In this document: positions 1 through 64,000 of the stretch, one piece after another | Position numbering within the stretch: position 1 is the stretch's first letter | Layout of the letters: every line of letters starts with the position of its first letter | Assembly (NCBI RefSeq): GCF_000018585.1 | Contig: NC_009976.1 | Coordinates: 1,419,941 to 1,483,940 of the forward strand | Direction of reading: 5' to 3' | From: Prochlorococcus marinus str. MIT 9211 | GTDB lineage: Bacteria; Cyanobacteriota; Cyanobacteriia; PCC-6307; Cyanobiaceae | Length of the DNA stretch: 64,000 nucleotides | Program-made: the position numbers and the translations under genes | The notes under the pieces: model-generated | Seen by the model: only the letters and a program-made list of their open reading frames with translations | What the model was told of the DNA's origin: nothing | Databases searched by the model: none

Positions 1-443
1 CGCCTAGCTTGCTCGCATCTAATTTTGCACTCCATTGGTTAAGCAAGCCTGAATTAAAAGTTCAAGAATGGTTCTCTGCTATAGCACCTGGAGGTTGGCT
101 CGCGATAGCACTTCCCGTAAAAGGAAGTTTTCCCGAATGGCATAAGGCAGCGGCTCTCGCGAAGGTAAGGTGTACTGCATTATCCTTCCCATCACATACT
201 TCTCTTACAGATGGTATTCCAATTAACAGTATCCACGTAAATCAATTAGAAAAATTCACTCAAACAGCAACTGGAGTATCCTCATTATTAAAACCATTAG
301 TCAAAGTAGGAGCAACATCAACTCCTGAAAAGTCTCTTAAGTTGAGTCATTGGCGTCGATTGCATAAAGAATGGCCCTTATCTCTAAACTCTCAAAATCC
401 ACAACTAACCTGGTTAGTACAGATTCTTTTAATCCAAAAATGA
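1..443 (+). CDS. bioC: BioC-like malonyl-ACP O-methyltransferase (5' truncated by window edge)
   Basis: This frame is open from the first base, so only the C-terminal part of the protein is visible. The visible part starts with a segment like the S-N-x-A-x-x-W motif that follows the SAM fold in BioC-type methyltransferases (SNFALHWL), then a G-G-W-L-A strand-turn typical of class I methyltransferases. BioC methylates malonyl-ACP to start pimelate synthesis for biotin. The assignment rests mostly on context: its stop codon overlaps the start of bioD (ATGA at 440-443) and bioA follows. The SAM-binding half lies outside the window. Confidence 0.75.
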   Translation, partial: PSLLASNFALHWLSKPELKVQEWFSAIAPGGWLAIALPVKGSFPEWHKAAALAKVRCTALSFPSHTSLTDGIPINSIHVNQLEKFTQTATGVSSLLKPLVKVGATSTPEKSLKLSHWRRLHKEWPLSLNSQNPQLTWLVQILLIQK

Positions 444-1099
444 ATCCAACATATCCTCAATTAATTATTTGTGGGACTGGTACTGACGTAGGGAAGACAG
501 TCGTAAGCAGTCTCTTTGTACAAGGATTAAATGCTATGTATTGGAAGCCAATACAAAGTGGAATAGAAGATGGTGGAGACACCAGCAGTATTTGCAAGCT
601 TCTCAATCTTCCAAAAGAGCGTTGCCTGAAAGAAGCTTATAAGTTTAATGCTGCTGTCTCCCCTCACTGGGCAGCTGAGAAAGAGAATCAAACTATAGAC
701 CCTAGACAATTAACACTACCTTCAATCACTAGCCCACTTATTATTGAAACTGCAGGTGGTTTAATGGTTCCCTTAAATAGGCAATTATTACAGATTGATC
801 AACTCAAAAGTTGGGGACTTCCCATAGTACTCGTTGCTAAAAGTGGTCTTGGGACGCTAAATCACACACTATTAAGTATCGAAGCATTAAATAAACGCAG
901 AATTCCAATCATAGGACTTGTATTAAATGGATCTCTCCATCAAGACAACCCTAAAACGCTCAAAGGATTTGGAGGCGTTCCAATTATTGCTGAATTACCT
1001 CACTTCAATAAACTTTCAGCACATCTACTTTCTGAAGAGTGGGAAAAGCAAAATATTGGTGTTCGTCTGGAACAATTAATAAACAATACTTCTTACTAA
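440..1099 (+). CDS. bioD: Dethiobiotin synthetase BioD
   Basis: BioD closes the ureido ring of 7,8-diaminopelargonate with ATP and CO2 to give dethiobiotin, the penultimate step of biotin synthesis in the cytoplasm. The 219-residue protein has the P-loop GTGTDVGKT near residues 12-20, the KPIQSG segment near 36, and ETAGGLMVPL, all diagnostic of BioD. An upstream extension of the frame exists, but the ATG at 440 overlapping the bioC stop (ATGA) fits translational coupling and puts the P-loop at the usual distance from the N-terminus. Confidence 0.93.
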   Translation: MNPTYPQLIICGTGTDVGKTVVSSLFVQGLNAMYWKPIQSGIEDGGDTSSICKLLNLPKERCLKEAYKFNAAVSPHWAAEKENQTIDPRQLTLPSITSPLIIETAGGLMVPLNRQLLQIDQLKSWGLPIVLVAKSGLGTLNHTLLSIEALNKRRIPIIGLVLNGSLHQDNPKTLKGFGGVPIIAELPHFNKLSAHLLSEEWEKQNIGVRLEQLINNTSY

Positions 1100-1187
1100 A
1101 ATGCATAGAAGAAATAGAACGACTAACAATATTTCCTTATAGTTGCTTATATGGCTATGAATTCGACCAAACATCACCCAAAAAACC

Positions 1188-2492
1188 TTGGATCATTTAG
1201 ATAAACCAGATAAATACCTCGCCAAAGGCTGGAATCAGCACATATGGCCTCCGTTTACACAAATTGCATCTTCTTTGCCTCAGCAAAGGGTAGTTGGTAG
1301 CAGGGATGCTCTCTTATTTAGAGAACAAGGACCACCAATCATTGATGCAATTAGCAGCTGGTGGGTAACACTTCATGGTCATGCAAATGAATATGTTGCC
1401 AATGCAATTGCTGATCAAGCCAAAAAGCTAGAGCAAGTAATATTTGCTGACTTTAGTCATCCACAAGCAGAGCGACTTGCTGAGAGGCTAAGTCATATTA
1501 CAGGGCTCCAACGATTATTCTTTTCGGACAACGGCTCAACTGCTGTAGAAGTAGCTATTAAAATTGCCTGTCAATTTTGGCAAAACAGAAAGGAACCCAG
1601 GCATCAACTAATTGCATTTGAAGGTGCTTACCACGGCGATACATTTGGGGCAATGGCAGTAGGAGAGCGTAATTTATTCAATGCTCCTTTCGAAAAAATG
1701 CTTTTTCCTGTTAGCAGATTGCCTTGGCCTGCTACTTGGTGGAACGACGAAGATATTGAAAACCGCGAAAATGAGACAATCACTCAGCTTGCAAGACTTC
1801 TGGAAACACCAACTGCGGCTGTCATTCTTGAACCACTTGTTCAGGGTGCTGGTGGTATGTCCATGGTAAGAGAAGAGTTTCTGAAAAAAGTTGAAACAGT
1901 AGTCAAAGACTCTAAGGCGTTGCTTATTGCAGACGAAGTTATGACAGGGTTTGGCAGATGTGGAGACTTATTCGCAACTAAACGTGCCCAGGTCTCACCA
2001 GATCTTATGACTTTATCAAAAGGATTAACAAGTGGGTTCCTTCCTATGGGAGTAACGATGGCACGAGAAGACATCTTTGAAACCTTTGTTGGGAATGATC
2101 CACGTCTAACCTTTTGGCATGGTCATAGTTTTACTGCCAATCCTTTAGGTTGTGCCGCTGCGAATGCAAGCTTAGATTTATTAGAAAATGCACCCTCTGC
2201 ATATACAAGGTTCGAATCTCGCCACTTACCTCACCTAAAAAAGCTAGCTCAGCATCGAAAAGTAACTAAGCCTAGGCTTACGGGAACAATCGCAGCTTTT
2301 AATATAGAAGTAAGTGGAAAAAGTGGATATCTTAATGTTGTGGGAAAATCACTCAAGCAATTTGCATTAGAGCATGGTGTTTTAATCAGACCTCTTGGTA
2401 ACGTCGTATATCTCCTACCCCCACTCTGTATTACCGATGATCAATTAGAAAAATGTTATTCAATAATTGAAGATGGATTGGAATTTTGCTAA
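1188..2492 (+). CDS. bioA: Adenosylmethionine-8-amino-7-oxononanoate aminotransferase BioA
   Basis: BioA is a PLP enzyme that aminates KAPA to DAPA using SAM as amino donor. The 434-residue protein shows the N-terminal WPPFTQ signature, the SDNGSTAVEVAIK phosphate-binding region, the YHGDTFGAM segment, the DEVMTGFGR acidic motif and the PLP lysine in TLSKGLTSGFLPMG around residue 280. The start is assigned to TTG at 1188: ATG codons at 1151 and 1157 are in other frames, and a stop lies in frame at 1158-1160. It follows bioD by 88 nt on the same strand. The start codon is less certain than the function. Confidence 0.93.
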   Translation: MDHLDKPDKYLAKGWNQHIWPPFTQIASSLPQQRVVGSRDALLFREQGPPIIDAISSWWVTLHGHANEYVANAIADQAKKLEQVIFADFSHPQAERLAERLSHITGLQRLFFSDNGSTAVEVAIKIACQFWQNRKEPRHQLIAFEGAYHGDTFGAMAVGERNLFNAPFEKMLFPVSRLPWPATWWNDEDIENRENETITQLARLLETPTAAVILEPLVQGAGGMSMVREEFLKKVETVVKDSKALLIADEVMTGFGRCGDLFATKRAQVSPDLMTLSKGLTSGFLPMGVTMAREDIFETFVGNDPRLTFWHGHSFTANPLGCAAANASLDLLENAPSAYTRFESRHLPHLKKLAQHRKVTKPRLTGTIAAFNIEVSGKSGYLNVVGKSLKQFALEHGVLIRPLGNVVYLLPPLCITDDQLEKCYSIIEDGLEFC

Positions 2493-2759
2493 TCATGGAC
2501 CCTGCACTAAAGCAGCTTCAACATCTTGTCTTGGAAGACCATAAGGGAAGTCAAACTGACTTTTTTTTGTATCTTGAGTCCAAGTAACACGTAACTCATC
2601 CTGCTTAAGTTCTATCTCAGCTAACCACTTAGGCAAATGCCATTGCCAAAGACACGGGTCATCAGCGCTTTTAACTGCCCCCAGTTCTGAGAGCCAAAGT
2701 TCTATCGATGTCAAAGAATGCTGATTTAAAGGAGTTATAGCTGGAGGAAGTGTTGGCAT
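2493..2759 (-). CDS. DUF3143-type small conserved cyanobacterial protein
   Basis: This 88-residue protein looks like the cyanobacterial DUF3143 family, with a core running TPLNQHSLTSIELWLSEL, then CLWQWHLPKWLAEI and RVTWT. No biochemical function is known to me. It is soluble, with no signal peptide or membrane segment. Its ATG at 2759 lies inside the upstream DnaJ-like gene, so the first 89 nt are read in two frames. It ends directly against the convergent bioA stop (2492/2493), which leaves no terminator. The family name is from recognition of the sequence and was not searched. Confidence 0.75.
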   Translation of the reverse strand: MPTLPPAITPLNQHSLTSIELWLSELGAVKSADDPCLWQWHLPKWLAEIELKQDELRVTWTQDTKKSQFDFPYGLPRQDVEAALVQGP

Positions 2760-3243
2760 CTCTTATTCCTAAAGGGTTAAGGACAGTCAAAGCTTGCTCT
2801 GTCTTAAGCCAACTTGGACTTACTTGTAATTCTCTACCATCTAATAGCGCAAACCCTACTCCTAACATCAAGCTAAGTAAAAGAGTTATACATAAAAGCA
2901 ATAATGCAAACAATTCTCCCCCAGAAAAAGGCCGTCGTGGAGCAGCATCAAATTTTATCTTACTAGGAACTTTACTGTTTAATTTCTGCGATTTAGGAAG
3001 CTCCAATTCATCAGAAATCTCATTATCAAGAGTTTTGTCATAAGCTTCTCTTCTTAATGGATCTGACAATAATTCATAAGCCTCGCATAATTCACGGAAT
3101 CTCTGTGCAGCCTCATCCACAGGAAGCGCAGTGGTGTCAGGGTGTAAGTCTTTACTCAATCGATGAAATGCCTTTCTCAAAGCATATGCATCTGCTGATC
3201 TAGAAATTCCCAGAAGTTCGTAATAGCTCCCAGATGAAGTCAA
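2671..3243 (-). CDS. DnaJ-domain membrane-anchored protein
   Basis: The N-terminal ~65 residues form a J domain (SYYELLGISRSADAYALRKAF) with the HPD tripeptide (LHPDTT) needed to stimulate DnaK-type chaperones. There is no G/F region, zinc finger or client-binding domain of classical DnaJ. A single hydrophobic segment near residues 110-132 (LFALLLLCITLLLSLMLGVG) probably anchors the protein in a membrane. The start appears to be TTG at 3243. The last ~30 residues overlap the DUF3143 gene and have low complexity. It is divergent from rsmG with a 57-nt gap. The DnaK partner and client are unknown. Confidence 0.85.
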   Translation of the reverse strand: MTSSGSYYELLGISRSADAYALRKAFHRLSKDLHPDTTALPVDEAAQRFRELCEAYELLSDPLRREAYDKTLDNEISDELELPKSQKLNSKVPSKIKFDAAPRRPFSGGELFALLLLCITLLLSLMLGVGFALLDGRELQVSPSWLKTEQALTVLNPLGIRDANTSSSYNSFKSAFFDIDRTLALRTGGS

Positions 3244-3300
3244 AGGGATAAATATGGCATATTTAGCATAAGAAGCATTACATAAATATGAGCTCTACTC

Positions 3301-4062
3301 ATGACTATTCACCTGAATCATAAAAGTGAAGATTCTCTGGTTTGGGAAACAATGAATTGGGAACCAACTTGCCATCAAGTTCAACAATTCCTTCAGTTGC
3401 AGGCTCTTTTAATCGAATGGAATGAGAAAGTAAATCTTACTCGCCTTCTAAAAGGAAGTGACTTTTGGATATCACACGTCTTAGATAGCCTATGGCCACT
3501 GCGATATGAATTAAATCATTTCGAAAGCTCTCGGAAAATTATTGATGTAGGAACTGGTTGTGGGTTCCCAGGTTTAGCAATAGCGATAGCACTACCACGT
3601 TCAGAAATCACTTTGATTGATTCCATTAGTAGAAAAACAACTGCTGTCAAAGCAATCTCACAAACACTCGGGCTAGGGGAAAGAGTTTCTGTTCGAACAG
3701 AAAGAGCCGAAGTAATAGGGCAAAGCATTTCTTTTAGAGGAAATTATGATTTAGCAGTTGCGAGGGCTGTGGCCACATCCCCTGTAGTCGCTGAATATCT
3801 AATCCCTCTTTTAAATGCCCAAGGTGAAGCTTGGTTATATAAAGGTAGATGGAGCACAGATGAACAAATAGATTTAAATAACGCACTCAAACCACTAAAA
3901 GGCAAAATAAAAAGCATTGAAAGTTTCGAATTACCTGAAGGCAAAGGTATGAGAAACATAGTCAGACTTGTAAGCAATGAACAATGTCCAGAAAAGTTTC
4001 CGAGACCAATTGGCATCCCAGCCAAAAGGCCTTTAGAAAGTCAAATGCTAGATAATCTCTGA
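3301..4062 (+). CDS. rsmG: 16S rRNA (guanine-527-N7)-methyltransferase RsmG
   Basis: RsmG (GidB) uses SAM to methylate N7 of G527 in 16S rRNA. The 253-residue protein has the family N-terminal region WNEKVNLTRL...HVLDSL, the SAM-binding loop IDVGTGCGFPGLAIAIA near residues 80-97, and the VARAVA segment after it. The length is normal or slightly long, with an N-terminal extension of about 15 residues. It converges on the aldo/keto reductase gene, and the two 3' ends overlap by 22 nt. Confidence 0.95.
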   Translation: MTIHLNHKSEDSLVWETMNWEPTCHQVQQFLQLQALLIEWNEKVNLTRLLKGSDFWISHVLDSLWPLRYELNHFESSRKIIDVGTGCGFPGLAIAIALPRSEITLIDSISRKTTAVKAISQTLGLGERVSVRTERAEVIGQSISFRGNYDLAVARAVATSPVVAEYLIPLLNAQGEAWLYKGRWSTDEQIDLNNALKPLKGKIKSIESFELPEGKGMRNIVRLVSNEQCPEKFPRPIGIPAKRPLESQMLDNL

Positions 4063-5249
4063 GAAGGCTCGCCCGCTAATCTAGTTTTCAATTGGCGAAG
4101 TAAAAAAGGAATCTCATCACACCAAGGACTCTCCAGAAGAACTTCCCTAAGATCGTCTTCGCTCACGTCATCATCAAAACAATCAGCATTAGACCCTGGG
4201 AACCAATGACTAGCTTTACCTAACAACCTATAGCGAGATTTTGCGAAGTCTTCCATCTCCCAAGATTCGATCAAAGTATGTAACCATAACAAAACAGGAA
4301 TATTTATCCCGCCAGGTGTTTGATCCCACCTAGGCAAACCAACTCGCCAAGTTGACAGCCACTCATCACCTAAGGATGATCGAGATGCATCTAATAGACG
4401 TTCTTGAATAGTCGACAATAATTCACCAGAGTTATTTAGCAATCTAAGCGCCTCAATATGGCGTTCAAAGTTACCTGGATTGGCCGCACCAACACTAATC
4501 GTATGAACTCTTTTATCTGTTAAGCAAAAGAGATCATTGAAAGCAATTGGATGCAAAGGTGCACATAACTCTACGAGCTTGGATGATGGTGTATGTAAAT
4601 GCCCCCCTTTATCAGTAGGGCTAATAATAAAAACTCCAAGGTCTAATTTTGCTGCTGCATCTAATGCAGGTGAATTATCTTGATAAATGAAATACCAGTG
4701 AAGGTTTACATAATCAAATTCATTTGTCTCAATTGCTTGGACAATTAAATCATTAGAGCCATGGGTTGAGAAGCCAACATGTCCAATCAGACCCTTCTTT
4801 TGCCATCGCCGCACAATATCAATACATCCTCCAGGCCTAATAGTTTGCTCTAAATGTTCAGGGAGATTTATGCCATGAATTGCAAGGAGATCTACTCTTT
4901 TGCATTGCAATCTTTTAAAACTCAACTCAAGCTCCTGCTCAAAATCCTTAGGATCATCCCTTGGTGGAACTTTTGTCTGAAGGATCCTTTTAGGATCATT
5001 AACATTGCTTATTGATAAACCAATTTGAAGTTCTGAGGTCCCGTAATGCCTTGCCGTTTCCAAATGATGAAGTCCATTGTTTACAGCCTCATGAAGAATC
5101 TTTTCCAAATTAACTTGATTCGAAATAGGTATATCTTTGATCCCCAAATCAGTCCAGCTTTGCTGAAAACGCATACCCCCAAGAGATAAAACAGGAATCT
5201 GAATCTCAGTACGTCCAAACCGCCTAGAAGGTATAGATCCTTTAGTCAT
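4041..5249 (-). CDS. Aldo/keto reductase with C-terminal extension
   Basis: The N-terminal ~280 residues are an aldo/keto reductase barrel (FGRTEIQIPVLSLGGMRF, the ETARHYG stretch with the likely catalytic tyrosine, QTKVPP with the lysine, IHGINLPEHL with the histidine), so NAD(P)H-dependent carbonyl reduction is expected. About 110 further residues include LPRWDQTPGGINIP and RYRLLGKASHWFPG. Other reductases carry a 4Fe-4S module at a similar place, but this tail has only two cysteines. TTG at 5252 directly precedes ATG at 5249, and I chose ATG. It is the last gene of the ferredoxin/Ycf35 cluster, 10 nt after the ferredoxin stop. The substrate is unknown. Confidence 0.85.
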   Translation of the reverse strand: MTKGSIPSRRFGRTEIQIPVLSLGGMRFQQSWTDLGIKDIPISNQVNLEKILHEAVNNGLHHLETARHYGTSELQIGLSISNVNDPKRILQTKVPPRDDPKDFEQELELSFKRLQCKRVDLLAIHGINLPEHLEQTIRPGGCIDIVRRWQKKGLIGHVGFSTHGSNDLIVQAIETNEFDYVNLHWYFIYQDNSPALDAAAKLDLGVFIISPTDKGGHLHTPSSKLVELCAPLHPIAFNDLFCLTDKRVHTISVGAANPGNFERHIEALRLLNNSGELLSTIQERLLDASRSSLGDEWLSTWRVGLPRWDQTPGGINIPVLLWLHTLIESWEMEDFAKSRYRLLGKASHWFPGSNADCFDDDVSEDDLREVLLESPWCDEIPFLLRQLKTRLAGEPSQRLSSI

Positions 5250-5259
5250 CAAGTTTTCA

Positions 5260-5646
5260 TTAATTTTTACCAGGCTTTATTCGTCTTTTAACTTTTGGGA
5301 GCATACCTAGTGGGTGTACACCATTCTCTTCAAGCTGTGCGCGTAAATCATCTAATTCCTCAAATTTAACCCAATGAATGCAGTTAACAGGGCATGTATC
5401 TATAGCTTCCTGGATAACTTCAGTACTGTCTCCATCCTGCCGGAAAGCTCTAGCTCTACCCATATCACTTTCCATGGAAAATGTATTTGTAGCTACTGAA
5501 TTACAATAAGTACAGCCTATGCAGGTTGATTCATCAACCCATACAGCCTTCACACGAAGTTTTCCACCTAGGATAGGCTCTTTACCATTAACAGCACTAT
5601 CTTCGAAAACCTTTGTCTGAAAAGCTATCGAAGGATTATTACTCAA
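5260..5646 (-). CDS. 4Fe-4S ferredoxin-like protein
   Basis: A 128-residue small iron-sulfur protein. Cysteines 42, 45 and 48 (CIGCTYC) plus Cys85 in the CPVNC motif are the likely four ligands of one [4Fe-4S] cluster, and Cys89 is an extra cysteine. Both the N-terminal 35 residues and the C-terminal 30 basic residues extend beyond the ferredoxin fold. There is no signal peptide or membrane segment, so cytoplasmic electron transfer is expected. The start is TTG at 5646. It lies 8 nt after ycf35 and 10 nt before the aldo/keto reductase, which suggests a shared transcript, but its electron donor and acceptor cannot be read from the sequence. Confidence 0.88.
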   Translation of the reverse strand: MSNNPSIAFQTKVFEDSAVNGKEPILGGKLRVKAVWVDESTCIGCTYCNSVATNTFSMESDMGRARAFRQDGDSTEVIQEAIDTCPVNCIHWVKFEELDDLRAQLEENGVHPLGMLPKVKRRIKPGKN

Positions 5647-5654
5647 TGGTCAAA

Positions 5655-6047
5655 TTAAGAGTCCCAACGGGTCACAACTAATTCAATAGAGCCATCAATA
5701 TTATTTTTTCGTTGAGCCACCTGGAAACCTTCCTCAGCTGTTGCCGAAAGAACAGTACTTAAAGCATATTGCTGAGTTAATTTCGCTAAAAACCTATCTA
5801 CAGGAACCTGGTGTTTCCAAAGATCTAAATCGGCCACGAACTCATAAGAATTTGTATCTTCGTTCCATCGAAATCCTATGTCGCCTCCTTCAGGCATTTG
5901 TACTGACATTTCTGCCTTCACAGTTTGTCCCCTGTATCCCCTAACAAGTTGTTCTCCCTCTTGGGGTAGATAGCCCAAGTTATATAAAGCCTGAACCAAA
6001 GGCTCCTTCTTTCGAAGTTGGGTTTTGACTGTGCTGAAATGGGACAT
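5655..6047 (-). CDS. ycf35: Ycf35-like DUF1257 protein
   Basis: This 130-residue protein matches the Ycf35/DUF1257 family found in cyanobacteria and red algal plastids: MSHFSTVKTQL at the start, LGYLPQEGEQLVRGYRGQ in the middle, IGFRWNEDTNSYEFVADLDLW and QQYALSTVL later. Function is not established. Its ATG shares one base with the stop of the upstream DUF2997 gene (TAATG), so the two are probably translationally coupled. No metal site or membrane segment is visible. Confidence 0.85.
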   Translation of the reverse strand: MSHFSTVKTQLRKKEPLVQALYNLGYLPQEGEQLVRGYRGQTVKAEMSVQMPEGGDIGFRWNEDTNSYEFVADLDLWKHQVPVDRFLAKLTQQYALSTVLSATAEEGFQVAQRKNNIDGSIELVVTRWDS

Positions 6048-6250
6048 TAAATGATCTCTAGGGGAATTGACTGAGATTGAACTTCTTCTTGAAGATAGGC
6101 CTCTGGTTTTAACTCTCTATGCTCAACACTGCCCAAGGCAGCCTCAAGTCTTTCAGTCAGCTGATTACAAGACTGACCAATGACTCCTTCAACAGATTCT
6201 TCCACAACACCATCTTGGCGAATTCGAAATCTCACCGTGCGTTGAGGCAT
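6047..6250 (-). CDS. DUF2997-type small protein
   Basis: A 67-residue protein with a start like the DUF2997 family (RTVRFRIRQDGVVEESVEGV, then GQSCNQLTERLEAALG). The family commonly sits next to ycf35 in cyanobacteria. The fold suggested by the alternating pattern is a small beta-beta-alpha unit. One cysteine is present in the GQSC segment. The stop overlaps the ycf35 start by one base. The function is unknown, but coupling suggests that it acts with Ycf35. Confidence 0.8.
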   Translation of the reverse strand: MPQRTVRFRIRQDGVVEESVEGVIGQSCNQLTERLEAALGSVEHRELKPEAYLQEEVQSQSIPLEII

Positions 6251-6338
6251 GCATCAAAAAATGAAGGTACTAAATGTTATATAAAATGGGCCGCAAGAGT
6301 GGGTTCATTTGTAACATCTAAATATTAAGAATCACAAA

Positions 6339-7148
6339 TCAAAGCAAATTAGCTTCCTCAAGCAGGGTTTTTATCTGGCTTTTAGCTAAAGGATCTTCTA
6401 TTTGTTCCAAAGCAACCCTCACCTCATCCCTAACGGACGCCTCCAAATCAGTTGATAGAACTGAAACAAATGCATGAAGCAATTGACTTTTTAGATCGTT
6501 TGACAGTTTTTCATACAAACGTCCAAGAGACCAAATGCAGTTACTTCTAACCACAGGCTCATGATCGATTCTTAAACTCACAAGCAATTGGACTGCAACT
6601 ATGTCTGCATTTGCAGTTGAGCTTAAGCCAACCTCGGCAAGAGAACTCGCTGCCCACAATCGAACAGCAGCAATATCATTCTGCAAAGCATTAATTAGCG
6701 GCTTCATAACAGGAGCATTGGAATAATTCCCCAAACTCCATGCAGCAGCTTTCCTTACATAAGCATTGCTATCAGTCTCCAGCAATTGAAGAAGAATTTT
6801 TACAGCTTTTGGAGAAGGGTTTCTTCCAAGTGCATAGACAGCACTCATCCTTTCTACAGGGCAAGGCTGCAACAACAAAGGAATTAGTAAAGGTAAAGCC
6901 CTTGGATCTCTATGCTCACAGAAAACTCGAAGACCTTGCAAACGTTCTTCATGCCCTTGTTGTAACCAATGCAGTCCAGCTTCACATTCACTTGCAACCT
7001 TGGCTTGATCTGGATCAAGTCCATCCAAATCAATTTCATCCAAAGGATCTCCTTGAAGTTCAGCTGCTAACTCTTGAGCTAGTACCTCAGGGTCGATGGT
7101 CAATTTGGTTAGACCATCCTCATGAAAAGTGGAGTTATCTTCTTTCAT
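6339..7148 (-). CDS. HEAT-repeat protein (PBS-lyase-type repeats)
   Basis: A 269-residue all-helical protein. After an acidic N-terminal ~60 residues (LQGDPLDEIDLDGLDPDQ), four to five HEAT-like helical pairs follow (for example MSAVYALGRNPSPKAVKIL, VRKAAAWSLGNYSNAPVM, VRLWAASSLAEVG, VRSNCIWSLGRLYEKL). Such repeats are protein-binding scaffolds, and in cyanobacteria they occur in bilin lyases and in several assembly factors. No catalytic residues are evident, so a lyase role should not be assumed. It lies 88 nt upstream of DUF2997-ycf35 on the same strand. Confidence 0.8.
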   Translation of the reverse strand: MKEDNSTFHEDGLTKLTIDPEVLAQELAAELQGDPLDEIDLDGLDPDQAKVASECEAGLHWLQQGHEERLQGLRVFCEHRDPRALPLLIPLLLQPCPVERMSAVYALGRNPSPKAVKILLQLLETDSNAYVRKAAAWSLGNYSNAPVMKPLINALQNDIAAVRLWAASSLAEVGLSSTANADIVAVQLLVSLRIDHEPVVRSNCIWSLGRLYEKLSNDLKSQLLHAFVSVLSTDLEASVRDEVRVALEQIEDPLAKSQIKTLLEEANLL

Positions 7149-7166
7149 AAATGCATTCTAAAAATT

Positions 7167-7304
7167 TCAATTGCCAACACAACCCAGTGGCGCAGGAGCA
7201 AGCATGTCACCCGGGAGCCAAATTCGAGCACTCACTGCAAAAAAAGCAATCCCAAAAAGGGTGACTATTAAAATTGGCAAAACTGTTGTACGTAAAAAAC
7301 TCAC
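7167..7304 (-). CDS. Unrecognised 45-residue single-span membrane protein
   Basis: A short open frame starting with GTG at 7304 encodes 45 residues: a short basic N-terminus (SFLRTT), one hydrophobic segment (VLPILIVTLFGIAFFAVSA), then RIWLPGDMLAPAPLG. The design (one transmembrane helix, then a short polar tail rich in proline) resembles small photosynthetic membrane subunits, but I do not recognise it as any named one. It lies in the same direction between the symporter gene (52 nt upstream) and the HEAT gene (18 nt downstream). The start codon and expression are inferred. Confidence 0.6.
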   Translation of the reverse strand: MSFLRTTVLPILIVTLFGIAFFAVSARIWLPGDMLAPAPLGCVGN

Positions 7305-7356
7305 AGTGGAAGATCTCTTTTATTCATTTTGCTCCAATAGTTAAAAATTTCAAAAC

Positions 7357-9120
7357 TCAACCCTCAGAAAAACTTCTTCGTACAAACTTCCCATTGATTC
7401 CTACCAGGCAGAAAGAACAAATAACCAATCCTATCCACCCGCCTCTCTCCTGATGCAATAAGAATGATCCTGTTGAGAAAAGGCCGCCAAAAAGTACTCC
7501 AATGCTTAAGGAAAAACGAATCAACAAATCTTGCAAAGGATCAACAGCCTGCACTCGAAACTTATTTCTTAAAACCTCCCATCCAGGACCAGGAGGCTTT
7601 ACTAAAACTACAAATTTTTCTAAAACCTCTTCTGATTCAGGTGGAGTTGTGAACATAGCAATTAACCAAGTAATTGCAGTAAGGCCAGTTGTGACCATCA
7701 ACTTAATTCCATAGTCATCGATCCTCAGAACAGGGACTATAGATGTCACAAGTCCTACAAAAAAGCCAGAAAGCATTGCTGCCAACTCTGCTATTGCATT
7801 TATGCGCCACCAAAACCATCGCAAAACAAGAACTACTCCTGGACCAGTACCAATAGCAATAACCAAACGAAAGATTGCACCAATACTATCGCTGATCAAA
7901 GCTGTGCAAATTCCCAACAGAAGCAAAATAGAGCTTGTTATTTGGCCTATCAACAACAATTCTTTTTGACTAGCCGTAGGCCTAAAAAATCTTTGATAAA
8001 GGTCATGAGTCAAATAGCTTGCACCCCAATTAATAGAGGTGCTAACAGTACTCATAAAGGCTGCTACTAAAGAGACAACTACTAACCCTAGAACCACAGG
8101 TGGCAGATATCGTACCGCGAGAGTGGGATAACTCATTTCCCAATCCTGCTGAGCAGGCAACAAAACAAGTGCTCCCAATCCGACGACAATCCAAAGCCAA
8201 CTTCTAACAAGATAATTCACAATCAGAAAAACCCAACCAGCCCTCTTTGCTTGCTTCTCATTTTGAGTCGCCAGTAATCTCTGTATAAACTCGCCACCAC
8301 CATCACTACGTCGAAAACTCCACCATTGCAGTGAAAGAAAGGCCGTAAAAGTTGCAACACTTATTCCTGCACTCTCAATCCATTCCAACCCATTGTCTGT
8401 CCATGTCCAAGGGAAAATAGAAAGCAGCTCAGGTCGATCTAAATCTTGCAACCTCAATAACATTTGATTCATCCCGCCTGAAGCATGGATAACAGCAAAA
8501 GCCACGGCAAAGGCGCCTAGGAGAGCCAGTATTAATTGAATTAAATCATTAACTACAACCGCCCATAATCCGCCAACAACTGTATAAACAAGTAAAAGGA
8601 AAGCAACCACTATAAGGAGCAATAAAGTATCACTAAAAGGTCCAAAAATGGTGTGCCCATCCACTATTCCCAATGCCTCTGCTACCTTACGCATGGCCAA
8701 GAATGCATAGCCGATGCCTATACAGTTAATAGGAATAGCCAACAAAAATGCCTTAATTGCTCGCAACCAAGCTGCAGGCAAACCTCCATAACGTAACTCA
8801 GTAAAAGCCGCATCAGTAATCACCCCGCTTCGACGCCACATTGGAGCAAAGACAACTGTCATTGCTACATGCGCCAATCCAAAACTCCACCATTCCCAAT
8901 TTCCAGGAAGGCCACGAGTTCCTACAACTCCTGCGACATAGAGAGGTGTATCAATTGAAAATGTTGTAGCTGCCATTGAAGCCCCAGCAAGCCAGCCGGT
9001 CAGCCGACGCCCTGCAACAAAGTAATCACTATCAGAACGATTTCTCCGCGACAAAGCTATTCCCAAAAATAAAGTAGCTGTCAAATACCCAAGTAAAACT
9101 AACCAATCAATTAATGTCAT
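7357..9120 (-). CDS. Sodium:solute symporter family protein
   Basis: A 587-residue integral membrane protein with 13 or more hydrophobic segments, of the SSS/SLC5 type. The N-terminal region (YFVAGRRLTGWLAGASMAATTFS) is typical of the family, where sodium and solute are bound near the broken first helix. A later segment MSTVSTSINWGASYLTHDLYQRF also fits the family. The predicted role is Na+-coupled uptake of an organic solute across the inner membrane. The substrate cannot be assigned from sequence alone. It starts 30 nt after rlmN on the same strand. Confidence 0.87.
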   Translation of the reverse strand: MTLIDWLVLLGYLTATLFLGIALSRRNRSDSDYFVAGRRLTGWLAGASMAATTFSIDTPLYVAGVVGTRGLPGNWEWWSFGLAHVAMTVVFAPMWRRSGVITDAAFTELRYGGLPAAWLRAIKAFLLAIPINCIGIGYAFLAMRKVAEALGIVDGHTIFGPFSDTLLLLIVVAFLLLVYTVVGGLWAVVVNDLIQLILALLGAFAVAFAVIHASGGMNQMLLRLQDLDRPELLSIFPWTWTDNGLEWIESAGISVATFTAFLSLQWWSFRRSDGGGEFIQRLLATQNEKQAKRAGWVFLIVNYLVRSWLWIVVGLGALVLLPAQQDWEMSYPTLAVRYLPPVVLGLVVVSLVAAFMSTVSTSINWGASYLTHDLYQRFFRPTASQKELLLIGQITSSILLLLGICTALISDSIGAIFRLVIAIGTGPGVVLVLRWFWWRINAIAELAAMLSGFFVGLVTSIVPVLRIDDYGIKLMVTTGLTAITWLIAMFTTPPESEEVLEKFVVLVKPPGPGWEVLRNKFRVQAVDPLQDLLIRFSLSIGVLFGGLFSTGSFLLHQERGGWIGLVICSFCLVGINGKFVRRSFSEG

Positions 9121-9150
9121 GGAGTCATCTGCCTTTTTTGAATCAAAGAC

Positions 9151-10385
<1,235 letters not shown>

Positions 10386-10425
10386 CTATAGGTTAGCAAT
10401 AGAGCATAGCTTTAACGTTTTTACC

Positions 10426-14535
<4,110 letters not shown>

Positions 14536-14572
14536 CTAAGGTCGAGTGATTTGAGAAAATGTTGATAAAGAA

Positions 14573-16480
<1,908 letters not shown>

Positions 16481-16527
16481 CTAGAAAATGTTGGTAAAAG
16501 AAATAATGAAATAGTTGATAGTAGAGA

Positions 16528-19500
16528 TTAATCCTCTTGATAATCTGATCCCAATGATTCATAAGTTGGTCTACTAGGAGTACTTCGACGTGGATTAACA
16601 TCCTGCATCAAATCAACTTCTTTCCCTTCATCTGTATACACTCCAATGTCTAGTCCAAGAGACTGAAGTTCTCGCATTAAAACTTTGAACGATTCTGGGG
16701 TTCCTGGCCTTGGAATTGGCTTGCCTTTGACAATTGCATTAAGCGCCTCATTTCGACCTTGCATATCATCAGACTTGACAGTCAACAATTCTTGCAAAGT
16801 ATATGCTGCTCCATAAGCCTCTAAAGCCCAAACCTCCATTTCTCCTAAACGTTGTCCTCCTTGTTGAGCTTTACCTCCTAAAGGTTGCTGAGTAACTAGA
16901 GAGTACGGACCAGTAGAGCGAGCGTGAATTTTATCGTCTACTAAGTGAACTAATTTAAGGAAATGTGAGTAGCCAACTGCAACAGGCTGATCAAAAGGTT
17001 CTCCAGTCCTTCCATCTCTTAGAAGTAGCTTTCCTGGGTCTTCTGGGTTGTAGACCCATTCTTTGCCTGGCAAACTAGCGGCCTCTTTAAGGTAAGCAGT
17101 TACTGTCTGATAGGACTTTTCAGCACCATACATTTCGTCGAATGGAACAACTTTAACCCTGCAATCCAAATTCGAGGCTGCCCAACCCATCAACAACTCA
17201 AAAACTTGTCCAACATTCATTCTACTTGGCACACCAAGAGGGTTAAGGACAATATCTACTGGGGTTCCATCAGGCAAATAAGGCATGTCTTCTCTAGGAA
17301 GTATCCGACTAATAATTCCCTTATTCCCATGGCGTCCTGCCATCTTATCCCCTACTTGTATTTTTCTTCTTTGTGCCACATAAACTCGAACTACCATATT
17401 TGCTCCAGGCGGAAGTTCATCACCCTGTTCTCTCGTATAAATACGCACATCAACGACTCGACCTCTTTCAGTACTAGGAACTCTCAATGAATTATCTCTT
17501 ACATCTCTTGCTTTTTCACCAAATATAGCCCTTAAAAGCTTCTCTTCAGGAGGTTGATCAGACTCCCCCTTAGGGGTAACTTTTCCTACAAGAATATCTC
17601 CGCTCTCAACAAAAGCACCAATCCTAATAATGCCCATTTCATCAAGATTACCCAAACTTTCTTCGGCTATGTTGGGAATTTCCCTCGTTATTTCCTCTGG
17701 GCCTAGTTTTGTTTGTCGAGCTTCAATCTCATATTTTTCAATATGCACTGAAGTATATAGATCATCTTTTACTAATCTCTCACTGACTAAAATTGCATCC
17801 TCATAGTTATAACCCTCCCAAGGCATATAAGCGATTAAGACATTTTGACCTAAGGCTATTTCTCCTCCTTCACATGCAGATCCGTCTGCAAGAACCTGAC
17901 CAATAATTACCGGATCGCCATTATGAACAATGGGTCTTTGATTCAAGCATGTGTCCTGATTAGAACGTTGATATTTCTGCAAAGAATGATGATGCTCGGA
18001 ACCTTCTTCATCAGTAACAACAATGATATTAGCGTCTACATAAGTTACTGTTCCATTGACTTGAGAGATAGGGACCATCCCGGAGTCTCTAGCAACCTGT
18101 GTTTCCAAACCTGTCCCAACTAAAGGTCGTTCTGGACGCAGAAGAGGGACAGCTTGACGCTGCATATTAGAACCCATTAAAGCCCTGTTTGCATCGTCAT
18201 GTTCTAAAAATGGAATTAAAGATGTCGCTACAGAAATCACTTGCACTGGTGAAAGTTGCACATAATCCACTTGCTCAGGAGGAACCTTCTCAAAATCCTG
18301 CCTATATCTAACTGGAATCAAATCAGCAACAATCATGCCTTCTTTATCCGTAGCAACATCACCAGGCGCAACTCTGCATTCATCTTCTAGATCAGCAGAT
18401 AGATAAATTGGCTTTCCCTCCTTAATAACTCTTCCTTTATCTACTTTCCAGAAAGGCGTTTCAATGAATCCATAATCATTAACCCTGGCATGAGTAGCTA
18501 AGGAATTAATTAGACCAGCATTTGGCCCCTCTGGAGTTTCAATAGGACACAAGCGTCCATAATGAGAAGGATGAATATCTCTTACCGCAAAACCTGCTCT
18601 TTCTCTAGTTAAACCACCTGGTCCTAATGCCGAAATCCGCCTTTTATGAGTTAATTCAGCCAAAGGATTGGTCTGATCCATAAACTGACTAAGTTGACTT
18701 GATCCAAAGAACTCTTTAACAGCAGCCACTAGAGGCTTGGGGTTTACTAGTTGTGCTGGAGTCAATGAATCTGTTTCACCTACTGTCATTCTTTCCTTGA
18801 TTATTCTTTCAAGACGATTTAAACCAACACGAACTTGATTTTGCAATAACTCTCCAACAGATCTAACTCTTCTATTACCAAGATGGTCAATATCATCTAA
18901 AGTCGCCCCACCAACATCTAGCTCAAGATTAATTAAATAATCAATAGTAGAAAGAACATCCTCATGAGTCAGAGTTCTTACAGAGTCAGGTATAGTTAAA
19001 CGTAATTTCTTGTTTATTTTATATCTACCGACACGTCCTAAATCATAACGTTTTGGGTCAAAGAACCTGCTCTGAAGCAATTGCTGACCACCACTGACTG
19101 AGGGTGGTTCGCCAGGTCGCAACTTTTTATATAGCTCAAGCAAAGCCTGATCCTCGGAGCTAATACCTTCTTCATCAGCGGCTTCAATAGATTTCTTATA
19201 GTATTCAGGATGTCTTAATTTATCTATTACATCATTATCTGATAGACCCATTGCTCTCATTAGAACATGAGCATTAATTTTTCTAGTTTTATCTACACGA
19301 ACATGAAGTAAATCATTCTTATCTGTTTCAAACTTTAACCATGCCCCGCGATTAGGAATAACACTTGCATTGTAAGTTCTTCGGCCATTTTTATCTTGCT
19401 CATCTTTAAAATATACGCCAGGGCTTCTTACTATCTGATTAACAATTACTCTTTCTGCTCCATTAATGATAAATGTTCCTCTTTCAGTCATTAATGGCAA

Positions 19501-19818
19501 TTCACCAATAAAAACTTCTTGTTCTTTTATTTCTCCAGTTTCTTTATTAATAAGACGGCAAGTTACATACATTTGGGAAGCAAAAGTTGCATCGCGCTTT
19601 TTAGCTTCTTCCACATCATGGCGAGGCCGCTTAAGCCGATATTCACTGCCAATAAAATGTAGCTCTAGCTTGCCCGTGTAATCAGTAATTGGTGAGAAGT
19701 TCTCAAGCTCCTCAATTAAACCTTTTTCCAAAAACCACTTAAAGCTTGCACGCTGCACCTCAACCAAGTCAGGCAGGTGTGTAGCGGTCTTAGCGACCTG
19801 AATCGCGCTTCTACTCAT
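16528..19818 (-). CDS. rpoB: RNA polymerase beta subunit (RpoB)
   Basis: A 1096-residue beta subunit. Recognisable landmarks are the rifampicin-pocket region ([20 protein letters not shown] then [10 protein letters not shown]), the [17 protein letters not shown] segment, and the C-terminal [23 protein letters not shown] motif. It forms the active-site cleft together with RpoC1 and RpoC2. It is the first of the three polymerase genes and has a 287-nt leader between it and tatD, which may hold its own promoter. Confidence 0.97.
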
Positions 19819-20105
19819 GCGAGAACCTGCGGTTAATAAGGGTGAAACAAAACTGGACTGAGATAGTTTGGCCTTTGTAAAGTCGATTTATTAAGACAAA
19901 GAGATTGCTCAAAGTAGTCCCTTAGCAAGAAAAGGGTTCCTTTGTACTCAATGGGTCAATAAAATCGGTTCAAACTTGCAAAAGTCAACAAAACTCTGAA
20001 GGGGAGGCCATGCTTCTCTAAACGAAGGCGTAGGAAACCACACCAAGTCCAGGACAATTCTTGATATTACACTTTGATGATTTTTTTAGCCAGCAAAAGT
20101 CTTTA
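19819..20105 (-). promoter_or_regulatory. rpoB leader with a candidate sigma-70 promoter
   Basis: This 287-nt gap between tatD and rpoB holds no credible gene. On the minus strand a TTGACT box (19983-19988) is followed after 18 nt by TTTTAT (19959-19964), a plausible -35/-10 pair. This would leave a leader of about 140 nt before the rpoB ATG. The boxes are matched by eye in AT-rich DNA, so chance is a real alternative. Confidence 0.3.
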
Positions 20106-20891
20106 TTAGATCAAATTAAACAATTTAATCGCATTGTCAGTGCTTTGATTGGCCACTGTCAGAAAAGATTTCCCCCTAATCTCAGCAATCTTTTTAGCCA
20201 CTGCCTCAACATGAGCAGGCTCATTACGTTTACCTCTCCAAGGGACAGGAGACAAAAACGGGCAGTCAGTTTCTATTAAAAATCTATCTTCGGGTACCTT
20301 GCGAGCACAAAGATGTGTTTTCTGCGCTTTAGGGAATGTAACCATGCCACTAAAACTGATAAAAAAGCCTAAATCCAAAAAAGCTTGCATTTCTTGAGAG
20401 TCCCCCGCCCAACAATGCATAACCCCTTTAGGGCAAATATCCAAATCCCTTAGCTCAGAAAGCAAATCAATCATAGGCTGAGCAGCATCTCTACAATGAA
20501 TTATCACTGGCAAATCCAGCTCAAAAGCCAATTTCAATTGAGGCTTTAAAACAGCTAATTGTTCATCAAGATTTGAATCCCTAAAAAGATCCAAACCAAG
20601 TTCACCAATCGCAACTACTCGAGAATCTTCTAAGGCAGCTCTGCGTAAAACTTCTAAAGTCTCATCAGTCCAAGAATTTATATCTAGAGGGTGTACTCCG
20701 ACTGAATATCTCAATTCAGGGAACCTATCTGCCAAAGCACGAATTGCTGGAATCTCCGAAGCTTCAACACATGCATGAACAAGACTTTGTACCCCAACAG
20801 CTCTCCACCTTTCTGCTATCTCATCCAAGTCTTCTTCGAAATTTTTAAAAATAAGATGGCAATGACTGTCTATGAGTACAGGTCTAGTCAT
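20106..20891 (-). CDS. tatD: TatD-family metal-dependent hydrolase
   Basis: A 261-residue TIM-barrel hydrolase of the TatD/YcfH family, typically a metal-dependent DNase or RNase acting in quality control. Metal-site motifs are in order: DSHCHL near residue 8, GELGLD, VIIHCRDA, MHCWAGD, and IETDCPF. It is placed between rpsT and rpoB on the same strand. The exact nucleic acid substrate is not known from sequence. Confidence 0.92.
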   Translation of the reverse strand: MTRPVLIDSHCHLIFKNFEEDLDEIAERWRAVGVQSLVHACVEASEIPAIRALADRFPELRYSVGVHPLDINSWTDETLEVLRRAALEDSRVVAIGELGLDLFRDSNLDEQLAVLKPQLKLAFELDLPVIIHCRDAAQPMIDLLSELRDLDICPKGVMHCWAGDSQEMQAFLDLGFFISFSGMVTFPKAQKTHLCARKVPEDRFLIETDCPFLSPVPWRGKRNEPAHVEAVAKKIAEIRGKSFLTVANQSTDNAIKLFNLI

Positions 20892-20961
20892 AGTGATGGA
20901 ACTTCAAAATAATCAATTACTTTTTCTGCATTGATAGTAATCGCTCTTTTAAGTAAAAAAA

Positions 20962-21294
<333 letters not shown>

Positions 21295-21329
21295 CTACAT
21301 TACCGCAGCGAGCTAATTTTAAAAAACAT

Positions 21330-21350
21330 ATTGTCCCAATACAGGACAAT
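21330..21350. repeat. Inverted repeat in the rpsT/hisD divergent region
   Basis: Seven-base arms ATTGTCC (21330-21336) and GGACAAT (21344-21350) flank a 7-nt spacer. It lies between the divergent rpsT and hisD starts, about 20 nt before the hisD TTG. It could be an operator or a hairpin in the hisD leader. No matching regulator is recognised. Confidence 0.5.
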
Positions 21351-21370
21351 TAAATAAGCAAGGTCTTAGT

Positions 21371-22720
21371 TTGTTAAAAGAGTTGAACTCAAAAAGATTG
21401 CCTAAAAAGGACCAAATATTAACTTGCACAAACAACCTCCAGGACGCAATGACTGCCCTGGAAAGGATATCCAATAGAACTTGCGGAGACGGTCAAAAAA
21501 AGGCTGTTCTTACAGTAGAAAAAATCCTTGAACGAGTAAAAAAGGATGGGGATACAGCTCTGATTGAATACACTAAAAAATTTGATGGATTTGACCCTGA
21601 TCCCCTTGAGGTTCCTTTAGAAGCAATAGAAAGAGCATGGGAAGAAACTCCAAAGCCACTTCAAGATGCTCTAATTACTGCAAAACATAGAATCCAAGAC
21701 TTCCACCAAAAGCAAATTCCAAAAAATATTCTTTTTAAAGGGATTGAGGGTGAGACATTAGGTAGGCGATGGCAACCTGTTCAAAAAGCAGGCATCTATA
21801 TTCCTGGAGGAAGAGCTTCTTATCCCAGCACAGTTCTTATGAACGCAATTCCTGCATCTGTAGCGGGAGTAAAAGAAATTATTATGGTTTCTCCTGGAGG
21901 TTCTAATGGTCTTGTGAATCAAACTGTACTCGCTGCGGCTTATATCACAGGAATAAAAACAGTTTTTAGGATAGGCGGGGCTCAAGCCATTGGAGCAATG
22001 GCATATGGAACAAACACAATTCCAAAAGTTAATGTAATAAGTGGTCCCGGCAATTTATATGTCACTTTGGCGAAGAAATACGTTTATGGAGATGTTGGAA
22101 TTGATGCTCTTGCCGGTCCCAGTGAAGTACTAATTATTGCCGATAATAGTGCCGATGTTCGTCATATTGCTGCTGATTTACTTGCACAAGCAGAGCATGA
22201 TCCATTGGCAGCGACAATCTTGCTAACAACTAACTCCGTTCTTGCTGAAAAGATTGATGATGAAATTATGGAGCAGTTAGAAGAGCATCCACGAAAAGAA
22301 ATATGTCTTAAGGCACTTAAAGACTGGGGCCTAATTGTAATTTGCAATGACTTAGAAACTTGTGCAAAGTTAACAGATTACTTTGCACCTGAGCATCTAG
22401 AATTATTACTAAAAATGCCATATCAGGTGGCGGATAAAATCAATAATGCTGGTGCAATTTTCATAGGCGCTTGGAGCCCAGAAGCTACTGGAGACTATCT
22501 TGCTGGTCCAAACCACACATTACCAACATCAGGAACTGCAAGATTTAGTGGGGCTTTAGGGGTGGAGACTTTCATGAAGAACACTTCAATTATTGAATTT
22601 AATAAACAAGCTTTCGATAAGAATAGTAAGGCAATTATTGAGCTTGCGAATAGCGAAGGACTTCATAGTCATGCGAAGTCAATAGAGATTAGACTCTCTA
22701 AATCTTCTGAAGAGATTTAA
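21371..22720 (+). CDS. hisD: Histidinol dehydrogenase
   Basis: HisD catalyses the last two NAD-dependent oxidations of histidinol to histidine with a zinc ion. The 449-residue protein has [53 protein letters not shown] and the AEHDP segment with metal and catalytic residues. The start is TTG at 21371; other TTG codons follow in frame, so the exact N-terminus is uncertain. Its 3' end overlaps the convergent rpiA by 23 nt. Confidence 0.95.
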
Positions 22721-23411
22721 CACCTGGGGTTCCAGATACAATTTCTCCAACTAATACCTCATCTGCAAGATTAACGAATAAGCCATTTTCAAGGACACCA
22801 GGTATATTATTGATTTGCTTTTCAAGGGTTTGAGGGTCGTTTATACCACCTGCAAAAGTTACATCTAAAACCAAATTCCCCTGATCTGTGACAATTGGAC
22901 CGGCTTTCTTTTGCGCCATTCGAAGCTGACTTACTCCGCCAATTTCGTGAATCTTATTTTTCACCAATTGCCAAGCTGAAGGCAAAACTTCTACAGGCAG
23001 TTTAAAAGTGAGATTTAGAGTCTTAACAATTTTACTGGAATCAACAACCACTACAAAACGCTCAGCCAAAGAAGCAACAAGTTTTTCTTGAACATGGCAA
23101 GCACCACCGCCTTTAATTAATTGAAAATTAGAATCAACTTCATCAGCACCATCTATTGCTAAATCAATTTGCGAGACAGCTGATAGACCTTGTAAAGGAA
23201 TGCCAAGTTCAGTTGCAAGGACTTCTCCTTGAAACGAAGTTGTCACTCCAACAATATCTTTGAGATGACCTGACGAGATCTTTGCCCCTAAGGCTTTAAT
23301 CATTAAGGCAGCGGTTGATCCTGAGCCAAGTCCTAGAACCATCCCATCGTGAATTTGCTCAATAGCTGCTTTAGCAACAGCCTCTTTCATTTGAGTTTGC
23401 AAATCTTCCAT
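22698..23411 (-). CDS. rpiA: Ribose-5-phosphate isomerase A
   Basis: RpiA interconverts ribose-5-phosphate and ribulose-5-phosphate in the Calvin cycle and pentose phosphate pathway. The 237-residue protein shows [15 protein letters not shown] near residue 27, the DGADEVD segment with the acidic active-site residues and [14 protein letters not shown] with the catalytic glutamate. It is 36 nt downstream of the HtrA protease gene on the same strand. Confidence 0.96.
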
Positions 23412-23447
23412 ACTAAAAAAATCCTTGGCGAGACAGTAGCAAAGTTT

Positions 23448-24596
<1,149 letters not shown>

Positions 24597-24702
24597 TCAC
24601 CTTCCTTTGAAGGCAACTCAAACTTTAATCTAATGATCTTAGATTTATCTAGATTATAGAAAAGCAAAGTTTATCCAGTAGAATTTTATTGCCTGGCGGT
24701 TA

Positions 24703-24769
24703 CCTCCTTTATTGGAGGCAGGTGCTATCTGGAAGCTGTCGGGCGAAATGCCCGATTAAACCCTGCCTC
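24703..24769 (+). ncRNA. Structured RNA leader of the rimP operon (candidate)
   Basis: Three pairing elements are visible: CCTCC (24703-24707) with GGAGG (24714-24718); GAGGCAGG (24715-24722) with CCTGCCTC (24762-24769); and inside that, TCGGGC (24739-24744) with GCCCGA (24750-24755) closing a GAAAT loop. The first two stems share bases 24715-24718, so they are mutually exclusive. The structure ends one base before the proposed TTG start of rimP. I match it to no known riboswitch class; function is inferred. Confidence 0.45.
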
Positions 24770-25237
24770 TTGTCAAATCCAATCGTCACGAGTTTAAAGA
24801 TTCTTGCATCCAATACGGCTGCCGATAAGGGTTTAGAAGTTGTTGAGTTGAAATTTAATCCCCACAGCAAACCAATTACAATTCAAGTGCAAATCCAAAA
24901 AAAACCAAAGAAAGATGTCTCACTAGATGACTGCGCACAATTTAGTGAACTGATAAGTGAGACTATTGAACTCTCGAAATTAATCAATGAACCTTATCTG
25001 CTAGAAATTAGCAGTCCAGGTTTAGGGGATTTGCTTCAAACTGATAAAGACTTTAAAACTTTCAAAGGGTTCCCCATTGAAGTACTCTTTAAAAATAACG
25101 AAAACACAAAACTTACTAAAAGTGGACTACTGCATGAAAGATCAAAGGAATACTTGCTAATAAATATAAAAGGGAGAATCAGCAAAATCCCTAGGGAAGA
25201 TGTAATAACAGTTCAATTGACAAGCCCTACAGGCTAA
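24770..25237 (+). CDS. rimP: Ribosome maturation factor RimP
   Basis: RimP assists 30S subunit maturation. The family core is recognised in GLEVVELKFNPHSKPITIQVQI, SLDDCAQFSELISETIE, YLLEISSPGLGDLLQTDKDF, and a C-terminal SH3-like barrel. The TTG at 24770 gives 155 residues with a start (SNPIVTSLKILASNTA) that fits the family. The frame is open back to TTG at 24689, but the extra residues would overlap the RNA leader and have no family resemblance. nusA follows by 55 nt, the usual rimP-nusA order. Confidence 0.87.
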   Translation: MSNPIVTSLKILASNTAADKGLEVVELKFNPHSKPITIQVQIQKKPKKDVSLDDCAQFSELISETIELSKLINEPYLLEISSPGLGDLLQTDKDFKTFKGFPIEVLFKNNENTKLTKSGLLHERSKEYLLINIKGRISKIPREDVITVQLTSPTG

Positions 25238-25292
25238 TCAATCAAAACACAATCTTCTCAGCAAAAAACCAAATTTCTTTATCCCAGCCTCG

Positions 25293-26708
25293 ATGGCACT
25301 AGTTCTTCTCCCTGGACTCAATAACCTGATCGACGACATAAGTGAGGAGAAAAAGCTCCCTGCTCAGGTCGTTGAGACTGCTCTTAGGGAAGCACTCCTA
25401 AAAGGTTATGAAAGATATAGACGAACCCTCTATCTAGGGATTAATGAAAACCCCTTCGAAGAGGAATACTTTAGTAATTTTGATGTTGGACTGGATCTTG
25501 ATGAAGAAGGTTATCGAGTATTAGCAAGCAAAATCATTGTTGACGAAGTTGAGAGTGAAGATCATCAGATCGCTTTATCTGAAGTCATGCAAGTTGCTGA
25601 AGATGCTCAAATAGGAGACACAGTAGTTCTAGATGTAACTCCTGAGAAAGAAGAGTTTGGAAGAATGGCAGCTGCAACAACTAAGCAAGTCCTTGCTCAA
25701 AAGTTGCGAGATCAACAGCGAAGAATGATTCAAGAAGAATTTGCAGATTTAGAAGATCCTGTCCTAACTGCTCGAGTAATTAGATTCGAACGTCAATCAG
25801 TAATCATGGCAGTCAGTTCAGGGCTAGGCAGACCAGAAGTTGAAGCGGAGCTCCCTCGCAGAGATCAACTGCCAAACGATAATTATCGCGCAAATGCAAC
25901 TTTCAAAGTATTTCTAAAAGAAGTAAGTGAAACACCCAGGCGAGGTCCTCAATTATTTGTTAGTAGATCTAACGCTGGTTTAGTAGTTTATTTATTTGAA
26001 AACGAGGTACCAGAAATCCAAGAAGGGTCCGTCAGGATAGTAGCTGTGGCTAGAGAAGCTAATCCTCCAACACGAGCTGTCGGACCCAGAACAAAAGTCG
26101 CTGTTGATAGCATTGAAAGAGAAGTGGACCCAGTAGGCGCATGCATAGGTGCAAGAGGATCCAGAATTCAGCAAGTAGTTAATGAACTGAGAGGAGAAAA
26201 AATAGATGTGATTCGCTGGTCTGCAGACCCAGTCCAATACATTTCTAATTCGCTCAGTCCTGCAAGAGTTGAAGTTGTAAGGCTCGTTGATCCAGAAGGG
26301 CAGCATGCGCATGTCTTAGTGCCCCCTGATCAACTTAGTCTTGCAATTGGAAGAGAAGGTCAAAATGTTCGATTAGCAGCAAGACTTACTGGCTGGAAAA
26401 TCGATATTAAGAATTCACAAGAATATGACCAAGAGTCTGAAGATTCAGCAGTTGCTGAACTGATCTCTCAAAGAGAAGAAGAAGAAAGTCTGCAAAGAGA
26501 AGCTGAAGAAAGATTGGCTGCAGAACAGGCTGCTAGGGCAGAAGAAGATGCCCGACTAAGAGAGCTTTATCCTCTTCCAGAAGATGATGAAGAGAATATA
26601 GAAGAAAGTACAACTGAATTAGAAGAGCTTCCAATAAGTGAAAATGAAGAAGCCAAACAAAATGAAGGATTGAGTAATGAACAAAGCCCCGAGGATGGAC
26701 CCCGGTGA
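25293..26708 (+). CDS. nusA: Transcription termination/antitermination factor NusA
   Basis: A 471-residue NusA with an N-terminal polymerase-binding domain, an S1 domain (near residues 135-200), and two KH domains (ACIGARGSRIQQVVNELRGE and LAIGREGQNVRLAARLTGWK). The C-terminal ~85 residues are acidic and low in complexity (EEEESLQREAEERLAAEQA). NusA tunes pausing, termination and antitermination. Its TGA overlaps the GTG of ylxR by 4 nt (GTGA at 26705-26708). Confidence 0.96.
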   Translation: MALVLLPGLNNLIDDISEEKKLPAQVVETALREALLKGYERYRRTLYLGINENPFEEEYFSNFDVGLDLDEEGYRVLASKIIVDEVESEDHQIALSEVMQVAEDAQIGDTVVLDVTPEKEEFGRMAAATTKQVLAQKLRDQQRRMIQEEFADLEDPVLTARVIRFERQSVIMAVSSGLGRPEVEAELPRRDQLPNDNYRANATFKVFLKEVSETPRRGPQLFVSRSNAGLVVYLFENEVPEIQEGSVRIVAVAREANPPTRAVGPRTKVAVDSIEREVDPVGACIGARGSRIQQVVNELRGEKIDVIRWSADPVQYISNSLSPARVEVVRLVDPEGQHAHVLVPPDQLSLAIGREGQNVRLAARLTGWKIDIKNSQEYDQESEDSAVAELISQREEEESLQREAEERLAAEQAARAEEDARLRELYPLPEDDEENIEESTTELEELPISENEEAKQNEGLSNEQSPEDGPR

Positions 26709-26983
26709 ACCAAAAAACCGTCCTGCGTCGCTGTGTTGCATGTCGAAAATTAATCGACCGCCAACAACTTTGGAGAGTGACAAGAGACCATCAGGGCGGA
26801 GTAGTCCTCGACGAAGGCATGGGTCGCTCAGCTTATCTATGCCCTAATGAGGCCTGCCTCGAAGAAGCTTTGCGGCGCAAACGTCTCCAAAAAGCACTCA
26901 GATGTCAGGTACAGATGAGTATTTTAGAGGTGCTGCAAAATCGTTTAAATAGCTGCAATGATGCAAGCTCTGAGGCAATATGA
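26705..26983 (+). CDS. ylxR: YlxR-family (DUF448) RNA-binding protein
   Basis: A 92-residue protein between nusA and infB, the family's usual place. It has the CVACRK motif, then WRVTRDHQGGVVLDEGMGRSAYLCPNEACLEEAL. The fold is a small basic RNA-binding domain; the role is probably in RNA or nucleoid handling. Start GTG overlaps the nusA stop. Confidence 0.9.
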   Translation: MNQKTVLRRCVACRKLIDRQQLWRVTRDHQGGVVLDEGMGRSAYLCPNEACLEEALRRKRLQKALRCQVQMSILEVLQNRLNSCNDASSEAI

Positions 26984-27045
26984 GTAATAGCCCCACCTTT
27001 TAGAAGGTTCCAAAAACACATGGCCAGGACTTACTGGAGAACTTA

Positions 27046-30000
27046 ATGACCAGCAGCGGCAAAATCAGAATCTATGAGCTTTCTAGGGATTTAAACCTGG
27101 AAAATAAAGACGTGCTCAATGCTGCTAAAAAATTATCAATACCAGCAAAAAGTCATAGCAGCTCAATAAGCAATGCAGAAGCAAACGAAATCAAAGCATT
27201 CCTAAATAAGCAATCAAATCAGTCTATAAATAACAAAACCAAGCAAAACTCAAGCAAAGAAATCCTTTCTCTAAAAAAAGCTGGCTCAAAACCTATTAAA
27301 GATGAAATAACTAAGAAGAAAGCAAATCTCCCTCCTAAAGCCTCTGCTGAGAGTCAATCATCAAAACCAAGAATTGAAACTTCTAAAGCACCTGTTGCTC
27401 CAATTAAACCTATAAAAGAACCGGTTCAAAAAGCCAATACTTCAAATCAATCTAAGGGTGTAATTAATAATTTAATTCAACCTCAAAAACCTTCCCCTCT
27501 TCAACCTAAGCAACCGAAAAGCATTCATCTAGAAAATAATGCATCTAAACAAAATATTGAAGATAACAATAATTTTCAAGAAAGGAGCCCTCGCACGCAG
27601 CTAGTCCAAAAACCGCCATTACCCACTAAAAATAATGAGCCCCCTCAACAGAAAACAAGTATTCCCAAACGGCCTATTACACCCCCAGCGCGACCAAGCA
27701 AACCTATTCTAGACAACAGGTCTAGTGTTAAATCACGACCAATCATTGAAGCCCCACGCAAAAAAACAGGACCAGATAGAAATTCTCCTGTTCAACCACG
27801 AACACAAAACAACCAAAACCGTCAACGAATCCCTAACAAACCTGGGAAGCCTCCTTTAAGAGGAAACCCTCCTGTAGAGCTTGTTGGTGCCCCGATACGA
27901 AGAAGTAATAAGCCTAACAACAATGTCAAAGGGCCAAGAGATGGAGGCTATCGGCCAGGTCCACCAAATAGAAATGATCCTTCAAATCAACAAGGTCACG
28001 TAAAACGAGATATCAAAGCTCCAATTCGTCAACGCCCAGGAATGCCACCAGGCATGAGAAAGCCTGTCGCTCCTGGAGAGCTAATGCAGCTTCAGAAGCC
28101 AACGGGAAGGTCTCAACCTCCTGCCCCCCGAAGAGTAGGAGCACCTGCACCACCTTCCCAACGTGCAGATAGCACTAAAGACCGACAAGGAAAGTCGCCA
28201 GGGGCAAAGCAACCTGTCAATAGACCAACCCCAGCAACCGCACCCAAAAAGCCTTCTCACAGGCCTCCAGGTTCTGGTCCAACCAAAAGAAGGTCTGATT
28301 GGGATGATGCGGCCAAATTAGAAGCTTTAAGGAATAAAGCCCCTCAAAAGCAACGTCAAAAAGTTCACATTATTGGAGAAAATGACGATGCCTTAACTAC
28401 TGAAACGAGCGGTTTTGCAGCTGAGCAGGAAGCTATGGTTCTTTCTGCAAGCCTCGCCCGACCTGCAAAGCCAAAATCGACAAAGAAATCCAATTCTAAA
28501 GCAACTGTCGTAACCAGAAAGCGTAAAAAAGAGTCCACCAGACAAAGACAAAGAAGAAGAGCAATGGAACTTCGAGCTGCTCGTGAGGCAAAGCAAGTTA
28601 GACCTGAAATGATCATTATTCCAGAAGGTAATCTCACAGTTCAAGAACTTGCAGATAAGCTCAGCGTTGAAAGCTCTGAAATCATCAAATCACTATTCTT
28701 TAAAGGAATAACAGCAACAGTCACGCAATCATTAGATCTATCCACTATCGAAACAGTTGCAGAAGAATTTGGTGTCCCAGTATTACAGGATGACATAGAA
28801 GAAGCTGCAACTAAAACAGCTGAGATGCTCGATGAAGCAGACAAAGATCACTTAATCAGACGACCACCTGTAGTGACAGTTATGGGCCACGTTGACCATG
28901 GCAAGACAAGTCTTCTGGATGCAATACGTAAAGCAAGAGTTGCCAGTGGCGAAGCGGGGGGAATTACGCAACATATAGGCGCATATCAAGTTGAGCTAGA
29001 ACATGAGAAGAAAAAGCGAAAGCTGACTTTCCTCGATACTCCTGGCCACGAAGCATTTACAGCGATGCGTGCAAGAGGAACAAAAGTGACCGATGTGGCT
29101 GTTCTTGTTGTTGCTGCAGATGACGGTGTACGGCCACAAACCCTAGAGGCAATAAGCCATGCTCGTGCTGCGAAAGTACCCATCGTTGTAGCCATAAATA
29201 AGATTGACAAAGAAGGTGCATCTCCTGATCGTGTCAAACAAGAATTATCTGAACAAGAATTAGTTGCGGAAGAATGGGGTGGAGAGGTAGTAATGGTACC
29301 TGTCAGTGCCATTAAAGGAGAAAATATCGACAAGCTCTTAGAGATGGTTTTACTGGTAACTGAAGTAGAAGACTTACAAGCAAATCCAGATCGACTCGCC
29401 AAAGGAACTGTGATTGAAGCTCACCTTGACAAAGCCAAAGGACCAGTTGCAACACTATTAATTCAAAATGGAACTCTTAAATCTGGAGATGTTCTTGCTG
29501 CAGGGCCAGTACTTGGAAAAGTACGAGCAATGGTAGACGAAAATGGCATACGTCTAAAAGAAGCTGGTCCCTCATGCCCAGTAGAAGCACTTGGCTTTAA
29601 CGAAGTACCTACAGCAGGAGATGAATTTGAGGTTTATCCAGATGAAAAATCAGCAAGAGCAGTAGTTGGCGATAGAGCATCTGACGCTCGTGCAACACGA
29701 CTTGCCCAACAAATGGCCTCAAGGCGCGTATCACTTTCTTCAATGTCAGGCCAAGCCAATGAGGGAGACTTAAAAGAATTAAACATCATACTCAAAGCCG
29801 ACGTACAGGGAAGTATAGAAGCCATATTAGGCTCACTCGAGCAACTCCCTAAAGACGAGGTACAAGTAAGAGTATTACTATCTGCACCAGGAGAAGTAAC
29901 AGAAACAGATGTAGACCTCGCGGCCGCGTCTGGAGCAGTAATAGTAGGCTTTAACACCTCAATGGCTTCTGGTGCCAAAAAAGCAGCAGATGCTAATAGT

Positions 30001-30387
30001 GTTGATGTTCGAGATTATGAGGTTATATACAAGCTGCTAGAAGATATTCAACTAGCAATGGAAGGCCTATTAGAACCTGACATGGTCGAAGAAAGTCTTG
30101 GAGAAGCTGAAGTCCGAGCCATCTTCTCTATTGGGAAGAGTGCAGTGGCAGGCTGCTATATCACCAATGGTAAATTGCAAAGAAATTGCAAAGTTCGAGT
30201 CAAAAGAGGTTCTCAAATAGTTTTTGAAGGAGATCTTGATTCATTGCGTCGAAACAAGGATGTTGTCAAAGATGTCGGCAGTGGATTTGAATGTGGCGTA
30301 GGTTGCGATAGATTCGCGAATTGGAAAGAGGGGGATATTATTCAAGGCTATAAGCTGGTGACAAAACGTCGCACACTAGGCCCGTAA
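27046..30387 (+). CDS. infB: Translation initiation factor IF-2
   Basis: IF-2 places fMet-tRNA on the 30S subunit. The 1113-residue protein has the GTPase domain starting near residue 613 ([21 protein letters not shown]), followed by two beta barrels and an IF-2-type C-terminal domain. The N-terminal ~550 residues are a long proline-, lysine- and glutamine-rich disordered region, with the small N-terminal helical module at residues 1-50 ([22 protein letters not shown]). Such long N-terminal extensions are usual in marine picocyanobacteria. Confidence 0.97.
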
Positions 30388-30411
30388 AGAACTATTTGCC
30401 TCTGATTTACC

Positions 30412-31155
30412 TTGTCTAGCCGTAGAGAGCCGATTTTATGGATTCAACTCTTAGCGGTTGGTTTTATACCTCTTGAGTGCTTATTCCTGAGGCTAATTCT
30501 TGCAGGAGCTCAGCCAGGACCTTTCCCTGAATTTCAAAGAATAATTTTCACTGGAATCTCCATAATCCTGCCCACAATTTATTTCTTTCAACGACCGCCA
30601 GACTGGGGGTCCCTTCTAATATTGAAGATACCCATTGAGCATCGGTCAAAACTACAACTTCAACTCAGCACTGTTCAAAAGCATATAATCCCCCGTATAG
30701 CCCTTTGGGGAGGTGCAGTATTACTGACAATTGTTTTTTGGCAAATTGATAAATCCGCTTTAGTTATAAATGAAATCTCACCTTTCCAAAGTAATTCAAG
30801 AATTGTCATTCTCCTCAAGGCAATGCCTCTTCTCTCCTTAATTCTCTGGCAATGGCATCAGATTTGCCAAAGTATTTGGCTATTGGCCATATCCGAAGAA
30901 GAATTAAACAAAATTGAGTTTTTAACACCTACTGAGATTCTTCAATCAAGATGCTGCGTTGGATTTGGCTTTTTACCAGTTAAGCAAATAGATTTTTCAG
31001 CTTCAATCACTTCTTCGTCTATCAAAAATAGTAAGCAAGCCAAGCACCAAAAAAGCAGTTATTTGAATCCCAAGATCCCCAAAAAGGACGCTATCTCCAC
31101 TAATCAATCTGATGATCATGATTACCAAACCAATGCCAGCAGACCCAAGCAATGA
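30412..31155 (+). CDS. Low-complexity-tail membrane protein
   Basis: A 247-residue protein of a cyanobacterial group known as low-complexity tail membrane proteins. Four hydrophobic segments are visible (WIQLLAVGFIPLECLFLRLI, IIFTGISIILPTIYFF, IALWGGAVLLTIVFW, and MPLLSLILWQW with the following residues). The C-terminal ~50 residues are polar and rich in S/K/Q/N. That tail (31003-31155) is encoded opposite the DUF3493 gene. The start is TTG at 30412, 24 nt after infB, so it may be the last gene of that operon. Function is unknown. Confidence 0.75.
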   Translation: MSSRREPILWIQLLAVGFIPLECLFLRLILAGAQPGPFPEFQRIIFTGISIILPTIYFFQRPPDWGSLLILKIPIEHRSKLQLQLSTVQKHIIPRIALWGGAVLLTIVFWQIDKSALVINEISPFQSNSRIVILLKAMPLLSLILWQWHQICQSIWLLAISEEELNKIEFLTPTEILQSRCCVGFGFLPVKQIDFSASITSSSIKNSKQAKHQKSSYLNPKIPKKDAISTNQSDDHDYQTNASRPKQ

Positions 31156-31239
31156 AATCCAAAGGATCCGACGAATCCCTAGGAATGGATTTCTAGACTC
31201 TTTTAAGAGTTTTTTGCGAACTTTTGGATCTAATGTCAA
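31003..31239 (-). CDS. DUF3493-type small membrane protein
   Basis: A 78-residue protein with a basic N-terminus (DPKVRKKLLKESRNPFLGIRR), two hydrophobic segments (ILWISLLGSAGIGLVIMII and LGIQITAFLVLGLLTIF), and a basic end RRRSD. This matches the cyanobacterial DUF3493 group; related proteins in plants are linked to photosystem II accumulation. The start is TTG at 31239, with no upstream ATG before an in-frame stop. It overlaps the 3' end of the preceding gene by 153 nt on the other strand. Confidence 0.78.
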   Translation of the reverse strand: MTLDPKVRKKLLKESRNPFLGIRRILWISLLGSAGIGLVIMIIRLISGDSVLFGDLGIQITAFLVLGLLTIFDRRRSD

Positions 31240-31309
31240 AGTCAGTTTGCGAAGGTTATAACAGGAAAGATGAAGGCTAAAGCAATAAAGTTGTGCAGGG
31301 GAGGGTTAA

Positions 31310-31381
31310 GCCGGTGTAGCTCAGGGGTAGAGCAACTGATTCGTAACCAGTAGGTCGATGGTTCAATTCCATTCACCGGCA
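31310..31381 (+). tRNA. tRNA-Thr(CGT)
   Basis: The 7-bp acceptor stem is GCCGGTG (31310-31316) with CACCGGC (31374-31380) and discriminator A at 31381. D stem GCTC/GAGC, an anticodon loop TTCGTAA with anticodon CGT (reads ACG, threonine), and a TTCAATT T-loop are all present. One mismatch (A/C) lies next to the anticodon loop. CCA is not encoded. Confidence 0.95.
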
Positions 31382-31452
31382 CTTTATTTAATCTACTCCC
31401 AACACTTAACCATTTTTTTGCCTCTCTTCTTTTTTGTAGACCTAGTAAGCTT

Positions 31453-33087
31453 ATGAAAATGAGCCAAACACAATCCAATGAATTAATAGTGAGCAGGCAA
31501 ACTACTACTAATAATATTCAGATTGAAAAAGTTCTAATAATTAGACTTCCTTGCAACCCAATATTCCCAATTGGTCCTGTATACCTCGCAGACCATATAC
31601 ACAAATGCTTCCCAAGCCTTTCCCAAGAGATACTTGACCTAGCAGCACTGCCTGTACTTGATGTAGAGAGAATCTTATTAAACAAGATAAAAATCTTCAG
31701 GCCTTCATTACTTGTTTATTCCTGGAGAGATATTCAAATCTATGCGCCCGTTGATGGTCGAGGAGGCAATCCCCTTCAACACTCTTTTGAAGCTTTCTAT
31801 GCTCAAAACCCTTTAAAAAGAATACGAGGTGCCATAGGGGGAATACGTTTAATGAAAAGCCATTATGGAGAATTATGGCGAAACACAAAATTAATAAAGA
31901 AAGGGCTCAATGAAGCCAAAAAACATAATATGAATGCGAGAGCTCTTATTGGTGGTGGTGCTGTCAGTGTTTTTTATGAACAACTTGCAAGATCTTTGCC
32001 AAAAGGAACAATTATTTCAATAGGAGAAGGTGAACCCTTACTAGAGAAGTTACTACAAGGCAAAGATATTTCCCAAGACAGATGTTTTATTATCGGAAGC
32101 CCTCCTAGGCCTGGACTCATACATGAACAACCTAAAAGTTCCCAAAAAACTGCTTGTGATTATTCATATATTTCTTCAATATGGCCACAACTTAACTGGT
32201 ACCTAGAAGGTGGAGATTTTTATGTAGGGGTTCAAACGAAAAGAGGCTGCCCTCATAATTGTTGTTACTGTGTTTATACAGTCGTTGAAGGAAAGCAAGT
32301 TCGCATAAATCCAGTCCAAGAGGTAGTCAATGAAATGCGACAGCTATATGACATCGGTATTAGAAAATTCTGGTTTACCGATGCTCAATTTATTCCTGCA
32401 AGACGATATATAGAAGATGCCAAACAACTGTTAAAAGCAATTCTGGAAGAAGGTTTAACTGAGATCAATTGGGCTGCCTATATCAGAGCAGACAATCTTG
32501 ATGCTGAACTAGCAAGTTTAATGGTTGCGACTGGAATGAACTATTTCGAAATAGGGATCACCTCCGGTTCACAAGAATTAGTAAGAAAGATGCGTATGGG
32601 ATACAACCTAAAAACAGTGCTGGAGAACTGTAAACTGCTAGTAAATGCAGGATTCCGTGATCATGTTTCAGTCAATTACTCGTTCAATGTAATTGACGAA
32701 ACTTCTGAAACCATTCGACAAACAATTGCATATCACAAAGAACTAGAAAGGATTTTTGGAGTAGAAAACGTTGAACCAGCAATATTTTTCATTGGACTGC
32801 AGCCACATACTCATTTAGAGCAATATGGATTTGACCAAGGGCTTTTAAAACCTGGATACAATCCCATGAGCATGATGCCCTGGACTGCAAGAAAACTTCT
32901 CTGGAATCCGGAACCAATGGGTCAAATTTTTGGGAGAATTTGCTTAGAAGCATTTGACCATGATCCAGTGAACTTTGGGCGCACAGTTTTTGACTTCTTA
33001 GAAAGAGATTATGGAGTTGCTCCATTAGAAGAAGCATTGCGGGCACCTCTCCAAGGCTCTCGAGCTATAGCAAATGCTGTCCGGTGA
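31453..33087 (+). CDS. B12-binding-like/radical SAM protein, possibly a photosystem II high-light acclimation type
   Basis: A 544-residue radical SAM protein. The N-terminal ~210 residues resemble a cobalamin-binding Rossmann region (IIRLPCNPIFPIGPVYLADH, then ALIGGGAVSVFYEQL and SIGEGEP), although a clear DxHxxG is absent. The cluster motif CPHNCCYC lies near residues 263-270, followed by a barrel with FWFTDAQFIP and MNYFEIGITSGS. Products of similar picocyanobacterial genes are, as I recall, labelled photosystem II high-light acclimation radical SAM proteins; that label is tentative. Its 3' end overlaps the convergent CPBP protease gene by 79 nt. Confidence 0.8.
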   Translation: MKMSQTQSNELIVSRQTTTNNIQIEKVLIIRLPCNPIFPIGPVYLADHIHKCFPSLSQEILDLAALPVLDVERILLNKIKIFRPSLLVYSWRDIQIYAPVDGRGGNPLQHSFEAFYAQNPLKRIRGAIGGIRLMKSHYGELWRNTKLIKKGLNEAKKHNMNARALIGGGAVSVFYEQLARSLPKGTIISIGEGEPLLEKLLQGKDISQDRCFIIGSPPRPGLIHEQPKSSQKTACDYSYISSIWPQLNWYLEGGDFYVGVQTKRGCPHNCCYCVYTVVEGKQVRINPVQEVVNEMRQLYDIGIRKFWFTDAQFIPARRYIEDAKQLLKAILEEGLTEINWAAYIRADNLDAELASLMVATGMNYFEIGITSGSQELVRKMRMGYNLKTVLENCKLLVNAGFRDHVSVNYSFNVIDETSETIRQTIAYHKELERIFGVENVEPAIFFIGLQPHTHLEQYGFDQGLLKPGYNPMSMMPWTARKLLWNPEPMGQIFGRICLEAFDHDPVNFGRTVFDFLERDYGVAPLEEALRAPLQGSRAIANAVR

Positions 33088-33851
33088 AACCATATTGTCC
33101 AAAGTAAAGCAACAATAGCTATTAAGCCTCCAATAGGATTTGGGGTCAATCCACCTGGACCAAACAACAAAGAAGGTGTATTTGGCAAGAGGCTAATTAA
33201 ACCTTCATTTAATAAAAACCATATTCCTACTAATCCTCCATGAAGACTAATACAACTAATTAAAGACCCTCCATCCAGTCTTTTACGGATGGCGAGCACT
33301 ATTCCCAAAAGAAATAGTCCAAACGAAACAGATAATGCTCCTATCACCCCGAAGCTAAAAGGGGTATGAGAAAGACTAAAAATTGCAGCCTGAATAAAAA
33401 TCCCCCATCGAAATCCAAAAATTAAATTCATTTCCTCTAAAAGCCAACCGCGAAAAATCAACTCCTCTGCTAAACCGACCCCAATGCCAAGAGCAATCGC
33501 ATTAATAAAGATGTCTAACTTCAAGTCACCTATCCAAACTCCCCAAGACCCCACCCAAACAGATATTCCAATTGCAGATATTAAAAGCAAAGCCCAAGAC
33601 AAACCTCTCCAAAAAATAACCAAAAAATAATTTTTACTTAATTTAAAAAAACCTAACGCTGCCCAAGGTCTCCTTGCTTTCCATCTAACCTTTACCCAAT
33701 GAGGAATGATCAAGCAAAAATAAACAAATGTAAGAATTGTTCCAAATAGAGCAAGATCTTCTTGAGGGATCTTCGAATTTATGAGGCGTAAAGGCTGAAC
33801 AGTCAACCAGCCAATGAAATATAACAAGGGCAAAAGCATGATAATCGGCAC
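33009..33851 (-). CDS. CPBP-family intramembrane glutamic protease
   Basis: A 280-residue protein with about eight membrane spans and the CPBP/Abi motifs: EELIFRG, and a later histidine in SLSHTPFSFG. These families cleave or process membrane proteins. The start is uncertain: GTG at 33851 or ATG at 33839, and the frame stays open upstream toward the end of clpS. The C-terminal ~25 residues are encoded opposite the radical SAM gene and look unstructured. The substrate is unknown. Confidence 0.83.
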   Translation of the reverse strand: MPIIMLLPLLYFIGWLTVQPLRLINSKIPQEDLALFGTILTFVYFCLIIPHWVKVRWKARRPWAALGFFKLSKNYFLVIFWRGLSWALLLISAIGISVWVGSWGVWIGDLKLDIFINAIALGIGVGLAEELIFRGWLLEEMNLIFGFRWGIFIQAAIFSLSHTPFSFGVIGALSVSFGLFLLGIVLAIRKRLDGGSLISCISLHGGLVGIWFLLNEGLISLLPNTPSLLFGPGGLTPNPIGGLIAIVALLWTIWFHRTAFAIAREPWRGARNASSNGATP

Positions 33852-33904
33852 CCAACGAAACCGTTGAGTTAGCCACCTGTACCAAAAACCAGCAAATAAA
33901 GTAA

Positions 33905-34216
33905 TCAGGTTTCTTTTTCGATTGTGCTTGAAAGCCCTTTAGCTTTAAGAGACTCCGAGTAAAATTCAGCAGGTTCTAAATCGCATACAATCACAAGTCC
34001 AACTCCCGTATTGTGAGCCTCTAACATCACAGCCAAGGCATCTTGCTCACTTAATTGGGGTACCACCTGTCGCAAAGTAGTAACCACATAATCCATTGAA
34101 TTAACTGGATCGTTGTGAAGTAAGACCTTGTATCGAGGGGATCTCTTCCTCACAAGTTCTGACTGTTTTTCAATTACTGTTGCCCCTCCGGGGCTACTAC
34201 CTGTCGCTTCCACCAT
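33905..34216 (-). CDS. clpS: ATP-dependent Clp protease adaptor ClpS
   Basis: ClpS binds N-degron substrates and hands them to ClpAP/ClpCP. The core shows YKVLLHNDPVNSMDYVVTTLRQV with the HNDP(V)NSM motif, then AVMLEAHNTGVGLVIVCDLEPAE. The ATG at 34216 gives about 103 residues with an N-terminus MVEATGSSPG; longer starts (GTG 34276, ATG 34255) exist and the first would abut the dapL stop. Length from 34216 is usual for the family. Confidence 0.9.
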   Translation of the reverse strand: MVEATGSSPGGATVIEKQSELVRKRSPRYKVLLHNDPVNSMDYVVTTLRQVVPQLSEQDALAVMLEAHNTGVGLVIVCDLEPAEFYSESLKAKGLSSTIEKET

Positions 34217-34276
34217 TATTCCAGTGGGTAAGTAATTCCAATCTACGAGGCTCATCACCTCTAAGACAAATTCCAC

Positions 34277-35503
34277 TCAAATACTCGTGATCCGGCGCAT
34301 CGCTTCATTAACTTTATTTCTACTATTAAAAGCCGATAGACGAAAATAACCTTCCCCGGATGATCCAAAACCACTCCCAGGGGTTCCTACAACATTTGCT
34401 TTCTGTAGTAAGTAATCAAAAAATGCCCAAGAATCCATTCCTTCAGGGGTTTTGATCCAAGCATAAGGTGCATTTTGCCCACCATAAACCTGTAATCCAA
34501 TGCTAGATAATTGACTTCTAATAATTTGGGCATTATCCATATAAAAACTAATGAGATCAGAAACCTGAGATTGACCTTCAGGGGAATAAACCGCTTCTGC
34601 TCCCCGCTGAACAATGTAACTAACTCCATTAAACTTAGTACTTTGTCGTCGATTCCATAAAGACCACAAATCCACCTCATCATTACTCGGAGATCGACCT
34701 CTCAAACACTTCGGTATAACGGTAAAAGCACAACGAGTTCCCGTAAAACCTGCATTTTTAGAGAATGATCTAAATTCAATCGCACAATCTCTAGCACCAT
34801 CAATTTCATAAATGGAATGAGGTAATTCAGGGTCCTGAATAAAAGCCTCGTAAGCAGCATCAAAAAGAATTAATGCATCGTGATTTTTTGCATACTCAAC
34901 CCAACGCATCAATTGCTCTTTGGTTGCTACTGACCCTGTTGGATTATTTGGGAAACAAAGGTAAATCAAATCAAAATGCTCGGAAGGGATCTCAGCTTCA
35001 AATCCATTTTCGGCATTCATAGGTATATATGACAGACCTTGATAACGACCAGACTTTTCAGCCAAGCCGGTTCTCCCCACCATCACATTACTATCAACAT
35101 ATACAGGATAAACAGGGTCCGTTACTGCAATTCGATTGTTATCGCCAAGGATATCAAGGATATTACTGCTGTCGCACTTGGACCCATCAGAAACAAAGAT
35201 TTCCTCAGGTGTTATTTCACAATTTCTAGCTTGATATGCAAATTTCGCAATTGCCTCTCGTAGCCAAGAGTAACCTTGTTCAGGTCCATAACCATGAAAA
35301 CCAGCTTCTGTAGACATTTCTTCTATAGCTAATTGCATGGCATTACAACATGCCTTAGGAAGGGGTTCAGTGACATCACCAATGCCCAGACGAATTAAAT
35401 CTGCTTTTGGATTAGCAGTACTGAAATCATTAACCCTTCTTGAAATTTCAGGGAAAAGGTAACCTGCTTTTAGCTTTAGATAGCTTCCGTTAATCTGAAC
35501 CAC
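34277..35503 (-). CDS. dapL: LL-diaminopimelate aminotransferase
   Basis: A 408-residue PLP aminotransferase that converts tetrahydrodipicolinate directly to LL-diaminopimelate for lysine and peptidoglycan synthesis, the route used in cyanobacteria and plants. Visible motifs are [13 protein letters not shown] at the start, the [10 protein letters not shown] segment, [15 protein letters not shown], and the PLP lysine in [14 protein letters not shown]. The stop abuts the longest possible clpS start. Confidence 0.93.
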
Positions 35504-35550
35504 TAGAAAAATCCTATTAATCCTTTGTATCCTGCTATGAAATTGGTCCC

Positions 35551-35571
35551 TATGTAGATAGGAACTACATA
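35551..35571. repeat. Inverted repeat between dapL and the large radical SAM gene
   Basis: Arms TATGTAG (35551-35557) and CTACATA (35565-35571) flank a 7-nt spacer in the 133-nt region between divergent starts. It could be a binding site for a dimeric regulator. A shorter related element follows nearby (GATGTATA). No known operator consensus is matched. Confidence 0.5.
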
Positions 35572-35636
35572 CGATGTATAGATAAAAAGATTTTGCCTGT
35601 TTTGAACAATCCCTCTAAACATGCTCTGCAAAAAAT

Positions 35637-38285
35637 ATGAATCACCTTAATCAAAATCAGTTTGATCAATTGGTGGATGTTGGTGTGCACAAGCCCGCAC
35701 AATATATGGGGCATGAACTAGGGGTAAAGCAGCGAATTTGGGAAACCAATCAAGTTCATTGGGTACTGACATACCCTGAGCTTTATGAAGTTGGCGCAAG
35801 TAATCTTGGACACATTATTCTCTATTCAATACTGAACTGTGTTCCTAATCAACTTTGTGATAGAGCCTATTTACCTGAGAAAGATTTAGCCAAGCGACTT
35901 CGAGAAAAGAATTTGCCATTATTTGCTGTCGAATCCCGTCTTCCATTAAAAGCATTTGATCTCCTTGGCTTCAGCCTTAGTTACGAACTTGGTGCAACAA
36001 ATATTCTAGAGATGTTGGATCTAGCAGGAATTCCTCTCTACTCAAAGGATCGGCATGACTTTGAATTAAATGACCTAAGGTCTCCTCCATTAATCTTTGC
36101 TGGTGGGCCAACAGCTACAAGTAACCCAGAGCCTTATGCTGACTTTTTTGATTTTTTTGCACTTGGTGATGGAGAAGAGCTTCTACCAGAAATTGGACTA
36201 GTTTTTTCAGAATGCAAGCAATCAAACCTTAAGCGCTCTCAAGCACTTCAGACACTTGCGGAAGTACCTGGTGTTTACGTTCCTTCGCTATATCAAGTTG
36301 AAGAAAATTCTGGGTCAATTCAACCATTGCATCCATTAACGCCTTCAACAATCACAAGACGTGTCTCCACACCTATCCCGCACTATGGAACTGGATTAGT
36401 CCCAAACATAGAAACAGTGCACGACCGTCTCACAATTGAAATAAGAAGAGGTTGTACACGCGGATGCCGTTTTTGTCAGCCAGGCATGCTTACTAGACCT
36501 GCAAGAGATGTTGACCCCGAAGAAGTTATAAATGCTGTAGAAAAAGGAATGAAGGAAACTGGATATAGTGACTTTTCACTTTTATCGCTTAGTTGTAGTG
36601 ACTATCTATCCCTACCCGCCGTTGGGGTTGAGCTAAGGAACCGTCTTGCTGATCAAAATATCACTTTACAACTGCCTAGCCAAAGAGTAGATAGATTTGA
36701 TGAAAACATTGCCCATATAATTGGAGGAAGCCGAAAAGCAGGTCTAACTTTTGCACCAGAAGCAGGGACCCAAAGACTAAGGGACATCGTCAACAAAGGA
36801 CTTACAGACACCGATTTGCTTAATGGAATTCGTAAAGCAATGGAGACAGGTTATAGAAAAATCAAGCTTTATTTCATGATTGGATTACCTGGAGAAACAG
36901 ATAATGACGTAATTGGTATCGCAAAAACATGCCAATGGCTACAGGAAAGTTGCAATGACATAGGACATCTCAAGTTAAACCTAACAATTAGTAATTTCAC
37001 ACCAAAGCCACACACCCCTTTTCAATGGCACAGTGTCTCAAAATCTGAATTTATTAGAAGGCAAAAACTACTGAAAGAACAACTAATTACATTAAGAGGT
37101 CTAAAAGTAAACTTCACTGATGTAAGGATTTCTTCCATTGAAGATTTTCTGGGCAGAGGGGATAGAAAGTTAGCTCCAGTCATTGAGGCTGCTTGGAAAG
37201 CTGGAGCTGGAATGGACGCATGGTTTGAATCACAAGATCGAGCATATGAAGCATGGTCTCTTGCAATTAAAAAAGAAGGATTGGATCAAAAACTAAGAAA
37301 ACTTGAATTGGGAAACTGGGGCGAAGCACAAGCTTGCACCAAAGAAGATTTAATCAGATTTTGCTCCCAATCACTTCCATGGGATCACATAGACACAGGG
37401 ATAGATAAAAGCTGGCTAATCAAAGACTTGCAATTAGCGCTTCAAGCAATTGTGGTAGATGATTGCTCTTTTAATGCATGCAGTAGTTGTGGGGTATGTG
37501 GCTCAGAATTAGGACACAATGAAATCGCAAAACCTCCCGCAATACCCACTCTCAAAATTCCTCAAGAACCTCCAGTTCAGAAAATCTGTCGAGTCAGATT
37601 ATGCTTTTCTAAAACAAAGCCAATGCATCTTATAAGTCATTTAGATCTTGTAAGGTTAATAGAAAGAGCACTAAGAAGAAGCCAGCTGCCAATAAGCTAT
37701 TCAGGTGGATTCCATCCTCTTCCCCGCATGCAAGTCGCTCTTGCACTGCCATTAGGTGTAGAAGCTTTAGGAGAGTGGATGGATATTGATTTTTGCAAGG
37801 AAGTTAACCCTACAAATATAAAAACAAAGCTGCAGGAAAATTTACCTGAAGGAATCAACTTATCAAGTTCTGAGTTGGTTCCTGTTAGCAAAAAAAGTCT
37901 TTCTCAAGAGCTCAAAGAAGCAATTTGGAGTTTCAATTTGAAATTGGCCTCTGAAGAGACTGCCTCACTCTATGAAATAAATAAAGCTGTTCAAAGCATT
38001 ATTAAATCAACAACACTTATGTGGCGTGACCTGGACAAAAAAGGTCGAAAACGAGAAAGAGATTTTAGAGGAGAGCTAAAGTCTCTTAAACTAAAAACAA
38101 GTGTCAATGAAAGTAATGAATTAACTTTAATCAAGCATGTAGAAGTTCAGTTTCATTCTTACATAACACCATTAGGGAAAAGCATTAAGCCAGAGTTTAT
38201 AAAATACTGGCTTGCTAAATACTTAGGGAAGTCTATTGAGATAACAGACCTTAAAAGAAATCAACTTATCTTGAAAAGATGCTAA
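35637..38285 (+). CDS. Two-part B12-binding-like/radical SAM protein fused to a DUF2344 domain
   Basis: An 882-residue protein of the TIGR03960-plus-TIGR03936 architecture. Residues 1-220 form the B12-binding-like region (YPELYEVGASNLGHIILYSIL). The radical SAM core carries RRGCTRGCRFCQPG near residue 280 and the FAPEAGTQRLRD region. A cysteine-rich link CSFNACSSCGVCG follows near residue 615-625, then the C-terminal DUF2344 domain (LCFSKTKPMHLISHLDLVRL and SGGFHPLPRMQVALALPLG). Function is not established; its position next to rne suggests RNA modification or processing. Start ATG at 35637. Confidence 0.9.
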   Translation: MNHLNQNQFDQLVDVGVHKPAQYMGHELGVKQRIWETNQVHWVLTYPELYEVGASNLGHIILYSILNCVPNQLCDRAYLPEKDLAKRLREKNLPLFAVESRLPLKAFDLLGFSLSYELGATNILEMLDLAGIPLYSKDRHDFELNDLRSPPLIFAGGPTATSNPEPYADFFDFFALGDGEELLPEIGLVFSECKQSNLKRSQALQTLAEVPGVYVPSLYQVEENSGSIQPLHPLTPSTITRRVSTPIPHYGTGLVPNIETVHDRLTIEIRRGCTRGCRFCQPGMLTRPARDVDPEEVINAVEKGMKETGYSDFSLLSLSCSDYLSLPAVGVELRNRLADQNITLQLPSQRVDRFDENIAHIIGGSRKAGLTFAPEAGTQRLRDIVNKGLTDTDLLNGIRKAMETGYRKIKLYFMIGLPGETDNDVIGIAKTCQWLQESCNDIGHLKLNLTISNFTPKPHTPFQWHSVSKSEFIRRQKLLKEQLITLRGLKVNFTDVRISSIEDFLGRGDRKLAPVIEAAWKAGAGMDAWFESQDRAYEAWSLAIKKEGLDQKLRKLELGNWGEAQACTKEDLIRFCSQSLPWDHIDTGIDKSWLIKDLQLALQAIVVDDCSFNACSSCGVCGSELGHNEIAKPPAIPTLKIPQEPPVQKICRVRLCFSKTKPMHLISHLDLVRLIERALRRSQLPISYSGGFHPLPRMQVALALPLGVEALGEWMDIDFCKEVNPTNIKTKLQENLPEGINLSSSELVPVSKKSLSQELKEAIWSFNLKLASEETASLYEINKAVQSIIKSTTLMWRDLDKKGRKRERDFRGELKSLKLKTSVNESNELTLIKHVEVQFHSYITPLGKSIKPEFIKYWLAKYLGKSIEITDLKRNQLILKRC

Positions 38286-38533
38286 AGTTATAGAAGGGTT
38301 AGCAAAAGGCTCCTCCTGAGCTTACTAAGCCTTAGTTTTTAGGAAGAAAGTCTTAATCTCTCCTTGTATGATTCGGCAAGTTTTAAGCCGAGTTTTGAGC
38401 CACCATCTCATTTAAGAGCTTGTTCTACCTTCCCAAGATCTTTGGTCACTAATTTTCAACTAACTCATTCATTGCAGCAATACTGCAAATTTTGAAACAG
38501 GCTAGCTAATCAGAGCCACTACTTTTTCTTTAT
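38286..38533 (+). promoter_or_regulatory. rne 5' leader region
   Basis: This 248-nt gap before rne holds no credible gene. It contains a short hairpin TCGGC/GCCGA around 38380-38400 and ends with a U-rich run just before the ATG (ACTTTTTCTTTAT). RNase E autoregulation through its 5' leader is described in bacteria, and this arrangement is compatible, but the sites are not demonstrated. Confidence 0.3.
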
Positions 38534-40408
38534 ATGCCGCAGAAAGTTGTCATCGCTGAGCAAGTGCGTATAGCGGCCTTGCTTACCGATGAGCGAGTGG
38601 ACGAGTTAATCGTCGCCCAAGGTCACTACCAAATCGGAGACATCTATTTAGGGACAATAGAGAATGTCCTTCCAGGAATAGATGCAGCCTTTGTAAATAT
38701 AGGAGCAAGTGAAAAAAATGGATTTATTCATGTCACTGATCTTGGTCCATTAAGACTCAAGAAACACGCTGCCGGAATCAATGAGCTACTTGAGCCTCGA
38801 CAAAAGGTCTTGGTTCAGGTCATGAAAGAACCAACTGGCTCTAAAGGCCCAAGACTAACCGGTAATCTTGCCTTACCAGGAAGATATCTGATACTTCAAC
38901 CAAACGGACAAGGGGTAAATATTTCACGTAAAATCAACTCAGAAAATGAACGTAATCGATTAAGAGCTCTCGGTGTATTAATCAAACCACCTGGAACAGG
39001 TCTCTTAATACGTTCAGAGGCAAAAGGAATTAATGAAGAGCTCTTAATAACTGATCTTGAAGCTCTTCTAAAGCAATGGGAATCAATTCAACAAGCCTCA
39101 GAGCAGTCAAGCCCTCCAGTACTTTTAAATAGAGAAGAAGATTTTATCAATAGAATCCTTAGAGATCATGTTAGCCCCGAGCTAACAAGTGTAATCGTTG
39201 AAACTCCTGGAGGTGTTGAAAGGGCTAAGGGATTTCTAGGAGTAGATTCAAATATCATTGTCGAGTCTCATGATCAACCAACGAATTTACTTGATCATTA
39301 CAAGATAAATAAAACTATATTTGAGTCTTTAAAGCCAAGAGTAGAGCTTCCGTCAGGTGGCTATATCATCATCGAACCTACAGAAGCTTTGACGGTAATC
39401 GATGTAAATTCAGGGTCTTTTACACGTTCATCTAATTCTCGAGAAACAGTTCTTTGGACAAATTGTGAAGCAGCAATAGAAATAGCAAGACAATTAAAAC
39501 TCCGCAATATTGGTGGTGTAATTATTATTGACTTCATTGACATGGAGTCACGCAGGGATCAACTGCAATTACTCGAGTACTTTACTTCTGCAATCAAGAA
39601 TGACTCTTCAAGACCTCAAATAGCTCAATTAACTGAGCTTGGTTTAGTTGAACTCACTAGGAAAAGACAAGGTCAGAATATCTATGAGTTATTTAGTAAA
39701 ACCTGCACTACTTGCAATGGGCTCGGGCATACTGCAGAGATCCCAGGCAAAGAAGAGATACAAACATCGGCAACTATAGGTGGGTTGATACAAACAGAAG
39801 ATTCTTCGAAAAAAATACTGCCATCGAAAGAAGTTATTAGCAAAGCAAAAAATCCCGATCTTGCTCAGGAAAGTGAATCATCAACATTGGCAATTAATTC
39901 TGAAGCAAACAATCAAGAAAGCGAATCTGAATCGACAAACCCTAGGCAAGAACCTGAACTAATTGCTGTAAATATGAGCCCTGATGAAGAATATGTTTTT
40001 AGCTCTTTAGGCCTTAATCCAATTCTTTTACTAGAGACGCAGCCTACAAATGAGAATTTATCAGTTCATGTAGTTAGACCTGGCGAAGACGCAAAGAATA
40101 TCCTGGAAGAGGCCAAACAACAACTTTCACAGAATACGAATAAGCGCAGAAGAAAAACAAAAAACGGTGCAAGTCGCAGTACTAAAACAACTCTAGAAAA
40201 CTCTTTATTAGTCAACAATCAAGAAGTTATAACAGCTTCAGAAGACGAAGTCCTCATAGATATTGCCAAAGAAGATACACCGAATAATATGCCCGAAAAC
40301 ATTGGTTCTGTTGAAGAATTAGAACGTGTAGACGACGAAAAAATATCTCCAGAAGGTGAGTTAGATGACTCGAGAAGACGCAGACGAAGATCCTCTGCTT
40401 CAAATTAA
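38534..40408 (+). CDS. rne: Ribonuclease E/G-type endoribonuclease
   Basis: A 624-residue RNase E. The S1 domain is near residues 36-120 (GDIYLGTIENVLPGIDAAFVNIG), followed by the catalytic DNase I-like domain (VIDVNSGSFTRSSN, then IIIDFIDMESRRD with the metal aspartates) and the zinc-link TCTTCNGLGH. The C-terminal third is disordered and ends with RRRRRRSSASN. The RRRRRRSSA nonapeptide (about 614-622) is the cyanobacterial motif known to recruit polynucleotide phosphorylase. rnhB follows by 2 nt. Confidence 0.95.
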   Translation: MPQKVVIAEQVRIAALLTDERVDELIVAQGHYQIGDIYLGTIENVLPGIDAAFVNIGASEKNGFIHVTDLGPLRLKKHAAGINELLEPRQKVLVQVMKEPTGSKGPRLTGNLALPGRYLILQPNGQGVNISRKINSENERNRLRALGVLIKPPGTGLLIRSEAKGINEELLITDLEALLKQWESIQQASEQSSPPVLLNREEDFINRILRDHVSPELTSVIVETPGGVERAKGFLGVDSNIIVESHDQPTNLLDHYKINKTIFESLKPRVELPSGGYIIIEPTEALTVIDVNSGSFTRSSNSRETVLWTNCEAAIEIARQLKLRNIGGVIIIDFIDMESRRDQLQLLEYFTSAIKNDSSRPQIAQLTELGLVELTRKRQGQNIYELFSKTCTTCNGLGHTAEIPGKEEIQTSATIGGLIQTEDSSKKILPSKEVISKAKNPDLAQESESSTLAINSEANNQESESESTNPRQEPELIAVNMSPDEEYVFSSLGLNPILLLETQPTNENLSVHVVRPGEDAKNILEEAKQQLSQNTNKRRRKTKNGASRSTKTTLENSLLVNNQEVITASEDEVLIDIAKEDTPNNMPENIGSVEELERVDDEKISPEGELDDSRRRRRRSSASN

Positions 40409-40410
40409 TT

Positions 40411-41001
40411 GTGGAAGAGGGAATAAAAATTGCAGGCTTAGATGAAGTTGGCAAAGGTTGCTTATTTGGCCCAGTCTTTGCTGCAGCAGTAATGTTAAAT
40501 AATTCCTCTGAGAACCAACTACTCGACGCAGGCTTGAAAGACAGCAAACTCTTAACTAAAGCTAAAAGAGCACAATTATTTCCTGAAATTCTAAAACTTG
40601 CTGACAACTGGGGTATAGGTCAAGCCTCCGCAAAAGAAATCGATTCTCAGGGCATAAGAAAAGCTACAGAGAAAGCGATGCTAAGAGCTATTCATAAATT
40701 AACAATCCACCCAAGTCTGCTATTAATCGATGGCTCACTTCCTCTTCGTTTATGGAAAGGCAATCAAGAAAATCTCATAAGAGGAGAGAGCAAGTCCCCA
40801 GCAATCGCGGCCGCCAGTGTGATAGCCAAAGAATCACGCGATCAAGTAATTAAGCGCTTGGCCAAACAATTCCCTGGATATGGACTAGAAACAAATGTTG
40901 GATATGGAACAAGTAATCACAGAAAAGCATTGATCAAATCAGGACCTACTCAACTACATAGAAAATCTTTTTTATCCAAAATTATCTTTGAAGACTCTTA
41001 G
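40411..41001 (+). CDS. rnhB: Ribonuclease HII
   Basis: RnhB removes ribonucleotides and RNA from RNA-DNA hybrids. The 196-residue protein has the active-site motif GLDEVGKGCLFGPV with D-E near residues 9-11, the DSKLLTKAKRAQLF segment, and the ESKSPAIAAASVIAK metal-binding region. The GTG start at 40411 lies 2 nt after the rne stop, consistent with a coupled pair. Confidence 0.95.
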   Translation: MEEGIKIAGLDEVGKGCLFGPVFAAAVMLNNSSENQLLDAGLKDSKLLTKAKRAQLFPEILKLADNWGIGQASAKEIDSQGIRKATEKAMLRAIHKLTIHPSLLLIDGSLPLRLWKGNQENLIRGESKSPAIAAASVIAKESRDQVIKRLAKQFPGYGLETNVGYGTSNHRKALIKSGPTQLHRKSFLSKIIFEDS

Positions 41002-41019
41002 GGCTTCCTGTTTCAAGAC

Positions 41020-41553
41020 TTAATTCTCTTTGCACCATCTACCAAAATCCTGGATCAACTGTTGACCTACGCGAGCTTTTATCCCTAATAAAATTCCATT
41101 TAAAATTGATTGGCCTGTAGATTCAAGGATATTAGATGGAACAAATTTCAATAAAGGAGGTTGACTAACGGTCACCCCTAAATGCGCATCTCCTTTCAAC
41201 CCTTGTTCAGTAGCTCTTAAAGTCGCATCAAGTTTTAATTCAAAATCATCTACCAATCCCAATCCATCCAAAGTGCTATCAGTTGCCTTCATTTGCAAAG
41301 CATTTTCAATATTGACAACAGCAATTGATACTACTGGGTTAACTTCTAGCTGAAAAACCTTAAAGCTTGTAACTGTATAGCGAAAATTTCCATCGCCCAA
41401 AGCAATAAGTTTTTTTGAATCAAGCATTGCTCCTACAACTCTTTCCTGCTGTAAGAGATAATCAGAAAGTCGCTCTGAATGGCTTTTGACTGACAAATCA
41501 AGTTTTTGTCGGGCATCGAAGGCCAGAGGCATAATTGGCAACTGACGCGACAT
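41020..41553 (-). CDS. DUF1997-type conserved protein
   Basis: A 177-residue protein from the ATG at 41553, resembling the DUF1997 group seen in cyanobacteria and plants (LDLSVKSHSERLSDYLLQQERVV, then RYTVTSFKVFQLEVNPVVSI). The pattern suggests a START-like or lipid-binding beta fold, but no function is known. The frame extends to TTG at 41592, which would overlap pheA; the ATG is preferred. It converges with rnhB with an 18-nt gap and diverges from pheA. Confidence 0.72.
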   Translation of the reverse strand: MSRQLPIMPLAFDARQKLDLSVKSHSERLSDYLLQQERVVGAMLDSKKLIALGDGNFRYTVTSFKVFQLEVNPVVSIAVVNIENALQMKATDSTLDGLGLVDDFELKLDATLRATEQGLKGDAHLGVTVSQPPLLKFVPSNILESTGQSILNGILLGIKARVGQQLIQDFGRWCKEN

Positions 41554-41585
41554 GATCCTATCGACACTCGCACTCTTTTTAAACA

Positions 41586-42431
41586 ATGCCAACTAAAGTG
41601 GCCTATTTAGGACCGAGAGGGACCTATGCAGAAAAGGCAGCTTATGCATTAGTAAAGCTTGACAAGCTTTCCGAGGCAACGCTTTTACCTTGTTCAGGGA
41701 TTAGATCAGTCATTGAAAATGTTGCAACAAAACATTGTGAAGCAGCAGTAGTTCCTATTGAAAATTCTGTCGAAGGTGGAGTCACGGAAACTCTTGATGC
41801 TTTATGGGGGCATCCAAATTTATTTATTAAAAGTGCCGTAGTAATACCAATTCGTCACGCTCTTATTGGGAGTGGCTCTTTAGAAGAAATATCTGAAGTG
41901 CTTTCTCATCCGCAGGCACTTGCTCAATGCAGTGGCTGGCTTAATCAAAATCTACCTAACTGCTTGCAATTACCAACCAGCTCAACATCCGAAGCAGTAA
42001 GGATGGTTCAAGGCAGTAAGTTCCGTGCCGCTATAGGATCTACCAAGGCCGCCTTAGAAATAAATGGTCTTAGCAAGTTAGCCTACCCAATCAATGACGT
42101 CCAAGGTAATTGCACACGTTTTGTGTTACTGCAAAACAATGAAAGTAATCAAGAAGGTGACATCGCCAGCTTTGCATTTTCGCTACATTCAAATAAACCG
42201 GGTTCATTATTAAAAGCATTAAATTGCATCGCCAGTCTAGGCTTGAACATGAGTCGAATAGAGTCCCGACCATCGAAAAGAGAGTTGGGAGAATATATAT
42301 TCTTTATTGATATTGACCTAAAAGATAAGTTAATAGATACAAATAAGAAGCTTAAAAGATTACTTGAACCTCTTTGTGAAAATATAGTTTATTTTGGTTC
42401 ATATAAAAATGAAGAATTTGAAATTGATTAG
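41586..42431 (+). CDS. pheA: Prephenate dehydratase
   Basis: A 281-residue prephenate dehydratase for phenylalanine synthesis. The catalytic domain starts VAYLGPRGTYAEKAAYALV and includes VPIENSVEGGVTETLDAL and NCTRFVLL near residue 175. The C-terminal ACT domain (KPGSLLKALNCIASLGLNMSRIESRPSK) provides feedback inhibition by phenylalanine in the family. It ends 4 nt from the convergent MPBQ methyltransferase gene. Confidence 0.95.
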   Translation: MPTKVAYLGPRGTYAEKAAYALVKLDKLSEATLLPCSGIRSVIENVATKHCEAAVVPIENSVEGGVTETLDALWGHPNLFIKSAVVIPIRHALIGSGSLEEISEVLSHPQALAQCSGWLNQNLPNCLQLPTSSTSEAVRMVQGSKFRAAIGSTKAALEINGLSKLAYPINDVQGNCTRFVLLQNNESNQEGDIASFAFSLHSNKPGSLLKALNCIASLGLNMSRIESRPSKRELGEYIFFIDIDLKDKLIDTNKKLKRLLEPLCENIVYFGSYKNEEFEID

Positions 42432-42435
42432 ATTA

Positions 42436-43365
42436 TCAGCCTCTAGTTCTAAAGACACCAAACTCCATTAGGCCTACAGAAAAAGCCCACCGCATTAATA
42501 ATATAGTAGGAATCTCGCGAAATCCTTTATAGAAGGATTTTGGCCCCAAATCAAAAAAGACTTTTGGTCTTTTAATTCCTTCGATTATTGAATCATTCCA
42601 GGAAGGTATCGTAAATCTTGTCCAATCATCTGTATCTGCAGTACCTGCAGAATATGCACTATTCGATAAATTCTTTTGAAAGGCATTAATAGTAGAAAAT
42701 TCGGGATGGGCCCATTGATTTAAAAGCTGACGAAGCACAAGTTCTTCCAAAAAATCATATTTCTTCTTTTGGATATCTCTTCTATTCCAATCCGCAACAG
42801 CCAAAACACCGCCTGGACGTAATACACGAAGCATCTCATCTGCATAAAGTTGTTTATCAGGTATATGCGGCCCAGCTTCCACACTCCATACACCATCAAA
42901 GCTGCCATTTTCTAGTTGAAGATCCAAAGCATCCATTACTTCGAATCGACAAGTAGAGTCCTCAGGAGTCAATTCTTGGGCTCTCCGAACCTGGAGAGGA
43001 CTAATAGTAATTCCTAAAACATCAAAGTTATAATCTCTTGCCAAGATTCTTGCACTACCTCCTATACCACAACCAATATCAAGAATTCGTGAGCCTTTTG
43101 GCAAATGATCCATACCGCTCCATTTGACTAATTGATGTACAAAATCAACTTTTGCTTGCCTAAAATCAGTTTTTACAGAACTATCTTTGTAATAGCCAAG
43201 ATGAATATGTTCTCCCCACAATCTCTCTAGAAGGCGGTCATTAGTCCAAGAATCATAGGCTAGTGAAACACTTGATTTGCTCTTATAAGCTCGATTAGTC
43301 TTTAACCAAATCCATATGATCAATATTAATAAAATACCAACCAATAAAGAAATTAATGTACCCAT
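42436..43365 (-). CDS. MPBQ/MSBQ methyltransferase-like protein (plastoquinone/tocopherol branch)
   Basis: A 309-residue class I methyltransferase with one N-terminal membrane helix (LISLLVGILLILIIWIW). Residues SLAYDSWTNDRLLERLWGEHIHLGYY, ILDIGCGIGGSARILARDY, and WSVEAGPHIPDKQ, plus the tail REIPTILLMRWAFSVGLMEFG, closely resemble the cyanobacterial enzyme that methylates 2-methyl-6-phytylbenzoquinol and related quinols (Synechocystis sll0418 type, from memory). It would act at the thylakoid or plasma membrane. The ATG at 43365 overlaps the upstream stop by one base (TGATG). Similar tocopherol methyltransferases are the main alternative. Confidence 0.85.
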   Translation of the reverse strand: MGTLISLLVGILLILIIWIWLKTNRAYKSKSSVSLAYDSWTNDRLLERLWGEHIHLGYYKDSSVKTDFRQAKVDFVHQLVKWSGMDHLPKGSRILDIGCGIGGSARILARDYNFDVLGITISPLQVRRAQELTPEDSTCRFEVMDALDLQLENGSFDGVWSVEAGPHIPDKQLYADEMLRVLRPGGVLAVADWNRRDIQKKKYDFLEELVLRQLLNQWAHPEFSTINAFQKNLSNSAYSAGTADTDDWTRFTIPSWNDSIIEGIKRPKVFFDLGPKSFYKGFREIPTILLMRWAFSVGLMEFGVFRTRG

Positions 43366-44027
43366 CAAGTGTTTGCTTGATCTGTATTTTTGAGTGTTTC
43401 CTTTAATGCTGTACGAGCAGCAAGTTGTTTACGGGTATGATCAAGCATTTCATACTCTCTGAGAAGTCTGTTGGTTGTATCTTGCATCTCTAAAAGGTGC
43501 TGTTGTTCATCAGCTACTGGCCCTCCCAAATGAGCTGCTACCCAAAAAGAAAGTTCTCTTGGCATTTCTGGCAGGCCTTCAGGCAAGGTTCTATCTGAGT
43601 CAGTAAGTTTTCCTGTAAGTGAAACAACATCTTTTAAAGCAAGCAAAACCCTATCCGAAAGTTGTTTTAAATCTTCTTGACTTTCTACTTGAGAGTCATC
43701 TATCCAACTAACTAATGCAGTATAAAAAGGGGCTTTCCTTGTCAACTCAAGCACTCGAAAACGTTGCTGACCAAGAGTAATGATGTTGCTGCGGCCATCT
43801 TCAGATGTTTGATGCTTGATTATTTCAGCGCAACATCCAACCTCAGACATTCTTTTAGTATGTGGATCAAAACGAACAACGCCAAAGCGGCTATCAGTTT
43901 CTAACACACTCTTCAGCATCATTCGGTAACGAGACTCGAAAATATGTAGAGGGAGAACCTCCTGAGGAAAGAGAACCACCTCAGGAAGCGGAAATAATGG
44001 CAACTCCCTTACTGCAAGGTCCGACAC
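43365..44027 (-). CDS. Lon substrate-binding-domain protein
   Basis: A 220-residue protein with the N-terminal substrate-binding domain of Lon proteases (LPLFPLPEVVLFPQEVLPLHIFESRYRMM) but no ATPase or protease part. Its free-standing function is unknown; substrate recognition or complex assembly is possible. The GCCAEI segment follows the family pattern. Its stop overlaps the start of the methyltransferase gene. It lies 58 nt downstream of rpsJ on the same strand. Confidence 0.85.
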   Translation of the reverse strand: MSDLAVRELPLFPLPEVVLFPQEVLPLHIFESRYRMMLKSVLETDSRFGVVRFDPHTKRMSEVGCCAEIIKHQTSEDGRSNIITLGQQRFRVLELTRKAPFYTALVSWIDDSQVESQEDLKQLSDRVLLALKDVVSLTGKLTDSDRTLPEGLPEMPRELSFWVAAHLGGPVADEQQHLLEMQDTTNRLLREYEMLDHTRKQLAARTALKETLKNTDQANT

Positions 44028-44085
44028 GAAATCTCCCTACTTGAATAATCCTAATAAAATCTTGGTGATATTGAGGTTTAAACAG

Positions 44086-44406
44086 TTAGAGCTTAACTTC
44101 AATATCCACACCGCTTGGCAAATCCAATTTCATCAAAGCATCAATTGTCTTTGCAGATGGGTTGTAAATATCAATAATTCTTCTGTGAGTTCTTGTCTCA
44201 AAGTGCTCCCTTGAATCCTTATCAACATGAGGAGACCGGAGGACACAATAAATCTTTCGTTTCGTTGGAAGAGGTATTGGACCGATGGCAGTGGCAGCAG
44301 TATTGTCAGCGGTTTCAATAATTTTATCGCATGAAAGATCTAGCATGCGCCTATCAAAAGCCTTAAGGCGAATTCTTATCTTCTGCTGTGCAATAGCCGT
44401 TGACAT
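44086..44406 (-). CDS. rpsJ: 30S ribosomal protein S10
   Basis: A 106-residue S10 with [40 protein letters not shown]-type pattern ([20 protein letters not shown]), then [26 protein letters not shown]10 also partners NusB in antitermination. It is separated from tuf by 147 nt. Confidence 0.96.
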
Positions 44407-44424
44407 AAGGTAATCCTGATGATT

Positions 44425-44440
44425 TCCCCTAAAAAGGGGA
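44425..44440 (-). repeat. Short hairpin upstream of rpsJ
   Basis: TCCCC (44425-44429) and GGGGA (44436-44440) form a 5-bp hairpin 18 nt before the rpsJ ATG, near its ribosome-binding site. A regulatory role is only a possibility; no poly-U follows that would make it a terminator. Confidence 0.3.
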
Positions 44441-44553
44441 TTAGGAATTGATTTTCATGGTTCAAGCTGAGCTTTAGTAAAACAAAAGTTTTCAAAGCCC
44501 AAGTTCTAAATCTAAATGATCATTAGGCAAAACACCTAACAATCTTCAAAAGA

Positions 44554-45753
44554 TCATTTAATGATCTTAGAAACTACACCTGCCCCAATTGTCCTACCAC
44601 CTTCTCTAATAGCAAATCTCATACCTTGCTCAATTGCAACAGGACAAATAAGTTCTCCAGTCATTTTAATTCGATCCCCGGGCATAACCATTTCAACATT
44701 GCTTCCATCATCTGCTGTAAATGCAGTTATTTGTCCTGTGACGTCAGTAGTTCTTATATAAAACTGAGGACGATAGCCAGCGAAGAAAGGCGTATGGCGG
44801 CCACCTTCTTCTTTCTTCAGAACATAAACCTCACCTTCAAACTTTGTATGCGGTGTAATAGAACCTTTTTTCACCAAAACCATCCCCCGCTCAATATCCT
44901 CCTTTTGCACCCCACGCAGTAAAAGTCCAACATTATCTCCAGCCATACCTTCATCAAGAAGCTTGCGGAACATTTCTACACCAGTGACAGTTGTCACACG
45001 AGTGTCTTTAATGCCAACGATTTCTACTTCCTCACCTACCTTGATCTTACCTCTTTCAATACGACCAGTTGCAACTGTTCCTCTACCAGTAATAGAAAAG
45101 ACATCTTCCACAGCCATTAAGAAAGGTTTGTCAACTTCTCTTTCAGGCTCTGGAATGGACTCATCAACAGATTTCATCAATTCGTCAATCTTCCCTTCCC
45201 ATTCAGAATCACCTTCTAAAGCCTTAAGCGCAGAAACTTGAATTACAGGTATGTCATCTCCGGGGAAATCATAACTACTAAGCAACTCACGAATTTCCAT
45301 CTCAACCAGCTCGATCATTTCTGCATCATCAACCATGTCACATTTATTTAGAGCAACTACCAACGACGGTACTCCAACCTGTTTGGCCAAAAGTATGTGC
45401 TCTTTTGTTTGAGCCATGGCACCATCTGTAGCAGCAACCACAATGATGGCTCCATCCATCTGAGCAGCACCCGTAATCATATTTTTCACATAATCGGCAT
45501 GCCCTGGGCAGTCAACATGAGCATAGTGACGGCCATCTGTTTCATACTCCACATGAGCAGTATTGATGGTAATACCGCGTTCACGTTCTTCTGGAGCTCC
45601 ATCAATATCTCCATAGTCTTGAGCCTGAGCTTGACCTTTCTTCGCCAAAACATTTGTTATGGCAGCAGTTAAGGTGGTTTTACCATGATCAACATGGCCG
45701 ATTGTGCCTATGTTGACGTGTGGTTTGTTTCTTTCGAACTTCTCGCGGGCCAT
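44554..45753 (-). CDS. tuf: Elongation factor Tu
   Basis: A 399-residue EF-Tu with GTPase motifs [18 protein letters not shown] and NKCDMVDD, effector region ERERGITIN, and two beta-barrel domains. Delivers aminoacyl-tRNA to the ribosome. It follows fusA by 40 nt in the str operon. Confidence 0.98.
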
Positions 45754-45793
45754 TGGTTTAAAGAATCAGAAAAATAATAGTTGATTGTAGAGA

Positions 45794-47869
45794 TCAGGAA
45801 TTGCCCTGATTCTTGGAGATGATTGCTTCAGCAACATTACGAGGAACTTCCTCATAATTGCTAAACTCCATTGAGAATATACCCCGCCCCTGAGTCATTG
45901 ATCGAAGCTGGGTGGCATAACCAAACATTTCGGCTAAGGGCACTTTTGCCTGGACTTTTGATTGTCCATCATCAATAGACTGTCCTTCAACCTGTCCTCT
46001 CCGAGAGGACAGATCTCCAATAATAGAACCTAAGAAATCTTCAGGTGTTTCTACTTCTACTTTCATCATTGGTTCAAGAAGAACAGGATTACATTTTTTC
46101 ACACCGTCTTTAAAAGCCATTGAGCCAGCAATTTTAAATGCCATTTCAGATGAGTCAACATCATGAAAAGACCCATCTACCATAGTGACCTTGACATCGA
46201 TCAAAGGATATCCAGCAAGTACTCCAGACTCGCAGGTCTCTTTCATCCCATTTGAAGCTGGACCAATATATTCTTTTGGAACAACACCTCCAACAATTTT
46301 ATTAACGAACTCAAATCCTGTTCCTGGTTCTCCAGGCTCCATCTCAATCACGACATGTCCATATTGACCTTTACCTCCTGTCTGCCGGGCAAATTTACCT
46401 TCTCCCTTGGAACTTGATCGAATAGTTTCACGATAAGAAACTTGAGGAGCACCAATATTCGCCTCTACCTTGAACTCTCTTAACATTCGGTCAACAAGTA
46501 TCTCTAAATGCAGCTCGCCCATACCTGCAATTACCGTTTGATTTGTTTCCTGATCTGTACTCACTCTGAACGTCGGATCCTCTTCAGCCAAAGAAACCAA
46601 GGCTTTAGACAGTTTTTCCATATCTCCTTTTGTTTTAGGCTCTACAGCCACGGAAATAACTGGTTCAGGAATAAATAAAGTCTCTAAAACAATTGGCTCG
46701 TCTGTTGTACATAAAGTATCACCTGTGGTTGTATTCTTTAACCCAAGAACAGCTCCTAAATCGCCTGCTCGCAGTTGATCAACCTCTTCTCGATCATCAG
46801 CTTTTAACACAACTAGCCTTGAAATTCTTTCTTTTATATCCTTAGTTGAATTAGTAACGTAACTTCCCTTCTCAAGTACTCCTGAATACATCCTTACAAA
46901 AGTCAATTTGCCATATGGGTCAGCCATAACCTTAAAAGCTAGGGCACTGAAAGGCTCAGAATCATCTGAAGGACGAACTGCTTCTTCACCATTGGGCAAT
47001 ACCCCTTGAATAGGAGGAACATCTACAGGAGCCGGTAAGTAATCAACTACTGCATCCAGAACAAGTTGAACGCCCTTATTTTTAAATGCAGAGCCGCACA
47101 ACAATGGAACTAAACCGTGCTTCAGCACACCTTCACGTATGCCTTTTTTTAATTGCTGCTCTGTTAACTCTCCATTTTCAAGAAACTGCTCAATTAATTC
47201 TTCGTCTGTCTCTGCGACAGTTTCCATAAGCTTTGCCCTCCACTCCGCGGCTTCTGAAGCCATGTCTGCTGGTATATCTGACTCCTCAATATCAGTGCCA
47301 AGGTCATTTTTATAGATGTAAGCCTTATTAGCTACTAAATCAATAATCCCCGAAAGGTCACCTTCTGCTCCAATAGGCAATTGAATTGGAGCCGCATTAG
47401 CTTTTAGGCGATCTTTGATCTGGCCATAAACCTTAAGGAAATCAGCTCCAGTTCGATCCATTTTGTTTACAAAGACCATCCTAGGGACCGAATACCTATC
47501 AGCCTGGCGCCAAACAGTCTCTGATTGAGGCTGAACTCCGCCTACTGCGCAAAAAACTGCTATTACTCCATCCAGGACTCTCATGGATCTTTCCACCTCT
47601 ATGGTGAAATCCACGTGGCCAGGAGTATCAATGATGTTAATTCTGTGATCCTGCCAGCTTGTGGAAATAGCAGCAGCAGTAATTGTGATGCCTCTTTCTC
47701 TCTCCTGAGCCATCCAATCGGTAACTGCAGCGCCATCATGCACTTCACCGATCTTGTGGACAACTCCTGAATAAAAGAGAATTCTTTCAGTAGTAGTGGT
47801 TTTTCCAGCGTCAATATGCGCTGCAATACCAATATTTCTTACACGTTCTAGGGGAAAGGGCCTAGCCAC
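45794..47869 (-). CDS. fusA: Elongation factor G
   Basis: A 691-residue EF-G. Motifs are [19 protein letters not shown] (P-loop), [31 protein letters not shown], and the C-terminal domains with [18 protein letters not shown]. The GTG at 47869 gives [20 protein letters not shown], the usual start, with GGAGAG six nt upstream. An alternative TTG at 47875 is less likely. It drives translocation on the ribosome. Confidence 0.97.
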
Positions 47870-47962
47870 AGTCAACTCTCCGTTGTGGATATTAAAAAGC
47901 GGATGTGACTCTACAGGTCAGCATGCAATAAATGAAAGTTTTTCAATGCTATTTGCTAAAAC

Positions 47963-48433
47963 TCAATAACGATAATGAGCAAAAGCTTTGTTCGCCTCAG
48001 CCATTTTATGTGTCTCTTCCCTTTTCCTCACTGCATTACCAGCCTCATTAGCCGCATCCATGAGTTCGCCAGCAAGTTTGTGCGCCATGCTGCGACCATT
48101 CCTTGATCTTGAGAAATTTACAAGCCATCTAAGTGCCATTGCCGTTCCCCGTTCCTGACGAACTTCCATAGGAACCTGATAAGTAGCTCCTCCAACCCTT
48201 CTAGCCCTAACTTCTACAAGAGGAGTAGCGTTCTTAACTGCTGTTTCAAATAGTTCTATTGGATCAGAGCCTGTTCTTTCATTGATTAATCCAAAAGCGT
48301 CTGACAAAATCCTTTGTGCTGTTGATTTCTTTCCATGCTTCATAAGCCGAGCAACCATCATTGTTGCTAGACGATTATTAAATTGAGGATCAGGCAAAAC
48401 TGGCCTTTTTTCTGCCGCATTACGTCTTGACAT
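47963..48433 (-). CDS. rpsG: 30S ribosomal protein S7
   Basis: A 156-residue S7, starting [20 protein letters not shown] with the RNA-binding middle and the [20 protein letters not shown] motif, ending in a helical tail. It nucleates the 3' domain of 16S rRNA. Order rpsL-rpsG-fusA-tuf is intact. Confidence 0.97.
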
Positions 48434-48485
48434 AAGTTATGTGATGAAGAAATTTGAATAGAAAGAAATGATGAAAGTTTAATTA

Positions 48486-48857
48486 CTACTTCGGAACTTT
48501 TGCTCCATATTTAGAGCGAGATTGTCGTCGATCCTTAACACCTGCTGTGTCAAGAGTCCCTCGAATTATGTGATAACGCACACCGGGGAGATCTTTAACT
48601 CTGCCTCCCCTAAGCAATACCACTGAGTGTTCTTGAAGATTGTGGCCAATACCCGGGATATAGGCTGTTACTTCAAAACCTGAGGTTAATCTTACGCGAG
48701 CGACCTTACGCAATGCAGAGTTTGGTTTTTTTGGAGTTGAGGTATAAACCCGAGTACAAACTCCCCTACGCTCTGGACAGGAACGCAATGCAGGCGATTT
48801 AGTCTTACGAGTGAGCCGCTTTCGCTCAGTTCTAATTAGCTGTTGAATGGTTGGCAT
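48486..48857 (-). CDS. rpsL: 30S ribosomal protein S12
   Basis: A 123-residue S12 starting [20 protein letters not shown] with the [17 protein letters not shown] segment, the decoding-centre loop with K-x-x-N, and a basic end. It is the first gene of the str operon and diverges from gltB. Confidence 0.98.
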
Positions 48858-48965
48858 CGAGAATTAACATTTAGGCCTGGAATTTGACCTGCTATCAACA
48901 AACTTCCATATTACTCGGTCATCCACCCTAAATAACAATTTCTAATTTAAATTGATTCAAGGCAC

Positions 48966-48977
48966 TTAAAGCTTTAA
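48966..48977. repeat. 12-bp palindrome in the rpsL/gltB divergent region
   Basis: TTAAAGCTTTAA is a perfect palindrome in the 209-nt region between the two divergent starts. The sequence is AT-rich, so chance is likely. I see no NtcA-type GTA-N8-TAC site here. Confidence 0.35.
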
Positions 48978-49066
48978 AGAATTGAATGCACTCTTCTAGG
49001 ATCATTTGATACGCCTCACACTACTTTTCCATCTACTCAGGTAAATCGATCAGTTTGGTTGAATTT

Positions 49067-52000
49067 ATGCCTCTTGATTCCAGTAGTCCTAAGTCGCCTT
49101 ACTGCGATAGCAAATCCCCAGACTCAATGATTGGGGAGAAAGATGCCTGTGGCGTCGGCTTCTTAGCTCATACAAAAGGCGTCCCCAGCCATTGGGTACT
49201 GCAACAAGCACTTCGCGGCTTGGAATGCATGGAGCACAGAGGAGGATGTGGTGGAGACAGTGATTCCGGTGATGGAGCAGGAATCCTCTGTGAAATTCCA
49301 TGGAAATATTTAAAAAGCATTTGGTCGGCAGCAAAAACAGCCAATAGATACACTGGATTAGGCATGATTTTTATGCCTAATGATGAAAAAGAACGTAATT
49401 CTGCAAAAGCTATTTTTGAGAAAGAAGCACGAGGCCTTGGGCTAATTTCAAAAGGATGGAGAGAAGTCCCTGTTAAAACTTCTGTTCTAGGAGTACTCGC
49501 CAGAGATACAGCCCCTTTTATCGAGCAATGGCTCATTGAAGGGCAAGAACATGGCGAGAAACTAGAGAGATTGTTATATCGATTAAGAAAGCGCATAGAA
49601 AAGCGATGCATAGAAACACTAGGAGAAAATGCAAAAGATCTTTATATAGCTTCTTTAAGTAATCGAACTGTTGTGTACAAAGGGATGGTTAGGTCTGAGG
49701 TTTTAGCAAGTTTCTATACTGACCTCCTAGACCCTCGCTTTGAAATAGCCTTTGCCGTCTATCACAGAAGATTCAGTACAAACACACTTCCCAGATGGCC
49801 ACTGGCACAGCCAATGAGACTTCTTGGGCATAACGGAGAAATCAATACATTGCTAGGGAATCTCAACTGGGCGAAAGCTACGGAAGTCCACTTAAGAGAA
49901 ATTTGGAATGACTCAACAGATGACTTAAAACCTGTTGTGAATGCATCCTCAAGTGATTCTGCAAATCTTGACGCAACACTTGAACTACTCGTCAGAAGTG
50001 GAAGACCTATTACGGAAAGCCTTCTTACTCTTGTTCCAGAAGCATTTCGAGACCAACCAGAACTCGAAGGTCAATCTGCAATAAAATCATTCTATGAATA
50101 TTCAGCTTGTACACAAGAGTCTTGGGATGGCCCAGCTCTTCTAGTCTTTGCGGATGGTTGTTTTGTAGGAGCAACACTAGATAGAAATGGTCTCAGGCCA
50201 GCACGTTACTGCGTTACAAAAGATGATTTAGTCATCATGGGTTCTGAAACAGGTGTGGTTGATATTGAAGATGAACGAATCCTTGAAAAAGGAAGATTAG
50301 GGCCAGGACAAATGCTCGCTGTGGATCTTCAGCAAGGCAGACTTTTAAGAAATTGGGATGTCAAGAAAGAAGCTGCGAGTAGACATCCCTACAAGGAATG
50401 GCTATCAGATAATCGACTAAACTTGTCTAAACAACCCTGGAAAAAAGAAACGTATTTGAGCCAACTAGATCTAATACAAATTCAAACAGCATTTGGATTC
50501 TCAGCAGAGGATTTAGATCTAGTCATCGAAGCAATGGCCAGCGAAGGGAAAGAGCCTACTTATTGCATGGGGGACGATATTCCTCTTGCAATACTCTCTA
50601 GCAAGCCTCACCTCTTATACGACTATTTCAAACAAAGGTTTGCTCAAGTCACCAATCCTCCAATAGACCCATTGAGAGAAAAGCTAGTAATGAGCCTCGA
50701 AATGCATCTTGGCAAACGTGGTTCACCTCTCAAGCCCAAGCCAAATGCCTTCTCAGTTGTTCATATAAACTCACCAATATTAAATGAAAATGATTTAGCT
50801 CAGATAAGCAAAGCCAGTCTTCCTGTTAAAACACTAACGACTTTATTAGATATTGAGCAAGGTGTTACTGGGCTAAAGGAAAGCCTCATGCAACTTTGTA
50901 ATGAAGCCGAAAAAGCCGTACGAGATGGGAACAGAATCCTAATACTCTCAGACCGTGGAATCTGTGCTACTAAAACATATATTCCTCCTTTACTTGCAGT
51001 TGGTGCAGTTCATCACCACTTACTGCTTCATAAGCTGCGCCTAGATGCATCAATAATTGTTGATACTGCACAATGCTGGAGTACGCATCATGTGGGATGT
51101 CTCATTGGATATGGTGCAAGCGCTATATGCCCATGGTTAACGTGGGAAAGCACTCGCCATTGGTGGGAGCACCCAAAGACCCAAAAGTTAATTCAAAGCG
51201 GCAAAATACCGAACCTCACGATTAATAAAGCACAAGAGAATTTAAAAAAGGCTTTAGAAGATGGGCTTCGAAAGATCCTATCAAAGATTGGTATATCTCT
51301 CTTGGCGAGTTATCATGGTGCTCAAATCTTCGAAGCAGTAGGTATTGGCTCTGACTTAATCAACCTGGCCTTCGCAGGAACAACGAGCAGAATCGCTGGG
51401 TTGAGCTTAAAAGAGTTAGCTATTGAAACTCTTTCTTTTCACAGCAAAGCATACCCTCAATTAGATCGTAAGAGACTAGAGTTTCTAGGGTTTGTTCAAT
51501 ATAGAACTGGCGGTGAATACCACTTAAACAATCCAGAGATGTCTAAAGCACTTCATGCTGCTGTAAAGGCTGGGCCACAGTATAACCACTTCACGACATA
51601 TAAATCCCTATTAGAGTCAAGACCCGCAACAGCATTGCGTGACTTGCTAACTCTGCGCGAATCAAAGAAAACTTTACCTCTAGATCAAGTAGAAAGTGCT
51701 GAAAGTATTTGCAAAAGATTTTGCACAGGAGGCATGAGTTTAGGGGCGCTATCAAGAGAAGCTCATGAAGTGCTAGCAATAGCTATGAACCGCATAGGAG
51801 GTAAAAGTAATAGCGGTGAAGGAGGAGAAGATCCAGATAGATTTAAAACCCTGAATGATGTCGATTCAGAGAATCAATCTCAAATCTTGCCAAATATCAA
51901 GGGTCTTAGGAATGGAGACACTGCATGCTCAGCAATAAAACAAATCGCATCGGGCCGTTTTGGAGTAACCCCTGAATATCTCAGGAGTGCTAAGCAACTG

Positions 52001-53650
52001 GAGATAAAAATGGCCCAAGGAGCTAAGCCTGGCGAAGGTGGGCAGCTACCTGGCCCCAAAGTAGATTCATATATAGCGAAACTCCGAAATAGCAAAGCAG
52101 GCGTTGCTCTCATATCTCCTCCTCCACACCATGATATTTACTCCATAGAAGATTTAGCTCAGCTAATTCACGACCTACATCAAGTTCATCCATCAGCAAA
52201 AGTAAGCGTAAAGCTAGTAGCAGAGATAGGGATTGGGACTATTGCAGCTGGAGTGGCAAAAGCAAATGCTGATGTGATACAGATTTCAGGCCATGATGGT
52301 GGGACAGGTGCTTCTCCGCTTAGCTCTATAAAGCACGCAGGCTTACCATGGGAATTAGGCCTTACAGAAGTTCATCGCTCCCTTATTGAAAATGGTTTAA
52401 GAAGTCGAGTGTTACTGAGAACAGATGGTGGATTAAAAACCGGTTGGGATGTCGTTATCGCTGCCCTACTTGGAGCAGAGGAATTTGGTTTCGGGTCGAT
52501 TGCCATGATTGCCGAAGGCTGCATAATGGCACGCATTTGTCATACCAACAAATGTCCAGTGGGTGTGGCTACACAACAAGAAGCACTACGAAAACGCTTC
52601 CCAGGTCTCCCAGAACATGTAGTCAATTTTTTCCTCTTTGTCGCAGAAGAAGTGCGACACATCCTCAGCAATCTAGGAGTTGCAAGACTGGAAGATCTAA
52701 TTGGAAAAACAGAGCTTCTAGAGCCTCGTAATTTAAAACTGCCAAAAACGAACAAGCTTGATCTATCTTCTCTCCTTAAGCCTCTAGAAACTGCAAATGA
52801 TAGATCATGGCTTCAGCACAAGAATACAGCTCATTCAAATGGAATTGTATTGGAAGATAAGCTTCTAAAAGATAGTGAAATTAAGCAGTCAATCATTTCA
52901 CATGCCAATGTAATCAAAGAGATTCCAATCCTCAATACCGATAGAAGCGTTTGTGCCCGTATATCCGGTGAGATAGCTCAACTATATGGAAACAAAGGCT
53001 TTAAAGGTAATCTTAATCTGACATTTAAGGGTTCGGCAGGACAAAGTTTTGGCGCCTTCCTTTTGCAAGGAATGAACATTCGCTTAGTGGGGGAAGCTAA
53101 CGACTATGTAGGTAAAGGAATGAATGGAGGTGTTTTAACAATAGTGCCTCCTAGCAATAATCAAAATGTCTCCAATCATGTAATCCTTGGCAACACATGC
53201 CTTTATGGGGGAACAGGCGGTAAGCTCTTTTCTCTTGGAAGAGCAGGGGAGCGTTTTGGTGTAAGAAATAGTGGAGTTCATGCAGTTATCGAAGGTGCAG
53301 GCGATCATTGCTGTGAATACATGACAGGAGGAATAGTTGTCGTACTTGGCTCAACGGGCAGAAATGTAGGTGCAGGAATGACTGGTGGAGTAGCTTTTCT
53401 ATTAGATGAAGAGGATCAAGCTACAGCTCGTATAAATCAAGAAAATGTTGGAATTCATGGCTTATCTACCAAAGAACAGGAGGATTTGCTCAAGCCTCTC
53501 TTAGAAGAGCACTTAGTACAAACTCAAAGCACCAAAGCCCATGACATTCTTAATCGTTGGGCATACTGGAAGGAGCTTTTTAAAGTAATTGTCCCACCAA
53601 GTGAGAAAAGTAAAGTTGGCCTAGAGGCAGTGGACATAGCACTCGTATAA
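49067..53650 (+). CDS. gltB: Ferredoxin-dependent glutamate synthase (Fd-GOGAT)
   Basis: A 1527-residue glutamate synthase that turns glutamine plus 2-oxoglutarate into two glutamates, using reduced ferredoxin in cyanobacteria. From ATG at 49067 a propeptide of 27 residues precedes the catalytic Cys28 (DACGVGFLAH). The FMN-binding domain has the GQLPGPKV and SGHDGGTGASPLSSIKHAG segments, the [3Fe-4S] cluster ligands are CIMARICHTNKC, and the C-terminal beta-helix is rich in glycine repeats. A TTG at 49055 gives a four-residue extension. No GltD-type small subunit is adjacent, consistent with the ferredoxin-type enzyme. The yciI-like gene follows by 3 nt. Confidence 0.95.
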   Translation: MPLDSSSPKSPYCDSKSPDSMIGEKDACGVGFLAHTKGVPSHWVLQQALRGLECMEHRGGCGGDSDSGDGAGILCEIPWKYLKSIWSAAKTANRYTGLGMIFMPNDEKERNSAKAIFEKEARGLGLISKGWREVPVKTSVLGVLARDTAPFIEQWLIEGQEHGEKLERLLYRLRKRIEKRCIETLGENAKDLYIASLSNRTVVYKGMVRSEVLASFYTDLLDPRFEIAFAVYHRRFSTNTLPRWPLAQPMRLLGHNGEINTLLGNLNWAKATEVHLREIWNDSTDDLKPVVNASSSDSANLDATLELLVRSGRPITESLLTLVPEAFRDQPELEGQSAIKSFYEYSACTQESWDGPALLVFADGCFVGATLDRNGLRPARYCVTKDDLVIMGSETGVVDIEDERILEKGRLGPGQMLAVDLQQGRLLRNWDVKKEAASRHPYKEWLSDNRLNLSKQPWKKETYLSQLDLIQIQTAFGFSAEDLDLVIEAMASEGKEPTYCMGDDIPLAILSSKPHLLYDYFKQRFAQVTNPPIDPLREKLVMSLEMHLGKRGSPLKPKPNAFSVVHINSPILNENDLAQISKASLPVKTLTTLLDIEQGVTGLKESLMQLCNEAEKAVRDGNRILILSDRGICATKTYIPPLLAVGAVHHHLLLHKLRLDASIIVDTAQCWSTHHVGCLIGYGASAICPWLTWESTRHWWEHPKTQKLIQSGKIPNLTINKAQENLKKALEDGLRKILSKIGISLLASYHGAQIFEAVGIGSDLINLAFAGTTSRIAGLSLKELAIETLSFHSKAYPQLDRKRLEFLGFVQYRTGGEYHLNNPEMSKALHAAVKAGPQYNHFTTYKSLLESRPATALRDLLTLRESKKTLPLDQVESAESICKRFCTGGMSLGALSREAHEVLAIAMNRIGGKSNSGEGGEDPDRFKTLNDVDSENQSQILPNIKGLRNGDTACSAIKQIASGRFGVTPEYLRSAKQLEIKMAQGAKPGEGGQLPGPKVDSYIAKLRNSKAGVALISPPPHHDIYSIEDLAQLIHDLHQVHPSAKVSVKLVAEIGIGTIAAGVAKANADVIQISGHDGGTGASPLSSIKHAGLPWELGLTEVHRSLIENGLRSRVLLRTDGGLKTGWDVVIAALLGAEEFGFGSIAMIAEGCIMARICHTNKCPVGVATQQEALRKRFPGLPEHVVNFFLFVAEEVRHILSNLGVARLEDLIGKTELLEPRNLKLPKTNKLDLSSLLKPLETANDRSWLQHKNTAHSNGIVLEDKLLKDSEIKQSIISHANVIKEIPILNTDRSVCARISGEIAQLYGNKGFKGNLNLTFKGSAGQSFGAFLLQGMNIRLVGEANDYVGKGMNGGVLTIVPPSNNQNVSNHVILGNTCLYGGTGGKLFSLGRAGERFGVRNSGVHAVIEGAGDHCCEYMTGGIVVVLGSTGRNVGAGMTGGVAFLLDEEDQATARINQENVGIHGLSTKEQEDLLKPLLEEHLVQTQSTKAHDILNRWAYWKELFKVIVPPSEKSKVGLEAVDIALV

Positions 53651-53653
53651 GCA

Positions 53654-53962
53654 GTGTCGTTATTTATCAAGACCGAGCAATTCACTCAAGACACTCTAAG
53701 GCTTTTGCCAGAACAGCGTCATGCTTACCTAGCAGAGCATAAGTTTTGGGTGGAGAAATTAAAGTCCACTGGTAAAAAGCTAGCCTCCGGCTATTTAGTC
53801 AATGAAGAAAAATGTCCTGGGGGAGGAGGATTACTAGTTATAGAAGCAAATTGTTTTGAAGAAGCAAAATTACTTGTTGAGCAAGACCCCATGGTAAAAA
53901 ATAATTTAGTCACTTGGGAACTACAAGAATGGATACCTGTAACAGGACAGCTCCTAAGTTAA
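53654..53962 (+). CDS. YciI-like protein
   Basis: A 102-residue protein of the YciI type: RHAYLAEHKFWVEKLKSTGKKLASGYL with the central His and the GGLLVIEANCFEEAKLLVEQDP segment. Family members are small dimeric alpha-beta proteins, some hydrolytic, most of unknown role. The GTG start at 53654 is 3 nt after the gltB stop, so it is probably translated from the same mRNA. It ends 2 nt from the convergent lipA. Confidence 0.85.
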   Translation: MSLFIKTEQFTQDTLRLLPEQRHAYLAEHKFWVEKLKSTGKKLASGYLVNEEKCPGGGGLLVIEANCFEEAKLLVEQDPMVKNNLVTWELQEWIPVTGQLLS

Positions 53963-53964
53963 AT

Positions 53965-54849
53965 TCATCTTGGGTAAGTAGCCATTAGTCTTTGTACCTC
54001 TCCAGCGTGATAACTACTCCTAGTGAGTGGGGAGCTAACAACTTGAAGGAACCCTAATTTTGCTTCTCCTTCCTTTCTATAAGCTGCAAATTGGTCAGGG
54101 GTGACAAAGCGTGCTACAGGCAAATGCTTAGGCCCAGGAGAAAGATATTGACCTATCGTAACAATATCAACTTGGTTAGACCTAAGATCGGATAAGACAT
54201 TCATAACCTCTTCATCTGTCTCTCCAAGGCCAACCATCAATCCTGACTTGGTATATACCTTAGGCCAACCATCTCTAACACGACGCAATAATTCCAAAGA
54301 ACGTTCATATTGCCCTTGAGGTCTAGCCTTTTTATATAAGCGTGGAACTGTTTCTATATTGTGATTCAGAACATTTGGCTTTGCTTTCATCACAACATTT
54401 AGAGCATTCCAGTCGCCACATAAGTCGGGAATCAATAGCTCTATTGTTGTTTCTGGAGAACGTGCCCGGACTGACTCAATACAAGCCACAAACTGGCTTG
54501 CACCACCATCCTTGAGATCATCTCGATTTACAGAAGTAATAACAACATGGTTTAACCCTAATCTCGAAACAGCCTCTCCAAGGCGATGTGGTTCCGTTGG
54601 ATCTAAACCTCGCTCACTTTTATCAAAAGCTATATCACAATATGGACATGCACGTGTACATCCTGGCCCCATTATCAGAAAAGTAGCAGTGCCTCCTGCA
54701 AAACACTCCCCAATATTGGGGCAACTAGCTTCTTGACAAACAGTATTGAGTTTTAAATCTGACAACAACTCAGCTACTGAGCCAATCCTCTCCTGTTGAG
54801 GTGCTTTGACTCGTAGCCATTCCGGTTTGAGCAAGTTCGGTCTCTTCAT
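53965..54849 (-). CDS. lipA: Lipoyl synthase
   Basis: A 294-residue radical SAM enzyme that inserts two sulfurs into octanoyl chains on lipoyl domains. It has the auxiliary cluster motif [12 protein letters not shown] and the SAM cluster motif CTRACPYC, plus [14 protein letters not shown]. Length is normal. No other lipoate gene is adjacent. Confidence 0.96.
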
Positions 54850-54955
54850 AAAACAACTTTAGAAAGATTAGATTAAAAAAATCATGAAAAAAATGCTTTG
54901 AACATTTTTCTAATCTGATCAAGGGATAAATACGAGTTTTTAATTTGTGAAGACC

Positions 54956-56818
54956 TTAGTAGCCCCGAGGTGTTAACCAATATCCATCTTGTACGTAGGT
55001 GGAACTATTACCGACCAGCACGACACTAAGCATATCCACTTTTTCTATTGGAAAGTCTCCTAATAGATATGTAGCAATTGTCTCCTCAGATCTACCAAGC
55101 TGACGAGCCAACAATATTGGAGTATTAGCTGGAAGATATTGAAGAAAGATTTCCAATGCCTTACCTAACTGCCAAAATCTATCTTTAGACCTTGGATTAT
55201 ATAAAGCGATAACAAAATCCCCTTTCGCAGCAGCGATTAGGCGCTCTTCTATTTTTTCCCAAGAAGTCAAACAATCGCTCAGGCTGATTGCACAAAAATC
55301 ATGCATTAAAGGTGCACCTGCTTTAGCTGCTGCGAACTGAAGAGCAGTAATACCAGGATGGACCTCAAATCTAGGTCTGCTTTTTTGTGGAAGCTCCAGC
55401 CATAGTTCTAAAGCGAGCCCAGCCATACCATAAATTCCAGAATCTCCAGAAGATATCAAAGCCACGCGAACACCTTGCACTGCTAATTTCAAGGCCTCTT
55501 GGCAGCGGTCTCTTTCACGAGTCAAAGATCCGTCCATACGAACTTGATCATGCCTTCGGAAAGGTTCTAAAAGATCCAAATAACGTTTATATCCAACCCA
55601 CACTGCACTTCTAGATAAAGCAAATCGCGCATCTTGCGTTAAGAAGCTAAGTTCACCTGGTCCACTGCCAACTAAATGAATTTCTCCTCGATCTGGTGCA
55701 AAAGGTTCAACGGACTCAGCTATCGCAATAGTTGCAGCACCATTCTCCTTTGATTGAAATATTTGCTTTTCCAATTTCAATTTTGCACCTTTCCCAGCAG
55801 ATAAAATAGATGCCGCCTCGGCAACCGAAGAAGTCCCAACTTCTGATTGAACAAATGCTGATGGATTAGGGACTTCCACTTCAGAAAGTTCTTGAGCACT
55901 ATAAAAGCGCACTGGTAATGCTTCTTTACTAATAAGCGAAGTCAGAGCAGGTTCATCTGATTTGATTTCAATGCTTGCAAAGCCTGCTATTGAAGATTTT
56001 GCTAAGCCAGCCTTTCTTAATGAATCCTGTAATGCTTTTTCTAGAAGGCTTAAAGATGTATTTCTCTCACAACCAATCCCAACCCATAAGACTGGAGGGT
56101 GCCACGAACATTTTTCAGTTAAATCAGAACTAATTTCAAAAGAAAGACATTCTTGATTGGTGAGTTTCCCTTTAGCAAATAAAGAATTGAATGCGCCTTT
56201 GGAAGATTGCCACAAAGTGGAGCCTGCTTGTTGGAAAAACTTTATAGGTAAAGATTTTGATTGCTGAATCATTAATTCATTCCATTTTTTTAAGTCTCCA
56301 TTACGCTTCCAACCCCATGCAGTCCCAAAACTATCTATTGGGAGCATTTCATTCATTGATGAGAAACCTGTAAGAACTATGTTTCCTCCAAATTCTTCAG
56401 ATAGGTGGAAAGCTAATTCTTCCGCTCCTGCTTTATGACCGCCAATAAGTGGAATAATATTTTCAGCTCTCGAATCCATAACAAGTACAGCAGGGTCGTC
56501 TGTTTTTGTCGTTAATAAAGGAGCAATAATCCTTATAACTGCGCCAACCGCACCCACAACCAGAAAAGTAGATTCTGGTCCCCAATTTTCTTTAAAAATT
56601 TCTGTAGGAGAGTCAATCCACAATTCTTTGGGGGGATTTTTAATAGTAGAAGCAGCTCCAGGGGGCAGAGCCAGATGATCCGCATGCTTTCTATATAAAA
56701 GTCTTTGGAGTAATTCCCATGAAGAACCAGAAAGTCCTAACGCAATTCGCTTAGCTGATTTAGAAAAGAAGATAATTTCCAATGTATTTATGGATATTTT
56801 GATCAACCTGAGGTTCAT
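54956..56818 (-). CDS. cobJ: CbiG-CobJ fusion: cobalamin biosynthesis, precorrin-3B C17-methyltransferase
   Basis: A 620-residue fusion. The N-terminal ~360 residues are CbiG-like (VVGAVGAVIRIIAPLLTTK, GGHKAGAEELAFHLSEEFGGNIVLTG, and WVGIGCERNTSLSLLEKAL). The C-terminal ~250 residues are the SAM-dependent precorrin methyltransferase (HLVGSGPGELSFLTQDAR, SGDSGIYGMAGLALELW, HPGITALQFAAAKAG). Together they perform ring contraction steps on the corrin ring. The fused form is usual in cyanobacteria. Start ATG at 56818. Confidence 0.92.
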   Translation of the reverse strand: MNLRLIKISINTLEIIFFSKSAKRIALGLSGSSWELLQRLLYRKHADHLALPPGAASTIKNPPKELWIDSPTEIFKENWGPESTFLVVGAVGAVIRIIAPLLTTKTDDPAVLVMDSRAENIIPLIGGHKAGAEELAFHLSEEFGGNIVLTGFSSMNEMLPIDSFGTAWGWKRNGDLKKWNELMIQQSKSLPIKFFQQAGSTLWQSSKGAFNSLFAKGKLTNQECLSFEISSDLTEKCSWHPPVLWVGIGCERNTSLSLLEKALQDSLRKAGLAKSSIAGFASIEIKSDEPALTSLISKEALPVRFYSAQELSEVEVPNPSAFVQSEVGTSSVAEAASILSAGKGAKLKLEKQIFQSKENGAATIAIAESVEPFAPDRGEIHLVGSGPGELSFLTQDARFALSRSAVWVGYKRYLDLLEPFRRHDQVRMDGSLTRERDRCQEALKLAVQGVRVALISSGDSGIYGMAGLALELWLELPQKSRPRFEVHPGITALQFAAAKAGAPLMHDFCAISLSDCLTSWEKIEERLIAAAKGDFVIALYNPRSKDRFWQLGKALEIFLQYLPANTPILLARQLGRSEETIATYLLGDFPIEKVDMLSVVLVGNSSTYVQDGYWLTPRGY

Positions 56819-57135
56819 AGAAGATTAATTTTCTTTATTTCTTGATTTGAGCCTGGTAAACAATCTTGGCCATCACTTCTGGAAAATCCTTTTAATAACA
56901 AGGGTATTGGCAAAAAAATAGAAAAAGCTTTCAAGATTTTCTTTCGAAAAAAAAGTTTCTGGGTAGAACATTTGTTACTTGCATACGTAGTAACTGGCTC
57001 TCGGATCTATGCTTCTTAAATCAGATCCCAAATTAGGGGTCATGTTTTCAATGTTGGTATGGAATTTATTCCTATACCTTGCAAAGAAAACTCGGTGGCA
57101 AACCACCTGGAACCCAACCCTCGAGGAAATTCTCG
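56819..57135 (+). promoter_or_regulatory. psaA upstream region and leader
   Basis: This 317-nt gap holds no credible gene. It contains three features of note: an inverted repeat GTTACT/AGTAAC (56974-56994), a hairpin GGTGG-CAAA-CCACC (57094-57107), and a second hairpin at the start codon (57121-57136). The promoter itself is not assigned with confidence; HLR1-like RpaB sites are not a clear match. Confidence 0.45.
56974..56994. repeat. Inverted repeat upstream of psaA
   Basis: GTTACT (56974-56979) and AGTAAC (56989-56994) with a 9-nt spacer. The left arm resembles half of the HLR1 box (GTTACA), but a second direct copy at the right spacing is missing. It may be an operator or chance. Confidence 0.4.
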
Positions 57136-57136
57136 A
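57121..57136 (+). promoter_or_regulatory. Hairpin over the psaA ribosome-binding site
   Basis: TCGAG (57121-57125) pairs with CTCGA (57132-57136), closing a six-base loop. The Shine-Dalgarno-like GAGG (57123-57126) lies mostly in the left arm and the A of the psaA ATG is the last base of the right arm. A stable fold would hide the initiation site. Confidence 0.45.
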
Positions 57137-59457
57137 TGACCATTAGCCCACCAGAACGTGGGGAGAAAGCAAAAGGAGGAGTGCCAACTCCTTATGACCA
57201 GCCAGTTGATAGAGGCAATGCTCCTGTCGACTTTGAAAAACTCAACAAACCTGGGTTCTGGTCTTCAAAGCTTTCCAAAGGTCCAAAAACCACTACATGG
57301 ATTTGGAACCTCCACGCTGACGCACATGATTTCGACACTCATCTAGGAGACCTAGAAGAGACAAGTAGGAAGATCTTCTCAGCCCATTTTGGCCACTTGG
57401 CTGTGGTTTTTATATGGATGAGTGCTGCATTCTTCCATGGAGCTCGCTTCTCTAATTACACTGGTTGGTTAGCTGACCCAACAAACGTAAAGCCTGGTGC
57501 CCAGGTTGTTTGGCCAGTAGTTGGACAAGAAATTCTTAATGCTGATTTAGGAGGCAATTATCACGGTCTCCAAATCACATCAGGTATTTTCCAAATGTGG
57601 CGTGCTTGGGGTATTACCAGCGAAGTACAACTAATGGCATTAGCCATTGGTGCAGTTGTAATGGCTGCCTTAATGCTTCACGGTGGAATTTATCATTATC
57701 ACAAAGCAGCTCCAAAACTTGAGTGGTTCCAAAAAATAGAACCAATGATCCAGCACCATCAGATAGCTTTGATAGGTCTGGGATCAATTGCATGGGCAGG
57801 TCACCTAATTCATATTGGTGCCCCGGTATCAGCTCTATTAGATGCAATTGATGCAGGGAATCCATTAGTAGTTGATGGTGTATCAATTGCAAGTGCTTCT
57901 GATGTCACTAACCTTGCTCCAAAGCTTTGTGATCCAGCTATAGCAAGTCAGATTTTCCCTAGCCTAGCTGGCCGAACTGTTGAGAATTTCTTTACTCTCA
58001 ACTGGTGGGCGTTCACCGATATCCTTACAAACAAAGGTGGCTTGAATCCTGTAACAGGAAGCCTTTGGATGACTGATATCTCTCATCACCACCTAGCGTT
58101 TGGTGTCTTTGCCATCTTTGGTGGTCATATGTGGCGTAACGCGGTTCATGGCGTAGGTCACAGCATGAAAGAGATAATGGATGTTCATAAGGGTGATCCA
58201 ATCCTTTTCCCTGCTCCAAAAGGGCATGAAGGGATTTTTGATTTCTTAAGTAATAGTTGGCATGGCCAATTAAGTATCAATCTCGCAATGGTTGGGTCAG
58301 CAAGTATTGTTGTTGCCCATCACATGTATGCGCTTCCTCCATATCCATACATTGCTATTGATTATCCAACTGTACTTGGATTATTTACTCACCACATGTG
58401 GATAGGTGGTTTATTTATCTGTGGAGCAGCAGCTCATGCTGGCATAGCGATGATCAGGGACTACGACCCTGCGATTCATGTAGATAACGTTCTTGATAGA
58501 ATGCTCAAGGCTCGTGATGCAATTATCAGCCACTTAAACTGGGTTTGCATGTGGCTTGGATTCCATAGTTTTGGTCTTTATATTCATAACGATGTCATGA
58601 GAGCTCTTGGACGCCCTCAAGACATGTTTAGTGATACAGGAATTCAATTACAGCCTTTCTTGGCACAATGGGTTCAAAACTTACAGCAAAGTGCTGTTGG
58701 TACAGGTCAGCTTGTAGGTGCAGGAAATTTACCTGGCAACGTTCTTAGTGAAGTATTCAATGGAAATGTCATTGAAGTTGGAGGAAAAGTTGCTATTGGG
58801 CCGATCCCATTAGGAACTGCAGACTTGATGATTCATCATGTTCATGCATTCACAATTCATGTAACTCTCCTAATTCTTTTAAAAGGAGTTCTTTACTCAA
58901 GAAGTTCTCGTCTCATTCCTGACAAAGCTCAACTTGGCTTCCGTTTCCCATGTGATGGGCCAGGAAGAGGAGGCACATGTCAGGTTTCCTCATGGGATCA
59001 TGTTTTCCTTGGCCTATTTTGGATGTATAACAGTCTCTCTGTTGTTATCTTCCATTTCTCATGGAAAATGCAAAGTGATGTATGGGGCTTAACTGGTGGA
59101 AATTTTGCCCAAAGCTCAATCACAATTAATGGTTGGCTTAGGGATTTCCTATGGGCACAATCTTCTCAGGTTCTAACAAGCTATGGACAACCCATTAGTA
59201 TGTATGGACTAATGTTCCTTGGTGCTCACTTTGTTTGGGCATTCAGCCTTATGTTCCTATTCAGTGGCCGTGGTTACTGGCAGGAACTTTTTGAGTCAAT
59301 CGTTTGGGCCCATAACAAATTGAAAGTGGCTCCAACAATTCAACCTCGTGCATTGTCTATTACTCAAGGCCGTGCAGTTGGTGTTGCTCACTTCCTTCTA
59401 GGTGGAATAGCTACCACCTGGGCCTTCTTCCACGCCCGCCTTATTGGGCTCGGCTAA
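57136..59457 (+). CDS. psaA: Photosystem I P700 apoprotein A1
   Basis: A 773-residue core subunit of photosystem I with 11 membrane helices that binds P700, A0, A1 and the FX cluster. FX cysteines lie in [12 protein letters not shown]. The ATG at 57136 gives [14 protein letters not shown], the family start; the longer frame from TTG at 57079 is not supported. psaB follows after 21 nt. Confidence 0.98.
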
Positions 59458-59478
59458 CCTTTCTGATCCTTTCCCTCA

Positions 59479-61707
59479 ATGGCAACGAAATTTCCATCGT
59501 TTAACCAGGGTCTGGCACAGGACCCAACAACCCGACGTATTTGGTACGGAATCGCCACGGCTCACGACTTCGAGAGCCATGACGGAATGACCGAAGAACA
59601 GCTTTATCAAAAGCTGTTTGCTACACACTTTGGTCACCTAGCCATTATTGGCTTATGGGTTGCTGGGAACCTGTTCCACATCGCCTGGCAGGGCAACTAT
59701 GAACAGTGGGTTACCGACCCACTTCATATTCGCCCAATAGCACACGCAATCTGGGACCCTCACTTTGGTCAAGGTCTAACAGACGCCTTAACTCAAGCAG
59801 GGGCAACTTCCCCAGTAAATATTGCTTATTCCGGCCTATACCACTGGTGGTACACAATAGGAATGAGAACAAATGAGCAGCTATTTCAAGGTGCAATTTT
59901 CTTAAATATCCTTGTTTGCTGGCTCCTATTCGCAGGTTGGTTGCATCTTCAGCCAAAGTTCAGGCCTTCTTTGGCATGGTTCAAAAATGCTGAAGCTCAA
60001 CTCAACCATCATTTAGCAGTTTTATTTGGCTTTAGCAGCATTGCCTGGACTGGTCACCTTGTTCATGTGGCAATTCCTGAGTCCAGAGGCCAACATATTG
60101 GCTGGGATAACTGGTTAACAGTTCTTCCTCACCCAGAAGGTTTGGCTCCATTCTTTTCATTGAATTGGGGTGCTTATGCACAAAACCCAGACTCCTTGGA
60201 TGCAGTTTTTGGAACTTCGCAAGGTGCAGGTACCGCAATATTTACGTTCTTAGGTGGACTTCACCCTCAAAGTGAATCACTATGGCTCACTGATATTGCA
60301 CATCACCATCTAGCAATAGGTGTGATGTTTATCATTGCTGGCCATATGTATAGAAATACTTTTGGAATTGGTCACACCCTTAAAGAAATTACAGAGGCTC
60401 ATAACACTGGCCATCCAAATGATCCTCATAAAGGTCATTTCGGAATAAATCACAATGGAATTTATGAGACAGTTAACAACTCTCTTCATTTCCAACTTGG
60501 TCTGGCTCTAGCTTCATTAGGTGCTGCATGTAGTTTGGTTGCTCAGCACATGGGTGCACTTCCTTCTTATGCATTTATAGCCAGGGACTACACAACCCAA
60601 TCTGCTCTTTATACACACCATCAATACATAGCAATGTTCTTGATGGTTGGTGCTTTCTCTCATGGAGCAATCTTTTTTGTGAGGGATTATGATCCCGAAC
60701 TCAATAAAGATAACGTTCTGGCAAGAGTTCTAGAGACTAAGGAAGCATTAATTAGTCACCTCAGCTGGGTAACTATGCTTCTTGGGTTCCATACTCTTGG
60801 TCTTTATGTTCATAACGACGTTGTAGTTGCTTTTGGCAATCCAGAAAAGCAAATTCTCATTGAACCAGTTTTTGCTCAGGCTATTCAAGCCTTTAGTGGA
60901 AAAGTCATGTATGGCATTGATGCGTTATTAGCTAATGCAAATAGTTCTGCAACCTTGGCTGCAAACAGCATGCCTGGTAACCATTATTGGATGGATCTTA
61001 TTAATCGTCAGGACGCTTTAACTAACTTCCTCCCAATTGGGCCAGCTGACTTCTTGGTTCACCATGCAATTGCTTTAGGACTACACACAACTGCCTTAAT
61101 ACTGATTAAAGGTGCTCTTGATGCTAGAGGCACTAAATTAATCCCTGACAAGAAAGACTTTGGCTATGCATTCCCTTGTGATGGCCCTGGTAGAGGTGGT
61201 ACATGTGATAGTTCGGCTTGGGATGCTACTTATTTAGCAATGTTCTGGGCTCTAAATACAATCGCTTGGATAACTTTCTATTGGCACTGGAAGCATCTTG
61301 CTATTTGGCAAGGCAATGTAGCCCAGTTTAATGAGTCAGGTACTTACTTGATGGGATGGTTCAGAGATTATTTATGGCTCAATAGTTCTCAGCTGATCAA
61401 TGGATATAACCCCTTTGGAGTTAATGCATTATCTCCGTGGGCATGGATGTTCCTCTTCGGTCACCTGATTTGGGCTACAGGTTTCATGTTCCTGATTTCC
61501 TGGAGAGGATACTGGCAGGAGCTCATAGAAACTTTAGTTTGGGCTCACCAGCGTACTCCTATTGCCAACCTTGTAGGTTGGAGAGATAAGCCAGTTGCCT
61601 TATCAATTGTTCAAGCACGTCTAGTTGGACTTACACATTTCACCGTAGGAAACTTTGTTACCTTTGGTGCCTTTGTGATAGCTTCTACTTCGGGCAAGTT
61701 TGGATAG
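59479..61707 (+). CDS. psaB: Photosystem I P700 apoprotein A2
   Basis: A 742-residue partner of PsaA with the starting [20 protein letters not shown] and FX ligands in [12 protein letters not shown]. It completes the reaction centre heterodimer in the thylakoid membrane. A strong terminator follows. Confidence 0.98.
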
Positions 61708-61746
61708 CTAAGTAAACACAAGATATTAATCTTGAGTGGAAAGGAG

Positions 61747-61783
61747 AAAACACCTACTGGACTAATACTCCAGTAGGTGTTTT
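61747..61783 (+). terminator. Rho-independent terminator after psaB
   Basis: A perfect 15-bp stem (61747-61761 with 61769-61783) with a 7-nt loop ends in a T run that continues to 61784. The left arm begins with an A run, so it may act on both strands and also serve the convergent serine hydrolase gene that ends at 61786. Confidence 0.9.
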
Positions 61784-61785
61784 TG

Positions 61786-62685
61786 TTATTTCTGCAAATG
61801 CCATTTACTTAATTCATCAGCTAAAGAAGGTAGTAAATAATTATCTTTTGCTAGGACCTTCCCTTCGCATAGAACAACCAAAAGAGTAGGACTTCCTTTA
61901 GGGGTAATAAACCAAGCAGCATCGTGCCTTGCTTCACTCATCAAACCTGCCTTACTCCAAATTTGACTTCCTTGTGGCAAACCTTCCCCTAAAAAACCAT
62001 CAATTTGGTTTTCTGTATCTGCTTTTCTAGAGACAAGGTCTAAAGACCTCGATAAAAGGTCTCTGAGTTTTTTAGTTGCTTTAATTGATAGAAATGAACT
62101 TGTCATTATTCCTTCCAAGACTTTTGCAACAGCTAAAGAGGTTAGTGCGTTTCTATTTTGGTTTTTATCCCCATAAAAATCTTTTTCTCTACCATAAGGA
62201 CCATCATTCCAAGTTTTCTGAGAACAATTAATAAGGTCCAACTCTTGAAATTGAAAGCTTTTCAACCAATTATTTACTATATTTCTCTGCTGTTTCCAAC
62301 ACTCCCAATTGAAGCCTTTAATAGAAGGGCCGCTAGTAGTGCCTGTAAGCATATCAACTATATAGCTAGTTGCATCATTACTAGAATGCTTGATCATGTC
62401 TGATTGGGCTCGACGCAACTCAGAAGATTCAACAAGCAAGTCTTTATCGAGCCAATCTTCTACTGCACATGCATATATTAACTTGACTAAGCTGGCTGGA
62501 TAAATTAGTTTTTTGGGCAGCCAACAAGCACCAAACCCACTGCTACTTGAAGGGTTTTGACCTTCATAACAAATCCAAATAATGGAAATGCTTTTTTGCA
62601 GATTTGGTCTCCCGTCTTCTGCAAACTTTTGAAGTAACCTCCGAAGTAGAGAGGTCATATGGGCATTCGCTCTATATAACGCCAT
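61786..62685 (-). CDS. Beta-lactamase/class A-like serine hydrolase
   Basis: A roughly 300-residue serine hydrolase. The nucleophile motif is SLVK in PASLVKLIYAC (S-x-x-K), an SSND segment stands in the second-motif position, and KAGLMSEARHDAAWF holds a K-x-G third motif. This matches the class A beta-lactamase/D-Ala-D-Ala carboxypeptidase-like fold, but without a signal peptide, so a resistance role is not implied. ATG at 62685 and 62658 are both possible starts, with a longer one at 62703. It is divergent from the NlpC/P60 gene. Confidence 0.78.
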   Translation of the reverse strand: MALYRANAHMTSLLRRLLQKFAEDGRPNLQKSISIIWICYEGQNPSSSSGFGACWLPKKLIYPASLVKLIYACAVEDWLDKDLLVESSELRRAQSDMIKHSSNDATSYIVDMLTGTTSGPSIKGFNWECWKQQRNIVNNWLKSFQFQELDLINCSQKTWNDGPYGREKDFYGDKNQNRNALTSLAVAKVLEGIMTSSFLSIKATKKLRDLLSRSLDLVSRKADTENQIDGFLGEGLPQGSQIWSKAGLMSEARHDAAWFITPKGSPTLLVVLCEGKVLAKDNYLLPSLADELSKWHLQK

Positions 62686-62690
62686 ATCCC

Positions 62691-63443
62691 ATGGATGAAT
62701 CAATGCTGTCCTTAGGAAAGCCTATTACAATCAATACAATGATTCCCAAGAGTTTCTGGGAATTAAAAGTTGACGTAAATGGTTACAAAACAAAAGAAGG
62801 GAGTGAACTAGCAACTCAAGCAGTAAAAGGAAGGTCTTTTGAGTTATTAGAAATACCTGAAAAGCCTTCTTCATCAAGGATTAAAGTTCGATTATTAGAA
62901 GATGGTTATATATGCTGGTTACAATTTAAAGACATTGAAAACCTTGCTTTTTCAATAGATTCTTGGGAAGCGTACTCCTTAAGTAAAACTGAAATTAACC
63001 GTAGATTACCCAAAGTATTGAATTGGGTAGAAAAAGCTTCGAGAAATACAAACCAATATTTATGGGGAGGTACAATAGGTCCAGATTTTGACTGCTCAGG
63101 ACTAATACAATCTGCTTTTGCATCCCAACAAATTTGGTTGCCACGAGATTCATACCAACAAGAAAATTTTTGTCGATCAATTACCTTCGAATTAAATTCT
63201 TTAGACAAAATTATTTGTGGTGATTTAATTTTCTTTGGTACTAAAACAAGGTGTACCCATGTTGGTATATATAAAGGCAAAGGACTTTATTGGCATAGTT
63301 CTGGACGTGTTAAAGGTAGAAATGGTATTGGAATAGATGAATTAAAACCTAATGGGAAAAACATTATTTCTGCTTATTATCTATCCAAACTACGTAGCAT
63401 AGGTAGAGTGGAATCTAGTTATGATGGCAGCATACAGCCATAA
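62691..63443 (+). CDS. NlpC/P60-type cell-wall hydrolase
   Basis: A 250-residue protein from ATG at 62691. The N-terminal half (SELATQAVKGRSFELLEI, then RIKVRLLEDGYICWLQ) is SH3-like, and the C-terminal half is an NlpC/P60 domain with Cys in DCSGLIQSAF, His in CTHVGIYKG and a further His in LYWHSSGR. It is expected to cut peptidoglycan stem peptides. No clear signal peptide is seen; other starts are possible (62604, 62703). Confidence 0.82.
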   Translation: MDESMLSLGKPITINTMIPKSFWELKVDVNGYKTKEGSELATQAVKGRSFELLEIPEKPSSSRIKVRLLEDGYICWLQFKDIENLAFSIDSWEAYSLSKTEINRRLPKVLNWVEKASRNTNQYLWGGTIGPDFDCSGLIQSAFASQQIWLPRDSYQQENFCRSITFELNSLDKIICGDLIFFGTKTRCTHVGIYKGKGLYWHSSGRVKGRNGIGIDELKPNGKNIISAYYLSKLRSIGRVESSYDGSIQP

Positions 63444-63485
63444 TCAACTTTTCCTCTGTATTAATCCTTTTCCATAATTAACTAA

Positions 63486-64000
63486 ATGTCAAAAAATATA
63501 GACATTTCCATAGTAATCCCAATTTACAATGAGGAGGACAGTCTTCCTCAATTAGTGAATGAAATTCTAGACGCAATGCGTAATAGTTATGATAAGTTTG
63601 AAATAGTTTTGGTTAACGATGGCTCGACTGATAAAAGTGTTGATGTGCTATCCAAGCTAACACAAGAAATTCCCGAAGTATTAGGAGTTATACTTAGAAA
63701 AAACTATGGGCAAACTGCTGCCATGGCTGCAGGCTTTAATCTTTCTAGTGGCGATGTAATAGTCAGCTTGGACGGAGATTTGCAAAATGACCCTGCAGAT
63801 ATACCCAAGTTAGTAAATAAACTAGAGGAAGGTTATGACTTAGTTAGTGGTTGGCGTTATCAAAGAAAAGATGCTGAATTAAGACGTAAACTTCCTTCAA
63901 GAGTTGCCAATCGCCTAATTGGGAGAGTGACAGGGATTCGACTAAATGATTATGGTTGCTCTCTAAAAGCTTATAGGAGGGAAGTACTCTCAGATGTGAG
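63486..64000 (+). CDS. Family 2 glycosyltransferase (3' truncated by window edge)
   Basis: A glycosyltransferase family 2 domain of the dolichyl-phosphate mannose synthase or ArnC type. The visible 171 residues show SIVIPIYNEEDSLPQLVNEI, VLVNDGSTDKS, the DGDLQNDPADIPKL segment with D-x-D-like donor binding, and GCSLKAYRREVL. C-terminal membrane helices expected for the type lie beyond the window. Substrate is unknown. Confidence 0.88.
   Translation, partial: MSKNIDISIVIPIYNEEDSLPQLVNEILDAMRNSYDKFEIVLVNDGSTDKSVDVLSKLTQEIPEVLGVILRKNYGQTAAMAAGFNLSSGDVIVSLDGDLQNDPADIPKLVNKLEEGYDLVSGWRYQRKDAELRRKLPSRVANRLIGRVTGIRLNDYGCSLKAYRREVLSDV

Follow-up and report, generated by a model that had tools for sequence, protein, structure and literature searches.

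The E. coli rpsO leader, a pseudoknot bound by S15, mediates autogenous control, and infC is autoregulated through its rare AUU start codon. The region before rimP in Prochlorococcus marinus MIT 9211, described here, resembles the former in placing a leader pseudoknot beside the start codon of a translation-machinery operon, but differs from it in having no Rfam match and, in MIT 9211, no Shine-Dalgarno-like sequence directly before its TTG start. It shares with infC a conserved weak start codon at a gene of the translation apparatus; the codon is, however, TTG or GTG rather than AUU, it is associated with a folded leader in another way, and discrimination by IF3 is not evidenced here.

The closest described system is the rimP-leader (Naville and Gautheret 2010), a terminator-type attenuator before rimP-nusA-infB with a conserved GGGc(...)gCCC stem, for which NusA was proposed as the reader; rimP ranked first there among genes with predicted attenuators, and the available part of the main text makes no mention of cyanobacteria (PMC2965389). 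The MIT 9211 leader occupies the same operon and the same place (a 5' UTR, as inferred from a -10 box), and shares the GGGc(...)gCCC hairpin, which is TCGGGC-GAAAT-GCCCGA in MIT 9211 and GGGC...GUCC in many relatives, a short GC hairpin being weak evidence of homology. In contrast to the rimP-leader, leaders of the MIT 9211 type have no U run but possess two extra stems (P1 and P2) and a pseudoknot, and in picocyanobacteria the TTG or GTG start lies at the end of an alternative stem. The anatomy of the leader differs from that of the described terminator type, and it has no Rfam entry.

Structured cyanobacterial RNAs, several of them marked as marine, include the glnA, Downstream-peptide, PhotoRC, psaA, psbNH, Cyano-1 and Cyano-2 motifs (Weinberg 2010; PMC2864571), and leaders of other operons were treated by Axmann 2005; within the available parts of the main texts, neither rimP nor nusA appears in PMC2864571, and nusA and infB are absent from Axmann 2005. 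Among the papers searched, none treats rimP together with a leader, cyanobacteria and nusA, and none connects it to a UTR in Prochlorococcus.

The window analyzed here is a stretch of 64,000 nucleotides inside the complete MIT 9211 genome of 1,688,963 bases. We tentatively propose, with a little less than even confidence, that the 5' UTR of the rimP-nusA-ylxR-infB mRNA in this window is a conserved cis-regulatory switch that would act on translation and is likely autogenous. That this is a cis-regulatory RNA is a well-supported idea, and a switch between two states is plausible from the sequence; regulation itself, its translational level, its autogeny and its direction are parts of the proposal that we infer.

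Anatomy of the leader and the rimP start codon

The initial annotation had read three pairings before rimP, CCTCC/GGAGG (here P2), TCGGGC/GCCCGA (hairpin H) and GAGGCAGG/CCTGCCTC (here P4); all are present where it had placed them, and P2 and P4 are mutually exclusive, as it had claimed, both using 24715-24718 (Table 1). It had also set one base between the last stem and the TTG codon, but the arm ends at 24769 and the codon occupies 24770-24772, with zero bases between. Two pairings had been missed: P1 (CCTG/CAGG), and the pairing of CGGTT with AGCTG, a pseudoknot (PK) because it crosses P1.

Table 1. Features of the rimP leader and operon, in positions of the window
Feature	Position	Strand	Remarks
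-10 hexamer TAGAAT, inferred rimP promoter	24679..24684	+	predicted transcription start about 24690-24692
Structured leader RNA including TTG start codon, conserved	24690..24772	+	covariance-model match E 9.1e-17
P1 5' arm CCTG	24692..24695	+	partner CAGG 24719-24722; 91.1% of cells paired, no covariation excess
PK (pseudoknot) 5' arm CGGTT	24697..24701	+	partner AGCTG 24734-24738
P2 5' arm CCTCC (first stem of the initial annotation)	24703..24707	+	95.4% of cells paired
P2 3' arm GGAGG	24714..24718	+	common to P2 and P4
P4 5' arm GAGGCAGG (second stem of the initial annotation)	24715..24722	+	partner CCTGCCTC; 78.2% of cells paired
P1 3' arm CAGG	24719..24722	+	common to P1 and P4
PK 3' arm AGCTG	24734..24738	+	partner CGGTT 24697-24701
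Hairpin H, TCGGGC-GAAAT-GCCCGA	24739..24755	+	TCGGGC 24739-24744 / GCCCGA 24750-24755; 97.7% of cells paired
P4 3' arm CCTGCCTC	24762..24769	+	adjoins start codon; pairs with GAGGCAGG
rimP	24770..25237	+	TTG start at 24770-24772; RimP_N, E 9.1e-16; N-termini colinear in relatives
nusA	25293..26708	+	NusA_N and NusA-like KH domains
ylxR (DUF448)	26705..26983	+	Pfam YlxR, E 7.5e-22; RNA-binding in other bacteria
infB	27046..30387	+	IF-2 domains

The core layout runs from the -10 hexamer through GCCTGnCGGTTACCTCC, GGAGGCAGG, the conserved unpaired sequence CTGAAACCG, the TCGGGC hairpin and CCTGCCTC to TTG, and the leader is 74-84 nt long in 99 sequences. When the hexamer was allowed at positions 4-9 before the element, TANNNT was found ending 5-7 nt 5' of it in all 79 non-redundant core sequences; five shifted positions give 2-20 of the 79 rows, and a sixth 1 of 60. 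The left arms would lie within the RNA, because this -10 box puts the predicted start of transcription near 24690 (about 24690-24692); the initial annotation had noted that a start downstream of 24703 would remove those arms, and the promoter recognized in the sequence places the start upstream of that position.

Homology of the N-termini assigns rimP a non-ATG start in the family: among the matches listed, 90 leaders carry TTG (84) or GTG (6) and none carries ATG. The protein can be read from the start codon at 99 of 100 loci, 88 being colinear with RimP and 11 short but, by eye, RimP N-termini. In the MIT 9211 genome the rimP frame is open across the leader (24689-24769), from a TTG at 24689, so that automatic annotation may put the rimP start too far upstream.

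Conservation of the leader and tests of its pairings

The leader and its position before rimP are conserved in the picocyanobacterial family. RimP has a match in 381 of 400 family genomes, and the 90 leaders read are those among the matches listed, closest RimP first, so that they lean toward near relatives; 62 have the core form, 27 are diverged (12 of type g35, 7 of type g5 and 8 of a freshwater type, assigned by eye) and one (L076) is unrecognized. A covariance model built from the 62 core sequences has the leader, itself in the training set, as its sole match in the MIT 9211 genome up to E 10, and, under strict filters and with E no higher than 0.01, matches 114 of the 400 family genomes, some of these being training sequences. 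All 100 loci submitted to the model match; they were taken from 130 fetched loci by omitting 12 of type g35, 9 freshwater-type or unrecognized, 6 g5-like or other, and L014, L046 and L070. Of the 12 g35 loci, 8 have an E of 0.011 or better; the freshwater type is a diverged form GCCCGGCGGGCA ... CTGCAGnnGCCGGTCGGGC recognized by eye, and those of its loci that were scored do not rise above chance (best 12.7 bits, E 0.095). Scanning named genomes for an exact pattern returned 13 stretches, of which 11 are labelled Prochlorococcus, one is labelled Prochlorococcaceae and one comes from an uncultured cyanobacterium; exact patterns had no match in viral contigs.

A search of Rfam 15, which had been suggested with the initial annotation, gave no family match to 24560-24900 up to E 10, and with gathering cut-offs returned only tRNA from the whole window. 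In the g35-type leaders L050, L056, L057, L058, L059, L065, L067 and L089 we observed GGGAGGGTGATC, a near complement of the 3' end of 16S rRNA (GATCACCTCC).

The element is dispensable, since several lineages do without it. Genus g18 has no member among the 114 genomes matched by the covariance model, and seven g18 loci do not exceed 9.5 bits when the filters are switched off; the bases before rimP hold no leader in L121, L128, L138 and L147, and L149 and L150 have no recognizable element. Genus g18 is probably high-light Prochlorococcus, with small, AT-rich genomes, and has probably lost the element.

Folding energy alone is too weak to decide the matter and is barely beyond chance: z is -1.80 for the 85-nt leader (7 of 200 shuffles equally good) and -0.89 for a 161-nt stretch (40 of 200). 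The minimum free energy fold of the 85-mer has P2 and that of the 161-mer has P4, and folds forced into the two states are 0.6 kcal/mol apart in MIT 9211. With the energy of the pseudoknot not counted, the states lie at most 3 kcal/mol apart in 41 of 78 sequences, and a preference of more than 3 kcal/mol falls to the P2 state in 31 and to the P4 state in 6. It is because the element is conserved in relatives that we place it beyond chance, its energy being modest.

The RNAalifold consensus of 62 sequences consists of P2 and H only, with double changes in 5 of its 12 pairs and a covariation term of -0.85; P1, PK and P4, absent from it, were for that reason proposed by hand. In alignment A2, whose counts lean toward P1, P2 and H because it was fitted to these and not to PK, the four pairings pooled over 99 distinct sequences are paired in 89.9% of cells (86.9% when shuffled) and have 80 double-changed cells (32.5 when shuffled); none of 500 shuffles reaches either figure, and slid partners are paired in 34-48%. 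Further tests used 79 rows, obtained from the 100 loci by leaving out L227 (no in-register start codon) and 11 g5-type loci and by merging 9 duplicates. Among the leaders read, L028 had its start set by hand. Column shuffles of the 79 rows give p <0.0005 for P2 and for H, 0.06 for PK, 0.52 for P1, which shows no excess because it hardly varies, and 0.73 for P4. Under a tree-aware null (2000 simulations), p for paired cells is 0.075 for P2 (0.011 with an over-represented genus thinned), 0.058 for H (thinned 0.087), 0.025 for P1 (thinned 0.060) and 0.0005 for PK (thinned 0.001); double-changed cells are in excess in H (0.024, thinned 0.008), and neither P1 nor PK has double changes above the null.

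P2 and H covary. Compensatory changes in homologs had been named with the initial annotation as a check on its proposal, and changes on both sides that keep the pairing are found in both stems: three pairs of P2 have them, and one C-G pair of H has turned U-A in 14 sequences. We make no strong claim of covariation, because this C-G/U-A pair of H is the only one to pass a G-test against the tree null (E 0.009 over 28 named pairs, 0.5 over all column pairs). PK is paired in 79.2% of cells in the register of the fixed alignment and in 89.1% in a register set by a fixed rule, which, with one gap moved in one genus, may slightly favor it. We regard the PK pairing as moderately supported; PK, P1 and P4 are less firm.

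A possible switch and its rivals

In the mechanism we have in mind, the 5' half of the leader (P1, P2 and the CGGTT pseudoknot) would be transcribed first and fold into a first state in which the stretch immediately 5' of the weak TTG stays free; in a second state GAGGCAGG would pair with CCTGCCTC, and the bases next to the start codon would be locked up. The state would be picked by a factor, most likely an RNA-binding protein that the operon itself encodes, which would so set the translation of rimP. The exclusive stems seem sometimes to be repaired independently, in a small count of cases: L009 and L074 have GAGACAG/CTGTCTC at P4 with P2 minus one pair, L080 has CAAG/CTTG at P4 with P1 minus one pair, L071 has U-A at the base of P2 with P4 lost, and L020 has a double change in PK, CAGTA/TACTG. 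The initial annotation had proposed an RNA switch or feedback site for this operon, which a ribosomal protein or NusA, for example, might control; its cis-acting RNA before rimP-nusA(-ylxR)-infB stands up, being conserved and supported, whereas its pair of alternative states is less secure, as the tests of P4 conflict.

These tests bear on a second explanation, possible if rather doubtful, in which a protein (NusA, YlxR, RimP or another) binds the hairpin and pseudoknot and ribosome entry is blocked with no P4 switch, the complementarity of CCTGCCTC arising in part as a by-product of the C-rich stretch ahead of the start codon. Such binding would fit the better support for P2 and H than for P4, and the GGG...CCC core of H, like that of the rimP-leader for which NusA was suggested as the reader (PMC2965389). 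It would also fit P4 showing no covariation excess when letters are shuffled among sequences (78.2% of cells paired, 78.1% when shuffled); double changes in P4 are not above the tree null, under which its paired cells give p 0.018 (thinned 0.031), and 13 of the 79 core sequences keep at most 4 of the 8 pairs. The complementarity is, however, register-specific, falling to 48-67% when the partner is slid, and in a comparison that allowed gaps and offsets the duplex of a core sequence's own arms is stronger than that of permuted arms (-11.0 vs -10.1 kcal/mol; 60 sequences; p 0.0001, relatedness ignored).

Arms from the diverged forms point both ways. A different strong pair, for example GGAGGGT/ACCCTCC, with -14.7 kcal/mol or lower, is found in 9 of 12 g35 sequences, and this again speaks against protein binding with no switch; the 12 g35 sequences average -15.0 kcal/mol with their own arms and -9.6 with core arms, their own arms being no better than those of other g35 sequences (-15.3 kcal/mol). 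For core 5' arms, foreign C-rich partners from the freshwater type (-11.2 kcal/mol) are as good as their own, in keeping with the by-product explanation, and g5 5' arms reach -10.8 kcal/mol with g35 3' arms vs -8.9 with their own. With the last 13 nt alone, g35 and freshwater sequences pair no better with their own arms than with shuffled arms. The arm-duplex comparison covered six of eight freshwater-type rows, L073 and L086 having been left out because a different hairpin was picked in them by the hairpin finder. In several g5-type sequences, by eye, AACTGA/TCAGTT encloses the hairpin instead. We take P4 to reflect a conserved propensity for closing the start region, its covariation being unproven.

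Improbable, in our judgment, is a 5' end whose structure is static and contributes to mRNA stability or to a constant low translation with TTG, no regulation being involved. The start of the element at the inferred transcription start, the non-ATG codon in 90 of 90 leaders (among the matches listed) and the retention of the genes in g18, which has no leader, are all compatible with it, but an alternative pairing together with the conserved unpaired CTGAAACCG exceeds what a stabilizer would need, and autoregulation of the operon is reported elsewhere (PMC2965389).

Other cyanobacteria bear on whether the leader attenuates transcription as the known rimP-leader does. From 46 class-level rimP upstream stretches outside the family, 20 were chosen by the author (L181-L200); ATG stands at the homologous rimP start in all 20 (by eye), and a G(T/G)GGG...CCC hairpin with a T run is found by pattern in 16, and by eye additionally in L198. 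Ten of these hairpins lie within 17 nt of the start and six at 42-123 nt. Although a GTGGG...CCCAC-like hairpin with a T run thus precedes rimP in most of this set, and H carries a GGG...CCC core, attenuation of this kind is very unlikely in the family, where none of the 90 leaders among the matches listed has a hairpin with a T run. The sequence after H in MIT 9211 is TTAAACCCTGCCTCTTG; because there is no U run, we rejected H as a terminator.

Least credible of all is that the pairings arose by chance in a GC-rich patch, or that rimP has a coding extension at its N-terminus from the TTG at 24689, for which the energy z-score of just -1.8 and the open frame in MIT 9211 might be cited: the leader is conserved with single-base insertions and deletions among relatives, on which grounds we rejected a coding sequence, and the rimP frame is open across the leader in 41 of 99 cases. 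We likewise rejected mimicry of RNase P RNA or 16S rRNA, because the longest words in common, 6-10 bases in sense or antisense, are in the same range as those of shuffled leaders, which reach a maximum of 10-11 bases. We note separately that GGAGGCAG and CCTGACGG lie ~40 bases apart in the 16S rRNA of L260 (bases ~310-360), as leader words in swapped order; the single matches are within chance.

Candidate readers and the history of the leader

NusA and YlxR are candidates for the protein that would read the leader. According to the available part of the source, NusA is reported as a repressor of the rimP operon in E. coli, and many bacteria have a leader there (PMC2965389). We nominate YlxR beside NusA because its homologues bind RNA; in Synechocystis the homologue Ssr1238 is described, in the part of the report available, as interacting with RNase P and acting in tRNA maturation (PMC12475003).

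Identity of YlxR to the MIT 9211 protein is 65-79% in six relatives and 34-40% in seven g18 genomes, vs 92-96% and 87-88% for NusA and 73-77% and 65-69% for RpiA, used as a control. Two g9 genomes without a recognizable leader have 43-44% identity in YlxR, and four genomes of g31, g47 and g59 without a leader at rimP have 58-65%. We rejected YlxR as the sole reader, because the leaderless g31, g47 and g59 genomes keep this identity and the divergence of NusA also about doubles; for the same reasons YlxR stays a lead. The g18 genomes with a diverged YlxR are G017, G067, G116, G151, G320, G374 and G399, and the drop in identity there is larger than for NusA, RimP or RpiA. In one partial genome (G066:C3:82004-82279) the ylxR match holds one TAA stop.

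The simplest history is that the family lost a terminator and gained the present leader, and the likeliest reading is that a translational, probably autogenous, switch replaced a transcription attenuator. A fuller scenario, in which the attenuator was replaced by a pseudoknotted switch that sequesters TTG, is read by NusA or YlxR, and later disappeared from a Prochlorococcus genus that is AT-rich and probably high-light, is speculative and, taken as a whole, rather unlikely.

Ribosome assembly, transcription elongation and translation initiation come together in the rimP-nusA-infB operon. Having no terminator but a different structured leader and a conserved non-ATG start, this lineage is a natural comparison for the study of which operon protein reads the leader, and the element described here would add a regulatory RNA absent from Rfam in very abundant marine phototrophs.
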